Source of the DNA: a bacterium
GTDB taxonomy: Bacteria; Krumholzibacteriota; Krumholzibacteriia; LZORAL124-64-63
DNA length: 64,000 nt
NCBI GenBank assembly: GCA_024223715.1
Contig: JAAEOA010000188.1
Span: 1-64,000, forward strand
Direction of reading: 5' to 3'
Positions 1 through 64,000 of this stretch are shown here, one piece after another. The first letter of the stretch is position 1; each line of letters starts with the position of its first letter. The translations under genes and the position numbers were made by a program. A model generated the notes under the pieces. That model was not told the DNA's origin. It ran no database searches and saw nothing but the letters and a program-made list of their open reading frames with translations.

Positions 1-457
1 GTTCCACAAAATATCCCTGTTCTTCACGTGTGGCGCGATGGCAGGGAATGGGCTTGGACTGATCCATAAATTCATAAACCAGAGAATCACGCTGGTAGAC
101 ACTGTGGTCGTAATCGTGGCTCATGGTGATGCAATCGACGTGGCAGTTTTCGGTGCACAGGGAACACCAGATGCATTTGTTGAAATCGATGGCGTAACGC
201 ATCATGTGACGCTCTTTGGCTTTGCCTTCGGTTTCAATGTAAATGCAGTCCACCGGACAGGCTTTGGCACAAATGCCGCAGGCGTCGCAACGAGTGGTAT
301 CGTTGTGCACAAAACCACGGAACCGGTCGGGCAGAACCTGGCGCTCATCCGGGTACTGCAGCGTAACCGGCTTGGTCCAGATGTGCTTGATTGTGATTCC
401 CATACCTACAAAGGCGGAACTAACCGCTTCGTAAATATTTGTGAAATACTGAACCAT
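1..457 (-). CDS. nuoI: NADH-quinone oxidoreductase subunit I (partial, 3' end outside window)
   Basis: This is the ferredoxin-like subunit of complex I, carrying electrons between peripheral arm and quinone site. The reverse strand translates from an ATG at 457 without interruption to the window edge, about 152 residues. Two four-cysteine [4Fe-4S] motifs are visible: one reading CDACGICAKACP and a second reading CIWCSLCTENCH. The second has His where Pro normally follows the last Cys. An AGGGAG ribosome site lies 5 nt before the ATG. It follows nuoH after a gap of about 35 nt and is the last Nuo gene visible; the operon probably continues to the left. The identification is firm; the C-terminus is not seen. 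Confidence 0.93.
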   Translation of the reverse strand, partial: MVQYFTNIYEAVSSAFVGMGITIKHIWTKPVTLQYPDERQVLPDRFRGFVHNDTTRCDACGICAKACPVDCIYIETEGKAKERHMMRYAIDFNKCIWCSLCTENCHVDCITMSHDYDHSVYQRDSLVYEFMDQSKPIPCHRATREEQGYFVE

Positions 458-492
458 CGGAACTCCCTGGGCTTAAGCCCTTAAGAATTTAC

Positions 493-1551
493 TCAGGCAG
501 CGGCCTGGCCACTGACCATCATCCAGATTCCGGCACCGATCACACAGACCAAGGTGATGGGAATCATGACTTTCCAACAAAGATGCATCAACTGATCGAC
601 ACGCACACGGGGCAGCGTCCAGCGCACCCACATATTCAAAAACACCATCAAAACACCTTTGATGATGAAGGTCAGCGCAGGCACATGGGGCATTCCGGGA
701 ATGGGCGCATGCCATCCACCAAGAAAGACCATGGATGCAATAAGACTGACCAGGAAAAGGTTGGCGTATTCCGACAGGAAGAAGAACGCGAAACGCATGC
801 CTGTGTACTCGGTATGGTAACCGGCAACCAGCTCGGATTCAGTCTCCGGCATATCGAAAGGACCACGGTTTGTCTCCGCGATGGAGGCAATGAAGTACAT
901 AATGAAAGCCACGAAAAGGAACGGATTACGGAAAAGGAACCAGTTCCAGAAACCACCCTGCTGGGCGATTACAATGTCCTGCGTATTCAACGACCCGACG
1001 TACATAACCACGGGAATACAGGCCAGAGCCAAAGGAATTTCGTAGCTAATCATCTGGGCTGCACCACGAGCAGCACCATAAAGGGCCCACTTGTTGTTCG
1101 AAGCCCAGCCACTCATCAGCAAGCCCAGAATTACCAGACTGCTGACAGCAAAAATGTAGAACAGACCCAAATCAAAATCGGCGGCAACAAAGCCGGGTGC
1201 CCAGGGAATGGCAGCCCAGGCCAGCAACGACCCCAGCAGCACCAGAACGGGCCCAAAAATGAACAGGTTTTTGTCTGCGTCGGCAGGAATAATATCTTCC
1301 TTGCCCAGAATTTTCAGCATGTCGGCAATAGCCTGAGCCACGCCGTGCCAGCGACCGGTTCGCATAGGGCCAAAACGGTTTTGAATAAAACCGGCCACCT
1401 TGCGTTCCATCCAGGTAAAGACGATGGCGCAAAGAGCCATCACCGTAAACATGAGAGCCGCCATTAGAGCTGAAGCACTAATGAAGGCCGCCTGATCCGA
1501 CATTTCGGAGGCGCCTGGCAAGCTGCGTAATAAATCGGTGAGGATTTCCAT
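493..1551 (-). CDS. nuoH: NADH-quinone oxidoreductase subunit H
   Basis: Membrane subunit of complex I that forms part of the quinone chamber and links the peripheral arm to the proton-pumping arm. The 352 residues are mostly hydrophobic with about eight membrane segments, the usual size for NuoH. Family landmarks visible are the EDIIPADADK loop, the ELVAGYHTEYTGMRFA segment and the C-terminal LPRVRVDQLMHLCWK motif. Its ATG overlaps the nuoD stop codon by one base (TGATG), implying translational coupling. NuoG, which precedes nuoH in 14-subunit operons, is absent here. Confidence 0.96.
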   Translation of the reverse strand: MEILTDLLRSLPGASEMSDQAAFISASALMAALMFTVMALCAIVFTWMERKVAGFIQNRFGPMRTGRWHGVAQAIADMLKILGKEDIIPADADKNLFIFGPVLVLLGSLLAWAAIPWAPGFVAADFDLGLFYIFAVSSLVILGLLMSGWASNNKWALYGAARGAAQMISYEIPLALACIPVVMYVGSLNTQDIVIAQQGGFWNWFLFRNPFLFVAFIMYFIASIAETNRGPFDMPETESELVAGYHTEYTGMRFAFFFLSEYANLFLVSLIASMVFLGGWHAPIPGMPHVPALTFIIKGVLMVFLNMWVRWTLPRVRVDQLMHLCWKVMIPITLVCVIGAGIWMMVSGQAAA

Positions 1552-2729
1552 CAGCGGTCAATCTCCCCGAGAACAATGTCCAACGATCCGATGAAGGCCA
1601 CGAGGTCAGAGACCATCATGCCCACACCCGCTTTTTCAATAACCTGCAGGTTACAGAATGACGGAGATCGCACTTTATGCCGGAACGGGCTCTGCCCGCC
1701 ATCGGCGATGATATAGTGACCGAGTTCCCCTTTGGAGCTTTCGGTCCTGCTGAAAGCGGCACCGGCCGGAGCCTTCACCAGCTTCTTCAAGGGCAGGGTC
1801 TGGTAAGATCCGTCAGGCATGGTTTCTATGGCCTGACGAATGATCTTGCAACTTTCAGATATTTCCCTGACCCGAACCATGTAACGATCCCAGCAATCGC
1901 CAACCTGTCCCATTTCGCCCAGTCCCACGGGAATGTCGAAATCGAATTTTGGATAGGCGCCGTAGGCGTCGTCTTTACGGCAATCGAATTTCACACCCGA
2001 ACCTCGCAAAACCGGGCCGGTGCAACCGTAATCGAAGCAATCTTCTTTAGTAAGAACACCCACGTTGGCCAAACGCTGGACAAAGATCTTGTTGTAACTC
2101 AACAAGTTATTGTAATCGTCCAGTTTTTTGTCTTCCATCATGGTGATAAAATCGATGACGTCAGATTCCCAGTTGTCGTTGGGCATGTCGTAACGCACGC
2201 CGCCGGGAACCATGTAGTTATAAAGCATGCGGCCGCCGGCAATGCGCTCCAGCAAATCGAGAATAACTTCCCGTTCGCGGAAGCAATAAAGCAGTGGCGA
2301 CCAGGCCCCCATGTCCAGGCCAAAAGTAGCCAGGGCAATGAGGTGGCTGGCAATTCGGGACAACTCGGCCACAATGCAGCGAATGTTTTCGGCGCGGTCG
2401 GGCACTTCAATGCCGCCCACTTTTTCCATCGCTGTTACATATGCATGATTGCAGCACATGGGCGCCAGATAATCGAAACGATCACTGTACACAACCCATT
2501 GCTTATAATTGATGCCTTCGGCAATTTTCTCGGCGCAGCGGTGCAGGTAACCCAGCACCGGAGTAACTTTGTAGACCACTTCGCCGTCGGTTTCCAACAG
2601 CAGACGCAGCACACCGTGAGTAGCCGGGTGCTGGGGTCCCATGTTCAGTTCCAGCAGCTCACTCTTGATTTCATGAGAGTGATCCTGACCGGCCCAACCG
2701 TGATTCATTTTTGTTTCCTCGGTTGCCAT
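1551..2729 (-). CDS. nuoD: NADH-quinone oxidoreductase subunit D (49 kDa)
   Basis: The 49-kDa subunit contributes to the quinone-binding site at the base of the peripheral arm. The 392-residue product has the family signature NMGPQHPATHGVLR near residue 31 and the typical C-terminal GEIDR ending. The start at 2729 is supported by GGAGG six bases upstream; an in-frame Met at codon 8 is a weaker alternative. It sits directly after nuoC and overlaps nuoH by one base. It is a separate gene from nuoC, not the NuoCD fusion seen in enterobacteria. Confidence 0.96.
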   Translation of the reverse strand: MATEETKMNHGWAGQDHSHEIKSELLELNMGPQHPATHGVLRLLLETDGEVVYKVTPVLGYLHRCAEKIAEGINYKQWVVYSDRFDYLAPMCCNHAYVTAMEKVGGIEVPDRAENIRCIVAELSRIASHLIALATFGLDMGAWSPLLYCFREREVILDLLERIAGGRMLYNYMVPGGVRYDMPNDNWESDVIDFITMMEDKKLDDYNNLLSYNKIFVQRLANVGVLTKEDCFDYGCTGPVLRGSGVKFDCRKDDAYGAYPKFDFDIPVGLGEMGQVGDCWDRYMVRVREISESCKIIRQAIETMPDGSYQTLPLKKLVKAPAGAAFSRTESSKGELGHYIIADGGQSPFRHKVRSPSFCNLQVIEKAGVGMMVSDLVAFIGSLDIVLGEIDR

Positions 2730-2730
2730 G

Positions 2731-3348
2731 TTATTCCTCCCCCGGTTCTTTATTGGCGGCGGGAGAGCCTTGGGAAATCAAGTTTTCACCGGACAGTTTT
2801 ACGGTCTGCCACTGGCTGGGCATTTCATAATCTTTGCGCAGGGGATGGCCTTCCCAGGCTTCATCCAGCAACATGCGCTTCAGGTTCGGATGGCCTTCGA
2901 AACGAATGCCCACCAAATCCCAGGCTTCGCGTTCATGCCAGTTGGCCGTGGACCAAACCGAACTAACGGTGGGCACACAAGCCACTTCACGACTAACGCG
3001 CACCCTCATGCTGAATTTGTGCTTCAGTTCATGACTATACAAGTGATAAGCAACCCCAAAGTCGCCTTCAGCCACCCGGTCACTGGTTTCAGGAACACCT
3101 TCACCGGTGTAACCAAGAATAGCCACGGATTTGCCTTTGCCGTTTTCATCCAGGCCGTCCCAGTCGATTCCCGACAAGCACATTAGCTGGTTGAAACGCA
3201 GTTGTTCATTATCGCGCAGAAAAAGTCCTGCAGCAGCAATTTTGGCTGGATCAATTTTGGCGAAGGCTTCGACACCCTCTTCGTTGAACTCCAGAGCGCC
3301 TTCGCCCAGGTGTTCAGCCAACATTTCGTAAATAGCTTTCTGTTCCAT
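2731..3348 (-). CDS. nuoC: NADH-quinone oxidoreductase subunit C (30 kDa)
   Basis: Peripheral-arm subunit of complex I. The product of about 205 residues contains the NuoC signature around WHEREAWDLVGIRFEGHPNL and ends with an RKDYEMP segment typical of the family. I chose the ATG at 3348, eight bases after the nuoB stop and preceded by GGGAG, over an upstream in-frame ATG at 3399 that lies inside nuoB. One base separates its stop from the nuoD start region. Identification by motif and operon position is strong. Confidence 0.94.
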   Translation of the reverse strand: MEQKAIYEMLAEHLGEGALEFNEEGVEAFAKIDPAKIAAAGLFLRDNEQLRFNQLMCLSGIDWDGLDENGKGKSVAILGYTGEGVPETSDRVAEGDFGVAYHLYSHELKHKFSMRVRVSREVACVPTVSSVWSTANWHEREAWDLVGIRFEGHPNLKRMLLDEAWEGHPLRKDYEMPSQWQTVKLSGENLISQGSPAANKEPGEE

Positions 3349-3356
3349 GACTCCCG

Positions 3357-3971
3357 CTACTTCCGGTAGGGAATTTTCTTGGCGTAATCGCTGACCCATT
3401 TGGGGGCCTTGAATCGGCCTTCACGGCCCCGAATTTTATCCTGCAGGCGCATGAGGCCTTCAATGAGAACTTCCGGCCGTGGCGGACAACCCGGCACGTA
3501 AACATCGACCGGCACCAGCATATCCACGCCTTTAACCACGTGGTAACCGTACTTGAAGTAGGGTCCGCCACCGATGGCACAACTGCCCATGGCAATGACC
3601 CATTTGGGTTCCGGCATTTGGTCGTAAATCAGCTTCAGACGAGTGGCCATTTTTCCAGTTACGGTACCCGAAACAATCATCAGGTCAGCCTGACGGGGTG
3701 TGGCGCGAAAAGCACCTGCACCAAAACGATCGATATCGTAACGAGTGGCACTGGTGGCCATCATTTCAATAGCACAGCAAGCCAAACCAAAGGTCACCGG
3801 CCAAATGCTGGACAGTTTGGCCCAGTTGAAGACCTCGTCCAGGGTCGTCAGCATGAAGTTTTGTTCTTTGTTGTCTTTTACAAGTTCAAACTGCGACGGA
3901 ATGTCAAAATCGAGCATGTTTTCCCGCTCGACGCTATATCCTTCAGGGGGTGTGGTGTTATCCCTGCTCAT
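3357..3971 (-). CDS. nuoB: NADH-quinone oxidoreductase subunit B
   Basis: Carries the terminal [4Fe-4S] cluster N2 that hands electrons to quinone. In 204 residues the cluster ligands are visible: a Cys pair at about residues 65-66 (ACCAIEMM), Cys131 (GSCAIGGG) and Cys162 (GCPPRPE). The first 25 residues are a poorly conserved extension. The start overlaps the nuoA stop (ATGA), so the two are coupled. Confidence 0.96.
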
Positions 3972-4465
3972 GAGGCGGGAACCTCCTGCTCCGAAGCTGT
4001 GCCGGATGCGGGCTTGAGGTGATTTTCAGGTTTGGGGCGTTCCATGAGTTCTTTTACCCACAGCAAATCGCCTTTAACCCAGACATAGGCCAGGCCCACA
4101 GCCAGAATGGAAAGGAAAATGACCATTTCCCAGAAAACGAGGGCGCCCATTTGCGGCAAGGGAAACAGACTTTTAAAGACTACAGCCCAAGGATATAGGA
4201 AAATTACTTCCACATCGAAGATGATGAAGAAAAGGGCTATCAGGTAGAAACGCACATTAAATCGGACCCAACTGGAACCCGATGGCATTTCGCCGCATTC
4301 ATAGGAGGTCATTTTTGCCGCACTGGGATTGCTGGGTCGCAGTAACTTAGCCACGCCCAAGGCCAGACCCGCAAAAACGAATCCAATGATGACAAAAATG
4401 AATACTGTCGCAAAGTGACCTTGCACGCTGCTGGCAATGGCCACAAAGGGGTGCATCAGGTTCAT
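3968..4465 (-). CDS. nuoA: NADH-quinone oxidoreductase subunit A
   Basis: Small membrane subunit of complex I with three hydrophobic helices. The loop [20 protein letters not shown] and the [12 protein letters not shown] helix are family landmarks. At 165 residues it is longer than the usual 120-150, owing to a charged, proline-rich tail after the last helix. It is the first gene of the nuo block; the start at 4465 has only a weak GGGA ribosome site, and a second Met three codons later is possible. The promoter should lie in 4466-4749. Confidence 0.93.
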
Positions 4466-4749
4466 GAAAATCCCGGTTTTCGTTATTGTTCAGCAAAATT
4501 GGACTTCTCAAATTTTCAATATCCAACGGCCAAACGGGTGCCGGTTGAAGGCCGGGAAGAACCCGGCCGCTTCGCCAAGCTGCCAATTTTGTGGCAACCG
4601 CCCGCCAAATTACATATTTTTAGGGCCTTGCTGTCAAGAGATTGTTTGATTGCTGAACTAATTATAGCCATGTGTTAAGTTCACAGCAGGTTGGCTGGCT
4701 TCCAGATTGCACTGTTATAAATCAAACTTTCCCCGAAAGGATTCACCTC

Positions 4750-5184
4750 GTGATTAGTATTATCGCCGTGGGAAAAATGAAAGACAAACGGCTCAGCCAA
4801 CTGGCCGATGATTTCCTGAAACGGCTTCGCCCTTTGGCACCGGTCAAAGTTGTGGAACTAAAAGACAGCAAACCCGAAAAAGAAGCCCAGCAAATGGTGG
4901 CTAAACTTCCCTCATCCGGAGGCAATACTCTTGTGGTGGCCATGGATGAAAAAGGCGAAGACCTTTCCAGTGAAGATTTTGCCAAATTATTGGGCAAACA
5001 CGGCTCAATTTGCCTGCTCATTGGCAGCGCCGATGGTCTGGGATCTGCGGCCCGGACTAGGGCTGACCGGAGCCTGCGGCTTTCGAGTATGACCTGGACC
5101 CACGAAATGGCACGAGTCCTGCTCATTGAACAAATCTACCGGGGGTTCAGCATTTTAAAGGGCCGGCCCTATCATCGCAGTTGA
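4750..5184 (+). CDS. rlmH: 23S rRNA (pseudouridine1915-N3)-methyltransferase
   Basis: SPOUT-fold methyltransferase that modifies pseudouridine 1915 in helix 69 of 23S rRNA. The product is about 144 residues, close to the family norm of about 155. The knotted C-terminal half is recognisable from LLIGSADGL, the THEMARVLLIEQIYRG segment and the conserved ending PYHRS. I favour the GTG at 4750 (AAAGGA upstream), because the region before it up to 4672 does not resemble the family and the protein then begins with the typical VISIIAVGKMK strand. It is divergent from nuoA. Confidence 0.9.
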   Translation: MISIIAVGKMKDKRLSQLADDFLKRLRPLAPVKVVELKDSKPEKEAQQMVAKLPSSGGNTLVVAMDEKGEDLSSEDFAKLLGKHGSICLLIGSADGLGSAARTRADRSLRLSSMTWTHEMARVLLIEQIYRGFSILKGRPYHRS

Positions 5185-5208
5185 ATCATAGCCTTTTTGG
5201 CATATAAT
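5181..5208 (+). promoter_or_regulatory. Sigma70-type promoter for the PEGA/lipoprotein genes
   Basis: TTGAAT at 5181-5186 and TATAAT at 5203-5208 are separated by 16 bases. The -35 hexamer overlaps the rlmH stop. A short hairpin (GGCTT-CAGAA-AAGCC, 5219-5233) lies in the predicted leader before the start at 5276. Confidence 0.6.
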
Positions 5209-5275
5209 ACAGAAGCACGGCTTCAGAAAAGCCCTTTACCAGGAAATTGACAAACTGCCGACAGGATGTTGGAAA

Positions 5276-6055
5276 ATGACCCTTACAGCCCATTCCCCTA
5301 TTTCTTTCCGTTTGGTAGCCATTACGTTGTTTTTGGCACTTATTTCAGCCGTTGCTTTTCCTTCTGCCACCAATGCGTCTCAATTGGAAATCACCGGTAC
5401 AGCCGGGGCCACCGTTCTGATAAACGATAAGGCTATGGGTTTTTTACCCCTGAAAACCAAACTTACCCTTGCCCCTGGCATTTACGAAATTAAAAGCGAA
5501 CTGCCTGGCTATCTTCCATATGAGACAACAGTGACCCTGCAGGAGGTCAACGCCCTGGAACATCTGCACATTCGTCTATTGCCCTTGAGCAAAAAAACCG
5601 CCTGGACCGGCAACCTGCTTTTTGCTGGATTGGGCCAACACTACATGGGCAAAAATTTTAAAGGGTATTTATTCAATGCCGCCGAGGCCGGGGGTCTTTT
5701 AGCGGCCATTGCTGGTGAATTACAGCGAACAGACTACCGCAAAGATTATCTGCTGTTGAAAGAAAAATACGATTCCGCCATTAACCCTGAAGATTTGGAA
5801 TACTACCAAGCCCAGAGTGAAAAAGCCTATAGCAACATGGAAGACGCGGAAGGACTGCGCAATACCGGCCTGATGATCGCCGGTGGAGCCATTGCCCTTA
5901 GTATTGTCGATGCCCTTCTGTTTTTCCCAAACATCGAAGCAGGCACCGGAGAAGTCCCTATTCAAATGGGCTCAGTAATATTTGATGGACCTGGCTTTGC
6001 TAGCCAAAGCCATCCCCTGCAAACCGTTCATGCCGCCTTCAAGCTGGAGTTTTAA
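5276..6055 (+). CDS. PEGA-domain membrane/envelope protein
   Basis: Exported protein of 259 residues. An N-terminal signal segment (residues 11-35) is followed by a PEGA-type beta domain (about 36-105: ITGTAGATVLINDK, then GIYEIKSELPGY), a fold found in surface and S-layer-associated proteins. The remainder has two hydrophobic stretches (about 115-145 and 195-220) flanking a charged helical section, like small PEGA/DUF5683-type membrane proteins. Its stop overlaps the next ATG (TAATG), so it probably shares a transcript with the lipoprotein. Specific function unknown. Confidence 0.75.
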   Translation: MTLTAHSPISFRLVAITLFLALISAVAFPSATNASQLEITGTAGATVLINDKAMGFLPLKTKLTLAPGIYEIKSELPGYLPYETTVTLQEVNALEHLHIRLLPLSKKTAWTGNLLFAGLGQHYMGKNFKGYLFNAAEAGGLLAAIAGELQRTDYRKDYLLLKEKYDSAINPEDLEYYQAQSEKAYSNMEDAEGLRNTGLMIAGGAIALSIVDALLFFPNIEAGTGEVPIQMGSVIFDGPGFASQSHPLQTVHAAFKLEF

Positions 6056-6096
6056 TGAAATTGCGATCTGTTTCGCCCCAAGGGAGCCATTTAACC

Positions 6097-7896
6097 ATGA
6101 ATATGCGCCGAGCCTTTGTTCTGGCCACTTTACTGGCCATGGTTTCAATCATAGCCTTGTCTTTTCTGGCTGGGTGCGACAGCACTCCGGAAACTCCAGA
6201 TTTTGAAAACCCTTTTGACCCCAATGCCAGCAATGGCGGCGACCCCTTTGAACTGACAGCAACCATGGGTGATTCTTCAGTCACTTTAATGTGGAATCAG
6301 CTTCAGGATTTTGACATTTCTTCGTACGTTGTCCTGCACAGCATGAGCATCTTTGATCAGTTTTTCTCCATCGGTTCCGTCGAGGCAACCACTCAGGATA
6401 TCATTCAATTCGAGTACGACAACCCCGAACCCACTGCCACTCATTACTTTAAAATTCAGGCCTTCAACTCAGCCGGGGAATTCTCCGGAGCCTCTCACAT
6501 TACGCCCACTTCAGTAGATGTTCTGGCCATGGTTCAGGTTAACGATGGCAGCCGCGACGTTCCCTCGCGCAACATCAGCCTGTCCATCAGTGTCACCGAT
6601 GGCGACTCTCTCCGCATCAGCCAGGATGGGCACCCCGAGTCAGAAGTCGTCCTGCCTGCTGACATTTCCGGCACTGCCACAGAACTGGCCTGGGATCTGG
6701 GCTCGGCCACCAGTAACGATACAACCATGACAATTTCTGTCGTGGTGCAATTTGGTGTCAATCTGGGGGATACTAACAAAGTTGTCATTTCTCCCCAATT
6801 CAGCCCCCGGCATTTGTTACACCGGGGAGGCACCAAAGCAGCCTCTCTGAACCCATTGTTGGACATTGTTTCAGATGGTGTTGTTTTCATGCGCTTTGCC
6901 AATGAAATTGAAAACCTACCCAACCTACGCTGGGAGCCAGGAGCTGATACTTTCAGCGATTTCTTCCTGATCGACAGCGCAAACTCCCAATTCATCTACG
7001 CGGAATACATGGGTGATTTCGGATTTTCTGTTACCAAGACTCTTCCTGTAACACCCGACCTGCTGACCGCCCCGGAATTTTCTTTGGACCTACCTGCCGA
7101 CCACATTACCGATGAAATTGTCGTTACCACATTCAGCAACGCCGTGGCTCTGCAAATGCGTTTTGCCGAAACCCTCGACTTTGCAAGTGTGCCCTGGGTT
7201 GATTACAGTGACACTTCATCTGTTACCCTGACCTCCACTCCTGGCCAGAAATCAATTTACGCTCAATACCGTAACGACTTCGCCGACTCTCCCATTCTCA
7301 CCGATTACGTTATTTACCTTTCTCAACCCCTGAATGTGGCCATTAATGCTCCAACAGAGGGCAATCTGGTCATGGGCGGAACCGTGTTGGGTGTGCTTGG
7401 CACAGCGGCCATTCCCTCAGGCAGTGCTGTCATCGATTCCGTTAAATTTGATGGAGGTTCTGTTTTTGAACATGTCACCGGTACTGAAAATTGGACCTAT
7501 GACTGGACCATCCCCCGTTATGATGCAGACACCGATCTGATAGTCAGAGCCAGGGCCTGGGCCGGTGACGATTCCGTAACCACCTCTCTGAGCCTCACGG
7601 TCACTCAAATCCTGCTGGATATTTCCTCTCATGCAGATGGCGATACCCTTACCAGTGATACTGATGTCACCCTTTCCGGGTCTTCATCGCCACCAACCGA
7701 AGGAACAGAAATTTCGTCAGTAACAGTAACAATTGATGGCGACACTCAAATTGCTGAAGGAACAACATCCTGGAGTTATGACTGGCATCCTGATTTGGTG
7801 ATCGATGAAGAAGAAATAGTGATCACAGTTACGGCAAACGCTGGAAACTACTCCTATAGCCAATCCGTCAGCTTGCTGGTTGTCGCCCCTGAATAG
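6097..7896 (+). CDS. Large lipoprotein with fibronectin/Ig-like repeats
   Basis: Predicted lipoprotein of about 599 residues. The signal peptide ends in the lipobox LAGC, followed by NPFDPN, a motif common just after the lipid anchor in FCB-group lipoproteins. A fibronectin type III-like domain follows (about residues 40-125), then beta-rich segments, and two C-terminal Ig-like modules of the kind that start 'VAINAPTEGNLVMGG' and 'LDISSHADGDTLTS'. I prefer the ATG at 6097 because it gives a normal signal peptide; an in-frame ATG at 6055 overlaps the previous stop and would add 14 residues. Probably a surface or periplasmic binding or adhesion protein. Confidence 0.78.
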   Translation: MNMRRAFVLATLLAMVSIIALSFLAGCDSTPETPDFENPFDPNASNGGDPFELTATMGDSSVTLMWNQLQDFDISSYVVLHSMSIFDQFFSIGSVEATTQDIIQFEYDNPEPTATHYFKIQAFNSAGEFSGASHITPTSVDVLAMVQVNDGSRDVPSRNISLSISVTDGDSLRISQDGHPESEVVLPADISGTATELAWDLGSATSNDTTMTISVVVQFGVNLGDTNKVVISPQFSPRHLLHRGGTKAASLNPLLDIVSDGVVFMRFANEIENLPNLRWEPGADTFSDFFLIDSANSQFIYAEYMGDFGFSVTKTLPVTPDLLTAPEFSLDLPADHITDEIVVTTFSNAVALQMRFAETLDFASVPWVDYSDTSSVTLTSTPGQKSIYAQYRNDFADSPILTDYVIYLSQPLNVAINAPTEGNLVMGGTVLGVLGTAAIPSGSAVIDSVKFDGGSVFEHVTGTENWTYDWTIPRYDADTDLIVRARAWAGDDSVTTSLSLTVTQILLDISSHADGDTLTSDTDVTLSGSSSPPTEGTEISSVTVTIDGDTQIAEGTTSWSYDWHPDLVIDEEEIVITVTANAGNYSYSQSVSLLVVAPE

Positions 7897-7922
7897 TTTG
7901 TCTTTGGGCAATGACTCACAAA

Positions 7923-7955
7923 ATTCTTCATAAAGTTAATTTTTCCATGAAGAAT
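7923..7955. repeat. Inverted repeat upstream of ECF sigma gene
   Basis: Perfect 9-bp arms ATTCTTCAT and ATGAAGAAT are separated by 15 bases, in the gap between the lipoprotein gene and the sigma factor. It could be an operator for the sigma gene or a weak terminator for the lipoprotein gene; no U-run follows. Confidence 0.5.
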
Positions 7956-8022
7956 CCTGCTGCTCACGCGTCTACCCTGATTGAGACGGTCGAATGAGGC
8001 TCAAACCAGTCAGGCGTTTTAC

Positions 8023-8541
8023 ATGACCAGACAACTATCTCCGGACCAACTTTTTGTTAAACTGGTGGATCAGTATCTGGATCGCGTATATCGCTTCCTC
8101 TGCAATTTTGTCCGGGATCCTGAAGCGGCTCGTGATCTAAGTCACGAAACCTTCTTGCATTTGCGGCGTCAGGTCGACAGCGGCAAGGAAATAAGTGAAG
8201 CCTATGTCTTCACCACCGCCCGCAATACAGCCCTTTCGCACTGGCTCCAAAACAAACGGGAATACGCCAAACGCGAAGCCTTGAGCCAGGAACAGAATTC
8301 AGCCTCAGACACAGCCTCTTCCTCCGCAGAAAACAACGAACTTCGCCGGGCCCTGCAGACCGCTCTGGAGCAACTGCCTGAACAACAACGTTCAGTTTTC
8401 CTATTGTCCGAAGTCGAGGGTTTGAAATACGAGCAAATTGCCAGGATCCTGGACATTAGCCCTGGTACTGTTGCCTCACGAAAATTCAACGCGACCCGCA
8501 CCATGAGGATTCAACTGAAAAGGATGGGCCATGAATTGTAA
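8023..8541 (+). CDS. ECF-family RNA polymerase sigma factor
   Basis: Alternative sigma factor of the extracytoplasmic-function type, 172 residues. Region 2 is visible as DQYLDRVYRFLCNFVRDPEAARDLSHETFL and region 4 as LPEQQRSVFLLSEVEGLKYEQIA with the helix-turn-helix ILDISPGTVASR; regions 1 and 3 are absent as expected. The ATG at 8023 is preferred over a TTG at 7981 because region 2 then begins at a normal distance. The next gene starts inside its last four codons and encodes a zinc-finger anti-sigma-like protein, so the pair should form a regulatory switch. Confidence 0.92.
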   Translation: MTRQLSPDQLFVKLVDQYLDRVYRFLCNFVRDPEAARDLSHETFLHLRRQVDSGKEISEAYVFTTARNTALSHWLQNKREYAKREALSQEQNSASDTASSSAENNELRRALQTALEQLPEQQRSVFLLSEVEGLKYEQIARILDISPGTVASRKFNATRTMRIQLKRMGHEL

Positions 8542-9544
8542 CGAGTTGCGCCAAATTATGGAAAAAAGTCTGGACCAGGGCCTTGATTCTGCGACACGGA
8601 AGGCCGTGGGATGGCACTTGGCTGAGTGTTCCGAATGTATGGAATTAATCAATCAGGATAAATTCTGGGACGAGTCTCTGGTTAAACTGTTTAACCACGA
8701 AGCCCCTGCAGATTTGCGAAATGAAATTCTGGGTGATTTAGCCAATGATGAGTCCGGATCAGGCGCAAGTGGGGCTGATTTTGATAATCTGGACTGGCGG
8801 AAAAAACTAAAACTCTTTCGCTGGGCATCTCAACGGAATAAAGCAACAGCCAGGGACTGGGCGTTGGCCGTTGCTATGGGTGCTTTAATTTACTGGGGAG
8901 TTCCTTTCCTGCAAAAACAATCCTTCTCAAACTCAGGCTGTTCATTTCAATCTTCCGACCCGGTTTCCATGGTCAATAATAGTCAACGGACCACCCCCGC
9001 GAATATTATTTTGGCTCGGGATCAACTCAATTATTCCATCATGTTTGAAAAAGTCCTTAATAATGGCGATGTGGAAATCTGGAATAACTGGGAATTTGAA
9101 AACACACAAATCAACATGATTGAATCCATTGTTTTTGAAGCAGCGGAATGGGAACTGGAAGAAGTCAGAAATCAAATCGTCATTGATTCTTTCGGGAACA
9201 GGCTGGAAACAATTATCACCCGGCTGAATTCCCATAGCTATCGGGTTGAAATCCCGCTTTTGGTTCCTTTCGCTCCCAAAGAGAGCATGAAACTAATGGT
9301 TAAAAGAATCCGAAAAAATTTCTGCCAAAAACTGGATGACGGCCAATGGTCATTCACTCAGAATACACATTTTTCTAATGATCGTTTTCTTATTCGAAAA
9401 GTGGAATTCCCGAAAGGAGCAGTAGTAACAGTGCCTGAGGGATGGCGGAAGAATGAGTTTAAAGGCCGCACCATTCTGCATTCACATTTCAAATGTGCGA
9501 CAGACACTGAAGGCCTGCAGGTTATTGAGTATCGTTTACCATAA
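8531..9544 (+). CDS. Membrane anti-sigma factor with zinc-finger N-terminus
   Basis: Likely partner of the ECF sigma factor upstream, which it overlaps by 11 bases. The N-terminal 45 residues fit the zinc-binding anti-sigma domain: His29 followed by Cys33 and Cys36 (HLAECSEC), with an additional Cys3. A single membrane helix is seen at about residues 112-130. Roughly 200 residues then lie outside the cytoplasm, a beta-rich region with no family I recognise, which may sense or bind an envelope signal. Terminator 9572-9597 follows. Confidence 0.8.
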   Translation: MNCNELRQIMEKSLDQGLDSATRKAVGWHLAECSECMELINQDKFWDESLVKLFNHEAPADLRNEILGDLANDESGSGASGADFDNLDWRKKLKLFRWASQRNKATARDWALAVAMGALIYWGVPFLQKQSFSNSGCSFQSSDPVSMVNNSQRTTPANIILARDQLNYSIMFEKVLNNGDVEIWNNWEFENTQINMIESIVFEAAEWELEEVRNQIVIDSFGNRLETIITRLNSHSYRVEIPLLVPFAPKESMKLMVKRIRKNFCQKLDDGQWSFTQNTHFSNDRFLIRKVEFPKGAVVTVPEGWRKNEFKGRTILHSHFKCATDTEGLQVIEYRLP

Positions 9545-9571
9545 TCAAAATTCACAACCATTAAAAAAATA

Positions 9572-9597
9572 GCGGGCCAAGATTTCTCTTGGCCCGC
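9572..9597 (-). terminator. Rho-independent terminator between convergent genes
   Basis: GCGGGCCAAGA pairs perfectly with TCTTGGCCCGC around a short loop. On the minus strand it is followed by a run of seven T, so it mainly serves the secreted-protein gene at 9634-10656; it may also stop the plus-strand anti-sigma transcript. Confidence 0.88.
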
Positions 9598-9633
9598 CAA
9601 TCGATCAATCATTAAAGATCAATCAAACCTGAA

Positions 9634-10656
9634 CTACCGGTACAGGCTCTTGATACCGTCGAAGCTAACTTCTTCAGTAGCGGTGGTTCCGGGGAACAAA
9701 CCGGTGAATGTGCACAAGTAGTTGTACTCGTTTACAGGACCGGAGAATTCGCTAGGACCAACCCACAGCCACAAGAGGTCACCAGGGGTGCCTTGCAGGC
9801 TCAGGGTAGTAGCAACGCAAGGAGTTAAAGTAGCACTCTCAATTACGCCTACGGCGTCACAGTCGTTAGGACCGAGCAGGTAGATGTTGGTTCCTTGTTC
9901 TGCTTCAACAGTCCATTCAACCATTCCGTATTCACCAACGGTAATGATGAACCAGTCGGTGTCGCGGGAAGAATCATACCAGCCACTTTGACCACAGAAG
10001 GTCAAGTCGCCATTGCCGTCACCTTCGAGGCTCTGGAAAGGGCTGCCGTATTCTGGGCTGTTACAGCCACCGTTCCATGCATCCATGTAACCAGGATCCA
10101 AGGCAGGTTCGCCTTCGTCGTCGCCACAGTCGATGATGCAAGCTTCAAATTCCAGGATATTGATGACAAAGTCACCCATATCTCCGCCGTAACCATCAAC
10201 GATAACGAAGTATTCGGTTCCGCCCAAAAGATAGGCTTCCTGGATCATGGAAACATAACCAGGATGGAAATCGTCATTACAGGCGATAACGGTTTGGTCA
10301 GCCAGCATTACATAAACTTTGGTGTCGTAAGTAGAACCCAAGAGATCTACAGATACAACCATGTCAGATGCAGGAGTGAAGCTGTAAACTTGGTCAGGTG
10401 AAGTGGAACCGGAGTACGGGCATACAGCATCGTAGTCGTCCATGTTACCTGAGGTGTTGCCAGTGTCAGAGAAAGGCAAAGAAGCGATACCTACTGCATC
10501 GCCCATTGCTTCGCCACCGTCACGGCCGTCAGGGGTGCCGGGGTTCATTCCGACGTGGTCATTGGTTTTGATGTCACGAGACACGTTGCCCAGGTCGGCA
10601 GCTGCAGCTGAGCTAACCAGAGCGATCATCAGCACAAACGCTAACAAATTACGCAT
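9634..10656 (-). CDS. Secreted PPC-like protein with C-terminal IKSLYR tail
   Basis: Exported protein of 340 residues of unknown function. A signal peptide (about residues 1-20, cut after SSAAA) precedes two beta-rich modules resembling bacterial pre-peptidase C-terminal domains (about 55-170 and 190-330), acidic and with scattered Cys. The protein ends in SFDGIKSLYR, nearly the same as the secreted protein at 45692-46657 and similar to the lipoprotein at 44887-45540. A GGGAG site stands 9 nt before the ATG, and terminator 9572-9597 lies downstream. It appears monocistronic. Confidence 0.8.
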   Translation of the reverse strand: MRNLLAFVLMIALVSSAAAADLGNVSRDIKTNDHVGMNPGTPDGRDGGEAMGDAVGIASLPFSDTGNTSGNMDDYDAVCPYSGSTSPDQVYSFTPASDMVVSVDLLGSTYDTKVYVMLADQTVIACNDDFHPGYVSMIQEAYLLGGTEYFVIVDGYGGDMGDFVINILEFEACIIDCGDDEGEPALDPGYMDAWNGGCNSPEYGSPFQSLEGDGNGDLTFCGQSGWYDSSRDTDWFIITVGEYGMVEWTVEAEQGTNIYLLGPNDCDAVGVIESATLTPCVATTLSLQGTPGDLLWLWVGPSEFSGPVNEYNYLCTFTGLFPGTTATEEVSFDGIKSLYR

Positions 10657-11248
10657 GATTAAAATCTCCCATTCTAGAATGATTAGAATTTCCTCAGCAT
10701 AAGGAAATTTCTCTTTAAGTTGGGTTGAACAAGCCAGTTGACAATAAATTGGCGAGAGGCTGTCTTCCCATCATCACTCGAAAAGCTAAAATTGCTCCCC
10801 GTGTGACAAACTGTGTTGAAAAAAAAGAGCTCAGCCACCAAACTTGATGTTTTGCACAGTTGCCAGTTCTTGTTGATTGCGAGCTTCTTCATTTGTCTCA
10901 ACGAAGGGATCATACCACGATTTTAATTACCTTGTAAACAAAAAAAATCCCAGAAACGTGTTTTTTTTACTCTTATATCATAAAGAAATACTTAACGACT
11001 TTTGTGGTTTTTAGTTCTTTTTGGTACAACATCCCACCGTAAAAGGTTTTTTTATTTAAAGTTACCTTCTTTCGAATTCACATCTCATTTTTCGACATCT
11101 TTGTCTGCGAATATTGCTTACAATCATAAATCATCTATTCAAGTCAAAAGAAATTCAAACTTTTGCTTTTTTTAAGTGGACAAATTCACTCAAGAGGTTT
11201 TTTCTGTATTTGAGGAATAATAACCCGCCCACTCCGAAGGGATCCGAA
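10657..11248. other. AT-rich intergenic region with no supported gene
   Basis: 592 bases between two divergent genes, strongly AT-rich with several T-runs and A-runs. It should hold the promoters for the secreted protein (minus) and the zinc-ribbon protein (plus). A possible 76-residue minus-strand frame at 10683-10913 has no recognisable features and I do not call it. I see no strong sigma70 consensus or RNA gene. Confidence 0.6.
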
Positions 11249-11644
11249 ATGAAGAATACATTCTCCTGCCCTCATTGCGAATCGGTGCTCAACCCGAGTG
11301 TAAAAATTCTTCTCGGTGTAAAATATCGTAATAAAAAGGGCCTCGTTTTATTGAGCCCTCAACCAGGTAACTATAAATTTATTTGTGATTCTTCTGTTTC
11401 TGCCGTCTTAAAACCGGGATCCACCCTTAATTTTTTCTGTCCCGTTTGTTCCGCTGATCTTGTTTCACCAGCTAACAAGAAATTCGCTGAAATCAATTTG
11501 TCCGGTCCCGGCGACCATTTTCGAAAAGTGGAATTCAGTCGCATTTTTGGGACTCATGCTACTTTTATCATCGACGGGGACAACATTACACCCTTTGGCG
11601 ATGAAGTTGACGGCATTGGCTCCACGAACTTTTTTGGATCCTGA
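11249..11644 (+). CDS. Conserved zinc-ribbon-containing protein of unknown function
   Basis: Small cytoplasmic protein of 131 residues. Two CxxC pairs (SCPHCE near residue 7 and FCPVCSADL near residue 69) should form one zinc site flanking a beta-rich segment with the phrase GLVLLSPQPGNY. The C-terminal part reads as another small beta domain (VEFSRIFGTHATFIIDGD) and ends NFFGS. The layout resembles small conserved hypothetical proteins I recall from deltaproteobacterial and FCB genomes, but I cannot name a function. The ATG at 11249 follows GAAGGGATCC; the longer upstream frame from 11114 is unlikely to be translated. Confidence 0.7.
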   Translation: MKNTFSCPHCESVLNPSVKILLGVKYRNKKGLVLLSPQPGNYKFICDSSVSAVLKPGSTLNFFCPVCSADLVSPANKKFAEINLSGPGDHFRKVEFSRIFGTHATFIIDGDNITPFGDEVDGIGSTNFFGS

Positions 11645-11687
11645 GTTACCCGGTTCAGGGTTCATAAGGGCCCTGGTATTTCCCGGC

Positions 11688-12086
11688 TTAAGTTTCTACC
11701 CCAACCATCGTCGGCAGCTCTTGCCCACGGTATTTGGGATTATCATCATCGCTTAAGTCGAATTCCGGGAACGTGAGTTTAGGTACGGAAAAACCACATT
11801 TTGTACACTTTGGGCCCTGGCTTGGTCCCTTAATAACCAGTTCCGTTTCCCCTGCACTTAATATTTCGATCGATCCAGATTTAACAAGAGATTCAAAGGA
11901 ACCTCTCAAATCGTGGGTTTCCCTGACCCATTCGTCTAATGCCCCTTCCAAAGTGGAACTTAAGTCATTTTGGGGAAAATCTTTGATCATACTGTCTATT
12001 AGATGCAGACAATTATTATATGAAGCCTTCGCTCGACCAAATTTGACTCCGTAATCATCCAGATGATCGCAAAATGTGGGTTCCAT
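11688..12086 (-). CDS. Hypothetical protein with one CxxC motif
   Basis: Possible 132-residue cytoplasmic protein, convergent with the zinc-ribbon gene. The first 65 residues look helical and charged; a single CTKCG motif at about residue 93 may bind metal or be redox active; the last part is acidic and proline-containing. I recognise no family. The ribosome site is weak. Codon composition looks coding, and no better frame occupies the region, so I include it with moderate confidence. Confidence 0.5.
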   Translation of the reverse strand: MEPTFCDHLDDYGVKFGRAKASYNNCLHLIDSMIKDFPQNDLSSTLEGALDEWVRETHDLRGSFESLVKSGSIEILSAGETELVIKGPSQGPKCTKCGFSVPKLTFPEFDLSDDDNPKYRGQELPTMVGVET

Positions 12087-12332
12087 TAGTATCCAGTTTC
12101 ATTGGGGAAAGAACCAATTTTGTATTACATCGGCCATAATTGGACTCAATGAATAAATTTTTCTTTCATTACAGCCATCTATTTGGTAAACTATATTAGA
12201 AACCTCGAAACCACTTAACTAATGCCTTAACCAAAGGCCTCGACAAGAACCAACTCTGTGTAACTAGCCACAGTCTTGGTATTGCCAAACCACCTGACTC
12301 GAATCCACCCAAAACTCAAGGAGTTATCAGTT

Positions 12333-13544
12333 ATGGGCTTACGAAAAAATCTTAGGGACAAATACAGCCCCACTCTGTTTTTAGCATCTCTGGGCAACGG
12401 CGGTATGACCGTAGCCTTTTATGTTTATCTGCATTTCATGTTGAAGCACATGAAAATAGCCGTGGAAGGCCACGATAACCCTTTGAACATTCCCATGGTT
12501 GAATTTGGCGCGGTTAAGCAAGCCCTTACCAGTGGCGATCTGGCTACTTCAATCTTTGTCGGAATTGCCCTTTTGGGAATTTTGGTTTTTGCTATCCGCC
12601 ATTACTTCTATTTGTTCTGGAATATTTCTGAATTCAAAACTTATCAAAAAACTGCCGCTTATCAGGATCTTATCAACAGCCCCCAAGAAATATCTCTGGC
12701 AGCTATTCCTCTGACGCTGGCCATGAGCATTAACGTAATGTTTGTCTGCGCAGCTATTTTCACCCCTGGCCTGTGGGGATTCGTGGAATACCTCTTCCCC
12801 GCTGCTTTACTCGGCTTCCTGCTGGTGGGCATTTACGCATTAAAAATTGTGGGTGTTTTCATGACTCGCGTACTTACTTCCGGAGACTTTGATTGCTCCA
12901 ACAACAACAGCCTTGCCATGATGATCAGTGTGTTTGCCTTTTCTATGGTTGCGGTGGGTTTTGCCGCCCCCGGCGCCATGAGCAACACCCTGGTGACCTC
13001 CGCCATTGGAATCATTGGCAGCACTTTTTTCCTCAGCCTTACAGTTTTGCTGGGTCTTATGACTCTTTTCATGGGCTTTCGCAGTATGATGCAAAATGGA
13101 ATCAACAAAGAAAACAGCCCCACCCTGTGGATTCTTATCCCCATTCTCACTCTGGTGGGAATTTCCGTTGTACGGGTTGATCATGGCCTGCACATGAATC
13201 TGGGCGTGCATACTCAAAAAGGTGAAATGTTCGTTAACCTGATCTTCCTGACTTCTCTGCAGGTGGTTTTTGGTTTGATGGGTTGGTTTGTTATGAAACA
13301 AGTTGGTTATTTCAAAGAATATATTAACGGTCCCGGACAAAGCCATGTCAGCTATGCTTTGGTCTGCCCTGGTGTCGCAGGTTTTGTTTTTGGAATGTTC
13401 ACTTTGCACATGGGCCTGGTGCGAATGGCTGTTGTGCCGAAGTTTGGAATTGCCTACTGGATCCTCCTGGCTGGGTTAGTATTTATTCAACTCAAAACCA
13501 TTTTGATGATCTTCAAATTGGACAGGAAACTTTTAATGAAATAG
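12333..13544 (+). CDS. Polytopic membrane protein next to octaheme cytochrome (TsoY/TDT-like)
   Basis: Integral membrane protein of 403 residues with about ten hydrophobic helices and no signal peptide. The N-terminal phrase MGLRKNL..YSPTLFLASLGNGG and the later SYALVCPGVAGFVFGMF segment recall a family of tellurite/dicarboxylate-transporter-like proteins that I remember as TsoY, some of which use selenocysteine; here an ordinary Cys is encoded. That name is from memory and uncertain. The ATG at 12333 has AAGGAG nine bases upstream. It lies just before the octaheme cytochrome gene, with a terminator between them, so it may act as quinol-side or transport partner of that enzyme. Confidence 0.65.
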   Translation: MGLRKNLRDKYSPTLFLASLGNGGMTVAFYVYLHFMLKHMKIAVEGHDNPLNIPMVEFGAVKQALTSGDLATSIFVGIALLGILVFAIRHYFYLFWNISEFKTYQKTAAYQDLINSPQEISLAAIPLTLAMSINVMFVCAAIFTPGLWGFVEYLFPAALLGFLLVGIYALKIVGVFMTRVLTSGDFDCSNNNSLAMMISVFAFSMVAVGFAAPGAMSNTLVTSAIGIIGSTFFLSLTVLLGLMTLFMGFRSMMQNGINKENSPTLWILIPILTLVGISVVRVDHGLHMNLGVHTQKGEMFVNLIFLTSLQVVFGLMGWFVMKQVGYFKEYINGPGQSHVSYALVCPGVAGFVFGMFTLHMGLVRMAVVPKFGIAYWILLAGLVFIQLKTILMIFKLDRKLLMK

Positions 13545-13566
13545 CCAGAAACACCCAATATCCTAC

Positions 13567-13597
13567 CAAAACGGGGGTCTTTCTGGCCTCCGTTTTG
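13567..13597 (+). terminator. Terminator-like hairpin after membrane protein
   Basis: CAAAACGGGGG pairs with CCTCCGTTTTG (one G-T wobble) around a 9-base loop, starting 22 bases after the stop codon. The following U-run is short. It probably reduces read-through into the cytochrome gene. Confidence 0.65.
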
Positions 13598-13729
13598 TCA
13601 CACCATCGTCTTAAATTTTTCTTTCATACACCTGTAATACCTATTAGGATTTTATAAATCAGGAGCTACTGAACTCCCGATATTTCATTGTTTCTGTTCA
13701 AACGTTTCTTTTTTTTGGAGGCAATTCGC

Positions 13730-15193
13730 ATGCGCATGGTAGCTCGAATATCTTTGTTGCTGGTCGCTTTCCTGGCCTTCCAGGTAAGCCCTGTTTTGGC
13801 CATCGACCTCATTGAAGACCACCAGGACATTGAAGGCCCTTTCGCCGACGGTCCCGCCGTTACCGAAGCTTGTCTCGAATGCCACGAAGAAGTTGCCCAC
13901 GACTTCATGCAAACATCTCACTGGACTTGGGAACCTATGCAAAATGTTGTGGGTAAAGGCGAAATTCCTCTAGGCAAAAAGAACACCCTGAACAACTTCT
14001 GTATTGCTGTGGAAAGCAACTGGCCCCGTTGCACCAGCTGTCACGCTGGTTACGGCTGGAAAGATGCCAGCTTCGATTTCACCGATGAAAACAAAATTGA
14101 CTGCCTGGTCTGTCACGATCAAACAGGTACCTACAAAAAATTCCCCACCGGCGCAGGCCATCCTGTTTATGAGCCCAAAGAATGGAAAGGCAAAATCTGG
14201 GAACCCCTGGATCTGGCCAGCCTGGCTCGCAGCTCGGGAGCCCCCAGTCGGAAAAACTGTGGTGCCTGTCACTTCAGTGGTGGTGGCGGAAACAACGTCA
14301 AACACGGTGATATGGAAAAATCTCTGCTGAATCCTTCACGCGAGTTGGACGTTCACATGAGTGCCGACGGCGAAGACTTCAGCTGTGTGGAATGTCACGC
14401 CGGTGAAAAACACGAAGTTGCCGGTAACTCCATGTTCGTTAGCCCAGGTGGCGGAAACCACCTGGATTGTGCAAGCTGCCACGACGAAGATCCCCACGAA
14501 AAATCCATCCTCAACTGGCACTACAAATCCATCGCCTGCCAGACTTGTCACATTCCCGAATTTGCCCGGGCCAACCCAACCAAAACCTGGTGGGACTGGT
14601 CAACAGCCGGCACCAAACTGAAATCTCCCAAAGATGAATTTGGCATGGCCACTTTCATGAATAAAAAAGGTTCTTTCAAGTGGGAAACCAACGTAGTTCC
14701 TGCTTATGCGTGGTATAGCGGTGTCAGCGGTCAATACATTCTGGGTGACAAAATGAACCCTGATGAAGTGACCCGCTTGAACTGGCCCACCGGTAACCGC
14801 ATTGACCCCAAGGCTAAAATTTATCCTTTCAAGATCATGAAAAGCACCCAGCCATATGATAAAAAGAATAAAGTTATTGCCGTACCCAAGCTCTTTGGCA
14901 AGGGCGGCTACTGGAAAACCTTCAGCTGGGAAAAAGCTCTGACCGCCGGCATGAAGTCCGTGGGACAGGACTTCAGTGGTGAGTTTGGTTTTGCTCCCAC
15001 GGAATCTTACTGGGGAATCAACCATATGGTTGCTCCTGCTGACAAAGCTCTCAATTGCAAAACCTGCCACGCCAAAGACGGCAAAGGCCGTATGGACTGG
15101 ACAGGCATGGGTTACGATCAGGATCCTGCTCGCAAACGTGGCGTTTCCCGTTACGAGCTCAAAGAAGCTTATGACAAGGCTTTGCTTGACTGA
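13730..15193 (+). CDS. Octaheme c-type cytochrome, tetrathionate reductase family
   Basis: Periplasmic multiheme cytochrome of 487 residues. After a signal peptide (about 1-22) there are eight CxxCH haem-binding motifs: CLECH, CTSCH, CLVCH, CGACH, CVECH, CASCH, CQTCH and CKTCH. The order, and the conserved LNNFCIAVESNWPRCTSCH context of the second haem, match the octaheme tetrathionate reductase (OTR) family known from Shewanella; some relatives may reduce nitrite or hydroxylamine, so the substrate is not certain. GGAGG precedes the ATG at 13730. Export would be by Sec with haem added in the periplasm. The membrane protein upstream is the likely electron-input partner. Confidence 0.9.
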   Translation: MRMVARISLLLVAFLAFQVSPVLAIDLIEDHQDIEGPFADGPAVTEACLECHEEVAHDFMQTSHWTWEPMQNVVGKGEIPLGKKNTLNNFCIAVESNWPRCTSCHAGYGWKDASFDFTDENKIDCLVCHDQTGTYKKFPTGAGHPVYEPKEWKGKIWEPLDLASLARSSGAPSRKNCGACHFSGGGGNNVKHGDMEKSLLNPSRELDVHMSADGEDFSCVECHAGEKHEVAGNSMFVSPGGGNHLDCASCHDEDPHEKSILNWHYKSIACQTCHIPEFARANPTKTWWDWSTAGTKLKSPKDEFGMATFMNKKGSFKWETNVVPAYAWYSGVSGQYILGDKMNPDEVTRLNWPTGNRIDPKAKIYPFKIMKSTQPYDKKNKVIAVPKLFGKGGYWKTFSWEKALTAGMKSVGQDFSGEFGFAPTESYWGINHMVAPADKALNCKTCHAKDGKGRMDWTGMGYDQDPARKRGVSRYELKEAYDKALLD

Positions 15194-15218
15194 TTTTTAT
15201 CAGCAACTGAACTGCTGG

Positions 15219-15243
15219 AAAGGGCCCCGCTTTGGGGTCCTTT
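15219..15243 (+). terminator. Terminator after octaheme cytochrome
   Basis: AAAGGGCCCC pairs with GGGGTCCTTT (one wobble) and is followed by TTCTTT, 25 bases after the cytochrome stop. Confidence 0.75.
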
Positions 15244-15311
15244 TCTTTATCCAAAACGGTTTGCCGTTCTTGGTTATTCACCTAAATATGTGTGGGTAGG
15301 GTGTTTTTCAC

Positions 15312-15390
15312 AGAACGTTGCCCCCGCAACTATTTTCCTTGCTCTATTTCCCAAATAAAGGCTCCTTTTTTGTTGCGGGGGCAACGTTCT
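15312..15390. repeat. Perfect 19-bp inverted repeat, 79-bp element
   Basis: AGAACGTTGCCCCCGCAAC at 15312-15330 is matched by its exact reverse complement at 15372-15390, with 41 bases between. Each arm contains its own small palindrome GTTGC-CCCC-GCAAC. The flanks also show weaker inverted similarity (TGTGTGG/GGGT on the left against the complement of the right flank). It lies between the cytochrome terminator and the aminotransferase start and could be a MITE/REP-like repeat or an mRNA leader structure. Confidence 0.75.
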
Positions 15391-15489
15391 CTGGTTTTCC
15401 CATACACACAAATGAAACTTGCCAAACCACCCACCGGGAACCACGTTTTCCACGGAACTTCATGCAACCCTTTTCCCGGGAGACGCCCC

Positions 15490-16809
15490 ATGGCAAAGCC
15501 ACAAATGTCAAAACTGTTCGAAGGTCGCTCACCTTCGGTTATTCGCATGGCCCAAATCCGTTTCGACGAACGCACTGACGAAACCGAAGCCCTGAACGTG
15601 GCCATCGGCAACATCCAATTGCCCATGTATCCGGCCATGACCGAACGTATGTTCAACCTGAATTCCGATAACAGTCCTTTCAAAGATGGAGTCGTCAAAT
15701 ATTCCGCCACCAGCGGCACTCCCGAATGCACTGCAGCCTTCATGAATGTTATCGCCAGCAGTGGTTTCGACACATCCAAACTGCACGGCCATACCACCGA
15801 AGGCGGTACCCAGGCCATGGAGTTGCTGATCAGTGGAATTTGTGGACCTGGTGGTAGCGGTGAAAAACCCCTGCTGCTTATCGATGCGGCCTACACCAAT
15901 TACAAAACCCTGTGCCAGCGCTTGGATCGGGACACCTGTTCTATCACCCGACTGCTGGGTGACGATGGCAAATTCTCCCTGCCAACCATGAGCGAAATTG
16001 AAAAAGTCATTGTAGAAAATGACCCCGGCGCCATTGTGGTCATTCCTTTCGACAATCCCACCGGTCAATATTACGACAAACAAACCATGGTTGAATTAGC
16101 CCAACTGGCGGTTAAGCACAACCTCTGGCTGGTCAGTGACGAAGCTTATCGTGAACTGTATTACACCGGCGACGATAATAACGAACCCTGCACCAGTATT
16201 TGGGGCGTTACCGAGGCCGACGTGCCGGGAATCGAAGGACGGCGCATTAGTGTTGAAACCACCAGCAAGGTTTGGAATGCCTGTGGACTGCGCATTGGCG
16301 CTCTGGTTACAGATAACGAAGTCTTCAACCGTCAGGCCATTGCCGAACATACGGTCAGCCTGTGCAGTAGTGTTATCGGAATGCACATTTTTGGCGCGGT
16401 GGCCCATGAAGACCACGCCACGTTGCAGGCTTGGTACAAGAAGCAACGCAACTATTATCGTGAAATGCTCTTCAGTTTTTCAGCAGGCATGAAAGAAGCA
16501 TTGCCCGGTGTGGTGGTTTCCAGCCCGGATGCCGCCCTGTACAGCGTCATCGATGTGAAAAACCTGGTGGATGATAACTTCAGCGCTCTGGACTTTGTCA
16601 TGTGGTGTGCGTCTGAAGGTTCGGTGGAAGTTGATGGCATACCTCTGACTGTATTGACCGCTCCCATGGCCGGATTCTACAGCGTGCCCGATGGAGCGCC
16701 CAATCCTGGTCGGACTCAATTGCGGGTGGCTTATGTTGTCACCCCTGAAGACCTGGGAAAAATTCCAGATACCTTTGCCAGACTGCTGAAAAAATATTTG
16801 GATCGGTAG
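15490..16809 (+). CDS. PLP-dependent aminotransferase (class I/II)
   Basis: Fold-type I pyridoxal-phosphate enzyme of 439 residues. Visible landmarks are the DNPTG segment, SDEAYRELYY (cofactor-binding Asp and Tyr), and TTSKVWNACGLRIG, where Lys is the likely Schiff-base residue. The C-terminal domain includes NPGRTQLRVAYV with the carboxylate-binding Arg. The amino-donor substrate cannot be read from sequence. The ATG at 15490 has GGGAG upstream; the frame extends back to 15292 but that part overlaps the inverted repeat and is not protein-like. It stands alone, ending at a bidirectional terminator. Confidence 0.88.
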   Translation: MAKPQMSKLFEGRSPSVIRMAQIRFDERTDETEALNVAIGNIQLPMYPAMTERMFNLNSDNSPFKDGVVKYSATSGTPECTAAFMNVIASSGFDTSKLHGHTTEGGTQAMELLISGICGPGGSGEKPLLLIDAAYTNYKTLCQRLDRDTCSITRLLGDDGKFSLPTMSEIEKVIVENDPGAIVVIPFDNPTGQYYDKQTMVELAQLAVKHNLWLVSDEAYRELYYTGDDNNEPCTSIWGVTEADVPGIEGRRISVETTSKVWNACGLRIGALVTDNEVFNRQAIAEHTVSLCSSVIGMHIFGAVAHEDHATLQAWYKKQRNYYREMLFSFSAGMKEALPGVVVSSPDAALYSVIDVKNLVDDNFSALDFVMWCASEGSVEVDGIPLTVLTAPMAGFYSVPDGAPNPGRTQLRVAYVVTPEDLGKIPDTFARLLKKYLDR

Positions 16810-16820
16810 AAGCATTATCT

Positions 16821-16867
16821 GGGGCAAAACAATTCAGGATGTTTCATCCATAATATTGTTTTGCCCC
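16821..16867. terminator. Bidirectional terminator between convergent genes
   Basis: GGGGCAAAACAAT pairs with ATTGTTTTGCCCC around a 21-base loop, followed by a T-run on the plus strand. It separates the aminotransferase from the convergent protease gene. Confidence 0.8.
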
Positions 16868-16873
16868 ATTTTT

Positions 16874-18568
16874 TTATTTCAACATCAATAATTTTTCCGA
16901 TACCGCTTCGGTTTCCGTTTGAATTTTTACAAAATACATTCCGCTGGCCAAAGCCTGGCCCTGATTGCCTGAACCGTCAAAATTCAGTTCATGCTGACCG
17001 GCACTCAGTTGTTCGGAGACTAAAGTTCTGACCAGACGACCAGCGCTGTTATAGACTTTCCCCTCTACATAACTGGCCGCCAACAAGTTGAATTTTATTA
17101 CCGTACTGGGGTTGAATGGGTTGGGTGAAATCGCCAAATGCAAACCGTGGGAAGAGGGAACTTCAGGTGCCGCGGACAACAACGAAAGAGCCTCCCCCGC
17201 GTTTACTTTAACCCCAATGGGTTGGTCAAAAACAACCTCATCGCCAGTGCTCAACAATCGTTCAAGAACCAGATCAGGTGACAAACCTGGCGACTGATTT
17301 CTGATGAGCCCGCAAACACCGGCAACCAGCGGACAAGCCATGCTCGTGCCGTCGGAGTACATGTAAGGGTTCGTACCATCCCAGCCCATGCTCAGCATAT
17401 ACAGCAGTCCGTCAAGAAAACCAAATTCATAGTTTTGGCAAATGGTAGACCAAATACGGTTGCCCGGAGCTGCAACATCAACCCAGGGGCCGAAAGTACT
17501 GAAACTGGCCCGTTGGTTGTTTTCGTCGGTGGCGCCCACGGAAATTACCCCTTCGCAGGCCGCGGGATAAAACATTTCATTGGTATTGCTGTTTCCCGCG
17601 GCGGCCACACAAACAACATTGGCAGCGTTGGCTTCGTCCATCAGATCCTGCATGAAAGCGGCCATACCGTCCTGATCCGGGCCACCAAAACTCATGGAAA
17701 TAACATCTGCACCTTCTTCAATGGCGTAGAGAATGGCCCCGGTTATGGCCACATCGGTCATGTCGCCATTCTGGTTGGGCAGCTTCAGCGCCATGAGGGA
17801 GCAATTCCAGCCGGCACCCGCTACACCCAAATTATTGTCGGTGACTGCACCGGCAATTCCCGCGCAATGAGTGCCGTGAAAGCCAACATCAATACCTGTT
17901 GCATCGGGAGTATTGTGTGGACGTGGATCGTTGTCGTTGTTGCCAAAATCCCAGCCCTGGAAGTCATCAATGAAACCGTTGTCATCGTCATCTATGCCGT
18001 TGCCGGCAATTTCGTTGGGATTGGTCCAAATGTTCGACGCCAGATCCGGATGAGTTGTATCCACGCCGGTATCTATGATGGCGATGACACTGGCCGGGCT
18101 GCCGGTTTCCGATTCCCAGGCCAGATCCAACCCAACGGCGGCCGTACTGCCTGCCTGCAAATGCCACTGGGTGGGGACCATGGGGTCATTGGGCATGACC
18201 AATAATGGTCGAATGTAGTTTGGAGCCGCCGATTGAACCTCTGCAGTCGCCATCAGGGCCTTAGCCGCCTTAACGGGATCAAAATCGACATTTGTGCTTT
18301 CGAACACCACAAAACGGTTGTGGCTGGCCCGGTTTGGTGTGTTGCCTGGAAAAATCAATTGGCCACCATTGAGAGACAGTTCGTTCAGTAAAATTGAAAA
18401 TTCCCCAATCGAATTGCCCGACATTAATTCCGTTGCATCCACTCCGTCAGCAAAACAGACCAGCACCTGACCGGGAACCGATTCCATATTGTCGGCAAGA
18501 ATAATTCCGGGGAAAACAAGAGTACTCAGCAGGATTGAAAAAATAATGTGGCGAGATAGCGAACGCAT
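16874..18568 (-). CDS. Secreted subtilisin-like (S8) serine protease with C-terminal sorting domain
   Basis: Extracellular serine protease of 564 residues. A signal peptide is followed by an inhibitor-like propeptide (to about residue 120). The catalytic triad is visible: Asp in IIDTGVD, His in GFHGTHCAGIAG and Ser in GTSMACP; the oxyanion Asn is in AAAGNSN. The last 85 residues begin with SPNPFNPSTVIKF and end MYFVKIQTETEAVSEKLLMLK-like, the FlgD-type domain used as a type IX secretion signal in the FCB group. The ATG at 18568 is preceded by GGAGGATC; a longer frame to 18628 adds an implausible leader. Transcribed alone. Confidence 0.92.
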   Translation of the reverse strand: MRSLSRHIIFSILLSTLVFPGIILADNMESVPGQVLVCFADGVDATELMSGNSIGEFSILLNELSLNGGQLIFPGNTPNRASHNRFVVFESTNVDFDPVKAAKALMATAEVQSAAPNYIRPLLVMPNDPMVPTQWHLQAGSTAAVGLDLAWESETGSPASVIAIIDTGVDTTHPDLASNIWTNPNEIAGNGIDDDDNGFIDDFQGWDFGNNDNDPRPHNTPDATGIDVGFHGTHCAGIAGAVTDNNLGVAGAGWNCSLMALKLPNQNGDMTDVAITGAILYAIEEGADVISMSFGGPDQDGMAAFMQDLMDEANAANVVCVAAAGNSNTNEMFYPAACEGVISVGATDENNQRASFSTFGPWVDVAAPGNRIWSTICQNYEFGFLDGLLYMLSMGWDGTNPYMYSDGTSMACPLVAGVCGLIRNQSPGLSPDLVLERLLSTGDEVVFDQPIGVKVNAGEALSLLSAAPEVPSSHGLHLAISPNPFNPSTVIKFNLLAASYVEGKVYNSAGRLVRTLVSEQLSAGQHELNFDGSGNQGQALASGMYFVKIQTETEAVSEKLLMLK

Positions 18569-18646
18569 GTGGATCCTCCAAAACACAGGTGCAAACCAAA
18601 GGTGAAGACTTTCCAGCCAGTCTAACATAAAATCTTCAATTTTTGA

Positions 18647-19381
18647 GAGTCCATTTCCGCCGGCGTTGGTTGCACCCTTAGTACATCAGGAGTCACTTCA
18701 GGAGATTTCGATAACGATGGTGCCCTGGACCTTTTTGTCGCCGGCAATTTTCACATCTACCGCCTTTACAAAAATTCAAACTGCCCAAATCAGTGGCTAA
18801 AACTTCGCCTCCGTGGAACCGATGCAAATTCTGATGCGGTCGGGGCACAAATAGATTTATGGGCCGATGAGTTGCATTCCACCCGTTGGGTAACTGCCGG
18901 TGAAGGCGAAAGCGATTTCCATAGTCTTGAAGTGGAACTTAGGTTGGGCTCGGCCGCTTTTGCTGACAGCATACGAGTGACCTGGCCTGGCGGTCAGGAA
19001 CAAACTCTATGGGAAGTTGAAGCAAACCAGATTATTTCCATGACCCAGAGTTCTTCAATTTCTGCCATTGATTCTGCCCCGGCAGCCTTCGCATTCAACC
19101 ACCTGACAAACCACCCCAACCCCTTCAACCCAGCCACGGAAATTTCTTTCATCCTGGCCGAAAGACAAAACGTTGTATTGAGGATATTTGATATTCAGGG
19201 GCGTATGGTGCGAACACTCCTGGATGAAACGGCTGAACAGGGTCGCCATGCTGTTCACTGGGAAGGCGATAATGATCTGGGTCAGACTATTGCTTCGGGT
19301 GTGTATTTCTGTTGGTTGAGTTTGCGGGGAGCTTCCGGTATCCAAAAAACAACTACCAGAAAAACGATCCTTCATAAATAA
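18647..19381 (+). pseudogene. 5'-truncated FG-GAP/ASPIC-UnbV protein with sorting domain
   Basis: An open frame running from a stop at 18644-18646 to 19381 has no credible start codon before an ATG at 18872, yet the coding similarity begins earlier. It reads one FG-GAP calcium-loop repeat (GDFDNDGALDLFVAG), then an ASPIC/UnbV-type domain (QWLKLRLRGTDANSDAVGA and DSIRVTWPGG) and a C-terminal FlgD-like sorting domain (HPNPFNPATEISF). Intact relatives have several hundred residues of repeats and a signal peptide before this. The missing 5' part abuts the divergent protease gene. A short product from 18872 (169 residues) remains possible, but it would lack an export signal. Confidence 0.75.
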
Positions 19382-19409
19382 ACAAAGCCCCCGATCACGG
19401 GGGCTTTGT
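19382..19409. terminator. Strong bidirectional terminator
   Basis: ACAAAGCCCCC pairs perfectly with GGGGGCTTTGT around a 6-base loop, located between the truncated gene and the convergent anti-sigma-type gene. Confidence 0.85.
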
Positions 19410-19421
19410 CCTCACCAAACT

Positions 19422-20204
19422 CTATTCCTCAATGGACTCATCTTCGGTCATCATAATATCAATGCGCTGCTGGTCACCCTCGGTGGTGACAATAATTTCA
19501 GCTTCACCCTGAAAACCTTCATCAGCCAGTTGTTGCAAAATCTGGGCCCGGATTTCTTCTTCGCTGCCACCATCCACTTCAATGCTAAACACTTCCCGGC
19601 CAAAACGCTGGGCCCAGCTTTCAGTGATGACTCCCGACACTGCTTCCACCTCAATGGTGGCCTCGGCCAGTTCTGGATAATCTGAACGAACCAGAGCGGC
19701 AAGAGCTTCGCCATCAAGATTGGCCCCAAAAATCATGATATCCACACTCACCGCACCGTTACTAATATTCATATTCACATTCACGTCTTCAACGCCGGGC
19801 TGTTGAGCCAGAACGTCTAAAATTTCATGGGTCTGGGCATCTAGGTCAGCAGAACTGGAGCCTTTTTTGGCAAAATCATTGTTGTCCATTGGTAACTTAA
19901 TGCTGACCTGCTGGCCCACTTCAACCTCGGTGGAGGTTTCGGTGGAACAAGCCGTTACGCCAAGCAAAAGCATGGCCAGTCCAAGAAAAGCAAATCGGGC
20001 AAAACGAGGGTTAAACATTTGAATCCACCTTTTTTTCAATGAGTACTGGTTCCGGTAGCGACTCAATAGGTCGTCCTCAAGGGTATTTTGAGCCTGAGTT
20101 TTCTTTTCTGCTTGGCTCTGCTCCAGACCATCAGGGGTATTGGTCCGGTGCAATCTCTCAAGATTCCTCTGCAGAGATTTTTCATTCAGTCGGTCACTGC
20201 CCAT
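19422..20204 (-). CDS. Membrane partner of ECF sigma factor (putative anti-sigma)
   Basis: Protein of 260 residues encoded just after an ECF sigma gene, which it overlaps by 19 bases. Residues 1-65 are hydrophilic and helical (cytoplasmic), followed by one hydrophobic segment at about 70-86 that ends VTACS, resembling a lipobox although far too deep for a normal signal peptide. The outside part has two short alpha/beta repeats rich in acidic residues (around DVNVNMNISNGAVSVDIMIF and the ending DIMMTEDESIEE). No zinc-finger motif is present. The position and topology suggest a transmembrane anti-sigma factor; this is inference. AAGGAG precedes its ATG by 7 nt. Confidence 0.7.
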   Translation of the reverse strand: MGSDRLNEKSLQRNLERLHRTNTPDGLEQSQAEKKTQAQNTLEDDLLSRYRNQYSLKKRWIQMFNPRFARFAFLGLAMLLLGVTACSTETSTEVEVGQQVSIKLPMDNNDFAKKGSSSADLDAQTHEILDVLAQQPGVEDVNVNMNISNGAVSVDIMIFGANLDGEALAALVRSDYPELAEATIEVEAVSGVITESWAQRFGREVFSIEVDGGSEEEIRAQILQQLADEGFQGEAEIIVTTEGDQQRIDIMMTEDESIEE

Positions 20205-20794
20205 GAGTTTTCTCCTTTCGGACTGCCGGAAATATTATGATCGTCCTTTAATTCCAGTTGAAATTTCTTCAAAGTTCTTGCGAATCTTTGTTTGGCTGCA
20301 TCAGGTCCAATGCCCATAACTTCGGCTACTTCCCGGACACGAAGGCCCTGGCCGTAACGCAATTCGAACATTTCCCGAATTTCAGCCGGTTGTTTCAGAA
20401 GAAGAGTGCGCACGCGCCGCTGGTTTTCATCTTGAATCAGGCTTTGCAGCACACCAGGACTATTGCCAGCCAGGACATCGGCCAATTCGTGGCTGTCCAG
20501 AGTGACCGGGTTCTTTCGCCGGTAATGATCGATCACCCCATGACGGGCCATGCTCACAATCCAGGTCAGAACACTGCCTTTGCTGCTGTCGTAACTGTCG
20601 AGCCGCATCAGAAATTTATGAAAAATATCGGCAGTAAGGTCTTCGGCATCGGCCGTGTTCTTCACTCGCCGGTTCACATAAGAGGCCACCGGATCGTAAA
20701 TTTCACGATACAGACGCCTGAATGCTTCTTCGTTTCCTTTGCGGGCCAACATCAACAAAAGCTGATGATGCTTATCACGCAGTTTCTTCTTCAA
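20186..20794 (-). CDS. ECF-family RNA polymerase sigma factor
   Basis: ECF sigma factor of 202 residues. Region 2 reads AFRRLYREIYDPVASYVNRRVKNTADAEDLTADIFHKF with the promoter-melting segment VLTWIVSMARHGVIDHYRR; region 4 reads MFELRYGQGLRVREVAEVMGIGPDAAKQR. The frame has no ATG at its front: a stop lies just upstream and the best candidate is the TTG at 20794, with ATG at 20752 as the alternative. It is the first gene of a two-gene unit with the membrane protein downstream and is divergent from the propeller kinase gene. Confidence 0.88.
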   Translation of the reverse strand: MKKKLRDKHHQLLLMLARKGNEEAFRRLYREIYDPVASYVNRRVKNTADAEDLTADIFHKFLMRLDSYDSSKGSVLTWIVSMARHGVIDHYRRKNPVTLDSHELADVLAGNSPGVLQSLIQDENQRRVRTLLLKQPAEIREMFELRYGQGLRVREVAEVMGIGPDAAKQRFARTLKKFQLELKDDHNISGSPKGENSWAVTD

Positions 20795-21028
20795 TTCATT
20801 TCAACTTTTCTTTTTGTCTGCAAAACAAGTCCCAGGCGGATCCGCTTACCGGTTCAGAAACTTGTTGGCACAGACTGCATATCCGGACATTCAGAGTATA
20901 CGGGGCAATTGCCGGTTGGTGACATTTTTTTTAAATCACACTGCCAGAGCCGGGTAAACTATTGAAAACAAACCTCCAATAAAGTATAATTGATCCTTGA
21001 AACAATTTTGGCATGGCAAAAGGAAATC

Positions 21029-23479
21029 ATGAAAAGCCTGATCCTAATTAATTTTCTCTGCATCGGTCTGCTGTTATTCAGTCCCGCTCAGGCTGAAAAG
21101 CTCATTCAACTGGACGATATTCCGGATTATCCAAAATATTTGACCCATGCCCAACACCGATTTCGAGTTCCAAGACCCGGCATGCCCTTTGGTGGATTCC
21201 CTGCTGTTCTGGCCAACATTGATGACGACCCTCAGCTTGAATTAATACGTTCCAAACCTAAGTACGTTGAATGCAAAGACTATGATGAAAACAGCTTCAC
21301 ATTGCATTGGCAATTTAACCCTGACCAAGAGTTCATCTGCAAAGACCCGGCCCGAGCGTCATTCAGTATTTCCCAACCTATGGATCTTGGCAAAAACAAA
21401 CCACTTATTTTTGTCAGTGGCCGCCTGCCTGATGGCAGCAAGGTGCGCTTCTGGGTGGTTGATCCACTGCTGGGAGTAGCCCTCACCTCTTTTGACATGC
21501 CCGGTGGCATTGATCGTAACAACGACGGACAATGGAACGGCTCCTACAGCCCGGTCGGGGCTCTTGATGTTCCCCTGGGAAACAAAACCCGCCGTGCGGT
21601 TATTCTATGCGGCAAATCAGGCTTCGATTTAGATGGCCGTGGCATTTTCGCCGTTGACCCATTCACCGGGGAAGTCCTTTGGAGTTTTGAAACAGGATCT
21701 GCCATTTTGTATACCAATGTCCAGGTTTTGGATATCGACGGTGATGGTCATAGGGAAATCATCGCCTCCAGTCTGGCCCCCGGCAATATGGGTGACACTA
21801 CCTTTAATGGTTTCGGAGATAATAAACCTTACTTGTATGTTTGGAATCCCGATGGGTCATTGCGGTGGTATAAGGAACTGGATCACGAACATGCCTCAGC
21901 TCAGTTACAGATTGGTGATATTGATGCTGACGGCCAACTGGAAATTGCCATTGTTTCGAATTGCACATACAGCGCCCGAAGCAAAATTGTAATCTTCGAT
22001 TCCAGCGGTGTGGAGATTGCTACCCGGGAGTTTGACCATAACATTCAAAATTTTGGCCTTTTAAAAAATCCTGATAAACCTGGAATGGACCTCATTATTT
22101 CCAACATCAATTCACTCTTGTATCGACTTTCCCTTCAAGACAACCAGTTAGTGACTCAACTCAAAGCCACCAGTAAAAACGGAACAAATTTTCTGGGAAT
22201 TGTGAATTTACCAGGCGATGCCGGTCAAGGACTCGTGGTTCAGGACTTTAATGGTCTGGGGAAAATTCTCGATCTCCAATTCAATATTGTTGCCAAGTAT
22301 CAGGACACCACGGCGGTCGTTAATCGAACCCTGATAATTCCTTCCGTGGAGGACAATTCTTCATTCATTTTGTCAGGGTCTGAGGTGGGTCGAATCAACC
22401 TTGAGCCCAACCCTGAAGCCACCTTTTTCGCTTCCATCAAACGTACCTTTACCAGACCCCAGGGGTTTCTGCTGGTTGGTTTGTTTCTGGGTCTTGTTTT
22501 TGCCTGGTTTTTATTTCGATTTAAACTCAGAAGAAACTCTTCTGCAAAAAAAGAACTTCCTGAAACAACAAACGACCCGCTCCACTTAAAAGAACGCCGC
22601 CTTCATTTGCTCGAAGACCTGGAAGTCTCCAATCATGGAGCCATGGCTCCCTTGCGGTCTCTGCGTCGCCTGTTATGGATTTTGGATGCCATTCATTCCG
22701 GTATTGCCGTAAGCCCAAACCTGGTGCCGCGCCTGCAGGAAATTCATCAGGATTGCCACGAAGATGCCCTTCCCCGCCTGATCAATATTTTGGAACGGGC
22801 ACGCTTAGCCAAGATCTCCGAACCCCAGGTTGCCGATGCTTTGGCCTCCCTCAACCGTGTTGTGGTCTTACTGAATTTATTAGTAAAAAACCGTTTTTCC
22901 CCCGAAACAGTAACTGCCAATCTGGAAAAACTACACAAGGAATCACGAACTCTGGAAACCATTCTGCAGGGCTTGCGCAAACAAGTGAGTGAAAATTTTA
23001 AATCTTCATTGATTGAAGTATTGGACAAGGTTCTTCGTGCCAACGTCGATGAGATTGATCAGGCAAAAGTCTCCGTACACAAAGGCATGGTCGCTACCAT
23101 GGAAGCTGGGTCTTCCGACTCTGCCGTTCCCGTCGAAGATGTTTACTGCCGTATGGATCCTGATGAACTGGGTTTCATTCTGGACAACCTGGTGCAGGGT
23201 GCTTGCCGTTCCATGAACGGTGCTCCGGAACGCAAGCTGCGAATCACCTGGCAGCCGGTTAACGGGCTAGTCAATATTCTGGTTGCCGATACCGGTCTGG
23301 GCATTGATGTGGAAGATCATGACCGCATTATGGAACCAGGTTTTTCCACCCGCCCCGGCGGTGGTTTGGGATTACCAAAATCTCTGCGGTTATTACGAAA
23401 ATATGGTGGTCATTTGCATGTTAAATCCAGTAACCCAGGTAAAGGGACAACCTTTGCTTTAACGGTTCCGATTTTCTAA
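21029..23479 (+). CDS. Beta-propeller sensor with degenerate histidine-kinase module
   Basis: Large envelope sensor of about 816 residues. Signal peptide (1-22), then an extracytoplasmic FG-GAP/PQQ-like propeller (about 35-460, with repeats such as VLDIDGDGHREIIASS and IGDIDADGQLEIAIVS), one membrane helix (about 480-500) and a cytoplasmic helical and ATPase region. The ATPase motifs are DTGLGID, the F-box EPGFSTRPGG, and GLGLPKS. In the N-box the second Asn expected before Ala is Gly (ILDNLVQGACRSM), and the candidate phospho-acceptor helix has only SNHG, so kinase activity is doubtful. ATG at 21029 with AAGGAAATC upstream. The next gene is another propeller protein. Confidence 0.75.
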   Translation: MKSLILINFLCIGLLLFSPAQAEKLIQLDDIPDYPKYLTHAQHRFRVPRPGMPFGGFPAVLANIDDDPQLELIRSKPKYVECKDYDENSFTLHWQFNPDQEFICKDPARASFSISQPMDLGKNKPLIFVSGRLPDGSKVRFWVVDPLLGVALTSFDMPGGIDRNNDGQWNGSYSPVGALDVPLGNKTRRAVILCGKSGFDLDGRGIFAVDPFTGEVLWSFETGSAILYTNVQVLDIDGDGHREIIASSLAPGNMGDTTFNGFGDNKPYLYVWNPDGSLRWYKELDHEHASAQLQIGDIDADGQLEIAIVSNCTYSARSKIVIFDSSGVEIATREFDHNIQNFGLLKNPDKPGMDLIISNINSLLYRLSLQDNQLVTQLKATSKNGTNFLGIVNLPGDAGQGLVVQDFNGLGKILDLQFNIVAKYQDTTAVVNRTLIIPSVEDNSSFILSGSEVGRINLEPNPEATFFASIKRTFTRPQGFLLVGLFLGLVFAWFLFRFKLRRNSSAKKELPETTNDPLHLKERRLHLLEDLEVSNHGAMAPLRSLRRLLWILDAIHSGIAVSPNLVPRLQEIHQDCHEDALPRLINILERARLAKISEPQVADALASLNRVVVLLNLLVKNRFSPETVTANLEKLHKESRTLETILQGLRKQVSENFKSSLIEVLDKVLRANVDEIDQAKVSVHKGMVATMEAGSSDSAVPVEDVYCRMDPDELGFILDNLVQGACRSMNGAPERKLRITWQPVNGLVNILVADTGLGIDVEDHDRIMEPGFSTRPGGGLGLPKSLRLLRKYGGHLHVKSSNPGKGTTFALTVPIF

Positions 23480-23538
23480 CACCAAACCATTCTTTTTCTC
23501 ATCGGAAAGATATTTGAAACAACCAATGGGGACCGGTC

Positions 23539-24729
23539 ATGTTCAAAAATTTCTTCTTCTGCATAATTATTGTTTCTCTAATGTTTTCAAGCGGAGCATT
23601 TTGTCAGGAAGAACCACTCAACAACCTCCAGCAAAAAACCCTTACTTTTCATGAGGTATGGAGCCGTGGTTTCGAAAACGATGACTTGTTTTTCGGAGCT
23701 GTCATTGATGTGGTTGGTGACACTCTGGGTAACATTTATCTTCTGGACATACAGTTAAACCAAGTCGTCGTTTTAGATTCCTCAGGGAATTTCGTACAAA
23801 CCCTTGGCCGAACCGGGGAGGGTCCCGGTGAGTTCAGGAACCCCGTTGGCCTTGTCTTTTTACCGGGTCCCCGCTTGGGCGTCATCACCCGAATTCCCGG
23901 GAAAATTGTTCAACTGGACCTCAGTGGGACTCCAATGGGTACTGTAAAAGCAGGGCAAAACAACTCCATCGGTGGTGGCTACAGCGTACTCAATGGAGCT
24001 GGGTTTCGCGGTCAAACCCTTGTTTTTTGCGGAGAAGAGAGCAGCGGCAATAAAAGGAATCAATTCTTGGCAATTGTTGACATTAATGGACAAGAGAAAT
24101 TTCGACTTTTGACCAAGCCCCGCGCTAACATTTATGCCACCCGTCAATACAATGAAAAGGATCAGGATTTTGTTTCCCGTGGCCGCTGGACCTTGGGCCC
24201 CAACGGAGATGTCTATGCAGGCATCGAGCGAAACGAATATCAGATTGATGTTTTTTCCTCAGACGGAGCAGCCAAAAGAACGGTGAAGCACAACTGCTCT
24301 CCCCGAAAAAGAACCCCAAAAGATTTAGAGTCTCTTGGAAATTCCTTCGTAATGATGATTGACGGCCAAAGAGTTTGTCTTGAATCGGAACTTGAAGAAT
24401 ACGACCCCTATATTTCAGACCTGCGAGTCACCGCTGCAAACAATTTGTGGGTCAAAACCTCCATGGGGGCCAAAGAACCGCCGGAGGGTGTCTTCGCTCA
24501 ATGGGATGTCTTTAATGACCAGGGAATACTCCAGCATAAAGTAAACCTGGTGGTTCCGGGAAACAGCCAGCAGGATCGTCTGATTCTTTTGGATGAAGAA
24601 AGAGCCATTTTACTGGTTGGTTACCATGATGCTTTGCAAGCAAGCAGACCAGGTTCCAGCAAGGATCAGGGAACGGACCAGGAACTTGAACCCCTTACGG
24701 TAATCGGTTTGCGTCGTTCTACTGACTAA
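23539..24729 (+). CDS. Exported 6-bladed beta-propeller protein
   Basis: Secreted or periplasmic protein of 396 residues. A signal peptide (about 1-22) is followed by NHL-like propeller blades; the phrase VVLDSSGNFVQTLGRTGEGPGEFRNPVGL is typical of the '6-bladed beta-propeller' family common in Bacteroidota, where such proteins often bind peptides or polysaccharides. No catalytic residues are recognisable. It starts 60 bases after the propeller kinase and may be co-transcribed, possibly as a ligand-binding partner (inference). The C-terminal 25 residues are low complexity. Confidence 0.78.
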   Translation: MFKNFFFCIIIVSLMFSSGAFCQEEPLNNLQQKTLTFHEVWSRGFENDDLFFGAVIDVVGDTLGNIYLLDIQLNQVVVLDSSGNFVQTLGRTGEGPGEFRNPVGLVFLPGPRLGVITRIPGKIVQLDLSGTPMGTVKAGQNNSIGGGYSVLNGAGFRGQTLVFCGEESSGNKRNQFLAIVDINGQEKFRLLTKPRANIYATRQYNEKDQDFVSRGRWTLGPNGDVYAGIERNEYQIDVFSSDGAAKRTVKHNCSPRKRTPKDLESLGNSFVMMIDGQRVCLESELEEYDPYISDLRVTAANNLWVKTSMGAKEPPEGVFAQWDVFNDQGILQHKVNLVVPGNSQQDRLILLDEERAILLVGYHDALQASRPGSSKDQGTDQELEPLTVIGLRRSTD

Positions 24730-24731
24730 TA

Positions 24732-25382
24732 TCAACGGCACTGTTCTGTAAAATATTCAGATAAAGATCCAAAAATCTGAAGAGCTTCTGATTCCAGTTC
24801 AAATTCACCTTCACAAGGTATGGCCACTACCGACATGCCCGCCGCAAGAGCAGATCTGGCTCCGTTAATTGAATCTTCATAGGCGAGGCAATGCTTCGGA
24901 TTTGCCTTAAGGTTTGACGCTGTCTTTAAATACACCCCCGGATGAGGCTTGCCAAATTTTTCATATTCTGCCGAACAAACCTCAGAGAAATATTCCTCAA
25001 ACTCCAGCTTTTTTAAGACCGCCTGAATTAAAACAGAAGGAGACGAAGAGGCCAAAGCTATCGTTTCGCCTGACTCCTTCAAATGATTCAACAAACGACG
25101 AGCCCCGGACATGGGTTGGCCTTCACTGGAAACCAACTCCATTACTTCGGCCAGAATTTGCGACCCAACTTCTTCTTCTGATGGCCCCGACCAAGGAAAT
25201 CTTTCCGCCCAATACGCAACCATTTCATCGAGACGCAATCCCATGGTTTGCTTGCACATTTCATCCGTCAGGCCTACCCCTAACTGATTCAGCACCTTGA
25301 TTTCCGCGATGCGCCATAGAGGCTCTGAATCGATGAGCAGACCATCCATGTCGAAAATGTGGGCTTCGTACGAATGAGTCAT
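24732..25382 (-). CDS. HAD-family sugar-phosphate phosphatase (HxpB/YniC-like)
   Basis: Haloacid-dehalogenase-superfamily phosphatase of 216 residues, subfamily IA. The nucleophile motif is FDMDGLLIDSEPLW near residue 10, motif II is LASSSPS, the Lys of motif III is in EKFGKPHPGVYL and motif IV is YEDSINGARSALAAGM. The cap region (WAERFPWSGPSEEEV) closely resembles E. coli YniC/HxpB, a hexitol- and 2-deoxyglucose-6-phosphatase, so a sugar-phosphate substrate is likely. ATG at 25382 with AAGGAA upstream. It converges with the propeller gene, with only two bases between stops. Confidence 0.87.
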   Translation of the reverse strand: MTHSYEAHIFDMDGLLIDSEPLWRIAEIKVLNQLGVGLTDEMCKQTMGLRLDEMVAYWAERFPWSGPSEEEVGSQILAEVMELVSSEGQPMSGARRLLNHLKESGETIALASSSPSVLIQAVLKKLEFEEYFSEVCSAEYEKFGKPHPGVYLKTASNLKANPKHCLAYEDSINGARSALAAGMSVVAIPCEGEFELESEALQIFGSLSEYFTEQCR

Positions 25383-25514
25383 TGGGTTCCTTTGGCGCAA
25401 ATTCACTACTCGGACAGAATTGAGGCTACCGGCCTTTTTTGGGATACTGAGAATGTGTCATGTTGATGAATTGACCGGATTTTGGCCAGCAACATTCTCT
25501 ACGGAACAACTTAC

Positions 25515-25553
25515 AAAAAAAGCGCAGAAGCTCAAAGCTTCCGCGCTTTTTTT
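25515..25553 (-). terminator. Terminator downstream of Cys-rich gene
   Basis: GCGCAGAAGCT pairs with AGCTTCCGCGC (one mismatch) around a 3-base loop, flanked by A-run and T-run on either side, so it can work in both directions. On the minus strand it follows the Cys-rich protein gene. Confidence 0.8.
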
Positions 25554-25674
25554 CCTGATGACACACTGTTGATTACACATTAGTAAATCGGTCTTCAGGT
25601 TGCCCCGAATTCGGTTGGGTCCAAGCAACCGATGCGACCAAGTCGCCGGGGAAATTATCAATTCAATATGGACT

Positions 25675-26307
25675 TTAGCCTTTGGCCTTAGCAGTAGAGC
25701 TGCAACATTTGGTGGTGCTAGAGCTACAACTTGTTGCCTTGGCAGAAGAGCTACAACTTGTAGTCTTGGCAGAAGAGCCACAACCTTTGGAAGCGCCCTT
25801 AACTGAGCCTTTTTGAGCAGCGCAAGCAGCGCCACAGGCAGCTTTCAATTCTTCTGCAGATTTGCCATGGCAACCTTTGCCAGCAGCCAAAGCGTCAGCA
25901 CAGCATTGGTCCATGTTACCAAGAACAGTTGAACAGGCAGAAACCTGTTTGGCATAGGCGGCTTTTACGGTAGCCGCGTCTTTATCGCAACAGCCTTTAC
26001 CGTCAACGACTGCTTTAGCGCAACATTTCTTCATATCGCTCAATGCAGCTTGGCTTGCATTGTAGCAAGCTACTTTAGCAGAAACTGTTTTAGCGTCTTT
26101 GCCACAGCAGGCTCGGTTTTTGGCAGCAGATTCGATGCAGCATTTGCCCGGTGCTTTGGGAATACTGGCACTCGCAGAGCATTTAGCAGACTCAGCGGAG
26201 GAGCATGATTTGGTGCTTTTGCAACCAGGGCCGCCAGCGAGGGCAACGGAGCTAATCATGGCGGTCAGGGCCAAGGCCATAACGAGGGTGTAAGCAATTT
26301 TTTTCAT
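25675..26307 (-). CDS. Secreted cysteine-rich repeat protein
   Basis: Exported protein of 210 residues with 23 cysteines. After a signal peptide (about 1-24) come three related repeats of roughly 38 residues, each starting with a CC pair and containing a second CC or Cys about ten residues on (KCC..ACCGKDA, KCC..GKGCCDKDA, QCC..GKGCHGKSA). The last 35 residues are a Ser/Lys/Cys low-complexity tail (CSSS units) produced by short DNA repeats. No family is known to me. The pattern suggests metal binding or a disulfide-crosslinked envelope component. A good ribosome site (AAAGGAAAAG) precedes the ATG. Confidence 0.72.
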   Translation of the reverse strand: MKKIAYTLVMALALTAMISSVALAGGPGCKSTKSCSSAESAKCSASASIPKAPGKCCIESAAKNRACCGKDAKTVSAKVACYNASQAALSDMKKCCAKAVVDGKGCCDKDAATVKAAYAKQVSACSTVLGNMDQCCADALAAGKGCHGKSAEELKAACGAACAAQKGSVKGASKGCGSSAKTTSCSSSAKATSCSSSTTKCCSSTAKAKG

Positions 26308-26506
26308 TGTTCTTTTCCTTTCAAAGACAGCAAGAATTCCCCTTGAATTCCCGTGCCCGCGAAGGGTCGTAATGACCCTGAATATTCATGAATACCGGTG
26401 GAGGAAGCTAATTCCTACAGATGAAGTATAGGATTAGTTCCCGATTCTGCCACCCGGGACCAAAAAAAAATTCAAAAAATATTAAAATTCAGATGTTTTT
26501 TGTCAT

Positions 26507-28087
26507 TTATCGTCCTAATAGACCCATGAATCGCCTCAAAAACCCCTTTTCATTCATTTCTGAGGAATTTTCCCCATCCTGACTTGCGGCCCATTTTTCC
26601 ATGGCCCCTTCGTTGGCGGAAGCCCTCTCGGCGGCTAATCGGGCAAAAGCCGACGGAACTTTGTCGTTGAGAGATAACAGGCCCTTAAAAGACTCTGGTC
26701 CCAATTCCAACAATACCGATGGCTCAGTGACATTAACCTCCGCACTGCGGGGCATATTCAGCATCAGGCTCATTTCGCCCACAAGGGAGCCTTTCACCAA
26801 ATTGAATTCCACAATGACTTCTTTTTTATCTCCCAAAACCCGGCCCGACAATCCACCGGAAACAAGGATGTGACAGCAATGCCCTTCGTCACCCTGATGG
26901 AAGAGAGTTTCCCCTTCTGTGTATCGCACCCGTCGCACGAAAGGAGCCACTGTTTGCAGCTCCGTTCGAGTCAGCAATGGTTCTTTGTTTTCATCGACAA
27001 CCAGCTTTCTGACCAGGTCGCTATCCAACAGGGAATCAACAATAAAAGCCAACTCTTTGTCTTTTGGGTCGAGTTTCATCTGGTTGTTGGCCAGCATTAA
27101 ATAATCGTTGAGCAGTTGATCACTCATAGGGAAAGGAATTTCAATTCCTGCACGTTTGAATTTGTACCAGATTATGCGATTAACATCGCCTTCAATGGCA
27201 TCTTTTCGATGATAATCCCTGGACCAGAAACGCACTTGGTAGTTAATTCCAAAATCAAGAAAAGCAGTTACAAAAGCATCAGGCTGAGGATGGGCCAGAA
27301 CCGTATCCACCTCTCCGGCAGCCGCAACCAAAGCAGCAATCACATCGTCAGGTGCATCGCTGTAACTGGCACCTACGTCGATGGTGTGTCGGCGCGTGGG
27401 GTTGGGCCTTACCATATTGTGAATGACAGATTCACTCACCTTTGAGTTGGGAATAATTTTTACATGGCCACCCATTGTGCGGATGCGGGTTTCGCGCCAG
27501 TTGGTTTCCATGACCTTACCCGAAACATCGGCCAATTCGATCCAATCGCCAGGCATAACAGAACGGGTAATATGCAGGGACAGGCCAGCCAGCAGATTTC
27601 CCAGTACACCCTGGAGGGCAAAACCGACTACAGCGGTAATGAGTGCGGTGGAAGCCAACAGGGGCCCGATATTAATTCCCAACTCAAACCGCAGAACGCA
27701 GAAAGCAAGGCCCAGAACTGCCAGAAACCTGATGATGCCCATTAGTAAATCGGGAATTGGCAAGTCGCGACCACGACGAGAGAAAAAAACATGGGCCGCC
27801 CCTTCAAAGAACATCAACCCAGCAACACCGGCCCAGAACATTTGCCACGCCACGAAGTGTTTGGGGTTTTCAAGTAGCCATGCTGTTGCTGCTGGCCAGT
27901 ATTTCAGAGACTGAACCAGTAAGAACGACAGAGACAGAACCAGAAACGGTGTCAGCAGAAATTTTATCAGGCCACCCAGTCCTGCCGGGGCTTTACTGGC
28001 TTTGAAAATCCTCGCCAGCCCACTGGCTACGAGCCAGACAAGGAGCATGGCCACAAACTCAATGGTTATAGGTATATACTGCTGCAT
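26507..28087 (-). CDS. MscS-family channel with C-terminal cyclic-nucleotide-binding domain
   Basis: Inner-membrane channel of 526 residues, last gene of a five-gene operon. Four to five hydrophobic helices occupy residues 1-165; the pore-lining helix reads VGFALQGVLGNLLAGL, followed by the MscS beta domain (MPGDWIELADVSGKV and IIPNSKVSESVIHN). After the alpha/beta vestibule, a cNMP-binding domain spans about 390-500, with FHQGDEGHCCHILVSG and the phosphate-binding cassette LVGEMSLMLNMPRSAEV. This layout matches bacterial cyclic-nucleotide-gated MscS-like channels. The ATG at 28087 has GGAG upstream. A class III cyclase two genes earlier in the same operon could supply its ligand. Confidence 0.9.
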   Translation of the reverse strand: MQQYIPITIEFVAMLLVWLVASGLARIFKASKAPAGLGGLIKFLLTPFLVLSLSFLLVQSLKYWPAATAWLLENPKHFVAWQMFWAGVAGLMFFEGAAHVFFSRRGRDLPIPDLLMGIIRFLAVLGLAFCVLRFELGINIGPLLASTALITAVVGFALQGVLGNLLAGLSLHITRSVMPGDWIELADVSGKVMETNWRETRIRTMGGHVKIIPNSKVSESVIHNMVRPNPTRRHTIDVGASYSDAPDDVIAALVAAAGEVDTVLAHPQPDAFVTAFLDFGINYQVRFWSRDYHRKDAIEGDVNRIIWYKFKRAGIEIPFPMSDQLLNDYLMLANNQMKLDPKDKELAFIVDSLLDSDLVRKLVVDENKEPLLTRTELQTVAPFVRRVRYTEGETLFHQGDEGHCCHILVSGGLSGRVLGDKKEVIVEFNLVKGSLVGEMSLMLNMPRSAEVNVTEPSVLLELGPESFKGLLSLNDKVPSAFARLAAERASANEGAMEKWAASQDGENSSEMNEKGFLRRFMGLLGR

Positions 28088-28130
28088 CAAATTTTCTCCT
28101 GTTGTGTTACCGAGCGGACTCTTTCTGGAA

Positions 28131-29513
28131 TTAGCCTTCACCCGGCGGGGGCATGGGCAGTTCACCGGTTCCGCCTACGGTTGGCAGTATGCCTTTCTGG
28201 TCCTGGTCTGACCAGTCTGAAAATGCCCGGGGCAAATCTCCCTTTTCCACTACTTCAATCACCTGTTCGTACCACTCAACATATTCGTCATCATCGCCCC
28301 GGCCGAGTCGACATATTACCGGAAAACGTTCAATAAACTTCCGGGCCAAATCATCTGGTGTGTCCTTTTCGCAATCATCCCATCCGAAAAATTGATTGCC
28401 TGCTCCGGAACTGTAAATTGCCACATCCTGAGTTTCTATTACCAACAAAGCGCCATGGTCCCTTTGAAAGTTTTCCACGTGGCTGATTAAGCATCGCCAG
28501 TACATTCCCGATGGCGACATTCCAGGACTAATGCGTAATCGTTCGTAACCCAAACGATGCAATACAATCACCATTTTTAATATCAGTGCCGCATTGCGGT
28601 GAACCGATTCTTCTGAATCATCGCGACCGTCTATTTCAAGGTTCTGGCCCTGACGAATGAAGAATGATTTTGCCTCACTCCCCCCTTCGCGAACAAGATT
28701 ATTGAGGGCAATGGCTCGTTCATCCAATGTTTGATCATCACTATCCGGACTGTGGTGAATGACACCAATTTGGGAGGCTCCCACATCAAGTCCCAGCTGA
28801 GCCACTTCTTCGAAAGTGCTGTGGCCCCAGCCTGAATGTGAGGAATATTCCTGTCGATTGAAATGCCCATCCATAAACAAAGCGGAAACCGGTTTGGGCT
28901 TTTTGCAGAATTTCTTAAAATTGTCCTGATCTGCCGGGGTGAAATTGCCCCACTCCATGTCTGTGGCAAAAACCAAAGAAGATCCGGTTGAAGCCTCATC
29001 GATTCGCCAGGCCAAACAACCACCCGGATGATGCACTCCACAGGCTCGGACTTCCAGATTCCCCACCTGAAGGAAATCTCTCACCAGTTCTCCTTCCAGA
29101 GAACCGGTCTCCAATGAAACATTAACCGTGACCAGCATGGCCCCGGCCTCACGCAAATCGACTGGCCAATATTGACCTCCGACAAAACCTGAGAGGGCCT
29201 GCCAGGTATCGCCCCTTCCCGGTCCTGAACCCATACCCACAACTTTCAGGGGACGGTCTTTCTGGTATAATGGACGGAAATTGGGAAACCCCATCAAGTG
29301 ATCCAAATGAAAATGAGACAGTAGTAAAACCAGCGGATCGCCAGACTCGCCAAGGTGAGGATCGAGATTCGAAATCCCCGTACCTGCATCTATAACAATA
29401 CGTTCCCCGTCTTTCCCCAAAACAAGAAGGCTTGTTGTGTCCCCGCCGTATACTGTATACTGTGCGCCTGATACCGGACTTGAACCGCGAACTCCCCCAA
29501 CAATTACCTTCAT
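28131..29513 (-). CDS. Metallo-beta-lactamase-fold protein with unknown C-terminal domain
   Basis: Cytoplasmic protein of 460 residues. Residues 1-275 have the MBL fold of the RNase Z/PhnP type: HFHLDH at 67-72, a His in VHHPGG, Asp in FATDMEWG, and a final His pair in GVIHHSP, together forming a dinuclear metal site; hydrolysis of a phosphodiester is plausible. The last 150 residues (about 310-460) are a mixed alpha/beta domain I do not recognise, ending in a Pro/Gly tail. It lies 4 bases after the cyclase gene and 43 before the channel gene, so cyclic-nucleotide turnover is an attractive but unproven role. Confidence 0.82.
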   Translation of the reverse strand: MKVIVGGVRGSSPVSGAQYTVYGGDTTSLLVLGKDGERIVIDAGTGISNLDPHLGESGDPLVLLLSHFHLDHLMGFPNFRPLYQKDRPLKVVGMGSGPGRGDTWQALSGFVGGQYWPVDLREAGAMLVTVNVSLETGSLEGELVRDFLQVGNLEVRACGVHHPGGCLAWRIDEASTGSSLVFATDMEWGNFTPADQDNFKKFCKKPKPVSALFMDGHFNRQEYSSHSGWGHSTFEEVAQLGLDVGASQIGVIHHSPDSDDQTLDERAIALNNLVREGGSEAKSFFIRQGQNLEIDGRDDSEESVHRNAALILKMVIVLHRLGYERLRISPGMSPSGMYWRCLISHVENFQRDHGALLVIETQDVAIYSSGAGNQFFGWDDCEKDTPDDLARKFIERFPVICRLGRGDDDEYVEWYEQVIEVVEKGDLPRAFSDWSDQDQKGILPTVGGTGELPMPPPGEG

Positions 29514-29517
29514 TAAC

Positions 29518-31527
29518 TTACTTCCTGCTCAGGTTCCAGATGGCATCAAAACCGTCATCTTCTTGGGCCAGGCGTTCCAGCCATTTGCCGGCAGCCGGGT
29601 CATTTTTTAGCCGGGCCATAGCCTGTTTTGCCTCTTCCAATTGGCCTTCTTTGCATTTGTCCAAAGCCAATCGATAGTCATTCCAGTGTTCGGGTTCCAG
29701 CTCACCGGCGTAGCCTTCCAATTCATGAACCCGGACCGGTTGCTTACGGCCCACGACTCGCAGATCTCCCAATTCGCGGAACATCATTTCATCGTTGACC
29801 GCTTCACGGGTGGAATCGGAAATCATCAAATATGTACCAAAAACTTTGTTGGCTCCTTCGAGTCGAGCCGCCAGGTTGGCCGCATCTCCGAGTACCGTGT
29901 AATCAAAACGTTGGCTCGAACCCATGTTGCCCACAATAACCGGCCCGCTGTTCAGGCCAATTCTCATGTGCAGAGTGGCCCCAAAACGCTCTTCGAATTC
30001 TGCTCGACGAGCCGTCAGTTTGCGCTGGCAATCCACCGAAGCCCGACACGCGCGAAGGGCATGATCGCTCTGATCTACGGGTGCATTCCAAAAGGCAATA
30101 ATGGCGTCCCCTTCGTATTTGTCCAGAGTTCCGCCCGAGGCCAAAATAATGTCTGTCATGTCCGTCAGATACTCATTCAACAGCTGGGTCAATTCGTTGG
30201 GTTCCAGGCCTTCGGATAAAGTGGTGAAGCCTTCCAGGTCGGAAAAGAAGATGGTCATTTCCCGGCGTTCGCCGCCAAGTTTCAAGCGATCCGGGTCGTC
30301 CATAATTCTTTGAATAACATCGGGACTCAGGTAATGGCGGAACGCCTGCCGGATGAATCTTTTTTGACGACCTTCAGTGGCCCAGGCAAGAATCATGGCA
30401 CCAGCCAAAGCTGCCGCATGAGACAGGGTTCCGGGCACCACAGGCCACCACATTCCCCCGCGGACTGCCAGCAAACCGATCAACAAGGGTAATGATAGAA
30501 AGACAATGATGGCCAAAATAGTGCGCCATAGCTTGCCACCGGTTAACAAAACAAAGGCCGCCGCAAAAGAGAAAACAAACATCACCAACAGCACCCAGGA
30601 CAAAGGAGTTTCGGCAATAAAGTCGTCGTTTAGAATATTCTCCAGGGCGGTGGCATGAACTGTTACACCCGGACTGACCCTGTTTAACGGTGTGGGGCGT
30701 AAGTCTTTAAGGCCCGGCGCACTCATTCCAAACAGAACATGTTTGCCTTTTACTACCGAGGGATCCAAGCTGGGCTCGGCACCCTCCATCAGGCGTAAAT
30801 CAGACTGAATTACAGCCGCGGCACTGTAAATGGGCCAGAATTTCTCAGGATCCCGGAAGTGCAGAATCCTTTGAGCCGGGCCAGCATCCAAAATTGCCCG
30901 AGCTGTTCCAGATTCATCTGCCACCAAGCTGGCAGCTGAACCCAAAGACATAAAACGGGCCTCTTGTTCTGTTTCCATCCATAAAGTGGCCCTTCGAAAA
31001 ATTCCGTCCCCATCGGGAACGTCACTCACGTTAGCCAACTTCAGGCAGTTGTCCTTCACTTCGGAAATAGGCAGAGTGATTTTGTTTTCCGCATTTTCGG
31101 CCGTATGAACAAATGCGGCGCCTACGAAAAATTCACTGCTGGAAATGGACTCACCAAAAGCCTGATCATCCCAAACGCCATACACCGACGGTTCCGTATA
31201 AAGCACATCAAAAGAAAGAGACCTGGCCTCTCCTCTGACACAGAAATCGATGATGGTGGTATAAACTTCACGGGGCCAGGGCCAGGACCACCCGTTGGTT
31301 TCCTGGCCCCAGTCCAGACTGGGCTGGTCCAGTAGAATGAGACAAAGTGGCGATTCGGACAGAGAATTGTCGTTGGCCCCTTCGGCAGCCAGGGTTCTGA
31401 CCCGCCAGTCCCAGGTCGTATTTTCCCACCGGTCCAGGACACCGGTAAGCCACAGGACACCAATAAGTACGGTGGCTCCCATGGCCATAACCACCGCCTG
31501 CATTGCTTTTTTGCGAAGGTCTTTCAT
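29518..31527 (-). CDS. CHASE2-domain class III adenylate/guanylate cyclase
   Basis: Membrane-bound nucleotide cyclase of 669 residues. One N-terminal helix (about 12-28), an extracytoplasmic CHASE2 sensor domain (about 35-320), three closely packed membrane helices (about 325-415), then the catalytic domain (about 430-605). Catalytic features are the metal-binding FSDLEGFT, the LDKYEGDAIIAFW segment (the Lys is usual in adenine-specific enzymes) and VLGDAANLAARLE with the transition-state Asn and Arg. The final 60 residues are helical. GGAG lies before the ATG at 31527, and the gene sits 6 bases after the M48 gene. cAMP is the likely product. Confidence 0.92.
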   Translation of the reverse strand: MKDLRKKAMQAVVMAMGATVLIGVLWLTGVLDRWENTTWDWRVRTLAAEGANDNSLSESPLCLILLDQPSLDWGQETNGWSWPWPREVYTTIIDFCVRGEARSLSFDVLYTEPSVYGVWDDQAFGESISSSEFFVGAAFVHTAENAENKITLPISEVKDNCLKLANVSDVPDGDGIFRRATLWMETEQEARFMSLGSAASLVADESGTARAILDAGPAQRILHFRDPEKFWPIYSAAAVIQSDLRLMEGAEPSLDPSVVKGKHVLFGMSAPGLKDLRPTPLNRVSPGVTVHATALENILNDDFIAETPLSWVLLVMFVFSFAAAFVLLTGGKLWRTILAIIVFLSLPLLIGLLAVRGGMWWPVVPGTLSHAAALAGAMILAWATEGRQKRFIRQAFRHYLSPDVIQRIMDDPDRLKLGGERREMTIFFSDLEGFTTLSEGLEPNELTQLLNEYLTDMTDIILASGGTLDKYEGDAIIAFWNAPVDQSDHALRACRASVDCQRKLTARRAEFEERFGATLHMRIGLNSGPVIVGNMGSSQRFDYTVLGDAANLAARLEGANKVFGTYLMISDSTREAVNDEMMFRELGDLRVVGRKQPVRVHELEGYAGELEPEHWNDYRLALDKCKEGQLEEAKQAMARLKNDPAAGKWLERLAQEDDGFDAIWNLSRK

Positions 31528-31533
31528 GGGCTC

Positions 31534-32445
31534 CTACCGCATGGCCGCGACAAAACGATCGTGCCGAACTGCGGGTTCATTCTGAGAAAACTTTCCTGCC
31601 AGCGCAGGACGAATTGAATCGATACGGTCCTGGGGGTCGGGGTGTGTTTTTGCAAAACCCGGTCCATCGGAATGGATGCGATTCTTCATTTCAGCCAGCA
31701 TACGGGTCAGGGCTTTGGGATCGTATCCCACCCGTTCCATAATGACGATGGCCGTACGGTCGGCTTCCTCTTCCTGACCACGGGAATAACCACTGATCAC
31801 CAGAGTGCTCGTAATGTCGTCGATACTGCCTTCATAATCGGTCACCAGTTGTTTCAGATCACTACCGCCAAAAGTACGAGCCCCTTCAGTGGCCAGAATG
31901 GTCAAGGCACTGGTCAGACGGCTCTTTTTAATAGCCTTAAGTCCGTGTTTTTGAACCACATGACTTATTTCATGGGCTAACACTGCAGCCAGTTCGTCTT
32001 CGCTGTTACACAAGTCCACCATTCCCCGGCTAATCAAAATGAGCCCACCGGGAGCGGCAAAAGCGTTAATTTCATCGGTATCGATCATCAGGAAATGATA
32101 ACCACTAAACGTTTCTGGTCGATCTGAAGCCATGGCCAGGGTTTGACCCAGCTGGTTCAAATAGCGGTTTCGTTCGTGGTCTTTCAAAGGAGGATAATCG
32201 CTTAACAAACGGGCCGCGACAGCACGCCCTATGTAATACTCCTGCTGAGGGGAAATGCCTTTAAAAGTAAGGTCAATTGCGTCGATGCTTTTGTGCAGTG
32301 AGTCAGCCTCTTCTTCACTGATATTGCCCGTAGCCTGGGCCACTTCCGTTGCAAAATTTGCCACCGAAGCACAACCCACCAGCCAGTAAACAGCACCCAC
32401 GGTAGCCAAAATTACAATTATGGTCAGAAGTCGTTGCCGTTTCAT
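31534..32445 (-). CDS. M48-family metalloprotease lipoprotein
   Basis: Zinc peptidase of 303 residues. The signal peptide ends in the lipobox LVGC (Cys25), so it is anchored by lipid. The zinc motif HEISH is at 158-162, with the third ligand Glu in RGQEEEADR. The fold resembles BepA/YfgC- and LoiP-type periplasmic proteases that act in outer-membrane quality control. Start at 32445: GGAGGT precedes it and the upstream gene's TAA ends one base before; a Met six codons earlier lies inside that gene. It is followed by the cyclase gene. Confidence 0.9.
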   Translation of the reverse strand: MKRQRLLTIIVILATVGAVYWLVGCASVANFATEVAQATGNISEEEADSLHKSIDAIDLTFKGISPQQEYYIGRAVAARLLSDYPPLKDHERNRYLNQLGQTLAMASDRPETFSGYHFLMIDTDEINAFAAPGGLILISRGMVDLCNSEDELAAVLAHEISHVVQKHGLKAIKKSRLTSALTILATEGARTFGGSDLKQLVTDYEGSIDDITSTLVISGYSRGQEEEADRTAIVIMERVGYDPKALTRMLAEMKNRIHSDGPGFAKTHPDPQDRIDSIRPALAGKFSQNEPAVRHDRFVAAMR

Positions 32446-32446
32446 T

Positions 32447-32968
32447 TTAACGACCTCCTTCATTGGGCTGAACCTGACCGTCGGCCAGGAATTTTTCCGC
32501 CTGTTCCGGCGTGATCACCATTTTTTCCATAAGATCGACCCAGGTATAATCCAACTCACTGTGCTTTTTCTGGTACTCATTTTCCACTTGGTCATTAAAA
32601 CCTTTTCCAGCCAGAGCAATCTCATCGCCCGAAGCACCTGTATTGGCATCGATAGTACCTGAGACCATGGCCAATTCATCTTCCGACAAGGCCGACTCAT
32701 GCAACCACCCCGACTCTCCGTCCGGAATACTTACTTTCACCCAAGGCCCCTGTGTTCTTTCAACTGCAACCTGAGCCCCATAACCCACTGAAGTTACTGT
32801 CGCGCCTAAAAAAGAAGGACGGGCACGCAGTTTTGTGGTGCGAACCTGAACACTCATCATTTCTCCGCCGGCCCACGCCAGTCCAGCAATAATCAAAAGA
32901 GTGGTCACCATCAATCTGGACCAGCTTCTGGATGATTGTTTTGTTTTTCCTGCCCTGCTAAGGTGCAT
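32447..32968 (-). CDS. Exported SH3-like domain protein
   Basis: Protein of 173 residues, first gene of the operon ending at the channel. A signal or anchor segment (about 20-34) is followed by a bacterial SH3 domain (about 40-95: VRTTKLRARPSFLGATVTSVGYG and GWLHESAL), commonly a cell-wall or ligand-binding module. The rest is polar and helical. AGGAGG precedes the ATG. Together with the M48 protease it may form the envelope-facing part of the operon's stress-sensing function; this is inference. Confidence 0.82.
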   Translation of the reverse strand: MHLSRAGKTKQSSRSWSRLMVTTLLIIAGLAWAGGEMMSVQVRTTKLRARPSFLGATVTSVGYGAQVAVERTQGPWVKVSIPDGESGWLHESALSEDELAMVSGTIDANTGASGDEIALAGKGFNDQVENEYQKKHSELDYTWVDLMEKMVITPEQAEKFLADGQVQPNEGGR

Positions 32969-33148
32969 TTCTGCCTCCTGATTTTTCTAAAGTTTTTCTC
33001 CCACCGGATCGACATGACTCAAACGAGTGCAAATCATTCGCTTTTTGAGAGGAACAATACCGTGAAAAAGAACACTACCTTAATTTAAAAAACGTGCCCC
33101 CTGATTATGCAAACCTTGGCAGTCCCGGCCATGGCTGGTCCTGAATAA
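32969..33148. other. Upstream region of the SH3-M48-cyclase operon
   Basis: Noncoding stretch that must hold the promoter for the minus-strand operon. I find no clear consensus hexamers. It runs directly into the rhodanese remnant at 33149. Confidence 0.5.
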
Positions 33149-33280
33149 TTTCACCACAGGGCCGATTTCCCCAAGGTCAAAGCTGTTGAATCCTACCACC
33201 AGAAAGCTGGAGTTGACTCCGGAGAGTATATCTTGGTTGACGCAAGAACACAGCTTGAATTTGATAAAATTCAAGTTGAT
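33149..33280 (+). pseudogene. Rhodanese-domain gene remnant
   Basis: After a TAA at 33146-33148 the frame reads about 44 residues ending EYILVDARTQLEFDKIQVD, which fits the first half of a rhodanese domain (strand plus the V-D-x-R-x-x-x-E-F motif). There is no start codon, and the frame then runs straight into the inverted-repeat element at 33284 and stops at 33332. The catalytic Cys loop and second half are not found after the element. It is a decayed fragment of a sulfurtransferase-like gene. Confidence 0.6.
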
Positions 33281-33283
33281 TGT

Positions 33284-33424
33284 GGGTTGTGCCCAAAAGA
33301 ATGTCGCTGGTTCAATTTGTGGCCAGAGATTTGATTAAACAATGGATATTTATGTGTTTTAGGTTGAAGATTGCTGGGTATTTTTGTAAAAAAGCACCCA
33401 GCGACATTCTCCTGGGCACAACCC
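33284..33424. repeat. 141-bp element with 27-bp terminal inverted repeats
   Basis: The left arm at 33284-33310 and the right arm at 33398-33424 are reverse complements with only two mismatches, both at the same adjacent pair (AA against GG on the complement). Each arm carries GGGTTGTGCCCA and AGAATGTCGCTGG. The 87-base interior is AT-rich and noncoding. Size and structure fit a MITE-like element or a long stem-loop. No exact target-site duplication is visible. Confidence 0.75.
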
Positions 33425-33590
33425 TTGTGGTGCGGGGGGGGGTCTTTGCGGATCAACTTTTGGAAAAAAAATTGAAAAAAGTTGTAATAAACCGGAAAGA
33501 TCCTGCACTAACTCCTGATAACAACAACGAACCCGTTTCCATTATTTGGTTACAAAACCCCAATTGGGGCCATAAATCAGGAGAAAAATC

Positions 33591-34445
33591 ATGTATGAAG
33601 TGGAAAAACACCATGACCGGCGGAACGACTCAGCCTTGCGCAATTATCTCAAACTAATCTCCCGATATGATTTACTGACTCCTGAACAGGAAGTGGCCTT
33701 GGCAAAGCGAATTCGCAGTGGCGATAGCGCCGCCTTGGACCAGATGGTTAACTCGAACCTGCGTTTTGTGGTCAGTATTTCCAAAAAATTCCTCAACCGC
33801 GGTCTCAGTTTTATGGATTTAATTGCCGAAGGCAATGTGGGCCTCATTACCGCGGCGAAACGATTCGATGAACGGAGGGAATTCCGTTTTGTAACTTATG
33901 CAGTATGGTGGATTCGCCAATCCATTCAATCGGCTCTTCAGGATCAGACCCGCACAGTGCGCCTGCCAGCTAACCGAGCTCGCCAAATGACCACCATTGC
34001 CAAAGCCGAACGGGAAATTGAACAAACCACTATGAATGCCGTTATGGATGAAGAATTGGCCATGAAAGTGGAAATTTCTTCCCGAAAACTGGCAAGCATG
34101 AGAGCGGCTAATCGCCCCAACATCAGCCTTGATGAATCTCCCTTTGAATCAGGACTCTCTTTGCGGGAGTCTTTGGCCGATAATAGCCTGGTACCTGCTA
34201 CCGATCAACTGGACCAGCTCAGCCTGAATAAGGAACTGGAAGAAGCCCTCAGTGGACTCGATGCCCGTGAACGTCATATTTTGGAAAATTATTACGGATT
34301 GGGAGCCAAACCGCGCATGTCATTGGAAGCCATTGGCCAATCCATTAAATTATCTCGCGAACGGGTTCGCCAAATCAGAAATCGTGCTTTTGAGAAAATT
34401 CGGGGATGTTGCCAGGGGCCTGTGCTGGCTGAGTACATCGGATAG
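33591..34445 (+). CDS. RpoD-like sigma-70 factor (short form)
   Basis: Sigma-70 factor of 284 residues lacking region 1.1. Region 1.2/2 reads [26 protein letters not shown] and [57 protein letters not shown], with the promoter-melting aromatic residues conserved. Region 3 follows, and region 4 ends with the helix-turn-helix [22 protein letters not shown]. This size and organisation match the primary sigma factor of Bacteroidota-type bacteria, or a group 2 relative. A good AGGAG ribosome site precedes the ATG. It stands alone, next to unusual noncoding sequence on both sides. Confidence 0.92.
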
Positions 34446-34458
34446 TTACGGCAAAAAA

Positions 34459-34533
34459 AAACCCGACTGCCAGTCCCAATAAAGCTCCGAGGGGGATCGG
34501 TTTTTGCCAATGGGAGGATTCACAGTCGGGTTT
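34459..34533 (+). terminator. Long-loop inverted repeat after sigma factor
   Basis: AAACCCGACTG at 34459-34469 pairs perfectly with CAGTCGGGTTT at 34523-34533. A competing pairing, GGCAAAAA at 34450 onward with TTTTTGCC at 34501-34508, overlaps the left arm, so the two structures exclude each other. It may act as terminator or attenuator. Confidence 0.55.
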
Positions 34534-34587
34534 AAAACTCTTTATTGCAGATCAGGAAGCCAGCATCAGTTTCGGCTACCGGTAATT

Positions 34588-34626
34588 AAAAAATCTCGGG
34601 GGGGCATGTTACCCGATGATTTTTTT
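34588..34626. terminator. Bidirectional terminator-like hairpin
   Basis: AAAAAATC-TCGGG pairs with CCCGATGATTTTTT with a single bulge. A T-run follows on both strands. It could end the sigma-factor transcript or a minus-strand transcript arriving from the structured region to the right. Confidence 0.7.
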
Positions 34627-34870
34627 CCTTACCGCCGACCCCACTCAATTTCAGAACCTCCAAGACGACCAGGTGAAAGAGATTCCGTTCGCAGATAATT
34701 GAGCGGGAGCCATCAACTGACCTCCCTCACTGCCCTAGCCCTGTTGCGACTCACGATCCCAACTGGACTTCGTTCGCGCCGACGGGGTGTCGTCATTGCT
34801 TACGAGGGGAATAAACCAAAAATCCGGTCAACCCGCCTGAGGGGTGCCTGAGCTTTACCTTAAGGTTATC
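34627..34870. ncRNA. Candidate structured noncoding RNA (family not recognised)
   Basis: About 240 GC-richer bases between AT-rich flanks, with no open frame of note on either strand. A long stem is visible: CCCACTCAATT (34640-34650) with AATTGAGCGGG (34697-34707), one mismatch. A longer-range pairing is possible between ACCCCACTC (34638-34646) and GAGGGGT near 34840. The hairpin at 34588-34626 would terminate a minus-strand transcript. I compared it by eye with tmRNA, RNase P RNA, SRP RNA and 6S RNA and found none of their diagnostic motifs. Strand and identity remain open. Confidence 0.4.
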
Positions 34871-34978
34871 TCCACACATGTTATCTTGTTGTTTTTCAAT
34901 GGGTTATGTAAATGAGAAAATTATTGAAAAATGTTGAAAAAACTTTGAAAACTGAAAAAAAGAGCCCGCCGGGAGATT

Positions 34979-37276
34979 TTACTTTTTTGGTGGACCGCTC
35001 AAAACCATCAAATCTCCAGCCATTTGTCCAGTTCTGGGATACAAAATTGAACCCGCTTTAGCCGAGGCGGTCAGGCCTTCGGCAGTCAATCCGATCAGTT
35101 CGGTGAGCAGGCTGGTGCGACCGGTATTCAGTTCCGTTACCGCTAGCATGGGCATACCGGATGTACGCAAAACCCAAAAAACCTGATCATTTTCCAGAGC
35201 CCAGTTTCGGGAATCCTGAGTGGCCAGGTCCGAGACAACCAACTCGGGCCGGGAAAAAGCACTGACTTCACCGTTGGCTTTTAAGGGCTGCACCCACAAT
35301 CCGGGCATAGAGGTGCGGCTGAAGTAGAGATTTTTTCCGTCGGTTGTTTCCACGGCCGTGGCCACATCCGCTTGAGTCACCAAAGTGGCATTGCGCCCAT
35401 CAAGATAACGGCGCAAAACCCGCCAGCTGCCTTCACCATCGGAACCACACAACAAACTGAGACCATCGCCCGACCACGATGAAAAGAGTTCCGACTGACC
35501 TTCTGGAGTCATTATTTTTGGTTCTCCGCCAAAACTGGAAATCACCATTACCCTGGAACGACCATCAATTAGGGAATTGAATCCCAAAGAGAGGCCATCG
35601 GGTGACCATCGGGGATGGCTGAGGCCAGAACTTCCCAGGTGAGTCAGTTTGCTCAGGTTTTTCCCGTCAGCATCGGCCAGCCACAACTCGGGCGAACCGC
35701 TGCGAGAAGAAACAAAAGCCACTGACTTGGCATCGGGGCTAAATACGGCTTCAAATTCCCAACGGGTGGATTTCACAAAAGCCTGGGTTTGTAGTTTCCA
35801 GGGGTTGGTGCCCAGAATATTGACCCGCCAAATGTCCTGATCCACCATGACCTGTTCAAAAACCAAATCGCCACTTTTCCGGGCCAGATTCGGGTTCCAG
35901 GCAAAAGCACCTGGAGTGGGAATCAGTTGGGCAACCTGATTTTCGCTTTTGTCCAGATTGACTGTCCACAAATTAAACGTACCACCGGGTGATGCGGAAT
36001 AAATTAGGTTCTTTCCATTGGCTGAAAAAGCCAGGCCTTGAACATTGACCAGATCCCCACCGATTTTTTGAGCCAAACCCTTTGCTAACTTGGCAGTATA
36101 TAAGCTGCTGTGGCCACTCCTGCCCACCGAAACCCAAGCCAGAGAGTTGCCATCCGGAGAATACCGGGGTTGAAAATCGCCAACACGTCGGCTTTCAGTG
36201 GAATTTTCAAAGGAGGGGAATTTCAGATTTGTAACCTGCAAGCTTTGAATGTTCAGTTGTTTGATGCTGAATATTGCTTCGTCCTGGCCCTTGGAAGAAA
36301 AAACCAGAGTTTTGCCATCGGGTGAATAATCGAGACCTTCTACCCATGAATCTAAAGTGAGCAGAGTACGAACCGCACCACCGAGAGAAGACACCACTTT
36401 AATGTCAGAGCCTTCACCATGGCCCTGAACATAAGCCACCCACTGGCCATCGGGCGACCAAGTTGGCCAGGCCACCCAGTCGGTGCTGTGGGTCAGTTGC
36501 AACAGAGTCTCAGAATTTCGTTGCTTAACATAAATATCGGTGGTGGAGCCTTCATGGCCGGACCAAACAAAAGCGACCCGGTGACCATCGGCCGATAATG
36601 CCGGGTGCCATTCCCGACCCGGAAAGCTGGTTAACGGCTGAGGGTTGGCAAAAAGGGTGGGATTTGATGGGCCCGATGAGTTGAAAGTATCCCCGGAGAA
36701 GTATTTGGGAATGAAATAGATGGCCCCGGCCAAAATACATAAAGCAGTGGCGATTATGATATTGCGTTGCCGGGCCACGGAAGGGGGTTTAGTGACCAAA
36801 GGTTCAACTGTTTGAGAAACGGAGTCGAGTCCTGGGACTGTTATGGAGTCTGTTTTCGGTTCCGAGTTGGATTCCGGTTTGGAATCCGGTTGAGACTCCT
36901 GCTCGGGCCCTTCCTGCTGTTCCGGTCTGGGGTCTGATCGTTCCACCAAAATCGGCGTTTCAATTAGCCGATAACCGTGATTGCGAATGGTCTCTATATA
37001 AATAGGTGAACGAGCCTTGTCACCGAAAGCGCGGCGCAGCTCGCTGATGGCCCGGGTCAGGATTTCTTCCCCCACAATGGCATCGGCCCAGACTTCGTCG
37101 AGCAAAGCCTGGCGCGACCACACTTCTCCCGGCTGTTTGGCCAGACAAAGCAAAACCTTCATGACCAACGGTTCAAGGCGGCTTTCACCGTCGTCGCCGC
37201 TGATGCGGTTCAAGTCGGGTTGGACCAGCCATGGCCCCAAACGAAAATGTGGTGGGAAATCTTCCCGGTAATTCAT
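34979..37276 (-). CDS. Membrane-bound winged-helix regulator with TolB-like propeller
   Basis: One-component regulator of 765 residues in the CadC/ToxR style. An OmpR-type winged-helix DNA-binding domain occupies about residues 10-110 (LEPLVMKVLLCLAKQPGEVWSR, then RNHGYRLIE). A Pro/Glu/Ser-rich linker (115-165) leads to one membrane helix (about 170-190). The rest is a periplasmic propeller of WD40-like/TolB repeats with the recurring ..SPDG.W.. phrase. DNA binding inside and sensing outside are implied. The T-run after the stop at 34979 may end its transcript. It is divergent from the thioredoxin-like gene. Confidence 0.87.
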   Translation of the reverse strand: MNYREDFPPHFRLGPWLVQPDLNRISGDDGESRLEPLVMKVLLCLAKQPGEVWSRQALLDEVWADAIVGEEILTRAISELRRAFGDKARSPIYIETIRNHGYRLIETPILVERSDPRPEQQEGPEQESQPDSKPESNSEPKTDSITVPGLDSVSQTVEPLVTKPPSVARQRNIIIATALCILAGAIYFIPKYFSGDTFNSSGPSNPTLFANPQPLTSFPGREWHPALSADGHRVAFVWSGHEGSTTDIYVKQRNSETLLQLTHSTDWVAWPTWSPDGQWVAYVQGHGEGSDIKVVSSLGGAVRTLLTLDSWVEGLDYSPDGKTLVFSSKGQDEAIFSIKQLNIQSLQVTNLKFPSFENSTESRRVGDFQPRYSPDGNSLAWVSVGRSGHSSLYTAKLAKGLAQKIGGDLVNVQGLAFSANGKNLIYSASPGGTFNLWTVNLDKSENQVAQLIPTPGAFAWNPNLARKSGDLVFEQVMVDQDIWRVNILGTNPWKLQTQAFVKSTRWEFEAVFSPDAKSVAFVSSRSGSPELWLADADGKNLSKLTHLGSSGLSHPRWSPDGLSLGFNSLIDGRSRVMVISSFGGEPKIMTPEGQSELFSSWSGDGLSLLCGSDGEGSWRVLRRYLDGRNATLVTQADVATAVETTDGKNLYFSRTSMPGLWVQPLKANGEVSAFSRPELVVSDLATQDSRNWALENDQVFWVLRTSGMPMLAVTELNTGRTSLLTELIGLTAEGLTASAKAGSILYPRTGQMAGDLMVLSGPPKK

Positions 37277-37555
37277 TGCAATATTGCCAGTCAGGTCGCC
37301 GCGCTATTTTCAATGGTCGTATTCGAAACTGCGCATGTTTTGTTGCCCACCTGAATATAGGGTATCTAATGAGATTTGTATCTAGTGAAATTCTGAGAAT
37401 TCGGAAAAGGTCCACCAGCAGAATTCTTTTGCCTCGGGACTGCATACAAAATCCTCCAAGGAAAAACTTGGCTCTATTGCCCAGTCTGCTAAAATATATC
37501 AAAACACCACACGATTAAGTGTGCTCAATTGGTTGAATCAGCCCTAAGGACCCCT

Positions 37556-38173
37556 ATGCCCACCAACTCCCCCCATCCCCTAATCACCAGCGGGCGCATC
37601 AACCAGAGCCTCACCTACGACCAATATCACACCCTCATGCAGGAACAAGCCGCCGCCTCTGCCGAAGGCCTCAATGCTGAAGCCGCCGAAAAACTGGAGT
37701 TCACCAAACTGAACCTGCACCGCTCTGAACGCATTGGCCGCACATACAAAGCTCCAGCTCAGATCAAAGAACTAATCGCCACAATCACAACACCCCAAAC
37801 CTGGCTGGTTCTAACCGAGCCCTGGTGCGGTGACTCCGCTCAGTGCCTTCCCTACATGGCGGAATTGGCCAGACTCAATAGCAACATCAGCCTGCGCATG
37901 ATTCTTCGGGACGACAACCCCGACATCATGGACCAGTTCCTGACTGATGGTAAACGCAGCATTCCCCGCCTGGTTATTTTTGATGATAACGGTTGCCAAA
38001 TCACCGACTGGGGTCCCCGACCGGCCGACGCTCAAGTTGTTTTTAACGACGCCAAAGAAGCTGGTTTGGAAAAGAAAGATGTCCTTGAAAAGCTCCACCT
38101 TTTTTACGGACGAAACCGGGGGGCCGCCCTGGAAGAAGAGTTCCGATACTTACTAAGTGGGCTGGTCAAATAA
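37556..38173 (+). CDS. Thioredoxin-fold protein with WCGDS active-site motif
   Basis: Cytoplasmic protein of about 205 residues. A thioredoxin-like fold is indicated by WLVLTEPWCGDSAQCLPYMAELA, where the usual CxxC is replaced by CGDS, and by the cis-Pro segment SIPRLVIFDDNG. The single active-site Cys matches a thioredoxin-family group found widely in Bacteroidota and Bacilli, of uncertain role. I prefer the ATG at 37556 (AAGGA upstream). Its stop overlaps the next start (TAATG), so it is coupled to the rRNA-modification-type fusion protein. Confidence 0.8.
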   Translation: MPTNSPHPLITSGRINQSLTYDQYHTLMQEQAAASAEGLNAEAAEKLEFTKLNLHRSERIGRTYKAPAQIKELIATITTPQTWLVLTEPWCGDSAQCLPYMAELARLNSNISLRMILRDDNPDIMDQFLTDGKRSIPRLVIFDDNGCQITDWGPRPADAQVVFNDAKEAGLEKKDVLEKLHLFYGRNRGAALEEEFRYLLSGLVK

Positions 38174-39738
38174 TGTTCGTGTACCGCGATGACAACTGGG
38201 TAGTCGTAAACAAACCAGAAGGCATGGCAACCCACGCCGGTCAACCCGGTGAGTTAGGTGTCGTGGAATGGCTGCAACTCCACCACAACCTGAAAACTCA
38301 CGTGGTATCACGATTGGACCGGGGCACCAGCGGAGTCCTATTGCTGGCCTTAAACCCAAAAGCCAGCGCCCAGGCTCAGGATATTCACGAGTCCGGTACT
38401 GCCCTGAAAACTTATGAATTTATTTCCACCGAAACATCCACTCAGCAGAGCTGGTCCTGCGATCAGATTTTAGATAACAAAACCGCCAGAACTGAATTCA
38501 AATTTCTTAGAAACTTAGGGAAAATTGAAACAAATTCAGGCCTGAAAGCCGTGTCTCTTTACGAAGCCAAAATCGAAAGAGGGCGCAAGCACCAGATCCG
38601 CCGACATGCGGCAGCCAGCGGAACCCCTATTCTTGGCGACTCCCGGTATGGCACCCAAAAATTCGACCGCCTCTGCCTGCACTGTCGCTCTCTGTACTGG
38701 CCTGTCATTAGTCCAGTTATAGAGTCACCAACTCCGTCATCATTTGAGTCCATCGAGAAAAATGACCTTTCATTTTCTGGTCTTGGTTTTGCTCTTTGCC
38801 AGGACCGTCGCCTCGACTGGTTGCCCACAATTTGCAATACTTTCCGTGCCGTACACCGTGACGAAATTTCAGGGCTGCCAGCCGCAATAGATGTGTATGG
38901 AAAATACTTCGATGCCATCTGGTTTGATGAAGATTCCGACGATACGGAAATCGATAAAAAGTTGGTCCCGGTTCTTGAAAAAGTGTGTCTTTTTCATGGG
39001 TGTCGCGGGGGCATTTTGCGAACTCACCGGCGCAACCCACATCAGAGGCAACTGGTAAGCGAAACGCGAATTTTTGGTGAAGTTCCCCCAGATTTCTTCA
39101 CGGTTCGCGAACATGGCCTGTCTTACGAAATCAGCCTGACAAAAACGCAACACACAGGACTTTTTCTGGATCAGCGTGATACCCGACGAAGGCTTTTTCT
39201 GGCCGCCGAAAACCTTCGCCTGGCCAACCTTTTTTCCTACACCTGTTCTTTTTCCGTAGCCGCCATCAGCGCCGGTGGCGAAGTGGCTTTTTCGGTTGAT
39301 TTGTCCAAGCCAGGATTGAACACCGGTAAAAAGAATTTTGAGTTGAATAACCTGACCGAAGAAGGCCGTGGGAAGTTTGTTCAGACCGATGTACGCACTT
39401 GGCTGGACCGTCAATTACGGCGTAAAGAAGATAAGCCCAAAGAGTGGCAACCTCTGGACTTTGTTGTCTGTGACCCGCCAGTTTTTGCATCATCAAAAAA
39501 AGGCGGACGATTTTCGGTGGAAAAAGAATGGCCCCGTTTGGCTGAAGCTTCCTTTCAACTATTGTCCGAAAATGGGCAGGCTCTGTTTGCCAACAACCAC
39601 CGGAACGGAAACCACGCGGCCTACCATCGGGAACTGGCATCCCGCTTTTCCGAGGTACAAGACTTACGGCCGCCCCTGGACTTCCCTGTCGCAGAAGGAC
39701 GGCCGCATCATGTTCGGATCTTCTGGTGCCGCAAATAG
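38173..39738 (+). CDS. Fusion of RluA-type pseudouridine synthase and RlmI-type methyltransferase
   Basis: Protein of 521 residues joining two RNA-modifying domains. Residues 1-165 are an RluA-family pseudouridine synthase with the catalytic Asp in SRLDRGTSGVLLLAL and the RNA-binding phrase RGRKHQIRRHAA. Residues about 225-521 match class I SAM-dependent rRNA methyltransferases of the RlmI/RlmK type: FLDQRDTRR, the SAM loop NLFSYTCSFSVAAISAGG, and motif IV CDPPVFASSKK. The joining section contains a CLHC pair. Such an enzyme could isomerise and methylate nearby sites on the same rRNA. The exact target is not evident. ATG overlaps the previous stop. Confidence 0.87.
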   Translation: MFVYRDDNWVVVNKPEGMATHAGQPGELGVVEWLQLHHNLKTHVVSRLDRGTSGVLLLALNPKASAQAQDIHESGTALKTYEFISTETSTQQSWSCDQILDNKTARTEFKFLRNLGKIETNSGLKAVSLYEAKIERGRKHQIRRHAAASGTPILGDSRYGTQKFDRLCLHCRSLYWPVISPVIESPTPSSFESIEKNDLSFSGLGFALCQDRRLDWLPTICNTFRAVHRDEISGLPAAIDVYGKYFDAIWFDEDSDDTEIDKKLVPVLEKVCLFHGCRGGILRTHRRNPHQRQLVSETRIFGEVPPDFFTVREHGLSYEISLTKTQHTGLFLDQRDTRRRLFLAAENLRLANLFSYTCSFSVAAISAGGEVAFSVDLSKPGLNTGKKNFELNNLTEEGRGKFVQTDVRTWLDRQLRRKEDKPKEWQPLDFVVCDPPVFASSKKGGRFSVEKEWPRLAEASFQLLSENGQALFANNHRNGNHAAYHRELASRFSEVQDLRPPLDFPVAEGRPHHVRIFWCRK

Positions 39739-39739
39739 A

Positions 39740-40591
39740 CTAGTGATCCTGAACCAAGCCAGCCTCTAAAGCATTCAGGACCGGAACATATGACGCTTCC
39801 AGTCGGTCGGCAAAAGGAGCCAAAGATTCGGCAATAGAATCGGGCAGCCCCTCTTCCCAGAGCAAACGGCGACTGTGGCTTTCCATGGCTTCTTTTTCGG
39901 CCAGCAGAATCGCGCGCCAGGCCTCATCAGAACCGGGAGTGCCAGAAAGGGCGTCTATTTGGTTATCCAGCAAAGCCATTTGCAAACGGTGCATGTATTT
40001 TCTGATTTCTTTTTCCCGGCTATCGTCCACATCGCCACCGCCTGAGCTCTCACCCACGGACCACTGCACAGCTCCGCCGTCGTTATCATCGCCCGTCATG
40101 CTGAAGCTGGGGCCGTCGGTCAGGTCTTTATCCAGATAGTTGAAATAGGCCAGTGAATAGATGTAACCGTACTCACCAAGGCCCATGCCCTCATTCAGCA
40201 GGTGCTGATTGCGTTCTCCAATAAACGTCAAAATAGAGGGAACCAGGCTCAGACCGGCTTTTATTTTATCCATGGAGAATTTGTTTCCATCATCATCCAG
40301 GGTAATCAAAACCGTTGATATTTTTTCGCGGGATTCAACTGCTGCATCACGGGCCGCCAGGAAAGCTTCCATCCTATCAGCCGGGATGGCTCCATTAAAC
40401 GCAGGCACAAAGTCCTGTGGCGAGCCAAAATCGGCTTCCAAAGCTTCGAAACTGCCTTCAATGGCTTCTCCGTCTTTAATCACATCTTTGACGGCGAAAA
40501 AGATCCCCCCACCCACCAGGGCTGTCACCAGAATAATAAAACCACAACCAACTCCGCATCCTATTAACCATTTTTGTGTCGAACTGGCCAT
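39740..40591 (-). CDS. Hypothetical membrane-anchored protein
   Basis: Protein of 283 residues with a Cys/Gly-rich N-terminal membrane helix (about 8-32: GCGVGCGFIILVTALVGGGIFF) and a large acidic, helical domain that should lie outside the cytoplasm. I recognise no family. The ATG at 40591 has GGAG eight bases upstream and starts 12 bases after the TauE/SafE-like gene ends, so the two are probably co-transcribed. It is convergent with the fusion-enzyme gene, with one base between stops. Confidence 0.68.
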   Translation of the reverse strand: MASSTQKWLIGCGVGCGFIILVTALVGGGIFFAVKDVIKDGEAIEGSFEALEADFGSPQDFVPAFNGAIPADRMEAFLAARDAAVESREKISTVLITLDDDGNKFSMDKIKAGLSLVPSILTFIGERNQHLLNEGMGLGEYGYIYSLAYFNYLDKDLTDGPSFSMTGDDNDGGAVQWSVGESSGGGDVDDSREKEIRKYMHRLQMALLDNQIDALSGTPGSDEAWRAILLAEKEAMESHSRRLLWEEGLPDSIAESLAPFADRLEASYVPVLNALEAGLVQDH

Positions 40592-40602
40592 GACAGTTTC
40601 TC

Positions 40603-41334
40603 CTATTCGATTTCCGAGGTATCGCCTGTGTGACAATCGAGAATACTTTTATTTGGGTCCGTTATGTAATCGTACCCCTTATGCAAAGTGTAAGCGCCAT
40701 AAATGATGACCGACAAAGCCGCCAGTTTTATCATTATGTTACGCATTTTTCCCTGCTGAAACAGGCCCACAAAGAAACCCAGGCCAAACAGAGCCGGCGT
40801 TGTGCTCAGACCAAAAACCAACATTACCACTCCACCCCAAAGAGGGCTGGCGGTACTCGCCGCTGTGATGGCAAAAAAGTACACAAAGCCGCAGGGCAAC
40901 AATCCGTTCAACATTCCCAGAACAAATAAACTGTAAAGCGAGGTATTATTCAAAAGTTCTCGAAATTTTTCGCCGAACCATCGACTGCGGGTCAGGGGGC
41001 TGTCCACTGAGTTGAGAAATTTGATAGCCCCAAATAGCGACAATCCCGACAATATCATGGCCATACCAGCGACTACCAGCAAAATACCATTAGCCTGGTT
41101 TGTGAAAGTGCTTACTCCACCCAAATACCCGAAAATGACACCCAACATGACATATGTCAGGGTGCGCCCCAGGGAATACAGGATGTGGGCCACTACCCGC
41201 CGGCCGGGCGACCAATGGGTATCAACCCGAACACTGGAATAGGCAATGACAATTCCGCCACACATGCCAATGCAATGCCCGAATGAGCCCAAAAAGGCAA
41301 TGGCCATGACCGAAAACAAGCTTATGGTTTCCAA
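40603..41334 (-). CDS. TauE/SafE-like (DsbD_2) membrane protein
   Basis: Integral membrane protein of 243 residues with six helices. The N-terminal GSFGHCIGMCGG and the later GMLNGLLPCG motifs are characteristic of the SafE/UreH-like, DsbD-transmembrane group, which in many bacteria sits with cytochrome oxidase maturation or copper handling genes. The start is a TTG at 41334 with GGAAAG upstream; an ATG nine codons later lacks a ribosome site. It probably exports copper or transfers reductant; context here does not decide. Confidence 0.82.
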   Translation of the reverse strand: METISLFSVMAIAFLGSFGHCIGMCGGIVIAYSSVRVDTHWSPGRRVVAHILYSLGRTLTYVMLGVIFGYLGGVSTFTNQANGILLVVAGMAMILSGLSLFGAIKFLNSVDSPLTRSRWFGEKFRELLNNTSLYSLFVLGMLNGLLPCGFVYFFAITAASTASPLWGGVVMLVFGLSTTPALFGLGFFVGLFQQGKMRNIMIKLAALSVIIYGAYTLHKGYDYITDPNKSILDCHTGDTSEIE

Positions 41335-41527
41335 AGGGTTCTTTCCGGCTTTTGGAATTAGTCAGATTTTGATATTCGCTGTATGTTAAAGTCTGAGCTG
41401 GAGGAAAATCAACCAATTTATCTCCGGAATAATCTCCGGAATCTTTCCGAAACTTTACACTCCTGCATAAAAGTGATACTTTCCCGCCCGAACAAAGCAA
41501 TCCTCATTCGCCATCCGAAAGGTCGTT

Positions 41528-43207
41528 ATGGCTCAGCAATACATTTTTACTATGACCGGTTTGAAAAAGATCGTTCCCCCCAACCGGGAAATCCTCAAAG
41601 GCATTTACCTGTCTTTCTTTCCCGGAGCAAAAATTGGAATTATCGGGCTGAACGGCGCGGGTAAATCCACCATCCTGAAAATTATGGCCGGCCTGGACGA
41701 AGACTTCATTGGCGAAGCTTTTCCGGACCCTTCCATTAAAGTCGGGTACCTGGCCCAGGAACCTCAACTGAATCCCGAAAAAGATGTTCGTGGTAACATT
41801 GAAGAAGGCGTTGCCGAGCTCAAGAAAATGGTAGACGATTTTAACGCCATCAGCATGAAAATGTGCGAACCCATGGACGACGATGCCATGGCTAAACTGC
41901 TTGAAGACATGGGCAAGCTGCAGGACCGTATTGATGCGGCCAATGGCTGGGAACTGGATAACCACATTGACGTAGCCATGGATGCCATGCGCTGCCCTCC
42001 CGGCGATGCCGAGGTAAGCACTCTTTCCGGTGGTGAAATTCGCCGGGTGGCCCTGACCCGTCTGCTGCTCTCCAAACCGGACCTGCTGCTGCTCGATGAG
42101 CCCACCAACCATCTTGATGCTGAATCCGTAGCCTGGCTCGAGCGCCACCTTCGCGAATACGAAGGCACTGTTGTTCTGGTCACTCACGATCGTTATTTCC
42201 TGGACAACGTGACCGGCTGGATTCTCGAGCTGGACGGCGGCCACGGCATTCCCTGGGAAGGCAACTACTCCAGCTGGCTGGACCAGAAACAGAAAAAGCT
42301 TATGGAGCAGGAGAAAAAAGACAGCCGCCGGGCCAAAACCCTGGAACGGGAGCTGGAATGGATCAACGCTTCCCAAAAGGCTCGTCAGAAGAAAAGCAAA
42401 GCCCGTGTTTCGAAATATGAAGATTTGGTCAGTGAAGAACGGCAAATGGCTCGCACCACAGCTCAAATTCGCATTCCTGCCGGAGAACGTCTGGGCAGTG
42501 TTGTGGTCAAAGCTGAAAAAGTGCGTAAAGCCTTTGGTGAGAAGTTGCTTTTCGATGATCTGAATTTCCAACTGCCCCGTGGTGGCATTGTGGGCGTTGT
42601 GGGTCCCAACGGAGCTGGAAAAACCACCCTCATGAACATGATCATGGGAAAAGAAACCCCCGATAGCGGAATCCTGACTGTTGGCGATACCGTGAACATG
42701 GCCTACGTCGACCAGAGCCGCGATGACCTCGACGATCAAAAATCAGTTTACGACAACATCAGTGGTGGAGCCGAAGAACTGGACCTGGGCGGGGTTATGG
42801 TCAACAGCCGGGCTTACTGCTCTGGCTTCAACTTCAAAGGCCACGAACAACAACGACTGGTCGGAACCCTCAGTGGTGGCGAGCGCAACCGGGTTCACCT
42901 GGCGCGTCTGCTGAAGAGCGGTGCCAACCTGATTCTGCTCGATGAGCCCACCAACGATCTGGATGTGAATACACTGCGCGCCCTCGAAGATGCACTCGTG
43001 GAATTCGGCGGCTGCCTGATGGTCGTCAGTCACGATCGCTGGTTCCTGGATCGCATTTGCACCCACACTCTTGCTTTTGAAGGCAACAGTGAGGTTTTCT
43101 GGTACGAAGGCACTTACAGCGAATACGAAGCTGACCGTCGCAAGCGTCTTGGTGAAGACGCCGATCAGCCTCATCGCATTAAGTATCGCAAACTGACGAG
43201 AGGCTAA
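41528..43207 (+). CDS. ettA: Energy-dependent translational throttle protein EttA
   Basis: ABC-F ATPase of 559 residues that binds the ribosomal E site and gates entry into elongation according to energy state. Two ATP-binding cassettes are complete: Walker A at about 40-48 and 349-357, signature LSGGE near 166 and 438, and Walker B with LLLLDEPTNH and LILLDEPTND. Between them is the P-site tRNA-interaction helical linker (about 240-320, rich in Lys and Arg). The opening QQYIFTMTGLKKIVPPNREIL is typical of EttA rather than other ABC-F members. AAAGG precedes the ATG. Confidence 0.95.
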   Translation: MAQQYIFTMTGLKKIVPPNREILKGIYLSFFPGAKIGIIGLNGAGKSTILKIMAGLDEDFIGEAFPDPSIKVGYLAQEPQLNPEKDVRGNIEEGVAELKKMVDDFNAISMKMCEPMDDDAMAKLLEDMGKLQDRIDAANGWELDNHIDVAMDAMRCPPGDAEVSTLSGGEIRRVALTRLLLSKPDLLLLDEPTNHLDAESVAWLERHLREYEGTVVLVTHDRYFLDNVTGWILELDGGHGIPWEGNYSSWLDQKQKKLMEQEKKDSRRAKTLERELEWINASQKARQKKSKARVSKYEDLVSEERQMARTTAQIRIPAGERLGSVVVKAEKVRKAFGEKLLFDDLNFQLPRGGIVGVVGPNGAGKTTLMNMIMGKETPDSGILTVGDTVNMAYVDQSRDDLDDQKSVYDNISGGAEELDLGGVMVNSRAYCSGFNFKGHEQQRLVGTLSGGERNRVHLARLLKSGANLILLDEPTNDLDVNTLRALEDALVEFGGCLMVVSHDRWFLDRICTHTLAFEGNSEVFWYEGTYSEYEADRRKRLGEDADQPHRIKYRKLTRG

Positions 43208-43211
43208 AAAC

Positions 43212-44303
43212 ATGCGGCGCTATCTCGTTTTAGTGCCGGGTCTGCTCGGTTGGCTGCTGGTCACCTTTGTGGCTGAAATGGCAACTATTTGGAGCAGTAT
43301 CGAAATGTTTCACGAAGGGTGGTGGGGCCAGGTGCCCCACCGCTTTTTGTATCTTATTCCCGGTTTTATTGTTGTTCTGCTTTCGGCAATACCCGTGCGC
43401 TGGCCCCGGGTGGGTGGGTGGTTCCTGGGAACTGCAGGCATAAGCCTGGCATTTTTCTGGCGTAAGTTTGTGGACAGCCAACTGGGTGTGGAACTGGCAG
43501 TACCCTTTGTCTTGGGTGCGGTCTTTTTTATTTTTGAAGGCCTTCGGCAGGATCGTATTGAACGCGGAATATGGTCAGCCTTTCCTGTGCCCATGTGGTA
43601 CCCCAGACATTCATTTTTTAAGCATCCTAGGCTGATACTAACCCTGGCTTTACCTGCCCTTACTTTTATTGGCGTGGTTGTGGTCTGGAGCGTTTTGCTC
43701 TCTGCCCGGGTCGATGATGGTGACCGTAGCATGCAGCGCATTACTGGCAAAACCGTAGATTTGGTGTGGGCCCCCGCGGGTCCGGGCTGGGCTCATGGCT
43801 GGTTGCAGGGTGATGAAAAAAAAGTTGATATAGAAGCTGGTGGACTTGGTTTTTATAACCTTTCCTGGAATCAGTTAGCTCTCTATGGATTGGATCCGAT
43901 TGGGCTCGATTCGGAGAACAAAACCCGCGATGCCACTATTGAAGACCTGGATGAGTTCTGCCTTTGCCGGTATTTGAGTGAAGATGGAACCCGGTTAATG
44001 GACGAACCAGTTGATGTGTGGCGCCTGCCCAAAGTTCAGGAAATTGCTTCTTCATTGCCGCATCATGATCAGCTGGCAGATTGTGTGTGGAACGGGGAAA
44101 CCGAAGGGCCAATGGAATGTGAGCATCGGCCGGATAAGGAAAGCCCCTTGTGGGATGCCCGGCGCAGTCCTATTTATTTGTTGTCCGCCAGCGCCGCCGA
44201 CAGTGCCCGGGTTTGGTTTGTTTCTTATAATGGGAGGGTTCAGAAAACCATGAAAAGCTTAGGCAATCCGCGACATGGTTTTCGGTGTGTTCGGGAGCCT
44301 TGA
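43212..44303 (+). CDS. Membrane protein with C-terminal FGE/Lcl-like domain
   Basis: Protein of 363 residues starting five bases after ettA, so probably co-transcribed. Residues 1-170 contain about five membrane helices. The remaining 190 residues look like a formylglycine-generating-enzyme/C-type-lectin fold: VDLVWAPAGPGWAHGW, an LPKVQEI segment, RSPIYLLSAS, and the ending VWFVSYNGRVQKTM..GFRCVR, as seen in DUF1566/Lcl and FGE-sulfatase domains. Catalytic Cys pairs of true FGEs are not evident, so a binding role is more likely. Confidence 0.68.
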   Translation: MRRYLVLVPGLLGWLLVTFVAEMATIWSSIEMFHEGWWGQVPHRFLYLIPGFIVVLLSAIPVRWPRVGGWFLGTAGISLAFFWRKFVDSQLGVELAVPFVLGAVFFIFEGLRQDRIERGIWSAFPVPMWYPRHSFFKHPRLILTLALPALTFIGVVVVWSVLLSARVDDGDRSMQRITGKTVDLVWAPAGPGWAHGWLQGDEKKVDIEAGGLGFYNLSWNQLALYGLDPIGLDSENKTRDATIEDLDEFCLCRYLSEDGTRLMDEPVDVWRLPKVQEIASSLPHHDQLADCVWNGETEGPMECEHRPDKESPLWDARRSPIYLLSASAADSARVWFVSYNGRVQKTMKSLGNPRHGFRCVREP

Positions 44304-44371
44304 TTTTGCATAAATCCAAGTCTTTGAATCGCTCCCCGGGGATAGATTTTTTTACCAGCCAAGGAACCAAA

Positions 44372-44884
44372 ATGACCATTGAAACCATCAGCCAAACCCT
44401 CATTGTTCAGTTTGGTTATACCGAATTTGTCTTTGACGCAACCCTGAAAGACATATCTGAAGAAGCCGCTTTGTTCCATCCTCAACCAGGTGGGAACTGC
44501 ATGAACTGGATTGCCGGTCACCTGACCCGTACCCGTGGCAATACTCTCGAGGTTTTGCATCAGGAATTGCCTTTTGAAATGGGAAAATATGATCGTTACA
44601 AAAGGGCAGCCGAGCCTTTGACTGATTCCGATAACCCTGATAGTGGTATTCTGACCATGGATGAAATTCAATCAGATTTTTTTGCATGCAAGAGTCCGCT
44701 GCTTGCTGGGTTGGACGCTCTCACTCCAGAACAAAGCGCCGCCCCGGCTCCTTTCAGCCCCTTTGACAACAAGGAAGAGACGGTGGGCTCTTTATTGGCC
44801 GCATTGCTCTTTCACGAATCGTATCATATTGGCCAGCTTGGACTGCTGCGGCGGTTGGTCGGAGCCGATGGTATTATCAAATAA
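44372..44884 (+). CDS. DinB-superfamily protein
   Basis: Four-helix-bundle protein of 170 residues. The metal-binding His of the DinB/YfiT fold are visible in MNWIAGHLTR (about residue 50) and FHESYHIGQLGLLRR (about 145-160). Members act as bacillithiol or mycothiol S-transferases or are uncharacterised. The ATG at 44372 with AAGGAACC upstream is preferred to the overlapping ATG at 44285. It may be co-transcribed with the upstream membrane protein. A second DinB gene is at 56289. Confidence 0.82.
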   Translation: MTIETISQTLIVQFGYTEFVFDATLKDISEEAALFHPQPGGNCMNWIAGHLTRTRGNTLEVLHQELPFEMGKYDRYKRAAEPLTDSDNPDSGILTMDEIQSDFFACKSPLLAGLDALTPEQSAAPAPFSPFDNKEETVGSLLAALLFHESYHIGQLGLLRRLVGADGIIK

Positions 44885-44886
44885 TG

Positions 44887-45540
44887 TTATCGATAAAGAG
44901 CCATCAAATTACTGAATTCGATTTCTTCGAGTCCTTTCATTAAAGTGCTTTCCACTGGGGAAATCCCAACAATTGTCCAGCAATCACCAGCCTCGTTTTG
45001 AAGGGCATAAAAATCCAGGGGCTGGTTGATTTCTAAAATGTAATTTTCAGGATAATTAACATACATCAACAAATTATACCGAGCCTTATAAGCGGGAATA
45101 CCAGCAAAATGTTCGTCGTTTTCCTCCACTGGTTCCCAGGTTGAGGCCTTGTCCAAAACATTTACAGCAATGGATTCAATAACTCCCACCGGATTACCAG
45201 CCGGGTCGCTTCCCGTATGGCTGGAAAAAATATTCTGCTGAATGACAACCATTTGATCGTAGGTTAAAAACTCTTCGGTTAGTGGATTAATGGAATTCTG
45301 CCAAATATCGATTATGGACTGTGGAATTATCAATTTCAAGTCTTCGTGAATAAGGCTCTCGAAAACGGTTATATTCATATTTTCATAGGCATCCTTAAAT
45401 AATATCACGGCCCCATCTGGTGGCATGGGGTTGAATTCACATTCACCAGGACCCTCATCAGGCTCAGCCGGATCATCATCAAAACACCCAATGCACAATA
45501 GAAGGCCCGAAAGAAGCAGAAACGGTGCTAGATATCGCAT
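44887..45540 (-). CDS. Lipoprotein with NTF2-like fold and C-terminal LYR tail
   Basis: Lipoprotein of 217 residues. The signal peptide ends LLCIGC and is followed by an Asp/Glu/Pro linker. The body (about 45-200) has the helix and strand order of an NTF2/SnoaL-like domain (DGAVILFKDAYENMNITVFESLIHEDLKL, ending CWTIVGI). The protein terminates in EFSNLMALYR, resembling the tails of the secreted proteins at 45692-46657 and 9634-10656. A good AAGGGGA site precedes the ATG at 45540. Function unknown. Confidence 0.75.
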   Translation of the reverse strand: MRYLAPFLLLSGLLLCIGCFDDDPAEPDEGPGECEFNPMPPDGAVILFKDAYENMNITVFESLIHEDLKLIIPQSIIDIWQNSINPLTEEFLTYDQMVVIQQNIFSSHTGSDPAGNPVGVIESIAVNVLDKASTWEPVEENDEHFAGIPAYKARYNLLMYVNYPENYILEINQPLDFYALQNEAGDCWTIVGISPVESTLMKGLEEIEFSNLMALYR

Positions 45541-45620
45541 GGAGTTCCCCTTTGTTTTTTCCGAATAAACAACCAAATCCAATACTACCACCATTTTAAA
45601 TATTAATTCCCATAAAAAAA

Positions 45621-45649
45621 CCGCGGTCCTGCCAGAAGCAGGGCCGCGG
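45621..45649 (-). terminator. Terminator after the IKSMYR secreted-protein gene
   Basis: CCGCGGTCCTGC pairs with GCAGGGCCGCGG (one wobble) and is followed on the minus strand by seven T. It separates the secreted-protein gene from the downstream lipoprotein gene. Confidence 0.87.
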
Positions 45650-45691
45650 AACTCAAACTAAAGAGTATTTACAACCAAAAAGCAGGCCGGA

Positions 45692-46657
45692 TTACCGGTA
45701 CATGCTCTTGATGCTGTCGAAAGTAGTAGCTTCGGTTGAAATGACACAATCCACAGTCACTTCCCAACCAGCTTCATTTACGCTGTATCCATCGAGGATC
45801 AGGTAGTAAGTACCAGGAGCATTGCCTGCATCAAACACAAGTGTTTCGGTGCCATTGGTGGTCGCATCCGCGCCAGCAACACAGCTTCCAACAGGATCAG
45901 CACAGTCGCTGACCAGGTAGATAGAGTTATCGAATGAAGTCACACCTGTGACAGTCAGTTGTTGGTCAGCAATCAACTCTACAGTGTATACCAGGTCCAG
46001 GCCATTGGCACTGTAACCAGTACAGCCACCGGCACCAGGACTGTAAGCGTTGGTTGCGCCACACATGTCATCAATGATGGTAGTTTCACACATGACCAGG
46101 GGCAGGGCGCCAGCACAAGTGTCATTGGCAGGAGTTTCACAAGGAGGAGCTGCTTCAGTAATAGCCAAATCAAAGGAGTTAATGCAATCAGGTAAAGGCC
46201 ATGTGTCAATCATGATGTAGTAAGTACCAGCGCTCAGAGAAAGACCGGAAAGAGTTTCGTCAAATAAGTAACTTCCAATACCAGCAATCAAAATACCCGA
46301 GTCAGGGCAACCATCAAAAATGGCAATTCCAGTATAAGGGGTGTCAGAGATTAAACTGACATCAATATCCAGATCTGCGTCAAGAGTTAACATATAAATG
46401 ATTTCTTCGCCACCGTCATAATTGCCCATATCGGTATCAGAATAAACGTTGCCACGGCCACAGGTAGTGTTACCTGCGTCGAGGTAAGGAATGTCAACAG
46501 TTCCGATTAGGATAGGGTCGGAGCAATCGTCGCCTGTAGCGCGAGATTCGCCTTCAGCTTGTTGAGGTACAATTACGCTCGGTCCGTGGTCTTTACCAGC
46601 AGTAGCCAGGCCAGAGACCAACATTATAGCCATGAGAGCGATAACAAACTTCTTCAT
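45692..46657 (-). CDS. Secreted PPC-like protein with C-terminal IKSMYR tail
   Basis: Exported protein of 321 residues. A signal peptide (about 1-20) is followed by two beta-rich modules similar to bacterial pre-peptidase C-terminal domains (about 45-165 and 170-305), each with paired Cys and the phrase LSAGTYYIMIDTW or APGTYYLILDGY. The C-terminus is TTFDSIKSMYR. It is a paralogue in layout of the protein at 9634-10656, although the middle sequence differs. GGAGGGGAACC precedes the ATG; terminator 45621-45649 follows. Confidence 0.82.
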   Translation of the reverse strand: MKKFVIALMAIMLVSGLATAGKDHGPSVIVPQQAEGESRATGDDCSDPILIGTVDIPYLDAGNTTCGRGNVYSDTDMGNYDGGEEIIYMLTLDADLDIDVSLISDTPYTGIAIFDGCPDSGILIAGIGSYLFDETLSGLSLSAGTYYIMIDTWPLPDCINSFDLAITEAAPPCETPANDTCAGALPLVMCETTIIDDMCGATNAYSPGAGGCTGYSANGLDLVYTVELIADQQLTVTGVTSFDNSIYLVSDCADPVGSCVAGADATTNGTETLVFDAGNAPGTYYLILDGYSVNEAGWEVTVDCVISTEATTFDSIKSMYR

Positions 46658-46998
46658 TGGTTCCCCTCCAGAGGATTAAATGAAAACAACTTACAGGAAT
46701 TGGGACAACCCCAGTTCCTTCCGGAAAACCACGATATTAATAGTGTTAGGTTATTTTGGGTTCACGGTGCCTTATTTGAAGAAGCCTTGCTAAAAAGGCA
46801 TCCCATTATGAAGAGAAAATGGAGAATCCAATCGCGCCCAGTATCCCAAATCAGCAATTATTACACTTTGCCAATAACCAACACCTGGTAGATCCCCCCT
46901 CCGAGTCGCGGACTCTATCACATCTTCGGTTAACATTGCAAGAATAAATGCTTTTTTGTCCACTTAATTCTACAATAAGGCTGTTTTTAAAGAAATCA
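46658..46998. other. Intergenic region with no supported gene
   Basis: 341 bases holding the leader of the minus-strand secreted-protein gene and the 3' flank of the carboxypeptidase gene. A small hairpin (GGAATTGGG with CCCAGTTCC, about 46695-46718) falls in the leader. A weak 110-residue plus frame that overlaps the gene's start is not credible. Confidence 0.55.
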
Positions 46999-48798
46999 TC
47001 AACCGCCCCCAATCAGAGGCAATTCTGAAATTGATCCCGCATCATCAAGTAACCCAACAGGATACACACCTACTTTTTGGTCATAATATGGTGTTTTTTC
47101 ATAAAACCAGTACCGTATTGCCCATGGATCAGAAGCAAATTCAGGATCCTCTATTTTCCGCTTTTCCAGTTCCACCAGCAGATTCGGATCGTCAGCAACC
47201 ATTTCCCGGATCATATCTTCAATGACATAAGACTCCACATATTCCACTCTTTCAAAAATTGCGTCCAAATATCCCCAACGAATCAGGGAATCAGGCCCCT
47301 GGGGTTCCAGCAAGTGGGCAATCACCCTGGCTGATCGCTGATTCATGTCCACAACTGCAGACCCGGCAGGGAAATTTCGGGTCTCGGTCACCATTTCCTG
47401 TTCAAAACTGACCGGATGATGGCCTTCGTATGGGTTTTCTCGCCATTTTGCCCCACTAAAACGCCAGGAGCGTACTTCCAACTCGGTCTTTTCGGTCAAA
47501 ACCTGGTATTTTATTCCATGCCAATTCAAACGATCAATTATTTCAGTCCACTGGGGAGGGACTATATAAGCCTCAGGTAACTGAGCTATAACATTGGGAA
47601 CCAGCTCATCGTATAATTCAACTTCCATAGCCTCGGGGGTATCGCTGAAACGGAACCAGTCGCCACCGGTAATCTCACTGGTCACTTTTTCATACGACAC
47701 TCCCAGAAAAGTAAATGGCCGGTGGTTATCAGTTAATTTCAAGGTCAAGGCATACGGTTCCCTCCGGAAAACTTTACTGGCAGCAAAATCATCGGCTTGC
47801 AAAACTTTTTCCCGCAGGGCTGAAGCCTCGGAATTTAAATACTCCATGGTCTGGCGAACCAATTGCCGAGCAGCCTGAACTCGGGTTGGATAATCTTTCA
47901 GCATGTGAGTTTCGATCAGCAGGCCCGGCCGGTTTTGCAGCGCGGTGTAACCCTGACTGAATCGGGGGCCCGCCACCCAGGTGGCCAAACCACTTCGTGG
48001 ATCATGCCATTCTTTGAAAGACACATAAGGAGCCATGGGGAAATTCACATCACTCATTCCTGAAATCATGGCGTCTCTATATATACTGGTCCATGAAGAA
48101 AGCTCTGCATCCATATTGCCATGAGTTTCCAGACCGAAAGTAATGGCATATTGATAATCGGCTCCATCGGTACTGTGAATGTCGATAAAAAAGTCGGGCA
48201 ACCATTCCTGGTACAGCTTGAGCCAGAATCTCATCTCAGGAGTATCGGCTTTCAGAAAATCGCGGTTCAAATTCTGGTTCCTTGAATTTACACGCCAGCC
48301 CATTTCATCGGGACCATTTTGGTTGATGCGATTGTATGGACCAAATCTCTCGTGGCCATCGGTATTAAAAATGGGAATAAATAAAAGAGTGACTTTGTCT
48401 AATAATTTGCGGGCAACCTCTGGGTTTGTTGCCAGCTCCCGCATCAACAACATGCCTGCATCTTTCCCGCAACTTTCTCCGGCATGAATGCAAGCCTGAA
48501 CCAGAAGAACGACTTCATCCTGGCGGGTAGCGTGTTGGCTGGGAGAAAAGCGATGATCCAGGTCTGCAATAATCAGCGGTAGCAATCGACCTTCCGGACT
48601 GGTACCAAAAGTTGTCATCTGCAAGACATCGCTCTGTCCGGCCAAATTCCGGAACCAGGTCATTGTTTCATCATAACCGGGAGTTTTTTTCCCACCGGAG
48701 GTTTCAAAAAGCGTTTCAGGGACAGGCTCGGCAAAGGCCACCAACGAAATTAGAAAAAAAATAAATATCCAAGCCACTTTCATGATTTTGCAATCCAT
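46999..48798 (-). CDS. Secreted M14-family zinc carboxypeptidase
   Basis: Exported metallopeptidase of about 595-599 residues. After a signal peptide, the M14 zinc ligands are His and Glu in ACIHAGESCGKD (about residue 100) and His in FIDIHSTDG; the catalytic Glu is in LLIETHMLKDY. The C-terminal 250 residues form an additional domain seen in large M14 peptidases of the FCB group. Two in-frame Met, at 48798 and 48783, are both possible starts; the second gives the tighter signal peptide. It is divergent from the gene at 49056. Confidence 0.9.
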   Translation of the reverse strand: MDCKIMKVAWIFIFFLISLVAFAEPVPETLFETSGGKKTPGYDETMTWFRNLAGQSDVLQMTTFGTSPEGRLLPLIIADLDHRFSPSQHATRQDEVVLLVQACIHAGESCGKDAGMLLMRELATNPEVARKLLDKVTLLFIPIFNTDGHERFGPYNRINQNGPDEMGWRVNSRNQNLNRDFLKADTPEMRFWLKLYQEWLPDFFIDIHSTDGADYQYAITFGLETHGNMDAELSSWTSIYRDAMISGMSDVNFPMAPYVSFKEWHDPRSGLATWVAGPRFSQGYTALQNRPGLLIETHMLKDYPTRVQAARQLVRQTMEYLNSEASALREKVLQADDFAASKVFRREPYALTLKLTDNHRPFTFLGVSYEKVTSEITGGDWFRFSDTPEAMEVELYDELVPNVIAQLPEAYIVPPQWTEIIDRLNWHGIKYQVLTEKTELEVRSWRFSGAKWRENPYEGHHPVSFEQEMVTETRNFPAGSAVVDMNQRSARVIAHLLEPQGPDSLIRWGYLDAIFERVEYVESYVIEDMIREMVADDPNLLVELEKRKIEDPEFASDPWAIRYWFYEKTPYYDQKVGVYPVGLLDDAGSISELPLIGGG

Positions 48799-49055
48799 TC
48801 TATTGGGGCCCTTGCCCTTGGTTCAAGTTGTTAAAAATCAGGCAAATTTCACGGTAAACAACAATGGGCTACGAGCAATCGAAACAACCCGAAGAGAGAC
48901 ATCAGGTTCTTTTGGAGACTTTGAAGAAACCGCCCGAAAACATCAGAAATGGTATTCCCTCAAAATAGTCAAAACTTTTCCTTCGGGCACATCTTTTGCG
49001 CTCATTCCACCAAATAAGACATGTTTGAGCCCATTGTTTCGAAAGGAACTCGTCC

Positions 49056-50138
49056 ATGAAACGCTTCATCATTCCCCTGACTGTCCTCGGATTACTGATT
49101 ACAACCTTCATTCCCGGCAATCTTATCGCCAATGAATCACCAAGGCGACTCTTCTTTTTGCATCACTCCACTGGACGTTTGTTAATCGAAGAAGGCAACG
49201 TTCGCCATCACCTGATCAATGCCAATAATTCCGATGGATCCGACTTGGTTTTGTGGGATCATGACTACAATTATATAGGCCTTTCCGACAATGAAGGCGA
49301 CCTTCTTGGTTACGACTATTCCATCCCCGAAGACAATACTGACCCTGATGGCCTGCACCAATTATGGACCACCAGCAATTCCGCGCGCGATTCCCTGCTG
49401 GCCCGGTATGATATCATCGCCTTCAAATCCTGTTACCCAACCTGTGACATTTCCAGTGAAACTCAACTCGACCAATACAAACAATGGTACCTGGAAATGC
49501 GAGATTTTTTTGATACAAAAACTGACATAACTTTCATCATTATGTCACCACCGCCAAGACACCGTCTTTCCACCAATCTGGAACATGCCGACCGCGCCCG
49601 ACGCTTTGCCAACTGGCTCATGAGTGATGAATATCTTTATGGCCATACTAATTTAGTAGGTTTTGATTTCTTCGATCTTTGTGCCCAACCGGACGACGGT
49701 TCCCCAACTCGAAACATGTTACGATATGATTTCGAACGCTCACACACCAATGGTGACTCGCACCCCAACGCCCTTGCCAACCAAACCAATGCACCCTTGT
49801 TTGTTGAAGTTCTGGTCAATGCTACCGAACCATCAACTTCTTCCGCCCGCAATTATCCCGAGCCCGTTTTGTTTCACCATAATCACCCAAATCCTTTCAA
49901 TCCTTTGACCGTCATTTCATTTGGACTTGAACAGGCCCAGTTTGTTGAATTGAAAATTTTCAACATCCACGGTCAACATGTGCGGACTCTTTTTTCAGAG
50001 ACCCGAAGCGCAGGGAATCACTCTGTAAACTGGAACGGCCGGAACTCAAATGGTCATGCAGTTAGCAGCGGAATGTACCTGTATCAAATCAGTGGAAATG
50101 AGAACACTGTTGTTGGAAAAATGATTCTGGCCCGTTGA
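49056..50138 (+). CDS. Secreted SGNH-like protein with C-terminal sorting domain
   Basis: Exported protein of 360 residues. A signal peptide (about 1-25) leads to a domain beginning RRLFFLHHSTGRLL and including KSCYPTCDI, ITFIIMSPPPRH and the phrase GDSHPNALAN, compatible with a degenerate SGNH-hydrolase fold in which DxxH gives the Asp and His; the catalytic Ser is not certain. The last 85 residues are a FlgD-like type IX sorting domain (HNHPNPFNPLTVISF to MYLYQISGNENTVVGKMILAR). AAGGAAC precedes the ATG. Confidence 0.75.
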   Translation: MKRFIIPLTVLGLLITTFIPGNLIANESPRRLFFLHHSTGRLLIEEGNVRHHLINANNSDGSDLVLWDHDYNYIGLSDNEGDLLGYDYSIPEDNTDPDGLHQLWTTSNSARDSLLARYDIIAFKSCYPTCDISSETQLDQYKQWYLEMRDFFDTKTDITFIIMSPPPRHRLSTNLEHADRARRFANWLMSDEYLYGHTNLVGFDFFDLCAQPDDGSPTRNMLRYDFERSHTNGDSHPNALANQTNAPLFVEVLVNATEPSTSSARNYPEPVLFHHNHPNPFNPLTVISFGLEQAQFVELKIFNIHGQHVRTLFSETRSAGNHSVNWNGRNSNGHAVSSGMYLYQISGNENTVVGKMILAR

Positions 50139-50758
50139 CCAGCCAACTCAACTGGACAACTACCTCTTTTATTCTGTCCCTCCATTCACGAGGCAGACGC
50201 ACTCCTGTGAAAACGCTCTCTCAATTAGAGCAAAAAAAAAGTTGTACAATTGGGAAAAGGGCGTAATCTTTTGCCCGTGAAGCCGGACCGCTCTCGGCAT
50301 TAATTTATTTTCTTTGGAAATTACATGTTGACAGACATGGACAATTCCATAGAAAATGCGGTTAGGCACTGGTTGTGTCTTGGCAAAACTCGATTCTATC
50401 TCGGAAGTGCGATCTTATTAGTTTAAGAATTTGTACAAGCCGGGGGAAGAGCGAATGCAGACTGACTTTAAAATCATGGGAAATCCCCCAGGCCTTATAA
50501 CTTGATCCTTCGGGATTGAGAAAAGGTCATATGGGTTTTTCTGTGTATGAGTTGGTTTTGCAGGAGCAACGAGAGTTTCCCACACAACCTGACTCATGGA
50601 GAGATGCCATCACTGTGTGGCGACGATTTGTTGCAACGGCGTTTAGGTTCGTGGCAACAACAGATTCGAAGTCTCCGCGTGGAGGTCTTCGGACGACCGA
50701 AAGTGAAGCTTGTTTTCACTTATCGGGACACCCCAGTGGATTTCAAGGAGGTCCAACT
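50139..50758 (+). other. Long hairpin-rich leader upstream of porin
   Basis: 620 bases without a supported gene. A TTGACA at 50328-50333 may be a -35 box, with TAGAAA 16 bases on as a weak -10. From 50500 on, several hairpins follow: GATCC-TTCG-GGATT (50504-50517), CGAAGTCTCC with GGAGGTCTTCG (50667-50691), and CCGAAAGTGAA with TTCACTTATCGG (50697-50726), then a near-perfect Shine-Dalgarno. An 81-codon frame continuous with the porin runs through this part but has no protein-like features. Confidence 0.6.
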
Positions 50759-50761
50759 TTG
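50745..50761 (+). promoter_or_regulatory. Shine-Dalgarno deciding a TTG start
   Basis: AAGGAGGT (50745-50752), complementary to the full anti-SD, lies 6 bases before TTG at 50759. The nearest in-frame ATG at 50774 is 21 bases away. The TTG start yields a signal peptide with a Lys-Lys n-region. Confidence 0.8.
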
Positions 50762-51778
50762 TTTACTAAGAAAATGATTGCTCTGATGGTTCTGGCTACC
50801 ATGCTGGTATCTGGTGCTGCTATGGCCGGCGACGGCTTCAAAGTCTACGGAAAACTTCACACTTCCCTCGATTACATGAGTGACAGTGAAGATAGCCAGA
50901 TCATGATGGCTAACAACAGCTCACGCTTTGGCCTCAAAGGTTCCAAAGAACTTAGCGAAAAATTGACCTTCATCTGGCAATTGGAAAATGACGTTAACCT
51001 GGCTCAATTTGGTGCCAACACTTTGGCTACCCGTAACAGCTTCATTGGTCTGACTGGTGACTGGGGTACCTTCCTGTACGGTATCCATGACACCCCCTTC
51101 AAAACTGTTGGCCGTAAAGGTACCTTCTTCTACGATGAAATTGGTGACAGCCGTCAAATGACCATGGGCTGGGACCGTCGTCTGCAAGACGTAGTAGTCT
51201 ATGCTTCTCCTGACATGAGTGGTTTCGGCGTTGTTGCCGGCTACATGTTGGACCAAGGCGCCCTGGGTGCTGATGACGCCATGACTGCCATGAGCATCTC
51301 TGGTGCTTACAAAACTGAAGAACTGTACTTCGGTGCTGCATACGAAGCTCTGAGCGAAGGCTTTAGCGCAGACAAGCAATCCGGTATCCGTGCTACTGCA
51401 AAATACAACTTCGGCACCTTCGCTGTTGCTGGTCTGTTCCAGACCCTGAGCAACTTCGGTGGCGTTGCTGACGCAAGTGCACAAACCTTTGGTCTGGAAG
51501 GTAAATTCAGCTTCAGCGACCAATACGCTGCTAAGGCTGCCTACTACATGGCTGACCCTAACACCGATACCGATGATAACGAATACAGCCTGCTGGCCTT
51601 TGGCGTGGACCGCGACCTCACTCAAAAAACCTACATGTACGTACAGTACGCTATGGTCATGAATGGCGATGGCGCCATGCAGGGCGTTGGCGGACCCGGT
51701 CACGGTTCCACCATTGGCGCTTCTGCTGCCGGCGAAAGCCCCACGGGCATCAGCTGGGGTATGGCTACAAAATTCTAA
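50759..51778 (+). CDS. Gram-negative outer-membrane porin
   Basis: Beta-barrel porin of 339 residues. The signal peptide (about 1-24, ending GAAMA) is followed by the typical first strand FKVYGKLHTSLDYM, then NSSRFGLKGSKELSEKLTFIWQLE and NSFIGLTGDWGTFLYGIHDTPFKT, matching the general trimeric-porin family (Porin_4) best known from Proteobacteria. The protein ends in Phe (ATKF), the outer-membrane insertion signal. It should allow passage of small solutes. It starts at TTG; a terminator at 51804-51836 follows, so it is monocistronic. Confidence 0.9.
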   Translation: MFTKKMIALMVLATMLVSGAAMAGDGFKVYGKLHTSLDYMSDSEDSQIMMANNSSRFGLKGSKELSEKLTFIWQLENDVNLAQFGANTLATRNSFIGLTGDWGTFLYGIHDTPFKTVGRKGTFFYDEIGDSRQMTMGWDRRLQDVVVYASPDMSGFGVVAGYMLDQGALGADDAMTAMSISGAYKTEELYFGAAYEALSEGFSADKQSGIRATAKYNFGTFAVAGLFQTLSNFGGVADASAQTFGLEGKFSFSDQYAAKAAYYMADPNTDTDDNEYSLLAFGVDRDLTQKTYMYVQYAMVMNGDGAMQGVGGPGHGSTIGASAAGESPTGISWGMATKF

Positions 51779-51803
51779 GTTCGAAAGAACATAGGATTCT
51801 CTT

Positions 51804-51836
51804 TGGGAAACCCTGGGCATCAGCCTGGGGTTTTCC
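51804..51836 (+). terminator. Terminator after porin
   Basis: Starting 26 bases after the stop, GGGAAACCC and GGC pair with GCC and GGGGTTTTCC around ATCA, with small mismatches; short T-runs follow. Confidence 0.65.
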
Positions 51837-51837
51837 A

Positions 51838-51895
51838 TATATTGCAGGTTTTCCATTTTTTGCAGGTTTCCATTTTTTGCAGGTTTCCATTTTTT
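51838..51895. repeat. Short tandem repeat, 17-bp unit, about three copies
   Basis: The unit TTTTTGCAGGTTTCCAT occurs twice exactly and a third, slightly diverged copy precedes it. It lies just after the porin terminator and before the CotH gene promoter region. Confidence 0.8.
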
Positions 51896-51938
51896 CACCA
51901 AACACAATTTGAAATTTCTATTTGATGAGTTTTTGTGG

Positions 51939-51944
51939 TATAAT
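51939..51944 (+). promoter_or_regulatory. Possible -10 box for CotH/LTD gene
   Basis: A perfect TATAAT lies 31 bases before the ATG at 51976. No convincing -35 hexamer is found at 16-18 bases upstream, so this is tentative. Confidence 0.4.
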
Positions 51945-51975
51945 ACTGCAAACACTTTTCCTTGGAGATTCCTCA

Positions 51976-54900
51976 ATGTGCCGTTCCTGCTGCCCAACCA
52001 GAGCATTCATTTATTCTTTCTCCATCCCGGCCCTGCTTCTGGTCCTTTTTGTTGCCCTGCCCAGCAATGCCCAAGTGGTTATTAATGAGTTTGTTCCCGC
52101 CAATACCGACGGCCTCCTCGATGAAGACAGCGATACCAGCGACTGGATTGAACTGGTCAACCTTGGAACCGAGCCTGTTGATCTTACTGGTTGGGGACTA
52201 AGCGATAACCCAGCCATACCTTTAAAGTGGCAATTCCCCCAATATCACATTTCACCTGGTGAGCACCTGCTTATTTTTGCCTCGGCCAAAGATCGGCAAT
52301 CTGCGAATTTCTGGCACACCATTGTTAACCGAGGTGACCTTTTTCGATACCGAGCCAATGAAACCGCTCCTCCGGTCGATTGGCATTTGTCATCGTTCGA
52401 CGATTCCGCTTGGCCGGAAGGGCCTTCTGGATTTGGTTACAGCGACAACGACGACAATACTATTCTTCCCTCCTGCCAATCGGCGTCACTACGCCATAAT
52501 TTTATGATTGAAAATCTTTCCGAAACCAGTCTTTTGGTTTTGCACATTGATTATGATGATGGTTTTGTTGCCTGGATCAACGGTCAGGAAATCATTCGTG
52601 AAAATCTTCCTCCCATTGAAGACCTGCAATGGGACACCCTTCCCGGCACCAGCCACGAAGCCCAAATGTACCATGGCAGCCAGCCCAATCGTTATGTGTT
52701 TAAGACTTCCGAATTGCCCCTGCAGCAGGGGACGAACCTGCTGAGCATTGAAGTCCACAACGTAAGTAACATTGCCGATGACCTCAGCCTGATTCCTTTT
52801 CTGACTTTGGGACTGGCCTCAGAACCGGCAGGAGGAGCCTCGGTCAGTTCGGAAATTGATGACCAATTTCCCATTTTGCACACCAACTTCAAACTCTCAG
52901 CCTCTGGTGAAGACGTCGTTCTGACCAACAATTATTTCGCCAATCAGGATGCCATCAACTACGGTCCCATGGTGGCCGACTTTTCACTGGGCCGCCATCC
53001 CGACGGTCTGGGCCCCTGGTTGCTTATGAGTGAAACCACCCCCGGCCAGGCCAACAGTGAAACGGCCTACAGTGGCTTTGCAGAAGCCCCCACTGTTGAC
53101 CTTCCCGGTGGTTTTTATTCTGGTCCGGTGGTGGTTCAAATCACTCCCCCAGTCAGTGGTGGCGAAGTCCGATTTTCTCTCAACTCCGATGAGCCCGACG
53201 AAGCGAACAATCTTCTTGATGGATCGATTACGATTTCCGAAACCACAGTCTTGCGCACCCGCACCTTGGCCACGGGTCTTTTCCCCAGCACCATTGTCAC
53301 CAACACCTACATCATCGATGACCCCAGTGAATTACCGGCAACCTGTCTGGTTACCGACCCCCTGAATTTGCACGACAGAGATATCGGAATTTTTGTGGAA
53401 GCAAATATCTGGGAAGACTGGGAACGACCCATGCACATCGAACTTTTTGAAACCGATGGCACCACTGCGCTGAAGCAAGATGCCGGAGTTCAGCTCTTTG
53501 GTGGCGGCAGCCGGCAAAATGCTCAGAAAAGTTTGCGGCTGATAGCCCGCAGTGGTTATGGTGACGATACTTTTTCCCACTCTGTTTTTGATGAGCGCCC
53601 CCTGAATGAATACAACCAATTGGTTTTTCGCAATTCGGGCAGCGAATGGCGACACACAATGATGCGTGACGGACTCATGCACCGCCTGATCAGCCATACC
53701 GATGTCGATCACCTGGCTTGGCGCCCCAATCGAATTTACCTGAATGGTCAGTACTGGGGAATGCTTCACGCCCGGGAACATGTCGATGCTGATTATATTG
53801 CCGCCAATAATGGCGTAGACGCCAACAACATGGACCTGATCAAAGACCACGACGAAGTAAAAGCCGGCGACATAACCCACTTCGAAAACATGATGGATTT
53901 TGTGCGTTACAATTGGCTGGGAAATGGCGACAACTTTGCCTGGATGGAAACTCAAATGGATATGGAAAATTTCATTAACTATAATGTTTTTGAAATTTTC
54001 CTGGGCAATACCGACTGGCCAGGACAAAACATTGCCTGCTGGCGTCCCCGCACTGAACAAGGCCGCTGGCGATGGATCTTCTATGATCTGGATTTTGGCC
54101 TGGGCCTCTACGAAGACTACAATCACGATACGCTGGAGTTTGCCCTCAGTTACAGTTATGATGAATGGCCCAACCCTGCCCATAGCACCTTGCTGTTGCG
54201 CCGACTAATGGTTAATAGCCAATTCTCCCATCAGTTCATCAACAGCTACTGTGACCATCTGAACACGACTTTTTTAGCCCATCGAACTGAGGGCATACGT
54301 CAGGAAGTCCTTGCGGCCATTGAGCCTGAAATTGTTCGCCACCGGGACAAATGGGAGCACTCACCAATGTTCTGGGACTACACCATGGGCGTGGTTCAGG
54401 AATATTTGCAACTGCGACCCGCTTCAGCCAGGGAGCACCTCAGGGAGAAATTTGAACTGCAGGATGATGTCACCTTATCTCTGTCCATGTCCCCGCCCCA
54501 TGCCGGGTCCATTCGCCTGAGTGCTGTTACCATCGACACCACTTTTACGGGAACATATTTCCGCAATCACTCCCTTTCAGTCACAGCTGTTCCTGCTTCG
54601 GGTTACGTATTCAGTGGATGGGCCAACCCGGAACGTCCCCAGGTGCCAGTATTGGATCTTGCCATGGCAGACAATGAAAACCTGGTTGCTGTTTTTATTG
54701 AAGCACCTCCTGAGGGCACGGTGGTCATCAATGAAATTTGTTATAACGCCTCTGCCTCCTGGAACACCGATGACTGGATTGAACTGCACAACCCCGGCCA
54801 AAACCCGGTGGATATTTCTCTTTGGAAGTTCCGCGACTCCAGTGACAGCCACTTGTACACTTTACCCGATTCGCAAATTTTGCCCGCCGGTGGTTTTGCG

Positions 54901-55497
54901 GTGCTTTGCAGAAATACGACCCTTCTTCAATACTACCATCCTGAAGTGACTCCACTTGCCGGAAATTTTGATTTCGGCCTCAGTGGCAGTGGTGAAGCCC
55001 TGCGTCTTTTTGATGCCCAGGACAACCTTATGGACACCGTTGTTTATGATGACCAAAGCCCCTGGCCTCCTGAGGCTGACGGTTGGGGCCCCACTCTTGA
55101 ACTGATCGACCCCTGGCTGGATAACGCCCTGGCTGAAAGCTGGGTTGCATCTGAAGGATACGGCTCCCCCGGTGCCTCCAACTCAGAATTATCTGCTGCC
55201 GATGGTTTTCCGGAATTATTGCAGATCGACCTTTTTCAACCTCACCCCAATCCCTTCAACCCATTAACTCACATATCCTTTACTTTGGATGCGGCCCGTC
55301 GCGTTGATGTGGCCGTATTTGATTTGGCCGGTCGTCGGGTTCGCACACTTGCTGGTGGGTCTTTTACTGCGGGCTTACACCACCTGACCTGGAATGGAAA
55401 GAATGACCATGGCAAAGGTGTTTCTTCCGGGGTTTATTTTGTGGGAATGAAATCGGGTGACTTCCAGGCAACCAGGAAAGTTATGCTCCTGAAATAA
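51976..55497 (+). CDS. Large secreted CotH/lamin-tail-domain protein with sorting domain
   Basis: Extracellular protein of 1173 residues. Signal peptide (about 1-33); first lamin-tail domain (VVINEFVPANTDG..DWIELVNLG, about 34-135); a CotH kinase-type domain (about 460-760) with HAREHVDADYIAANNG and the metal-binding IFYDLDFGLG; an InlB/Bacterial_repeat-like module (about 830-900, VTAVPASGYVFSGWA); a second lamin-tail domain (VVINEICYNASASWNTDDWIELHNPG); and a C-terminal FlgD-like sorting domain (HPNPFNPLTHISF). CotH relatives phosphorylate secreted proteins; similar architectures are common in FCB bacteria. The ATG at 51976 has GGAG upstream. Confidence 0.88.
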   Translation: MCRSCCPTRAFIYSFSIPALLLVLFVALPSNAQVVINEFVPANTDGLLDEDSDTSDWIELVNLGTEPVDLTGWGLSDNPAIPLKWQFPQYHISPGEHLLIFASAKDRQSANFWHTIVNRGDLFRYRANETAPPVDWHLSSFDDSAWPEGPSGFGYSDNDDNTILPSCQSASLRHNFMIENLSETSLLVLHIDYDDGFVAWINGQEIIRENLPPIEDLQWDTLPGTSHEAQMYHGSQPNRYVFKTSELPLQQGTNLLSIEVHNVSNIADDLSLIPFLTLGLASEPAGGASVSSEIDDQFPILHTNFKLSASGEDVVLTNNYFANQDAINYGPMVADFSLGRHPDGLGPWLLMSETTPGQANSETAYSGFAEAPTVDLPGGFYSGPVVVQITPPVSGGEVRFSLNSDEPDEANNLLDGSITISETTVLRTRTLATGLFPSTIVTNTYIIDDPSELPATCLVTDPLNLHDRDIGIFVEANIWEDWERPMHIELFETDGTTALKQDAGVQLFGGGSRQNAQKSLRLIARSGYGDDTFSHSVFDERPLNEYNQLVFRNSGSEWRHTMMRDGLMHRLISHTDVDHLAWRPNRIYLNGQYWGMLHAREHVDADYIAANNGVDANNMDLIKDHDEVKAGDITHFENMMDFVRYNWLGNGDNFAWMETQMDMENFINYNVFEIFLGNTDWPGQNIACWRPRTEQGRWRWIFYDLDFGLGLYEDYNHDTLEFALSYSYDEWPNPAHSTLLLRRLMVNSQFSHQFINSYCDHLNTTFLAHRTEGIRQEVLAAIEPEIVRHRDKWEHSPMFWDYTMGVVQEYLQLRPASAREHLREKFELQDDVTLSLSMSPPHAGSIRLSAVTIDTTFTGTYFRNHSLSVTAVPASGYVFSGWANPERPQVPVLDLAMADNENLVAVFIEAPPEGTVVINEICYNASASWNTDDWIELHNPGQNPVDISLWKFRDSSDSHLYTLPDSQILPAGGFAVLCRNTTLLQYYHPEVTPLAGNFDFGLSGSGEALRLFDAQDNLMDTVVYDDQSPWPPEADGWGPTLELIDPWLDNALAESWVASEGYGSPGASNSELSAADGFPELLQIDLFQPHPNPFNPLTHISFTLDAARRVDVAVFDLAGRRVRTLAGGSFTAGLHHLTWNGKNDHGKGVSSGVYFVGMKSGDFQATRKVMLLK

Positions 55498-55555
55498 CTC
55501 ACGTTTTTCTCATTCCATCCGATAATGCTTCTGAAAACCTTAATTTTCAGGAGAG

Positions 55556-56209
55556 ATGATTTTGCGCATCCTATCGATTTTTTTTCTCGTTTTAACTTTG
55601 GTCCTGTGGGCTTTGCCTGTTCATGCTGGTAAACAGGGCTCAAACCAACTTGAAACCAGAACCATCAACCTGGATTCTTTTTCCGCTATTGAAATTAAGG
55701 GTTCTTTTGATGTGGACATTCGTTTCGGAGCACGTCAAAAAGTTGAAATCACCATCGATGACAATTTGTGGGATGTTTTTAATACCCGGGTTCGAGGTCA
55801 GTGGTTGTACCTGAATTGGGGGCGACAATGCCAACCCAGCTCCCGGTGCAAGGTGACCCTTGTTGTCACAAATCTCACCCAGGTAATTGCAAACGAGAGT
55901 GGTGATGTGAGGATCCATAACTTTGATGGGTATAAATTCAGTTATGTATTACGAGGCTCCGGCAACCTTAAAATGAATGGTTCGGTGAATAATCTGGATA
56001 TTCACATGAATGGAACCGGGTTCGCTGATGTGCGAAAGCTTAAGGCCAGAACGGTTGATGTGGCTATCGTGAACAGTGGGGATGCCAGTGTCTATGCTAC
56101 CGATCGACTTCGGGCCAGGATCTCTGGGCTTGGCATTCTAAACTACAGCGGCAACCCTCTTCATAAGGACACTCGTGCCTCGGGCCTGGGTAAAATTCAG
56201 AGATATTAA
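55556..56209 (+). CDS. Exported GIN-domain (DUF2807) protein
   Basis: Protein of 217 residues with a signal peptide (about 1-25) and a right-handed parallel beta-helix-like GIN domain (DUF2807): SFSAIEIKGSFDVDIRFGARQKVEITIDDNLW, then GSGNLKMNGSVNNLDIHMNGTG and ARISGLGILNYSGNP. This domain is common in Bacteroidota and is thought to act at the cell surface. The start is uncertain: the ATG at 55556 is only two bases from AGGAG, while a TTG at 55562 has the normal 8-base spacing. Confidence 0.82.
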   Translation: MILRILSIFFLVLTLVLWALPVHAGKQGSNQLETRTINLDSFSAIEIKGSFDVDIRFGARQKVEITIDDNLWDVFNTRVRGQWLYLNWGRQCQPSSRCKVTLVVTNLTQVIANESGDVRIHNFDGYKFSYVLRGSGNLKMNGSVNNLDIHMNGTGFADVRKLKARTVDVAIVNSGDASVYATDRLRARISGLGILNYSGNPLHKDTRASGLGKIQRY

Positions 56210-56288
56210 AAGATTTCGCTTTCTTTTCGCCGTGGCTTTGTTATATTGAATAACCCCGACATTTCACTCAACCAACCGGAGGTGTTCC

Positions 56289-56834
56289 ATGCAATGGACC
56301 CAATTACTGTCCAATAAAATGGAAGAAAGTTACGCAACCGCTGACTCACTGATGGGTCTGCTAACAGATGATGAACTGGACTGGAAACCTGCGACCGGAA
56401 AAAACTGGATGACCGTGGGGCAGGTTTTGATGCATTTGACCAACAGCTGTGGATTTTGCTGCAACGGGTTCGCCACTGGTGAATGGGGAATACCTGAAGG
56501 GGCAGACCCGTCGTCCGATTCACCTGAAAATGGGGGCACCGAAACCGACATGCTTCCTCCAGCTGAAGCCCTGCCTTCGGTGGCCACCGTTGCTGAAGCT
56601 CGTGCGTTGCTTGGCCAGGACAAAGACCTTGCCTTTACCGTTATTAAAGAAGCTGGTGAAGAAAAGCTTGAAAGCGAAATGAGCGCCGCTCCCTGGGATC
56701 CCGCCAACTCACAGAACCTGGGCTCTCATTGCCTTGGCATGGTTCAGCATCTGGATTCACACCGTCATCAGCTTTTCTACTATTTGAAGCTTATGGACAA
56801 AGACGTTAATACCATGACTCTTTGGAATATGTAG
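56289..56834 (+). CDS. DinB-superfamily protein
   Basis: Four-helix-bundle protein of 181 residues. The DinB layout is seen from the opening LLSNKMEESYATADSLMGLLTDDELDWKP, the first His in VGQVLMHLTNS and the later pair in MVQHLDSHRHQLFYYLKLM. These His usually bind a metal. The relative with a bound thiol cofactor (bacillithiol) is one possible model. Function unproven. GGAGGT precedes the ATG, and a strong terminator follows. Confidence 0.8.
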   Translation: MQWTQLLSNKMEESYATADSLMGLLTDDELDWKPATGKNWMTVGQVLMHLTNSCGFCCNGFATGEWGIPEGADPSSDSPENGGTETDMLPPAEALPSVATVAEARALLGQDKDLAFTVIKEAGEEKLESEMSAAPWDPANSQNLGSHCLGMVQHLDSHRHQLFYYLKLMDKDVNTMTLWNM

Positions 56835-56856
56835 TTTCTGAATGACCAAAAGAATT

Positions 56857-56886
56857 GGGCTGGCTTGAGAAATTCCAAGCCAGCCC
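56857..56886. terminator. Strong terminator between convergent genes
   Basis: GGGCTGGCTTG pairs perfectly with CAAGCCAGCCC around an 8-base loop; GGTATTTTT follows on the plus strand. Confidence 0.85.
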
Positions 56887-56909
56887 GGTATTTTTCAGTG
56901 ATACAAAAT

Positions 56910-58784
56910 CTACTTCAACAACCACTCTCGTTGATAATCTCCACTGGCCACCCAAGCGGCGGTCCGGTATCCCAAACGAGTGATGGCTTCAAACAAAGGA
57001 CCGTTCAGGGTTTCCACTGTGTCGGTCGTCCGGTGCAAATGAGTGTATCCATTGGTTGTAACAAAATACAATGTTGGCAGATCCGCTTCATGGAAGGCGG
57101 TGGCATCGGCACCTCCGCCTTTTCCCGTCACCGGGGTCATTAAGTTCTGATCCAAGGCATCCAGTTGCAAGGCCCGTCCCCAGAGCAGTGGATTGGATTT
57201 TCCGCCGTACACCCTGATGCTGTCACCATATGCCACACAGTCAAAATTAAACATGGCCACGGTATCGTTCAGGGGTCGAACTGGGTTATTCACAAAATAA
57301 TTACTGCCAAACAAACCCTGCTCTTCTGCTGAAAACAAAACAAAAACCAAAGTCCTTTTTGGTGGTTTGGGCGACCTGGTGAACGCTTCGGCAATTTCCA
57401 TTAGGGCTGCGCTGCCACTTGCGTTATCGTTGGCTCCGGGAAAAAGAGCATGCTGAGCCTGTTTTCCCACATGGTCAAGATGGGCGCCCAATACAAATGT
57501 CTCTGTCTTTAAGTCGGGGTCAGACCCCGGTAAAATCCCCACAACATTCCAGGTTTCGGCGGCTTTTTTGTAGTGCGTTGCCACATCAATTTTTACTTGG
57601 GTGTGGGTTTGTAAAGAATGAGGTGTTTTTGACTCGTCTATTTGTGTTTGCAAATCTTTCAAACTGTAACCGGTTGAGGCCAGCAAATCGGCAGCAACTT
57701 CCAGATTGATTTGCAGGACCGGTACGTTACCCACCTGTTCGCCATCGCCATGCATGACACTACCAATGATCGGTTGTGGATTTTTATCATTGGGTTTCGA
57801 GACCAGCAACACCGCTCTGGCACCATGGTCGGCCGCATTTTTTGCCTTCGGTCGCGGGTAATGCTGGTGGCCCCAGCCGTCCCCGTTTTCCAGTTTCCAG
57901 GAAGGGGCCTGTTTAAATACCAGGACAATCTTACCCTCTGCATCCACCCCTGAATAGTCATCGTATCCGTTTTCCGGTTGGCTTAATCCGTAGCCACAGA
58001 AAACTACCTGGGCATCGACATTTCCCTGACCAGTGAAGCCACGGAAAACATAGTCTTCTCCCAATTGATAACTGTCAGATGAGCTGGATAATTTAAAAAT
58101 CGGATGACCAACCACTTCGTTTGATTCCACATGGAGAGTTTGAAAATATCCATTATCGCCGCCCGGTTGAAAACCAAGTTCGGCAAATTCCTGAGCAGCC
58201 GCCTCAGCAGCCAGACGATAGCCACGGGTTCCCGGCAACCGACCTGCCAGCTCATCGCTGGCCAGAAATGCCACCCTCTCCAGCAAATCTCTTTCTGTAA
58301 TGGAGGCTTCGGCTGCATCCAGGGTGCCATCACTGCTGCTGGTATGATCGTGCATTATCTTCCAGCCGTCTTTTTCCCGGGTCATTACTAAAGTAAAAAC
58401 TCCGTGGGGCTGGTCATTGTGGCGGTTCAATCTCCAGCGTCCAACCACCAAGGCTGAATCTTCAGATAGCAGTTGCACATCCAGATCGTCAAATACCAAT
58501 TGGCCCATTTTCGATTTCCCGGAATAGGCCTTCCGATAATTCTCCAGTACCTGATGCCAGCCGAAACTCAAATGATCTTCTCCGGCAAATCGCAATTTGG
58601 AACTGTTTCTGTAACACTCCATGTATTTTTCAAGGTTGCCTTCATTCCAGCCTTGTTCGGCCTCGGTCATGACTTTAATGATGGCTGCTTTGTGAGTGGA
58701 AACCTTTTCACCACAACCAGTTAGCCCCAGACCAGCCAACAATAAAACCGTAAACAGGACCTCAGTGTATACTGTATACCTCAA
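56910..58784 (-). CDS. M28-family peptidase lipoprotein with N-terminal NTF2-like domain
   Basis: Lipoprotein of about 624 residues. The signal peptide ends in the lipobox LTGC. An NTF2/SnoaL-like domain follows (about 30-150), then an aminopeptidase region with an inserted PA-type domain. The M28 zinc ligands are seen in GAHLDHVG, GANDNASGSAALMEIA and SAEEQGLFGS, with a later His in YTHLHRTTDTVE. I favour the TTG at 58784, whose first bases overlap the ovoA stop (TTGA) and which has GGGAG 8 bases upstream; the ATG at 58799 is the alternative. It is transcribed with ovoA. Confidence 0.83.
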   Translation of the reverse strand: MRYTVYTEVLFTVLLLAGLGLTGCGEKVSTHKAAIIKVMTEAEQGWNEGNLEKYMECYRNSSKLRFAGEDHLSFGWHQVLENYRKAYSGKSKMGQLVFDDLDVQLLSEDSALVVGRWRLNRHNDQPHGVFTLVMTREKDGWKIMHDHTSSSDGTLDAAEASITERDLLERVAFLASDELAGRLPGTRGYRLAAEAAAQEFAELGFQPGGDNGYFQTLHVESNEVVGHPIFKLSSSSDSYQLGEDYVFRGFTGQGNVDAQVVFCGYGLSQPENGYDDYSGVDAEGKIVLVFKQAPSWKLENGDGWGHQHYPRPKAKNAADHGARAVLLVSKPNDKNPQPIIGSVMHGDGEQVGNVPVLQINLEVAADLLASTGYSLKDLQTQIDESKTPHSLQTHTQVKIDVATHYKKAAETWNVVGILPGSDPDLKTETFVLGAHLDHVGKQAQHALFPGANDNASGSAALMEIAEAFTRSPKPPKRTLVFVLFSAEEQGLFGSNYFVNNPVRPLNDTVAMFNFDCVAYGDSIRVYGGKSNPLLWGRALQLDALDQNLMTPVTGKGGGADATAFHEADLPTLYFVTTNGYTHLHRTTDTVETLNGPLFEAITRLGYRTAAWVASGDYQREWLLK

Positions 58785-60892
58785 TGTTTTTTCTCCCATA
58801 CAGTCATTTGGCTCATTGTGTGTTGAAACTTTCTTCCCGTTTCTCGAATCACAAAAGGAACCTCCAGAGGTTCACCCACAGAATTGAAGTCGACTTTTAA
58901 TGCTGCACTCAGGCCTTCCAACGTGGTTACATTTTCACCATCAATTTTAATGCCACCCAGCCAGTTTTCTTTTGGTGTGAACTCTTCCAACCAGGTATAG
59001 GGAGAGAATAGGACCAACAATCCTCCCGGGTTGATTCGTTCCGTAATGTGGGTCAAAAACCTGGCCGGATTGTACAGCCGATCAATTAAATTGCTGGCCA
59101 TGACCAGGTCAAAATTTGAAAACTGCTCTTTCAGGTTGTGTGCATCACCCTGCCAGAATTCAACCTTTTCTACGGTTTCGTCCAAATCAAAATCGCTGAG
59201 GAACCTTTCATGGTAAGTGAGTAATTCTCCTTCATGTGGCAAAGCATAACGAATTTTTCCCGTCTGCTGAATTTCATGTCCCACCCTAATAAAACGAGCG
59301 GAAAAATCAATACCCGTAACCTTGTCAAAGCACTTGGCCAATTCGAAGGTAGAGCGCCCGGTGGCACATCCTAAATCCAAAGCTCTTTTTGCTGACCTTC
59401 CTTTCATCAAATTAATGCAAAGATCAGCGGTCGCTTTGGGGAAATTCGGAACCTTGTAGTACTCTTCTCCGAAATGAAATTCACAATACTGGCTAACCAG
59501 ATCATCGGTTTCATAAACATCTATGCGAATATCCACTTCCGTTTCCGTTTCAACATAACGAAACCCTGCATGCTGGAAGAAGTGACGACGGAAAGCATAT
59601 CGTGAAAATGGTGAGGCTTCATTGCCTGTGCTTATCCAGGAGCCCCCTTTAAAAATGTTGTGCTTGGAATCGAAAGTCGGTGTGGAAAAATCGTCATACA
59701 AAGGATGAACCCTGAATCCGGAAAACCCTGAGATGGGAGTTTCAGTCCATTGCCAGACATTGCCCACTACATCAAAAAGATTTCCCTGCCCATTTTTGTT
59801 TACCGGGCAAGAAGAGGCGTATGATTTCAAATTGATATTGGCATTGTTTCCTTCCCAGTTTTTTTGATCTGCAAGGCTGCTGCCCTGCAACATCGCATGC
59901 CATTCAGCCTCGGTTGGCAGGCGTATCGGCTTTCCGGTTGCTTCCGACTTCCAGTTACAGAACGCCTTTGCTTCCAAGTAGTTAACTTCTGCCGGCCAAT
60001 CCCAGGGAATGGGTATTTCTTTTGTCATACAACGTAAATTCAGATCCCCAGTGGCTGTTTTAACCCAAAAAGTAGGTTGTTCCGCCTGGGTATAATTTCT
60101 CCAAGCCCAACCTTCTTCAGTCCAAAATTTTTCTGTTTTATATCCATCGGCTTTAATGAACTCGTAGAACTCTTCATTGCTTACTAAAAATTTCGATGCC
60201 TTAAAATCTTTTACGTCTGTTTTGTTGACTCCAAATTCATTGTCCCAAGCAAAATAGGGATGATGAACCGGTTGACCTTCAATTATCGTTCCTGCTTTCA
60301 CCTCTTCCATGGAGTTTGTTGGAGCTTCTCCTGAATCCGGACAAACCGGCCAGTTTTCATTTTCTTTTACCTGATCGAGGGGTAGTTGTCGCATAAGAAC
60401 TGAACTTGTTTCCAAATGAATACGCTCATGTTCAATGCCCATCATGATGACCCAAAACGGATCTTCCCACTTGACGGGGACATTCAACTCCAGCTGCTCT
60501 ATGCATTTTTCCACAACTGCCCGTACTTTTTTTCGATATTCCCAGACTTCGGCAACAGTTGGCCATTCGTAATTGCATTCGTTTAAATCGTCCCAACTCA
60601 TTTCATCAACACCAATGGCAAATATTGATTCGAAACGAGAATCCACCCTTTTGGAAATGACTTTTGCCAAAACCATTTTGTTGATAAAGAATGTTGCCGT
60701 GTGACCAAGGTAAAAAATTATGGGGTGTCGCAGGGGATCAGCTCGAGTGAAGTAGGATTCATCGCTACTCATTACCTCAAATAAATCTTCGTACACATCC
60801 CAGGAATTTTTGAAATAAGCCAAAATATTCCCTCGAAGCACCTCAGGGGTGCCTTGGTCCAGACGTGGGGACGACATAATTTCCATAGTCAT
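58781..60892 (-). CDS. ovoA: OvoA: 5-histidylcysteine sulfoxide synthase / 4-mercaptohistidine N-methyltransferase
   Basis: Ovothiol-biosynthesis enzyme of 703 residues that joins Cys and His oxidatively and later methylates the imidazole. A DinB-like N-terminal domain supplies the iron-binding His: His64 (YLGHTATFF) and the HERIHLE motif (His155, His159). An FGE-sulfatase-like domain follows (about 200-450, ending GFRYVETE). The C-terminal methyltransferase (about 480-703) has the SAM loop ALDLGCATGRSTFELA. Full-length, with all three modules present. ATG at 60892 with AGGAG 6 bases upstream. The M28 peptidase gene overlaps its stop. Confidence 0.93.
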   Translation of the reverse strand: MTMEIMSSPRLDQGTPEVLRGNILAYFKNSWDVYEDLFEVMSSDESYFTRADPLRHPIIFYLGHTATFFINKMVLAKVISKRVDSRFESIFAIGVDEMSWDDLNECNYEWPTVAEVWEYRKKVRAVVEKCIEQLELNVPVKWEDPFWVIMMGIEHERIHLETSSVLMRQLPLDQVKENENWPVCPDSGEAPTNSMEEVKAGTIIEGQPVHHPYFAWDNEFGVNKTDVKDFKASKFLVSNEEFYEFIKADGYKTEKFWTEEGWAWRNYTQAEQPTFWVKTATGDLNLRCMTKEIPIPWDWPAEVNYLEAKAFCNWKSEATGKPIRLPTEAEWHAMLQGSSLADQKNWEGNNANINLKSYASSCPVNKNGQGNLFDVVGNVWQWTETPISGFSGFRVHPLYDDFSTPTFDSKHNIFKGGSWISTGNEASPFSRYAFRRHFFQHAGFRYVETETEVDIRIDVYETDDLVSQYCEFHFGEEYYKVPNFPKATADLCINLMKGRSAKRALDLGCATGRSTFELAKCFDKVTGIDFSARFIRVGHEIQQTGKIRYALPHEGELLTYHERFLSDFDLDETVEKVEFWQGDAHNLKEQFSNFDLVMASNLIDRLYNPARFLTHITERINPGGLLVLFSPYTWLEEFTPKENWLGGIKIDGENVTTLEGLSAALKVDFNSVGEPLEVPFVIRETGRKFQHTMSQMTVWEKKH

Positions 60893-61133
60893 GAGTAACT
60901 CCTGAATCGGATTTTCAATAATTACGTGTGCTCTCTATTGTAGGATTTTCTGGGTTTTTTGCAATTGGCAATGGCAGCTCATTTTTTAGTTTTCAAAAAA
61001 GTTTTATAGGTCAAATATGCTTCTTTGTTTTATTTCAAACGTTTTAATTTCCAAAACTATTAAAAACATGGAACTGTCATTGTTTTAACGGCTTAAAGGA
61101 TTAAATTCGTTTTTTACCTCCTTTGTCAAAAAA
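60893..61133. other. AT-rich divergent intergenic region
   Basis: Part of the 333-base gap between ovoA (minus) and rex (plus). AT-rich with T-runs and A-runs. It should hold the ovoA promoter, which I could not pick out. No gene is seen. Confidence 0.5.
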
Positions 61134-61147
61134 ATAACACAATATCC

Positions 61148-61175
61148 TTGACCTGCAAAAAATAATGACTATGTT
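61148..61175 (+). promoter_or_regulatory. Sigma70-like promoter of the rex operon
   Basis: TTGACC at 61148-61153 and TATGTT at 61170-61175 are separated by 16 bases. The palindrome at 61192-61207 begins about 17 bases beyond the -10 box. Confidence 0.55.
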
Positions 61176-61191
61176 TAGGGTGTCAAACGGG

Positions 61192-61207
61192 TGTTATAAA
61201 AATAACA
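61192..61207. promoter_or_regulatory. Probable Rex operator (autoregulation)
   Basis: TGTTATAAAAATAACA is a palindrome of two 6-bp arms and a 4-bp centre, matching the TGTTA-N6-TAACA core of Rex sites. It sits 18 bases before rex, over the expected transcription start. A half-site ATAACA lies at 61134-61139, upstream of the -35 box. Confidence 0.65.
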
Positions 61208-61225
61208 ACTACAAAAAGGATCATA

Positions 61226-61906
61226 ATGGCTACTCAAATGAAACCCTCCATCAGTTCCCGAACCGTCGGCAGACTGTGTGTTTATCGCAGAATATTGAGT
61301 CAACTGCTGCAAAAGGGGTCTGAATACATCTTTTCCCGGGATCTTGCCGCAATTTCTGGTGTTTCAGCATCTCAGGTCCGACAAGACCTGATGAATGTCC
61401 CTGCCTGGGGAACACCCCAAAATGGCTACACAACTGAAAAGCTTCTTCTTGCTGTGAACGGGTGCCTGGGCCAAACCCGGGAAATGAATTCCGTTTTGTT
61501 GGGCGCTGGCCATCTGGGCCAGGCCATTCTTCATTATTTCAACGAAACTCAACCAAAATTGAAAATGAAGGCTATTTTTGAAGCCGATGCCACTCTTGTT
61601 GGCTCGCCTCTGTACGGTGTTCCGGTTTTTCCCGTTCAGGAGTTGGATGAGAAAATTTGCCTGTTGAATGCCCAGGTTGCCATTTTAGCAGTGCCGGAGT
61701 CTGAAGCTCAGGAAATTGCTGAAACTTTGGTTTCTGCCGGTATTTGCAGCATCTTAAATTTCACTCCTGCCCGGTTACAGCTTCCTGCTCATGTCTTTGT
61801 GGAAAACAACGACATTCAGCTTTCCCTGGAGAGGGTTGCTTTTTATGCCGGTCAGGCCATGAGTGAACCTGCGAGCCAAACCCTTTCCGAGGGGTCTTTG
61901 GCATGA
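61226..61906 (+). CDS. rex: Redox-sensing transcriptional repressor Rex
   Basis: NADH/NAD+-sensing repressor of 226 residues. The N-terminal winged helix (about 12-70) has the family phrase LCVYRRILSQLLQKGSEYIFSRDLAAISGVSASQVRQDL. The Rossmann NAD-binding loop is LGAGHLGQAIL at about residue 92, followed by PLYGVPVFPV. NADH binding releases Rex from DNA, de-repressing fermentative or hydrogenase genes. The ATG has AAAGGATC upstream. It overlaps the hydrogenase-like kinase gene by 4 bases (ATGA), so the two are co-regulated. Confidence 0.93.
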   Translation: MATQMKPSISSRTVGRLCVYRRILSQLLQKGSEYIFSRDLAAISGVSASQVRQDLMNVPAWGTPQNGYTTEKLLLAVNGCLGQTREMNSVLLGAGHLGQAILHYFNETQPKLKMKAIFEADATLVGSPLYGVPVFPVQELDEKICLLNAQVAILAVPESEAQEIAETLVSAGICSILNFTPARLQLPAHVFVENNDIQLSLERVAFYAGQAMSEPASQTLSEGSLA

Positions 61907-63927
61907 AAGCATCCGACATCGCCCTCGTCACAACCATTGGTGAACGCTGCCGTACCTGCTTTACCTGTGTACGGGAATGCCCCGCCAAAGCCATCCGCAT
62001 TGAAGATGGGCAGGCAATGGTTTTGCATGAGCGGTGCATCGGATGCGGAAACTGCGTTCAGGTTTGCAGTCAAGGGGCCAAAAAAGCTGTCAATTCTCTC
62101 GAACGGGCTCAGCAATTATTAGACTCTGACCATAAAGTGGCCGCAGCCATTGCTCCTTCTTTTGCAGCTCAATTCACCGAGCACGATGAAACCCATTTGG
62201 CCGCTTTGTTACGGGCCCTGGGTTTTGACATCGTTCACGAAGTTGGCTTTGGTGCCGACCTCATTGCCGAACGCACCCGCGAGGTTGTGGAAGATGGTCC
62301 TCTGCAGCGATGGATCGCCACCTCCTGCCCCGCCATCGTAACTTACGTTCAGCGCTATCACCCAAAACTCTGTTCGTCGCTGCTGCCTTTGGTTTCTCCC
62401 ATGGTGGCCAGTGCACGGGCCTTGCGAGCCATGCATGGCCCGGAATTGAAAGTCATCTTTATTGGACCCTGTCTGGCTAAAAAAGGTGAAGCCGCTTTCA
62501 CAAAAGGCAACAGCCGTGTGGATTGTGCTCTGACCTTTGGTGAATTGGACGAACTGGTTGCCCTTAAAGGTTTGAATACGGAAACCCTTCCGCCCGATTC
62601 ATTCGATGAACCACGGGCCCAGCTGGGCGCCGTGTTTGCCCTGAGCCGGGGCATGGTACAAGCCGCCGGCATGAGCGAAGACCTGGCCACTGGAACTGTA
62701 GTCAGTGCCGACGGTCGGCAGGATTTCCCGGAAGCCCTGAAGGAATTTGAATCCGGTGACCTGGACGCTGAGCTGTTAGACATTCTTTGTTGCAAAGGAT
62801 GCATCATGGGTGCGGGAATGACCACCGACGAACCTCTTTTTCGCCGCCGGGCAAGAGTTAGCCGTTACGTAGGCCGACGCCAGAGCCAAAGCAACCGTGG
62901 CTTGTGGCGTCATCACATGGACCAACTGGAAGACCTCGACCTGACACGGAGTTTTGAGCCCGACGAACTGAAACCGCATGAACCGGATCAGGACGAAATT
63001 TCAAGCATTATGAAGCGCCTGGGTAAAACAAGTTCCAGTGACGAGTTGAATTGCCGGGCCTGCGGCTACGATACCTGCCGACAACACGCCATTGCCATCT
63101 TTAAAGGCATGGCCGAAAGTGAAATGTGCTTGCCGTTTGTTATCGACGAATTGCGCGCCACCGTAGGTGAATTGCACGATTCCAATGCCGAGCTGGCCAC
63201 TACTCAGGAACAGCTCATGCATTCTGAACGTTTAGCCAGCATGGGGCAAATGGCTGCCGGCATTGCTCACGAAGTGAACAATCCACTGGGTGTGGTCCTT
63301 CTCTATACTCACCTCTTGCAAGATGAATACGGTAAAGACACCAAACTGGGCAACGACCTGAAAATGATTGCCGACCAGGCCGACCGTTGTCAGGGAATCG
63401 TTTCCGGACTTTTGGATTTCGCCCGGGAAAACAAAACCGAACTGCATCCGGTGCTAGTGCAGGACTTCCTGGACCAGGCCCTTCGATCAATAGTCTTTCA
63501 AGACCAACACAGCCTGGAAATTTCAGGTGAAAACCCCAATCTGAGCGCCAACCTGGACACCGCTCAAATGGAACAGGTTTTGATTAACTTGGTGAATAAT
63601 GCCCTGGCCGCCATGCCCCACGGAGGCCACCTCAATATTCGATATTTTGCCCATGGTGAAGATTCTCTGGACATTCAGGTCATCGATACTGGATGTGGAA
63701 TTCCTGAAAAAAACCTGGGCCGAATTTTTGAACCCTTTTTCACAACCAAGGCCCAAGGCAAAGGCACCGGGCTGGGCTTGGCCGTAAGCTACGGCATCGT
63801 AAAAATGCATCGGGGCAAACTCACCGTTAAATCCAACGACGACTCTTCCAGGGGACCCACTGGAACAGTCTTTAACATCAGCCTTCCCCGCTATGTTCAA
63901 AGCGGACAACAGGAGGTATCTTCATGA
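61903..63927 (+). CDS. Histidine kinase with ferredoxin and [FeFe]-hydrogenase-like H-cluster domain
   Basis: Soluble sensor kinase of 674 residues. Two [4Fe-4S] ferredoxin motifs (Cys16/19/22/26 and Cys45/48/51/55) lead to an iron-hydrogenase-type domain (about 75-315) with Cys142 in TSCPA, Cys190 in GPCLAKK, and Cys296/Cys300 in [11 protein letters not shown]. The first motif has one Cys where active hydrogenases have two (TSCC). Another Fe-S domain has Cys384/387/392/409. HisKA follows (His456 in [10 protein letters not shown]), then the HATPase with N-box [11 protein letters not shown] and DTGCGIP. It likely senses H2 or redox state and signals to the downstream regulator. Confidence 0.9.
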
Positions 63928-64000
63928 CTGACAGCATGGTATTAAGAGTGTTAATTGCCGACGATGAACCAGGAATGCGCACCGGCATTGCCCGGGCTCT
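63924..64000 (+). CDS. Response regulator (partial, 5' end only)
   Basis: Only the first 25 codons are in the window. They read a receiver-domain start, with LRVLIADDEPGMRTGIARAL holding the acidic pair of the phosphorylation site. AGGAGGT lies upstream and the ATG overlaps the kinase stop (ATGA). It is the evident partner of the hydrogenase-like kinase. The output domain lies outside the window. Confidence 0.85.
   Translation, partial: MTDSMVLRVLIADDEPGMRTGIARA

Follow-up and report, generated by a model that had tools for sequence, protein, structure and literature searches.

A short, modular C-terminal tail on unrelated exported proteins of Krumholzibacteriota, a likely sorting tag

The window analysed here, a whole stretch of 64,000 nucleotides, lies in contig C188 of a source assembly (G000) of 4.62 Mb in 439 contigs. 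A preliminary description of its sequence had reported that three exported proteins, encoded at 44887-45594(-), 45692-46657(-) and 9634-10656(-), end in nearly the same residues, and all three tails were found in place. The genes concerned, their tails and the four genes of the window with a FlgD-like C-terminal domain (CTD) are listed below.

9634..10656, minus strand: Sec-exported protein of 340 aa, ending in TATEEVSFDGIKSLYR (SFDGIKSLYR; short form ATEEVSFDGIKSLYR)
9634..9687, minus strand: C-terminal tail of this gene, 17 codons and the stop
44887..45540, minus strand: lipoprotein of an NTF2-like family, ending in EEIEFSNLMALYR (EFSNLMALYR)
44887..44940, minus strand: variant tail of the lipoprotein, with Met in place of the invariant Lys
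45692..46657, minus strand: Sec-exported protein of 321 aa, ending in STEATTFDSIKSMYR (TTFDSIKSMYR)
45692..45745, minus strand: C-terminal tail of this gene, 17 codons and the stop
16874..18628, minus strand: S8 subtilase with a FlgD_ig/Por_Secre_tail C-terminal domain (the alternative signal), by domain match
18872..19381, plus strand: protein with a FlgD/T9SS-like C-terminal end domain, seed of the CTD profile
49056..50138, plus strand: protein with a FlgD_ig/Por_Secre_tail C-terminal domain, by domain match
51922..55497, plus strand: CotH and lamin-tail protein with a FlgD/T9SS type A sorting domain, TIGR04183 above cut-off

The lipoprotein ORF spans 44887-45594(-), and its start was placed at MRYLAPFLLL, giving 44887..45540; its lipobox region reads LLLCIGC-FDDDP. 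Its tail shows a K-to-M variant at the otherwise invariant Lys. The BLAST match of this protein to one tailed Eisenbacteria lipoprotein was weak, so the status of its ending was decided by the orthologues in relatives. The relatives within the genus show the same kind of Lys variant (SYDGVLAMYR and SYDEVLSLYR), and the ending was therefore accepted as a real tail. The 45692-46657 protein gave weak matches to PPC/T9SS-associated galactose-binding-like domains. The 9634-10656 protein, PPC-like according to the preliminary description, had no Pfam match; its nearest named homologue is from a Krumholzibacteriia MAG (50% identity), and the tail was kept in all of its orthologues and paralogues (L164, L204, and L001). 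Its AlphaFold model was poor (mean pLDDT 49) and was left out of the evidence. Also encoded in the window, at 25675-26307, is an exported protein of 210 aa whose low-complexity repeat (CSSSxK) is rich in Cys and Ser.

Across the source genome, the tail consensus [ST]-[WF]-[GD]-x-[ILV]-K-[AS]-[LM]-[YF]-R-stop ended about 40 exported proteins. The pattern I-K-x-x-Y-R-stop had 14 matches in the 4.62-Mb genome, every one an in-frame C-terminus, and the proteins behind them almost all carried a signal peptide and had apparently unrelated bodies. A loose tail pattern gave 86 matches versus 44 in the reversed control, and [FWLC]-x-x-[ILVM]-K-x-[LMIF]-[YF]-R-stop gave 37 versus 0. In a 539-kb sample of the genome, the strict motif was internal just once in 157,000 aa, and tails were carried by 4 of 119 predicted exported proteins and by none of the 298 others. 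This sample was chosen mostly regardless of tails but partly avoids known tail places, and tail density is therefore understated. A signal peptide was predicted by one heuristic in 86% of the tailed ORFs compared with 39% of the other ORFs. When the bodies of the 41 tailed proteins of this genome longer than 110 aa (median length, 212 aa) were compared by BLASTP, they fell into 27 families, the largest with 10 members. As support for its proposal, the preliminary description had named a sharing of the tail by dozens of unrelated exported proteins, and as a check an enrichment of the motif at the terminus over internal positions; these counts agree with both. It had also named two outcomes that would refute it, confinement of the motif to the three genes and homology over their full length, and neither applies to some 40 proteins with so many kinds of body.

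The strict pattern was present in all 80 genomes examined of the window's phylum (1,221 matches against 20 in the control, summed), at 1 to 41 copies per genome: 10-41 in the window's own family and mostly 1-17 in the other families, one genome of which had 39. In the Eisenbacteria phylum, the tail was found in 40 of 47 genomes. One group of about ten Eisenbacteria genomes has 0-3 copies, and the genomes of that phylum without any match were G366, G389, G390, and G394-G397. When 85,000 named species genomes were scanned with the exact pattern, at least 117 stretches were returned. Among the matches listed, most came from Candidatus Eisenbacteria, Candidatus Krumholzibacteriia, and MAGs without a name, with some from Latescibacterota, one from Zixiibacteriota, and a few from Ignavibacteria/Chlorobi; the complete genes among these, a handful excepted, end exported proteins. 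The whole genomes behind thirty of the listed loci mostly held 9-72 tail copies. Tailed genes also occurred under unexpected titles: Planctomycetota SJ778 (L174), Reyranella sp. (L141), Fibrobacter sp. IMS_BF (L114), and Gemmatimonadetes DeMMO4_6 (L096). The IMS_BF title is probably wrong because its SprA coordinates are identical to those of a genome of the window's own family (G010), and the SJ778 and Reyranella cases, with only 3-4 tails per whole genome, look like stray contigs.

Among the Bacteroidota, 56 of 248 sampled genomes had one WG[SM]IK[AES][ML]FR tail each, by our own count of WG-type matches. In nearly all of the loci read, this tail ends a secreted protein of about 135 aa with an FN3 fold; a Foldseek search with one orthologue confirmed FN3 and gave nothing further. 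The FN3-tail gene adjoins maf in one lineage and is followed by a gene for an MXAN_6640-family secreted metallopeptidase in another, and loci with this gene in basal Bacteroidota include L140:1552-1944, L127:5690-6250, and L229-L248. The tail was absent from most of the T9SS-positive Bacteroidia sampled. The preliminary description had mentioned IKALYR-like endings in other FCB genomes, and this is now matched by the tails of the window's phylum, Eisenbacteria, and basal Bacteroidota.

Column statistics on 40 tails from the source genome and 126 named tails gave, counting from the end, R at -1, [YF] at -2, [LM] at -3, [AS] at -4, K at -5, [ILV] at -6, [GD] at -8, [WF] at -9, and [ST] at -10, followed upstream by [ED] at -13, [TN] at -14, [AP] at -15, and V at -16. 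In the source genome, the conserved stretch thus exceeds ten residues and includes V-[AP]-[TN]-[ED] at -16 to -13. R -1 and K -5 were demanded by the search pattern, and their 100% is by construction; the same is true of W and G in the named tails, which were found with a W-G pattern. The named-tail scan left positions -16 to -10 and -4 free, save for a weak limit at -4. Hydrophobic residues recur at -9, -6, -3, and -2, and the hydrophobic moment peaked at 100 degrees (z 11.8 versus shuffled tails), with strand periodicity also above the shuffled level (z 7.2 at 180 degrees). In AlphaFold models of 23 FN3 orthologues, a confident body (pLDDT mostly >90) was followed by a separate C-terminal helix, residues 117-128, of moderate confidence (pLDDT about 67-69). 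The tail was the best-conserved part of the FN3 family, with 5 of 11 invariant columns within the last nine residues; members had been picked by the tail, which bears on this count. The V-x-x-E part was not present in the FN3 orthologues, and direct reading of the last 22 residues of the tailed proteins found no hydrophobic span beside the C-terminus. Together, these data describe the tail as a linker, flexible and often V-A/P-T-E, and then a probably helical, amphipathic stretch of nine residues, [WF]-[GD]-x-[ILV]-K-x-[LM]-[YF]-R-COOH. Decayed or shifted tails were also seen, at L252:16920-18200 (FGGVKAMYRGTSK), L153:4448-5230 (SWGAIKSLY), and L158:1582-2601 (SWGRIKLLFRR).

The NTF2-like family of the window lipoprotein has both tailed and untailed members in the relatives, which makes the tail a separable module. 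After lipidation, untailed members mostly start with C-[IL]-F-[SET]-P, and they end where the domain does, whereas tailed members mostly begin with C-[SN]-[DE]-[DE] and have the linker and tail added. An acidic pair at +3/+4 was scored in 10 of 18 tailed versus 0 of 23 untailed members (Fisher p 3.9e-5, a test that treats the family members as independent). Three further tailed lipoproteins were scored negative with the pair one residue later or the Cys missed by the lipobox call, and the window lipoprotein (CFDDDP) was left unscored for the same cause. In Bacteroidota, the N-termini SDDDD and SDDFE direct lipoproteins to the surface (PMC5080379). The acidic N-termini of the tailed lipoproteins resemble these and thus lend independent support to a surface destination, although surface exposure itself is inferred. 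The lipoprotein export signal (LES) of Bacteroidota, C-x-K/S-[DE]2-3 (PMC5080379), is likewise close to CFDDDP here and to CSDDDDP in L303, which resemble the SDDDD of B. fragilis; the LES is N-terminal and specific to lipoproteins, whereas the tail is C-terminal and mostly found on non-lipoproteins.

The FlgD-like proteins of the window match PF13860/PF18962, one of them also TIGR04183 above cut-off, and hence carry T9SS type A-like CTDs; the 539-kb sample contains about 23 genes that end in a CTD, set against 119 for exported proteins. With a profile seeded from the four CTDs of the window, which found 88 CTD proteins among the loci examined, none of 194 tailed proteins carried a T9SS CTD. 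No above-threshold match to PF18962/TIGR04183 or PF13585/TIGR04131 was found in the tailed proteins scanned, NCBIfam scans, without a dedicated ChiA-type model, gave no match to a ChiA-type CTD, and the tail logo, with its conserved region of 17 residues, contained no GxY, beta-fold, or other T9SS CTD motif. The tail is therefore distinct from the FlgD-like sorting domain, as the preliminary description had proposed. Some mutual exclusion of tail and CTD is expected since both occupy the C-terminus. What had not been foreseen is that, on homologous bodies, the tail and the FlgD/T9SS domain can stand in for each other; the presence of SprA in all tail-bearing genomes checked and the acidic, surface-export-like N-termini of tailed lipoproteins were likewise unforeseen. 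Among 25 homologues of tailed bodies without a strict tail, 14, in four families (beta-helix/POMP-repeat, ExeM-like lamin-tail, and two others), ended in a FlgD/T9SS CTD instead, 6 had a variant tail, and 5 had neither, at least one of which looks like a frameshift artefact. In two cases, the tailed and CTD forms were neighbouring paralogues, with 47% identity over 233 aa (E 4e-53) at L151:4138-7999 and 42% over 129 aa at L114:4077-6985. The lamin-tail stretch of the window's 51922-55497 protein is homologous to a tailed protein in L114.

SprA (TIGR04189) was encoded in all 80 genomes of the window's phylum and in all 75 other tail-bearing genomes checked (72 above cut-off). A few genomes were counted twice between the two sets (G010/G089 and G067/G091), so that 155 SprA-positive tail-bearing genomes is an upper count. 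The association of tail and SprA is strong but phylogenetically confounded. SprA was also present in 55 of 80 tail-less Bacteroidota, and with so many SprA-positive genomes lacking the tail, canonical T9SS does not need it. The source genome encodes a PorU sortase (479.7 bits; cut-off 420) that adjoins a PorV-family gene, and at L254:5376-10962 this PorV-family gene stands next to the gene for the 1,498-aa sortase. The PorV family was found in all 80 genomes of the phylum, with about 10-11 genes in the source genome. We considered whether PorV-family copy number tracks tail number, and rejected this, as the numbers do not follow each other. The preliminary description had suggested that linkage to a specific protease or translocase would strengthen its proposal, but none recurred beside the tail genes at 111 tail loci, and no tail gene was seen in the sprA stretches read. 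The MXAN_6640 peptidase was rejected as a general partner, being adjacent only in the WGMIKEMFR lineage. At L273:8139-15609, the neighbours of sprA are lptF/lptG-like permease genes and, downstream of it, a gene of 311 aa judged by eye to be M28/glutaminyl-cyclase-like; rimP-nusA-infB-like genes follow in several relatives (L275, L277, and L278).

No NCBIfam or Pfam model covered the tail, and searches of open-licence papers with its common peptide strings and with taxon plus sorting topics gave nothing. Like the T9SS type A CTD (PF18962/TIGR04183; FlgD_ig-like, PorV-bound, and PorU-cleaved), the tail forms the very end of Sec-exported proteins and has a basic terminal motif; both signals occur on homologous bodies within one genome, and the genomes encode SprA, PorU, and PorV. 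The two differ in that the tail has about 17 residues, a probable helix, and no GxY, whereas the CTD is an Ig-like beta-sandwich of about 70-80. PEP-CTERM, GlyGly-CTERM, and LPXTG are tripartite signals with a transmembrane helix followed by a basic stop. The tail is, like them, a short modular C-terminal tag on dozens of unrelated exported proteins per genome, but unlike them and other sortase, exosortase, and rhombosortase signals, it is a predicted 9-residue amphipathic helix without a membrane span. Short CTDs of 40-55 aa in Prevotella intermedia keep motifs B, D (GxY/GxN), and E (PMC11969387), and a minimal CTD region of 22 residues is known from P. gingivalis HBP35 (PMC3120885). Both are precedents for T9SS export by a short C-terminal stretch, although they represent the final beta-strands of the CTD and carry its motifs D and E, none of which the tail has. 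T9SS CTDs of types A, B, and C have been described (PMC10202324); type B (PF13585, PorP/SprF-dependent) and type C (ChiA) offer precedents for alternative signals and other barrels but belong to other sequence families, type B being conserved over about 100 residues. Other FCB phyla have been reported as possible carriers of a T9SS (PMC11285876).

These results suggest that the tail is, very probably, a real and modular C-terminal sorting tag for exported proteins, and they uphold the short sorting, processing, or assembly tag of the preliminary description by its scale, its C-terminal position, and the 27 body families. Chance or common descent, under which the tails would be either the termini of a single homologous family or an accident of composition, can be regarded as already refuted: one family does hold 10 of the 41 proteins, but the number of families, the near-zero controls, and the presence or absence of the tail within one lipoprotein family contradict it. 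The strict C-terminal position, the hydrophobic residues, and the free carboxylate would also suit a periplasmic quality-control or degradation tag of the PDZ/Prc type, but that reading leaves the CTD exchange, the LES association, and the co-occurrence with SprA unexplained and seems very improbable.

The reading we favour, at a probability of roughly 0.58, is a short, probably helical sorting signal that the T9SS outer-membrane apparatus recognises on proteins bound for the cell surface or for secretion. Its main rival is a surface docking or assembly tag without T9SS translocation, in which the helix would bind one outer-membrane or surface receptor (scaffold, matrix, or vesicle) after any export route, and soluble proteins and LES-type lipoproteins would share one assembly. 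The strongly conserved hydrophobic face, Lys, and terminal Arg are as expected for a specific receptor, and the many Bacteroidota with just one user, the FN3 protein, hint at a single partner. For the lipoproteins whose acidic N-termini resemble surface-export signals, a route to the surface that bypasses T9SS is possible, and this counts against the T9SS reading. However, the CTD exchange on homologous bodies and SprA in all tail-bearing genomes point to T9SS, and no candidate receptor was found beside the tail genes; docking alone is thus possible but rather unlikely. A processing signal, cut at the V-x-x-E/linker with the new C-terminus joined to a surface glycan or lipid and the helix serving as a protease handle (compare PorU and the CTDs), is more doubtful still. 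V-[AP]-[TN]-[ED] is conserved about 14 residues from the end in the source genome, PorU is encoded there, and an HExxH secreted peptidase of the MXAN_6640 family adjoins the FN3-tail gene; but V-x-x-E is missing from the FN3 orthologues, the peptidase linkage is limited to one lineage, and the tail lacks the transmembrane segment of sortase, exosortase, and rhombosortase signals.

Under the T9SS reading, tailed proteins would first be exported by Sec. An outer-membrane receptor, for which one of the approximately 10 PorV/PorQ-family barrels is the most plausible candidate, would then bind the exposed C-terminal helix, either in the periplasm or at SprA. The protein would next move through the SprA translocon or alongside it and be displayed or released at the surface, outside the outer membrane. 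The short tail would thus have the role that an FlgD-like/T9SS CTD of about 80 residues plays for other proteins encoded in this genome. What has been observed, by computation, is the tail with its strict C-terminal position and its modularity, its exchange with the CTD, and SprA in every tail-bearing genome checked; the destination at the surface, the role of SprA as pore, a receptor of the PorV type, and cleavage of the tail or its absence are inferred without experiment. More tentatively, the tails could represent a new class of bacterial C-terminal signals, an amphipathic helix in place of a beta-domain or transmembrane tag, read by a dedicated, as yet unidentified outer-membrane receptor common to Krumholzibacteriota, Eisenbacteria, and basal Bacteroidota; the clients of this receptor would number tens in some lineages and a single FN3 protein in others.

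With the tail, exported and surface proteins of several large uncultured phyla, most of which are annotated as 'hypothetical', can be picked out by sequence. It points to recognition, by the type IX system or one of its partners, of a signal a quarter as large as the known one, and the single-client FN3 gene of Bacteroidota is a minimal case for a receptor search. If this is true, 17 residues could be enough to send cargo to the surface, opening the way to simple reporter tests and engineering.
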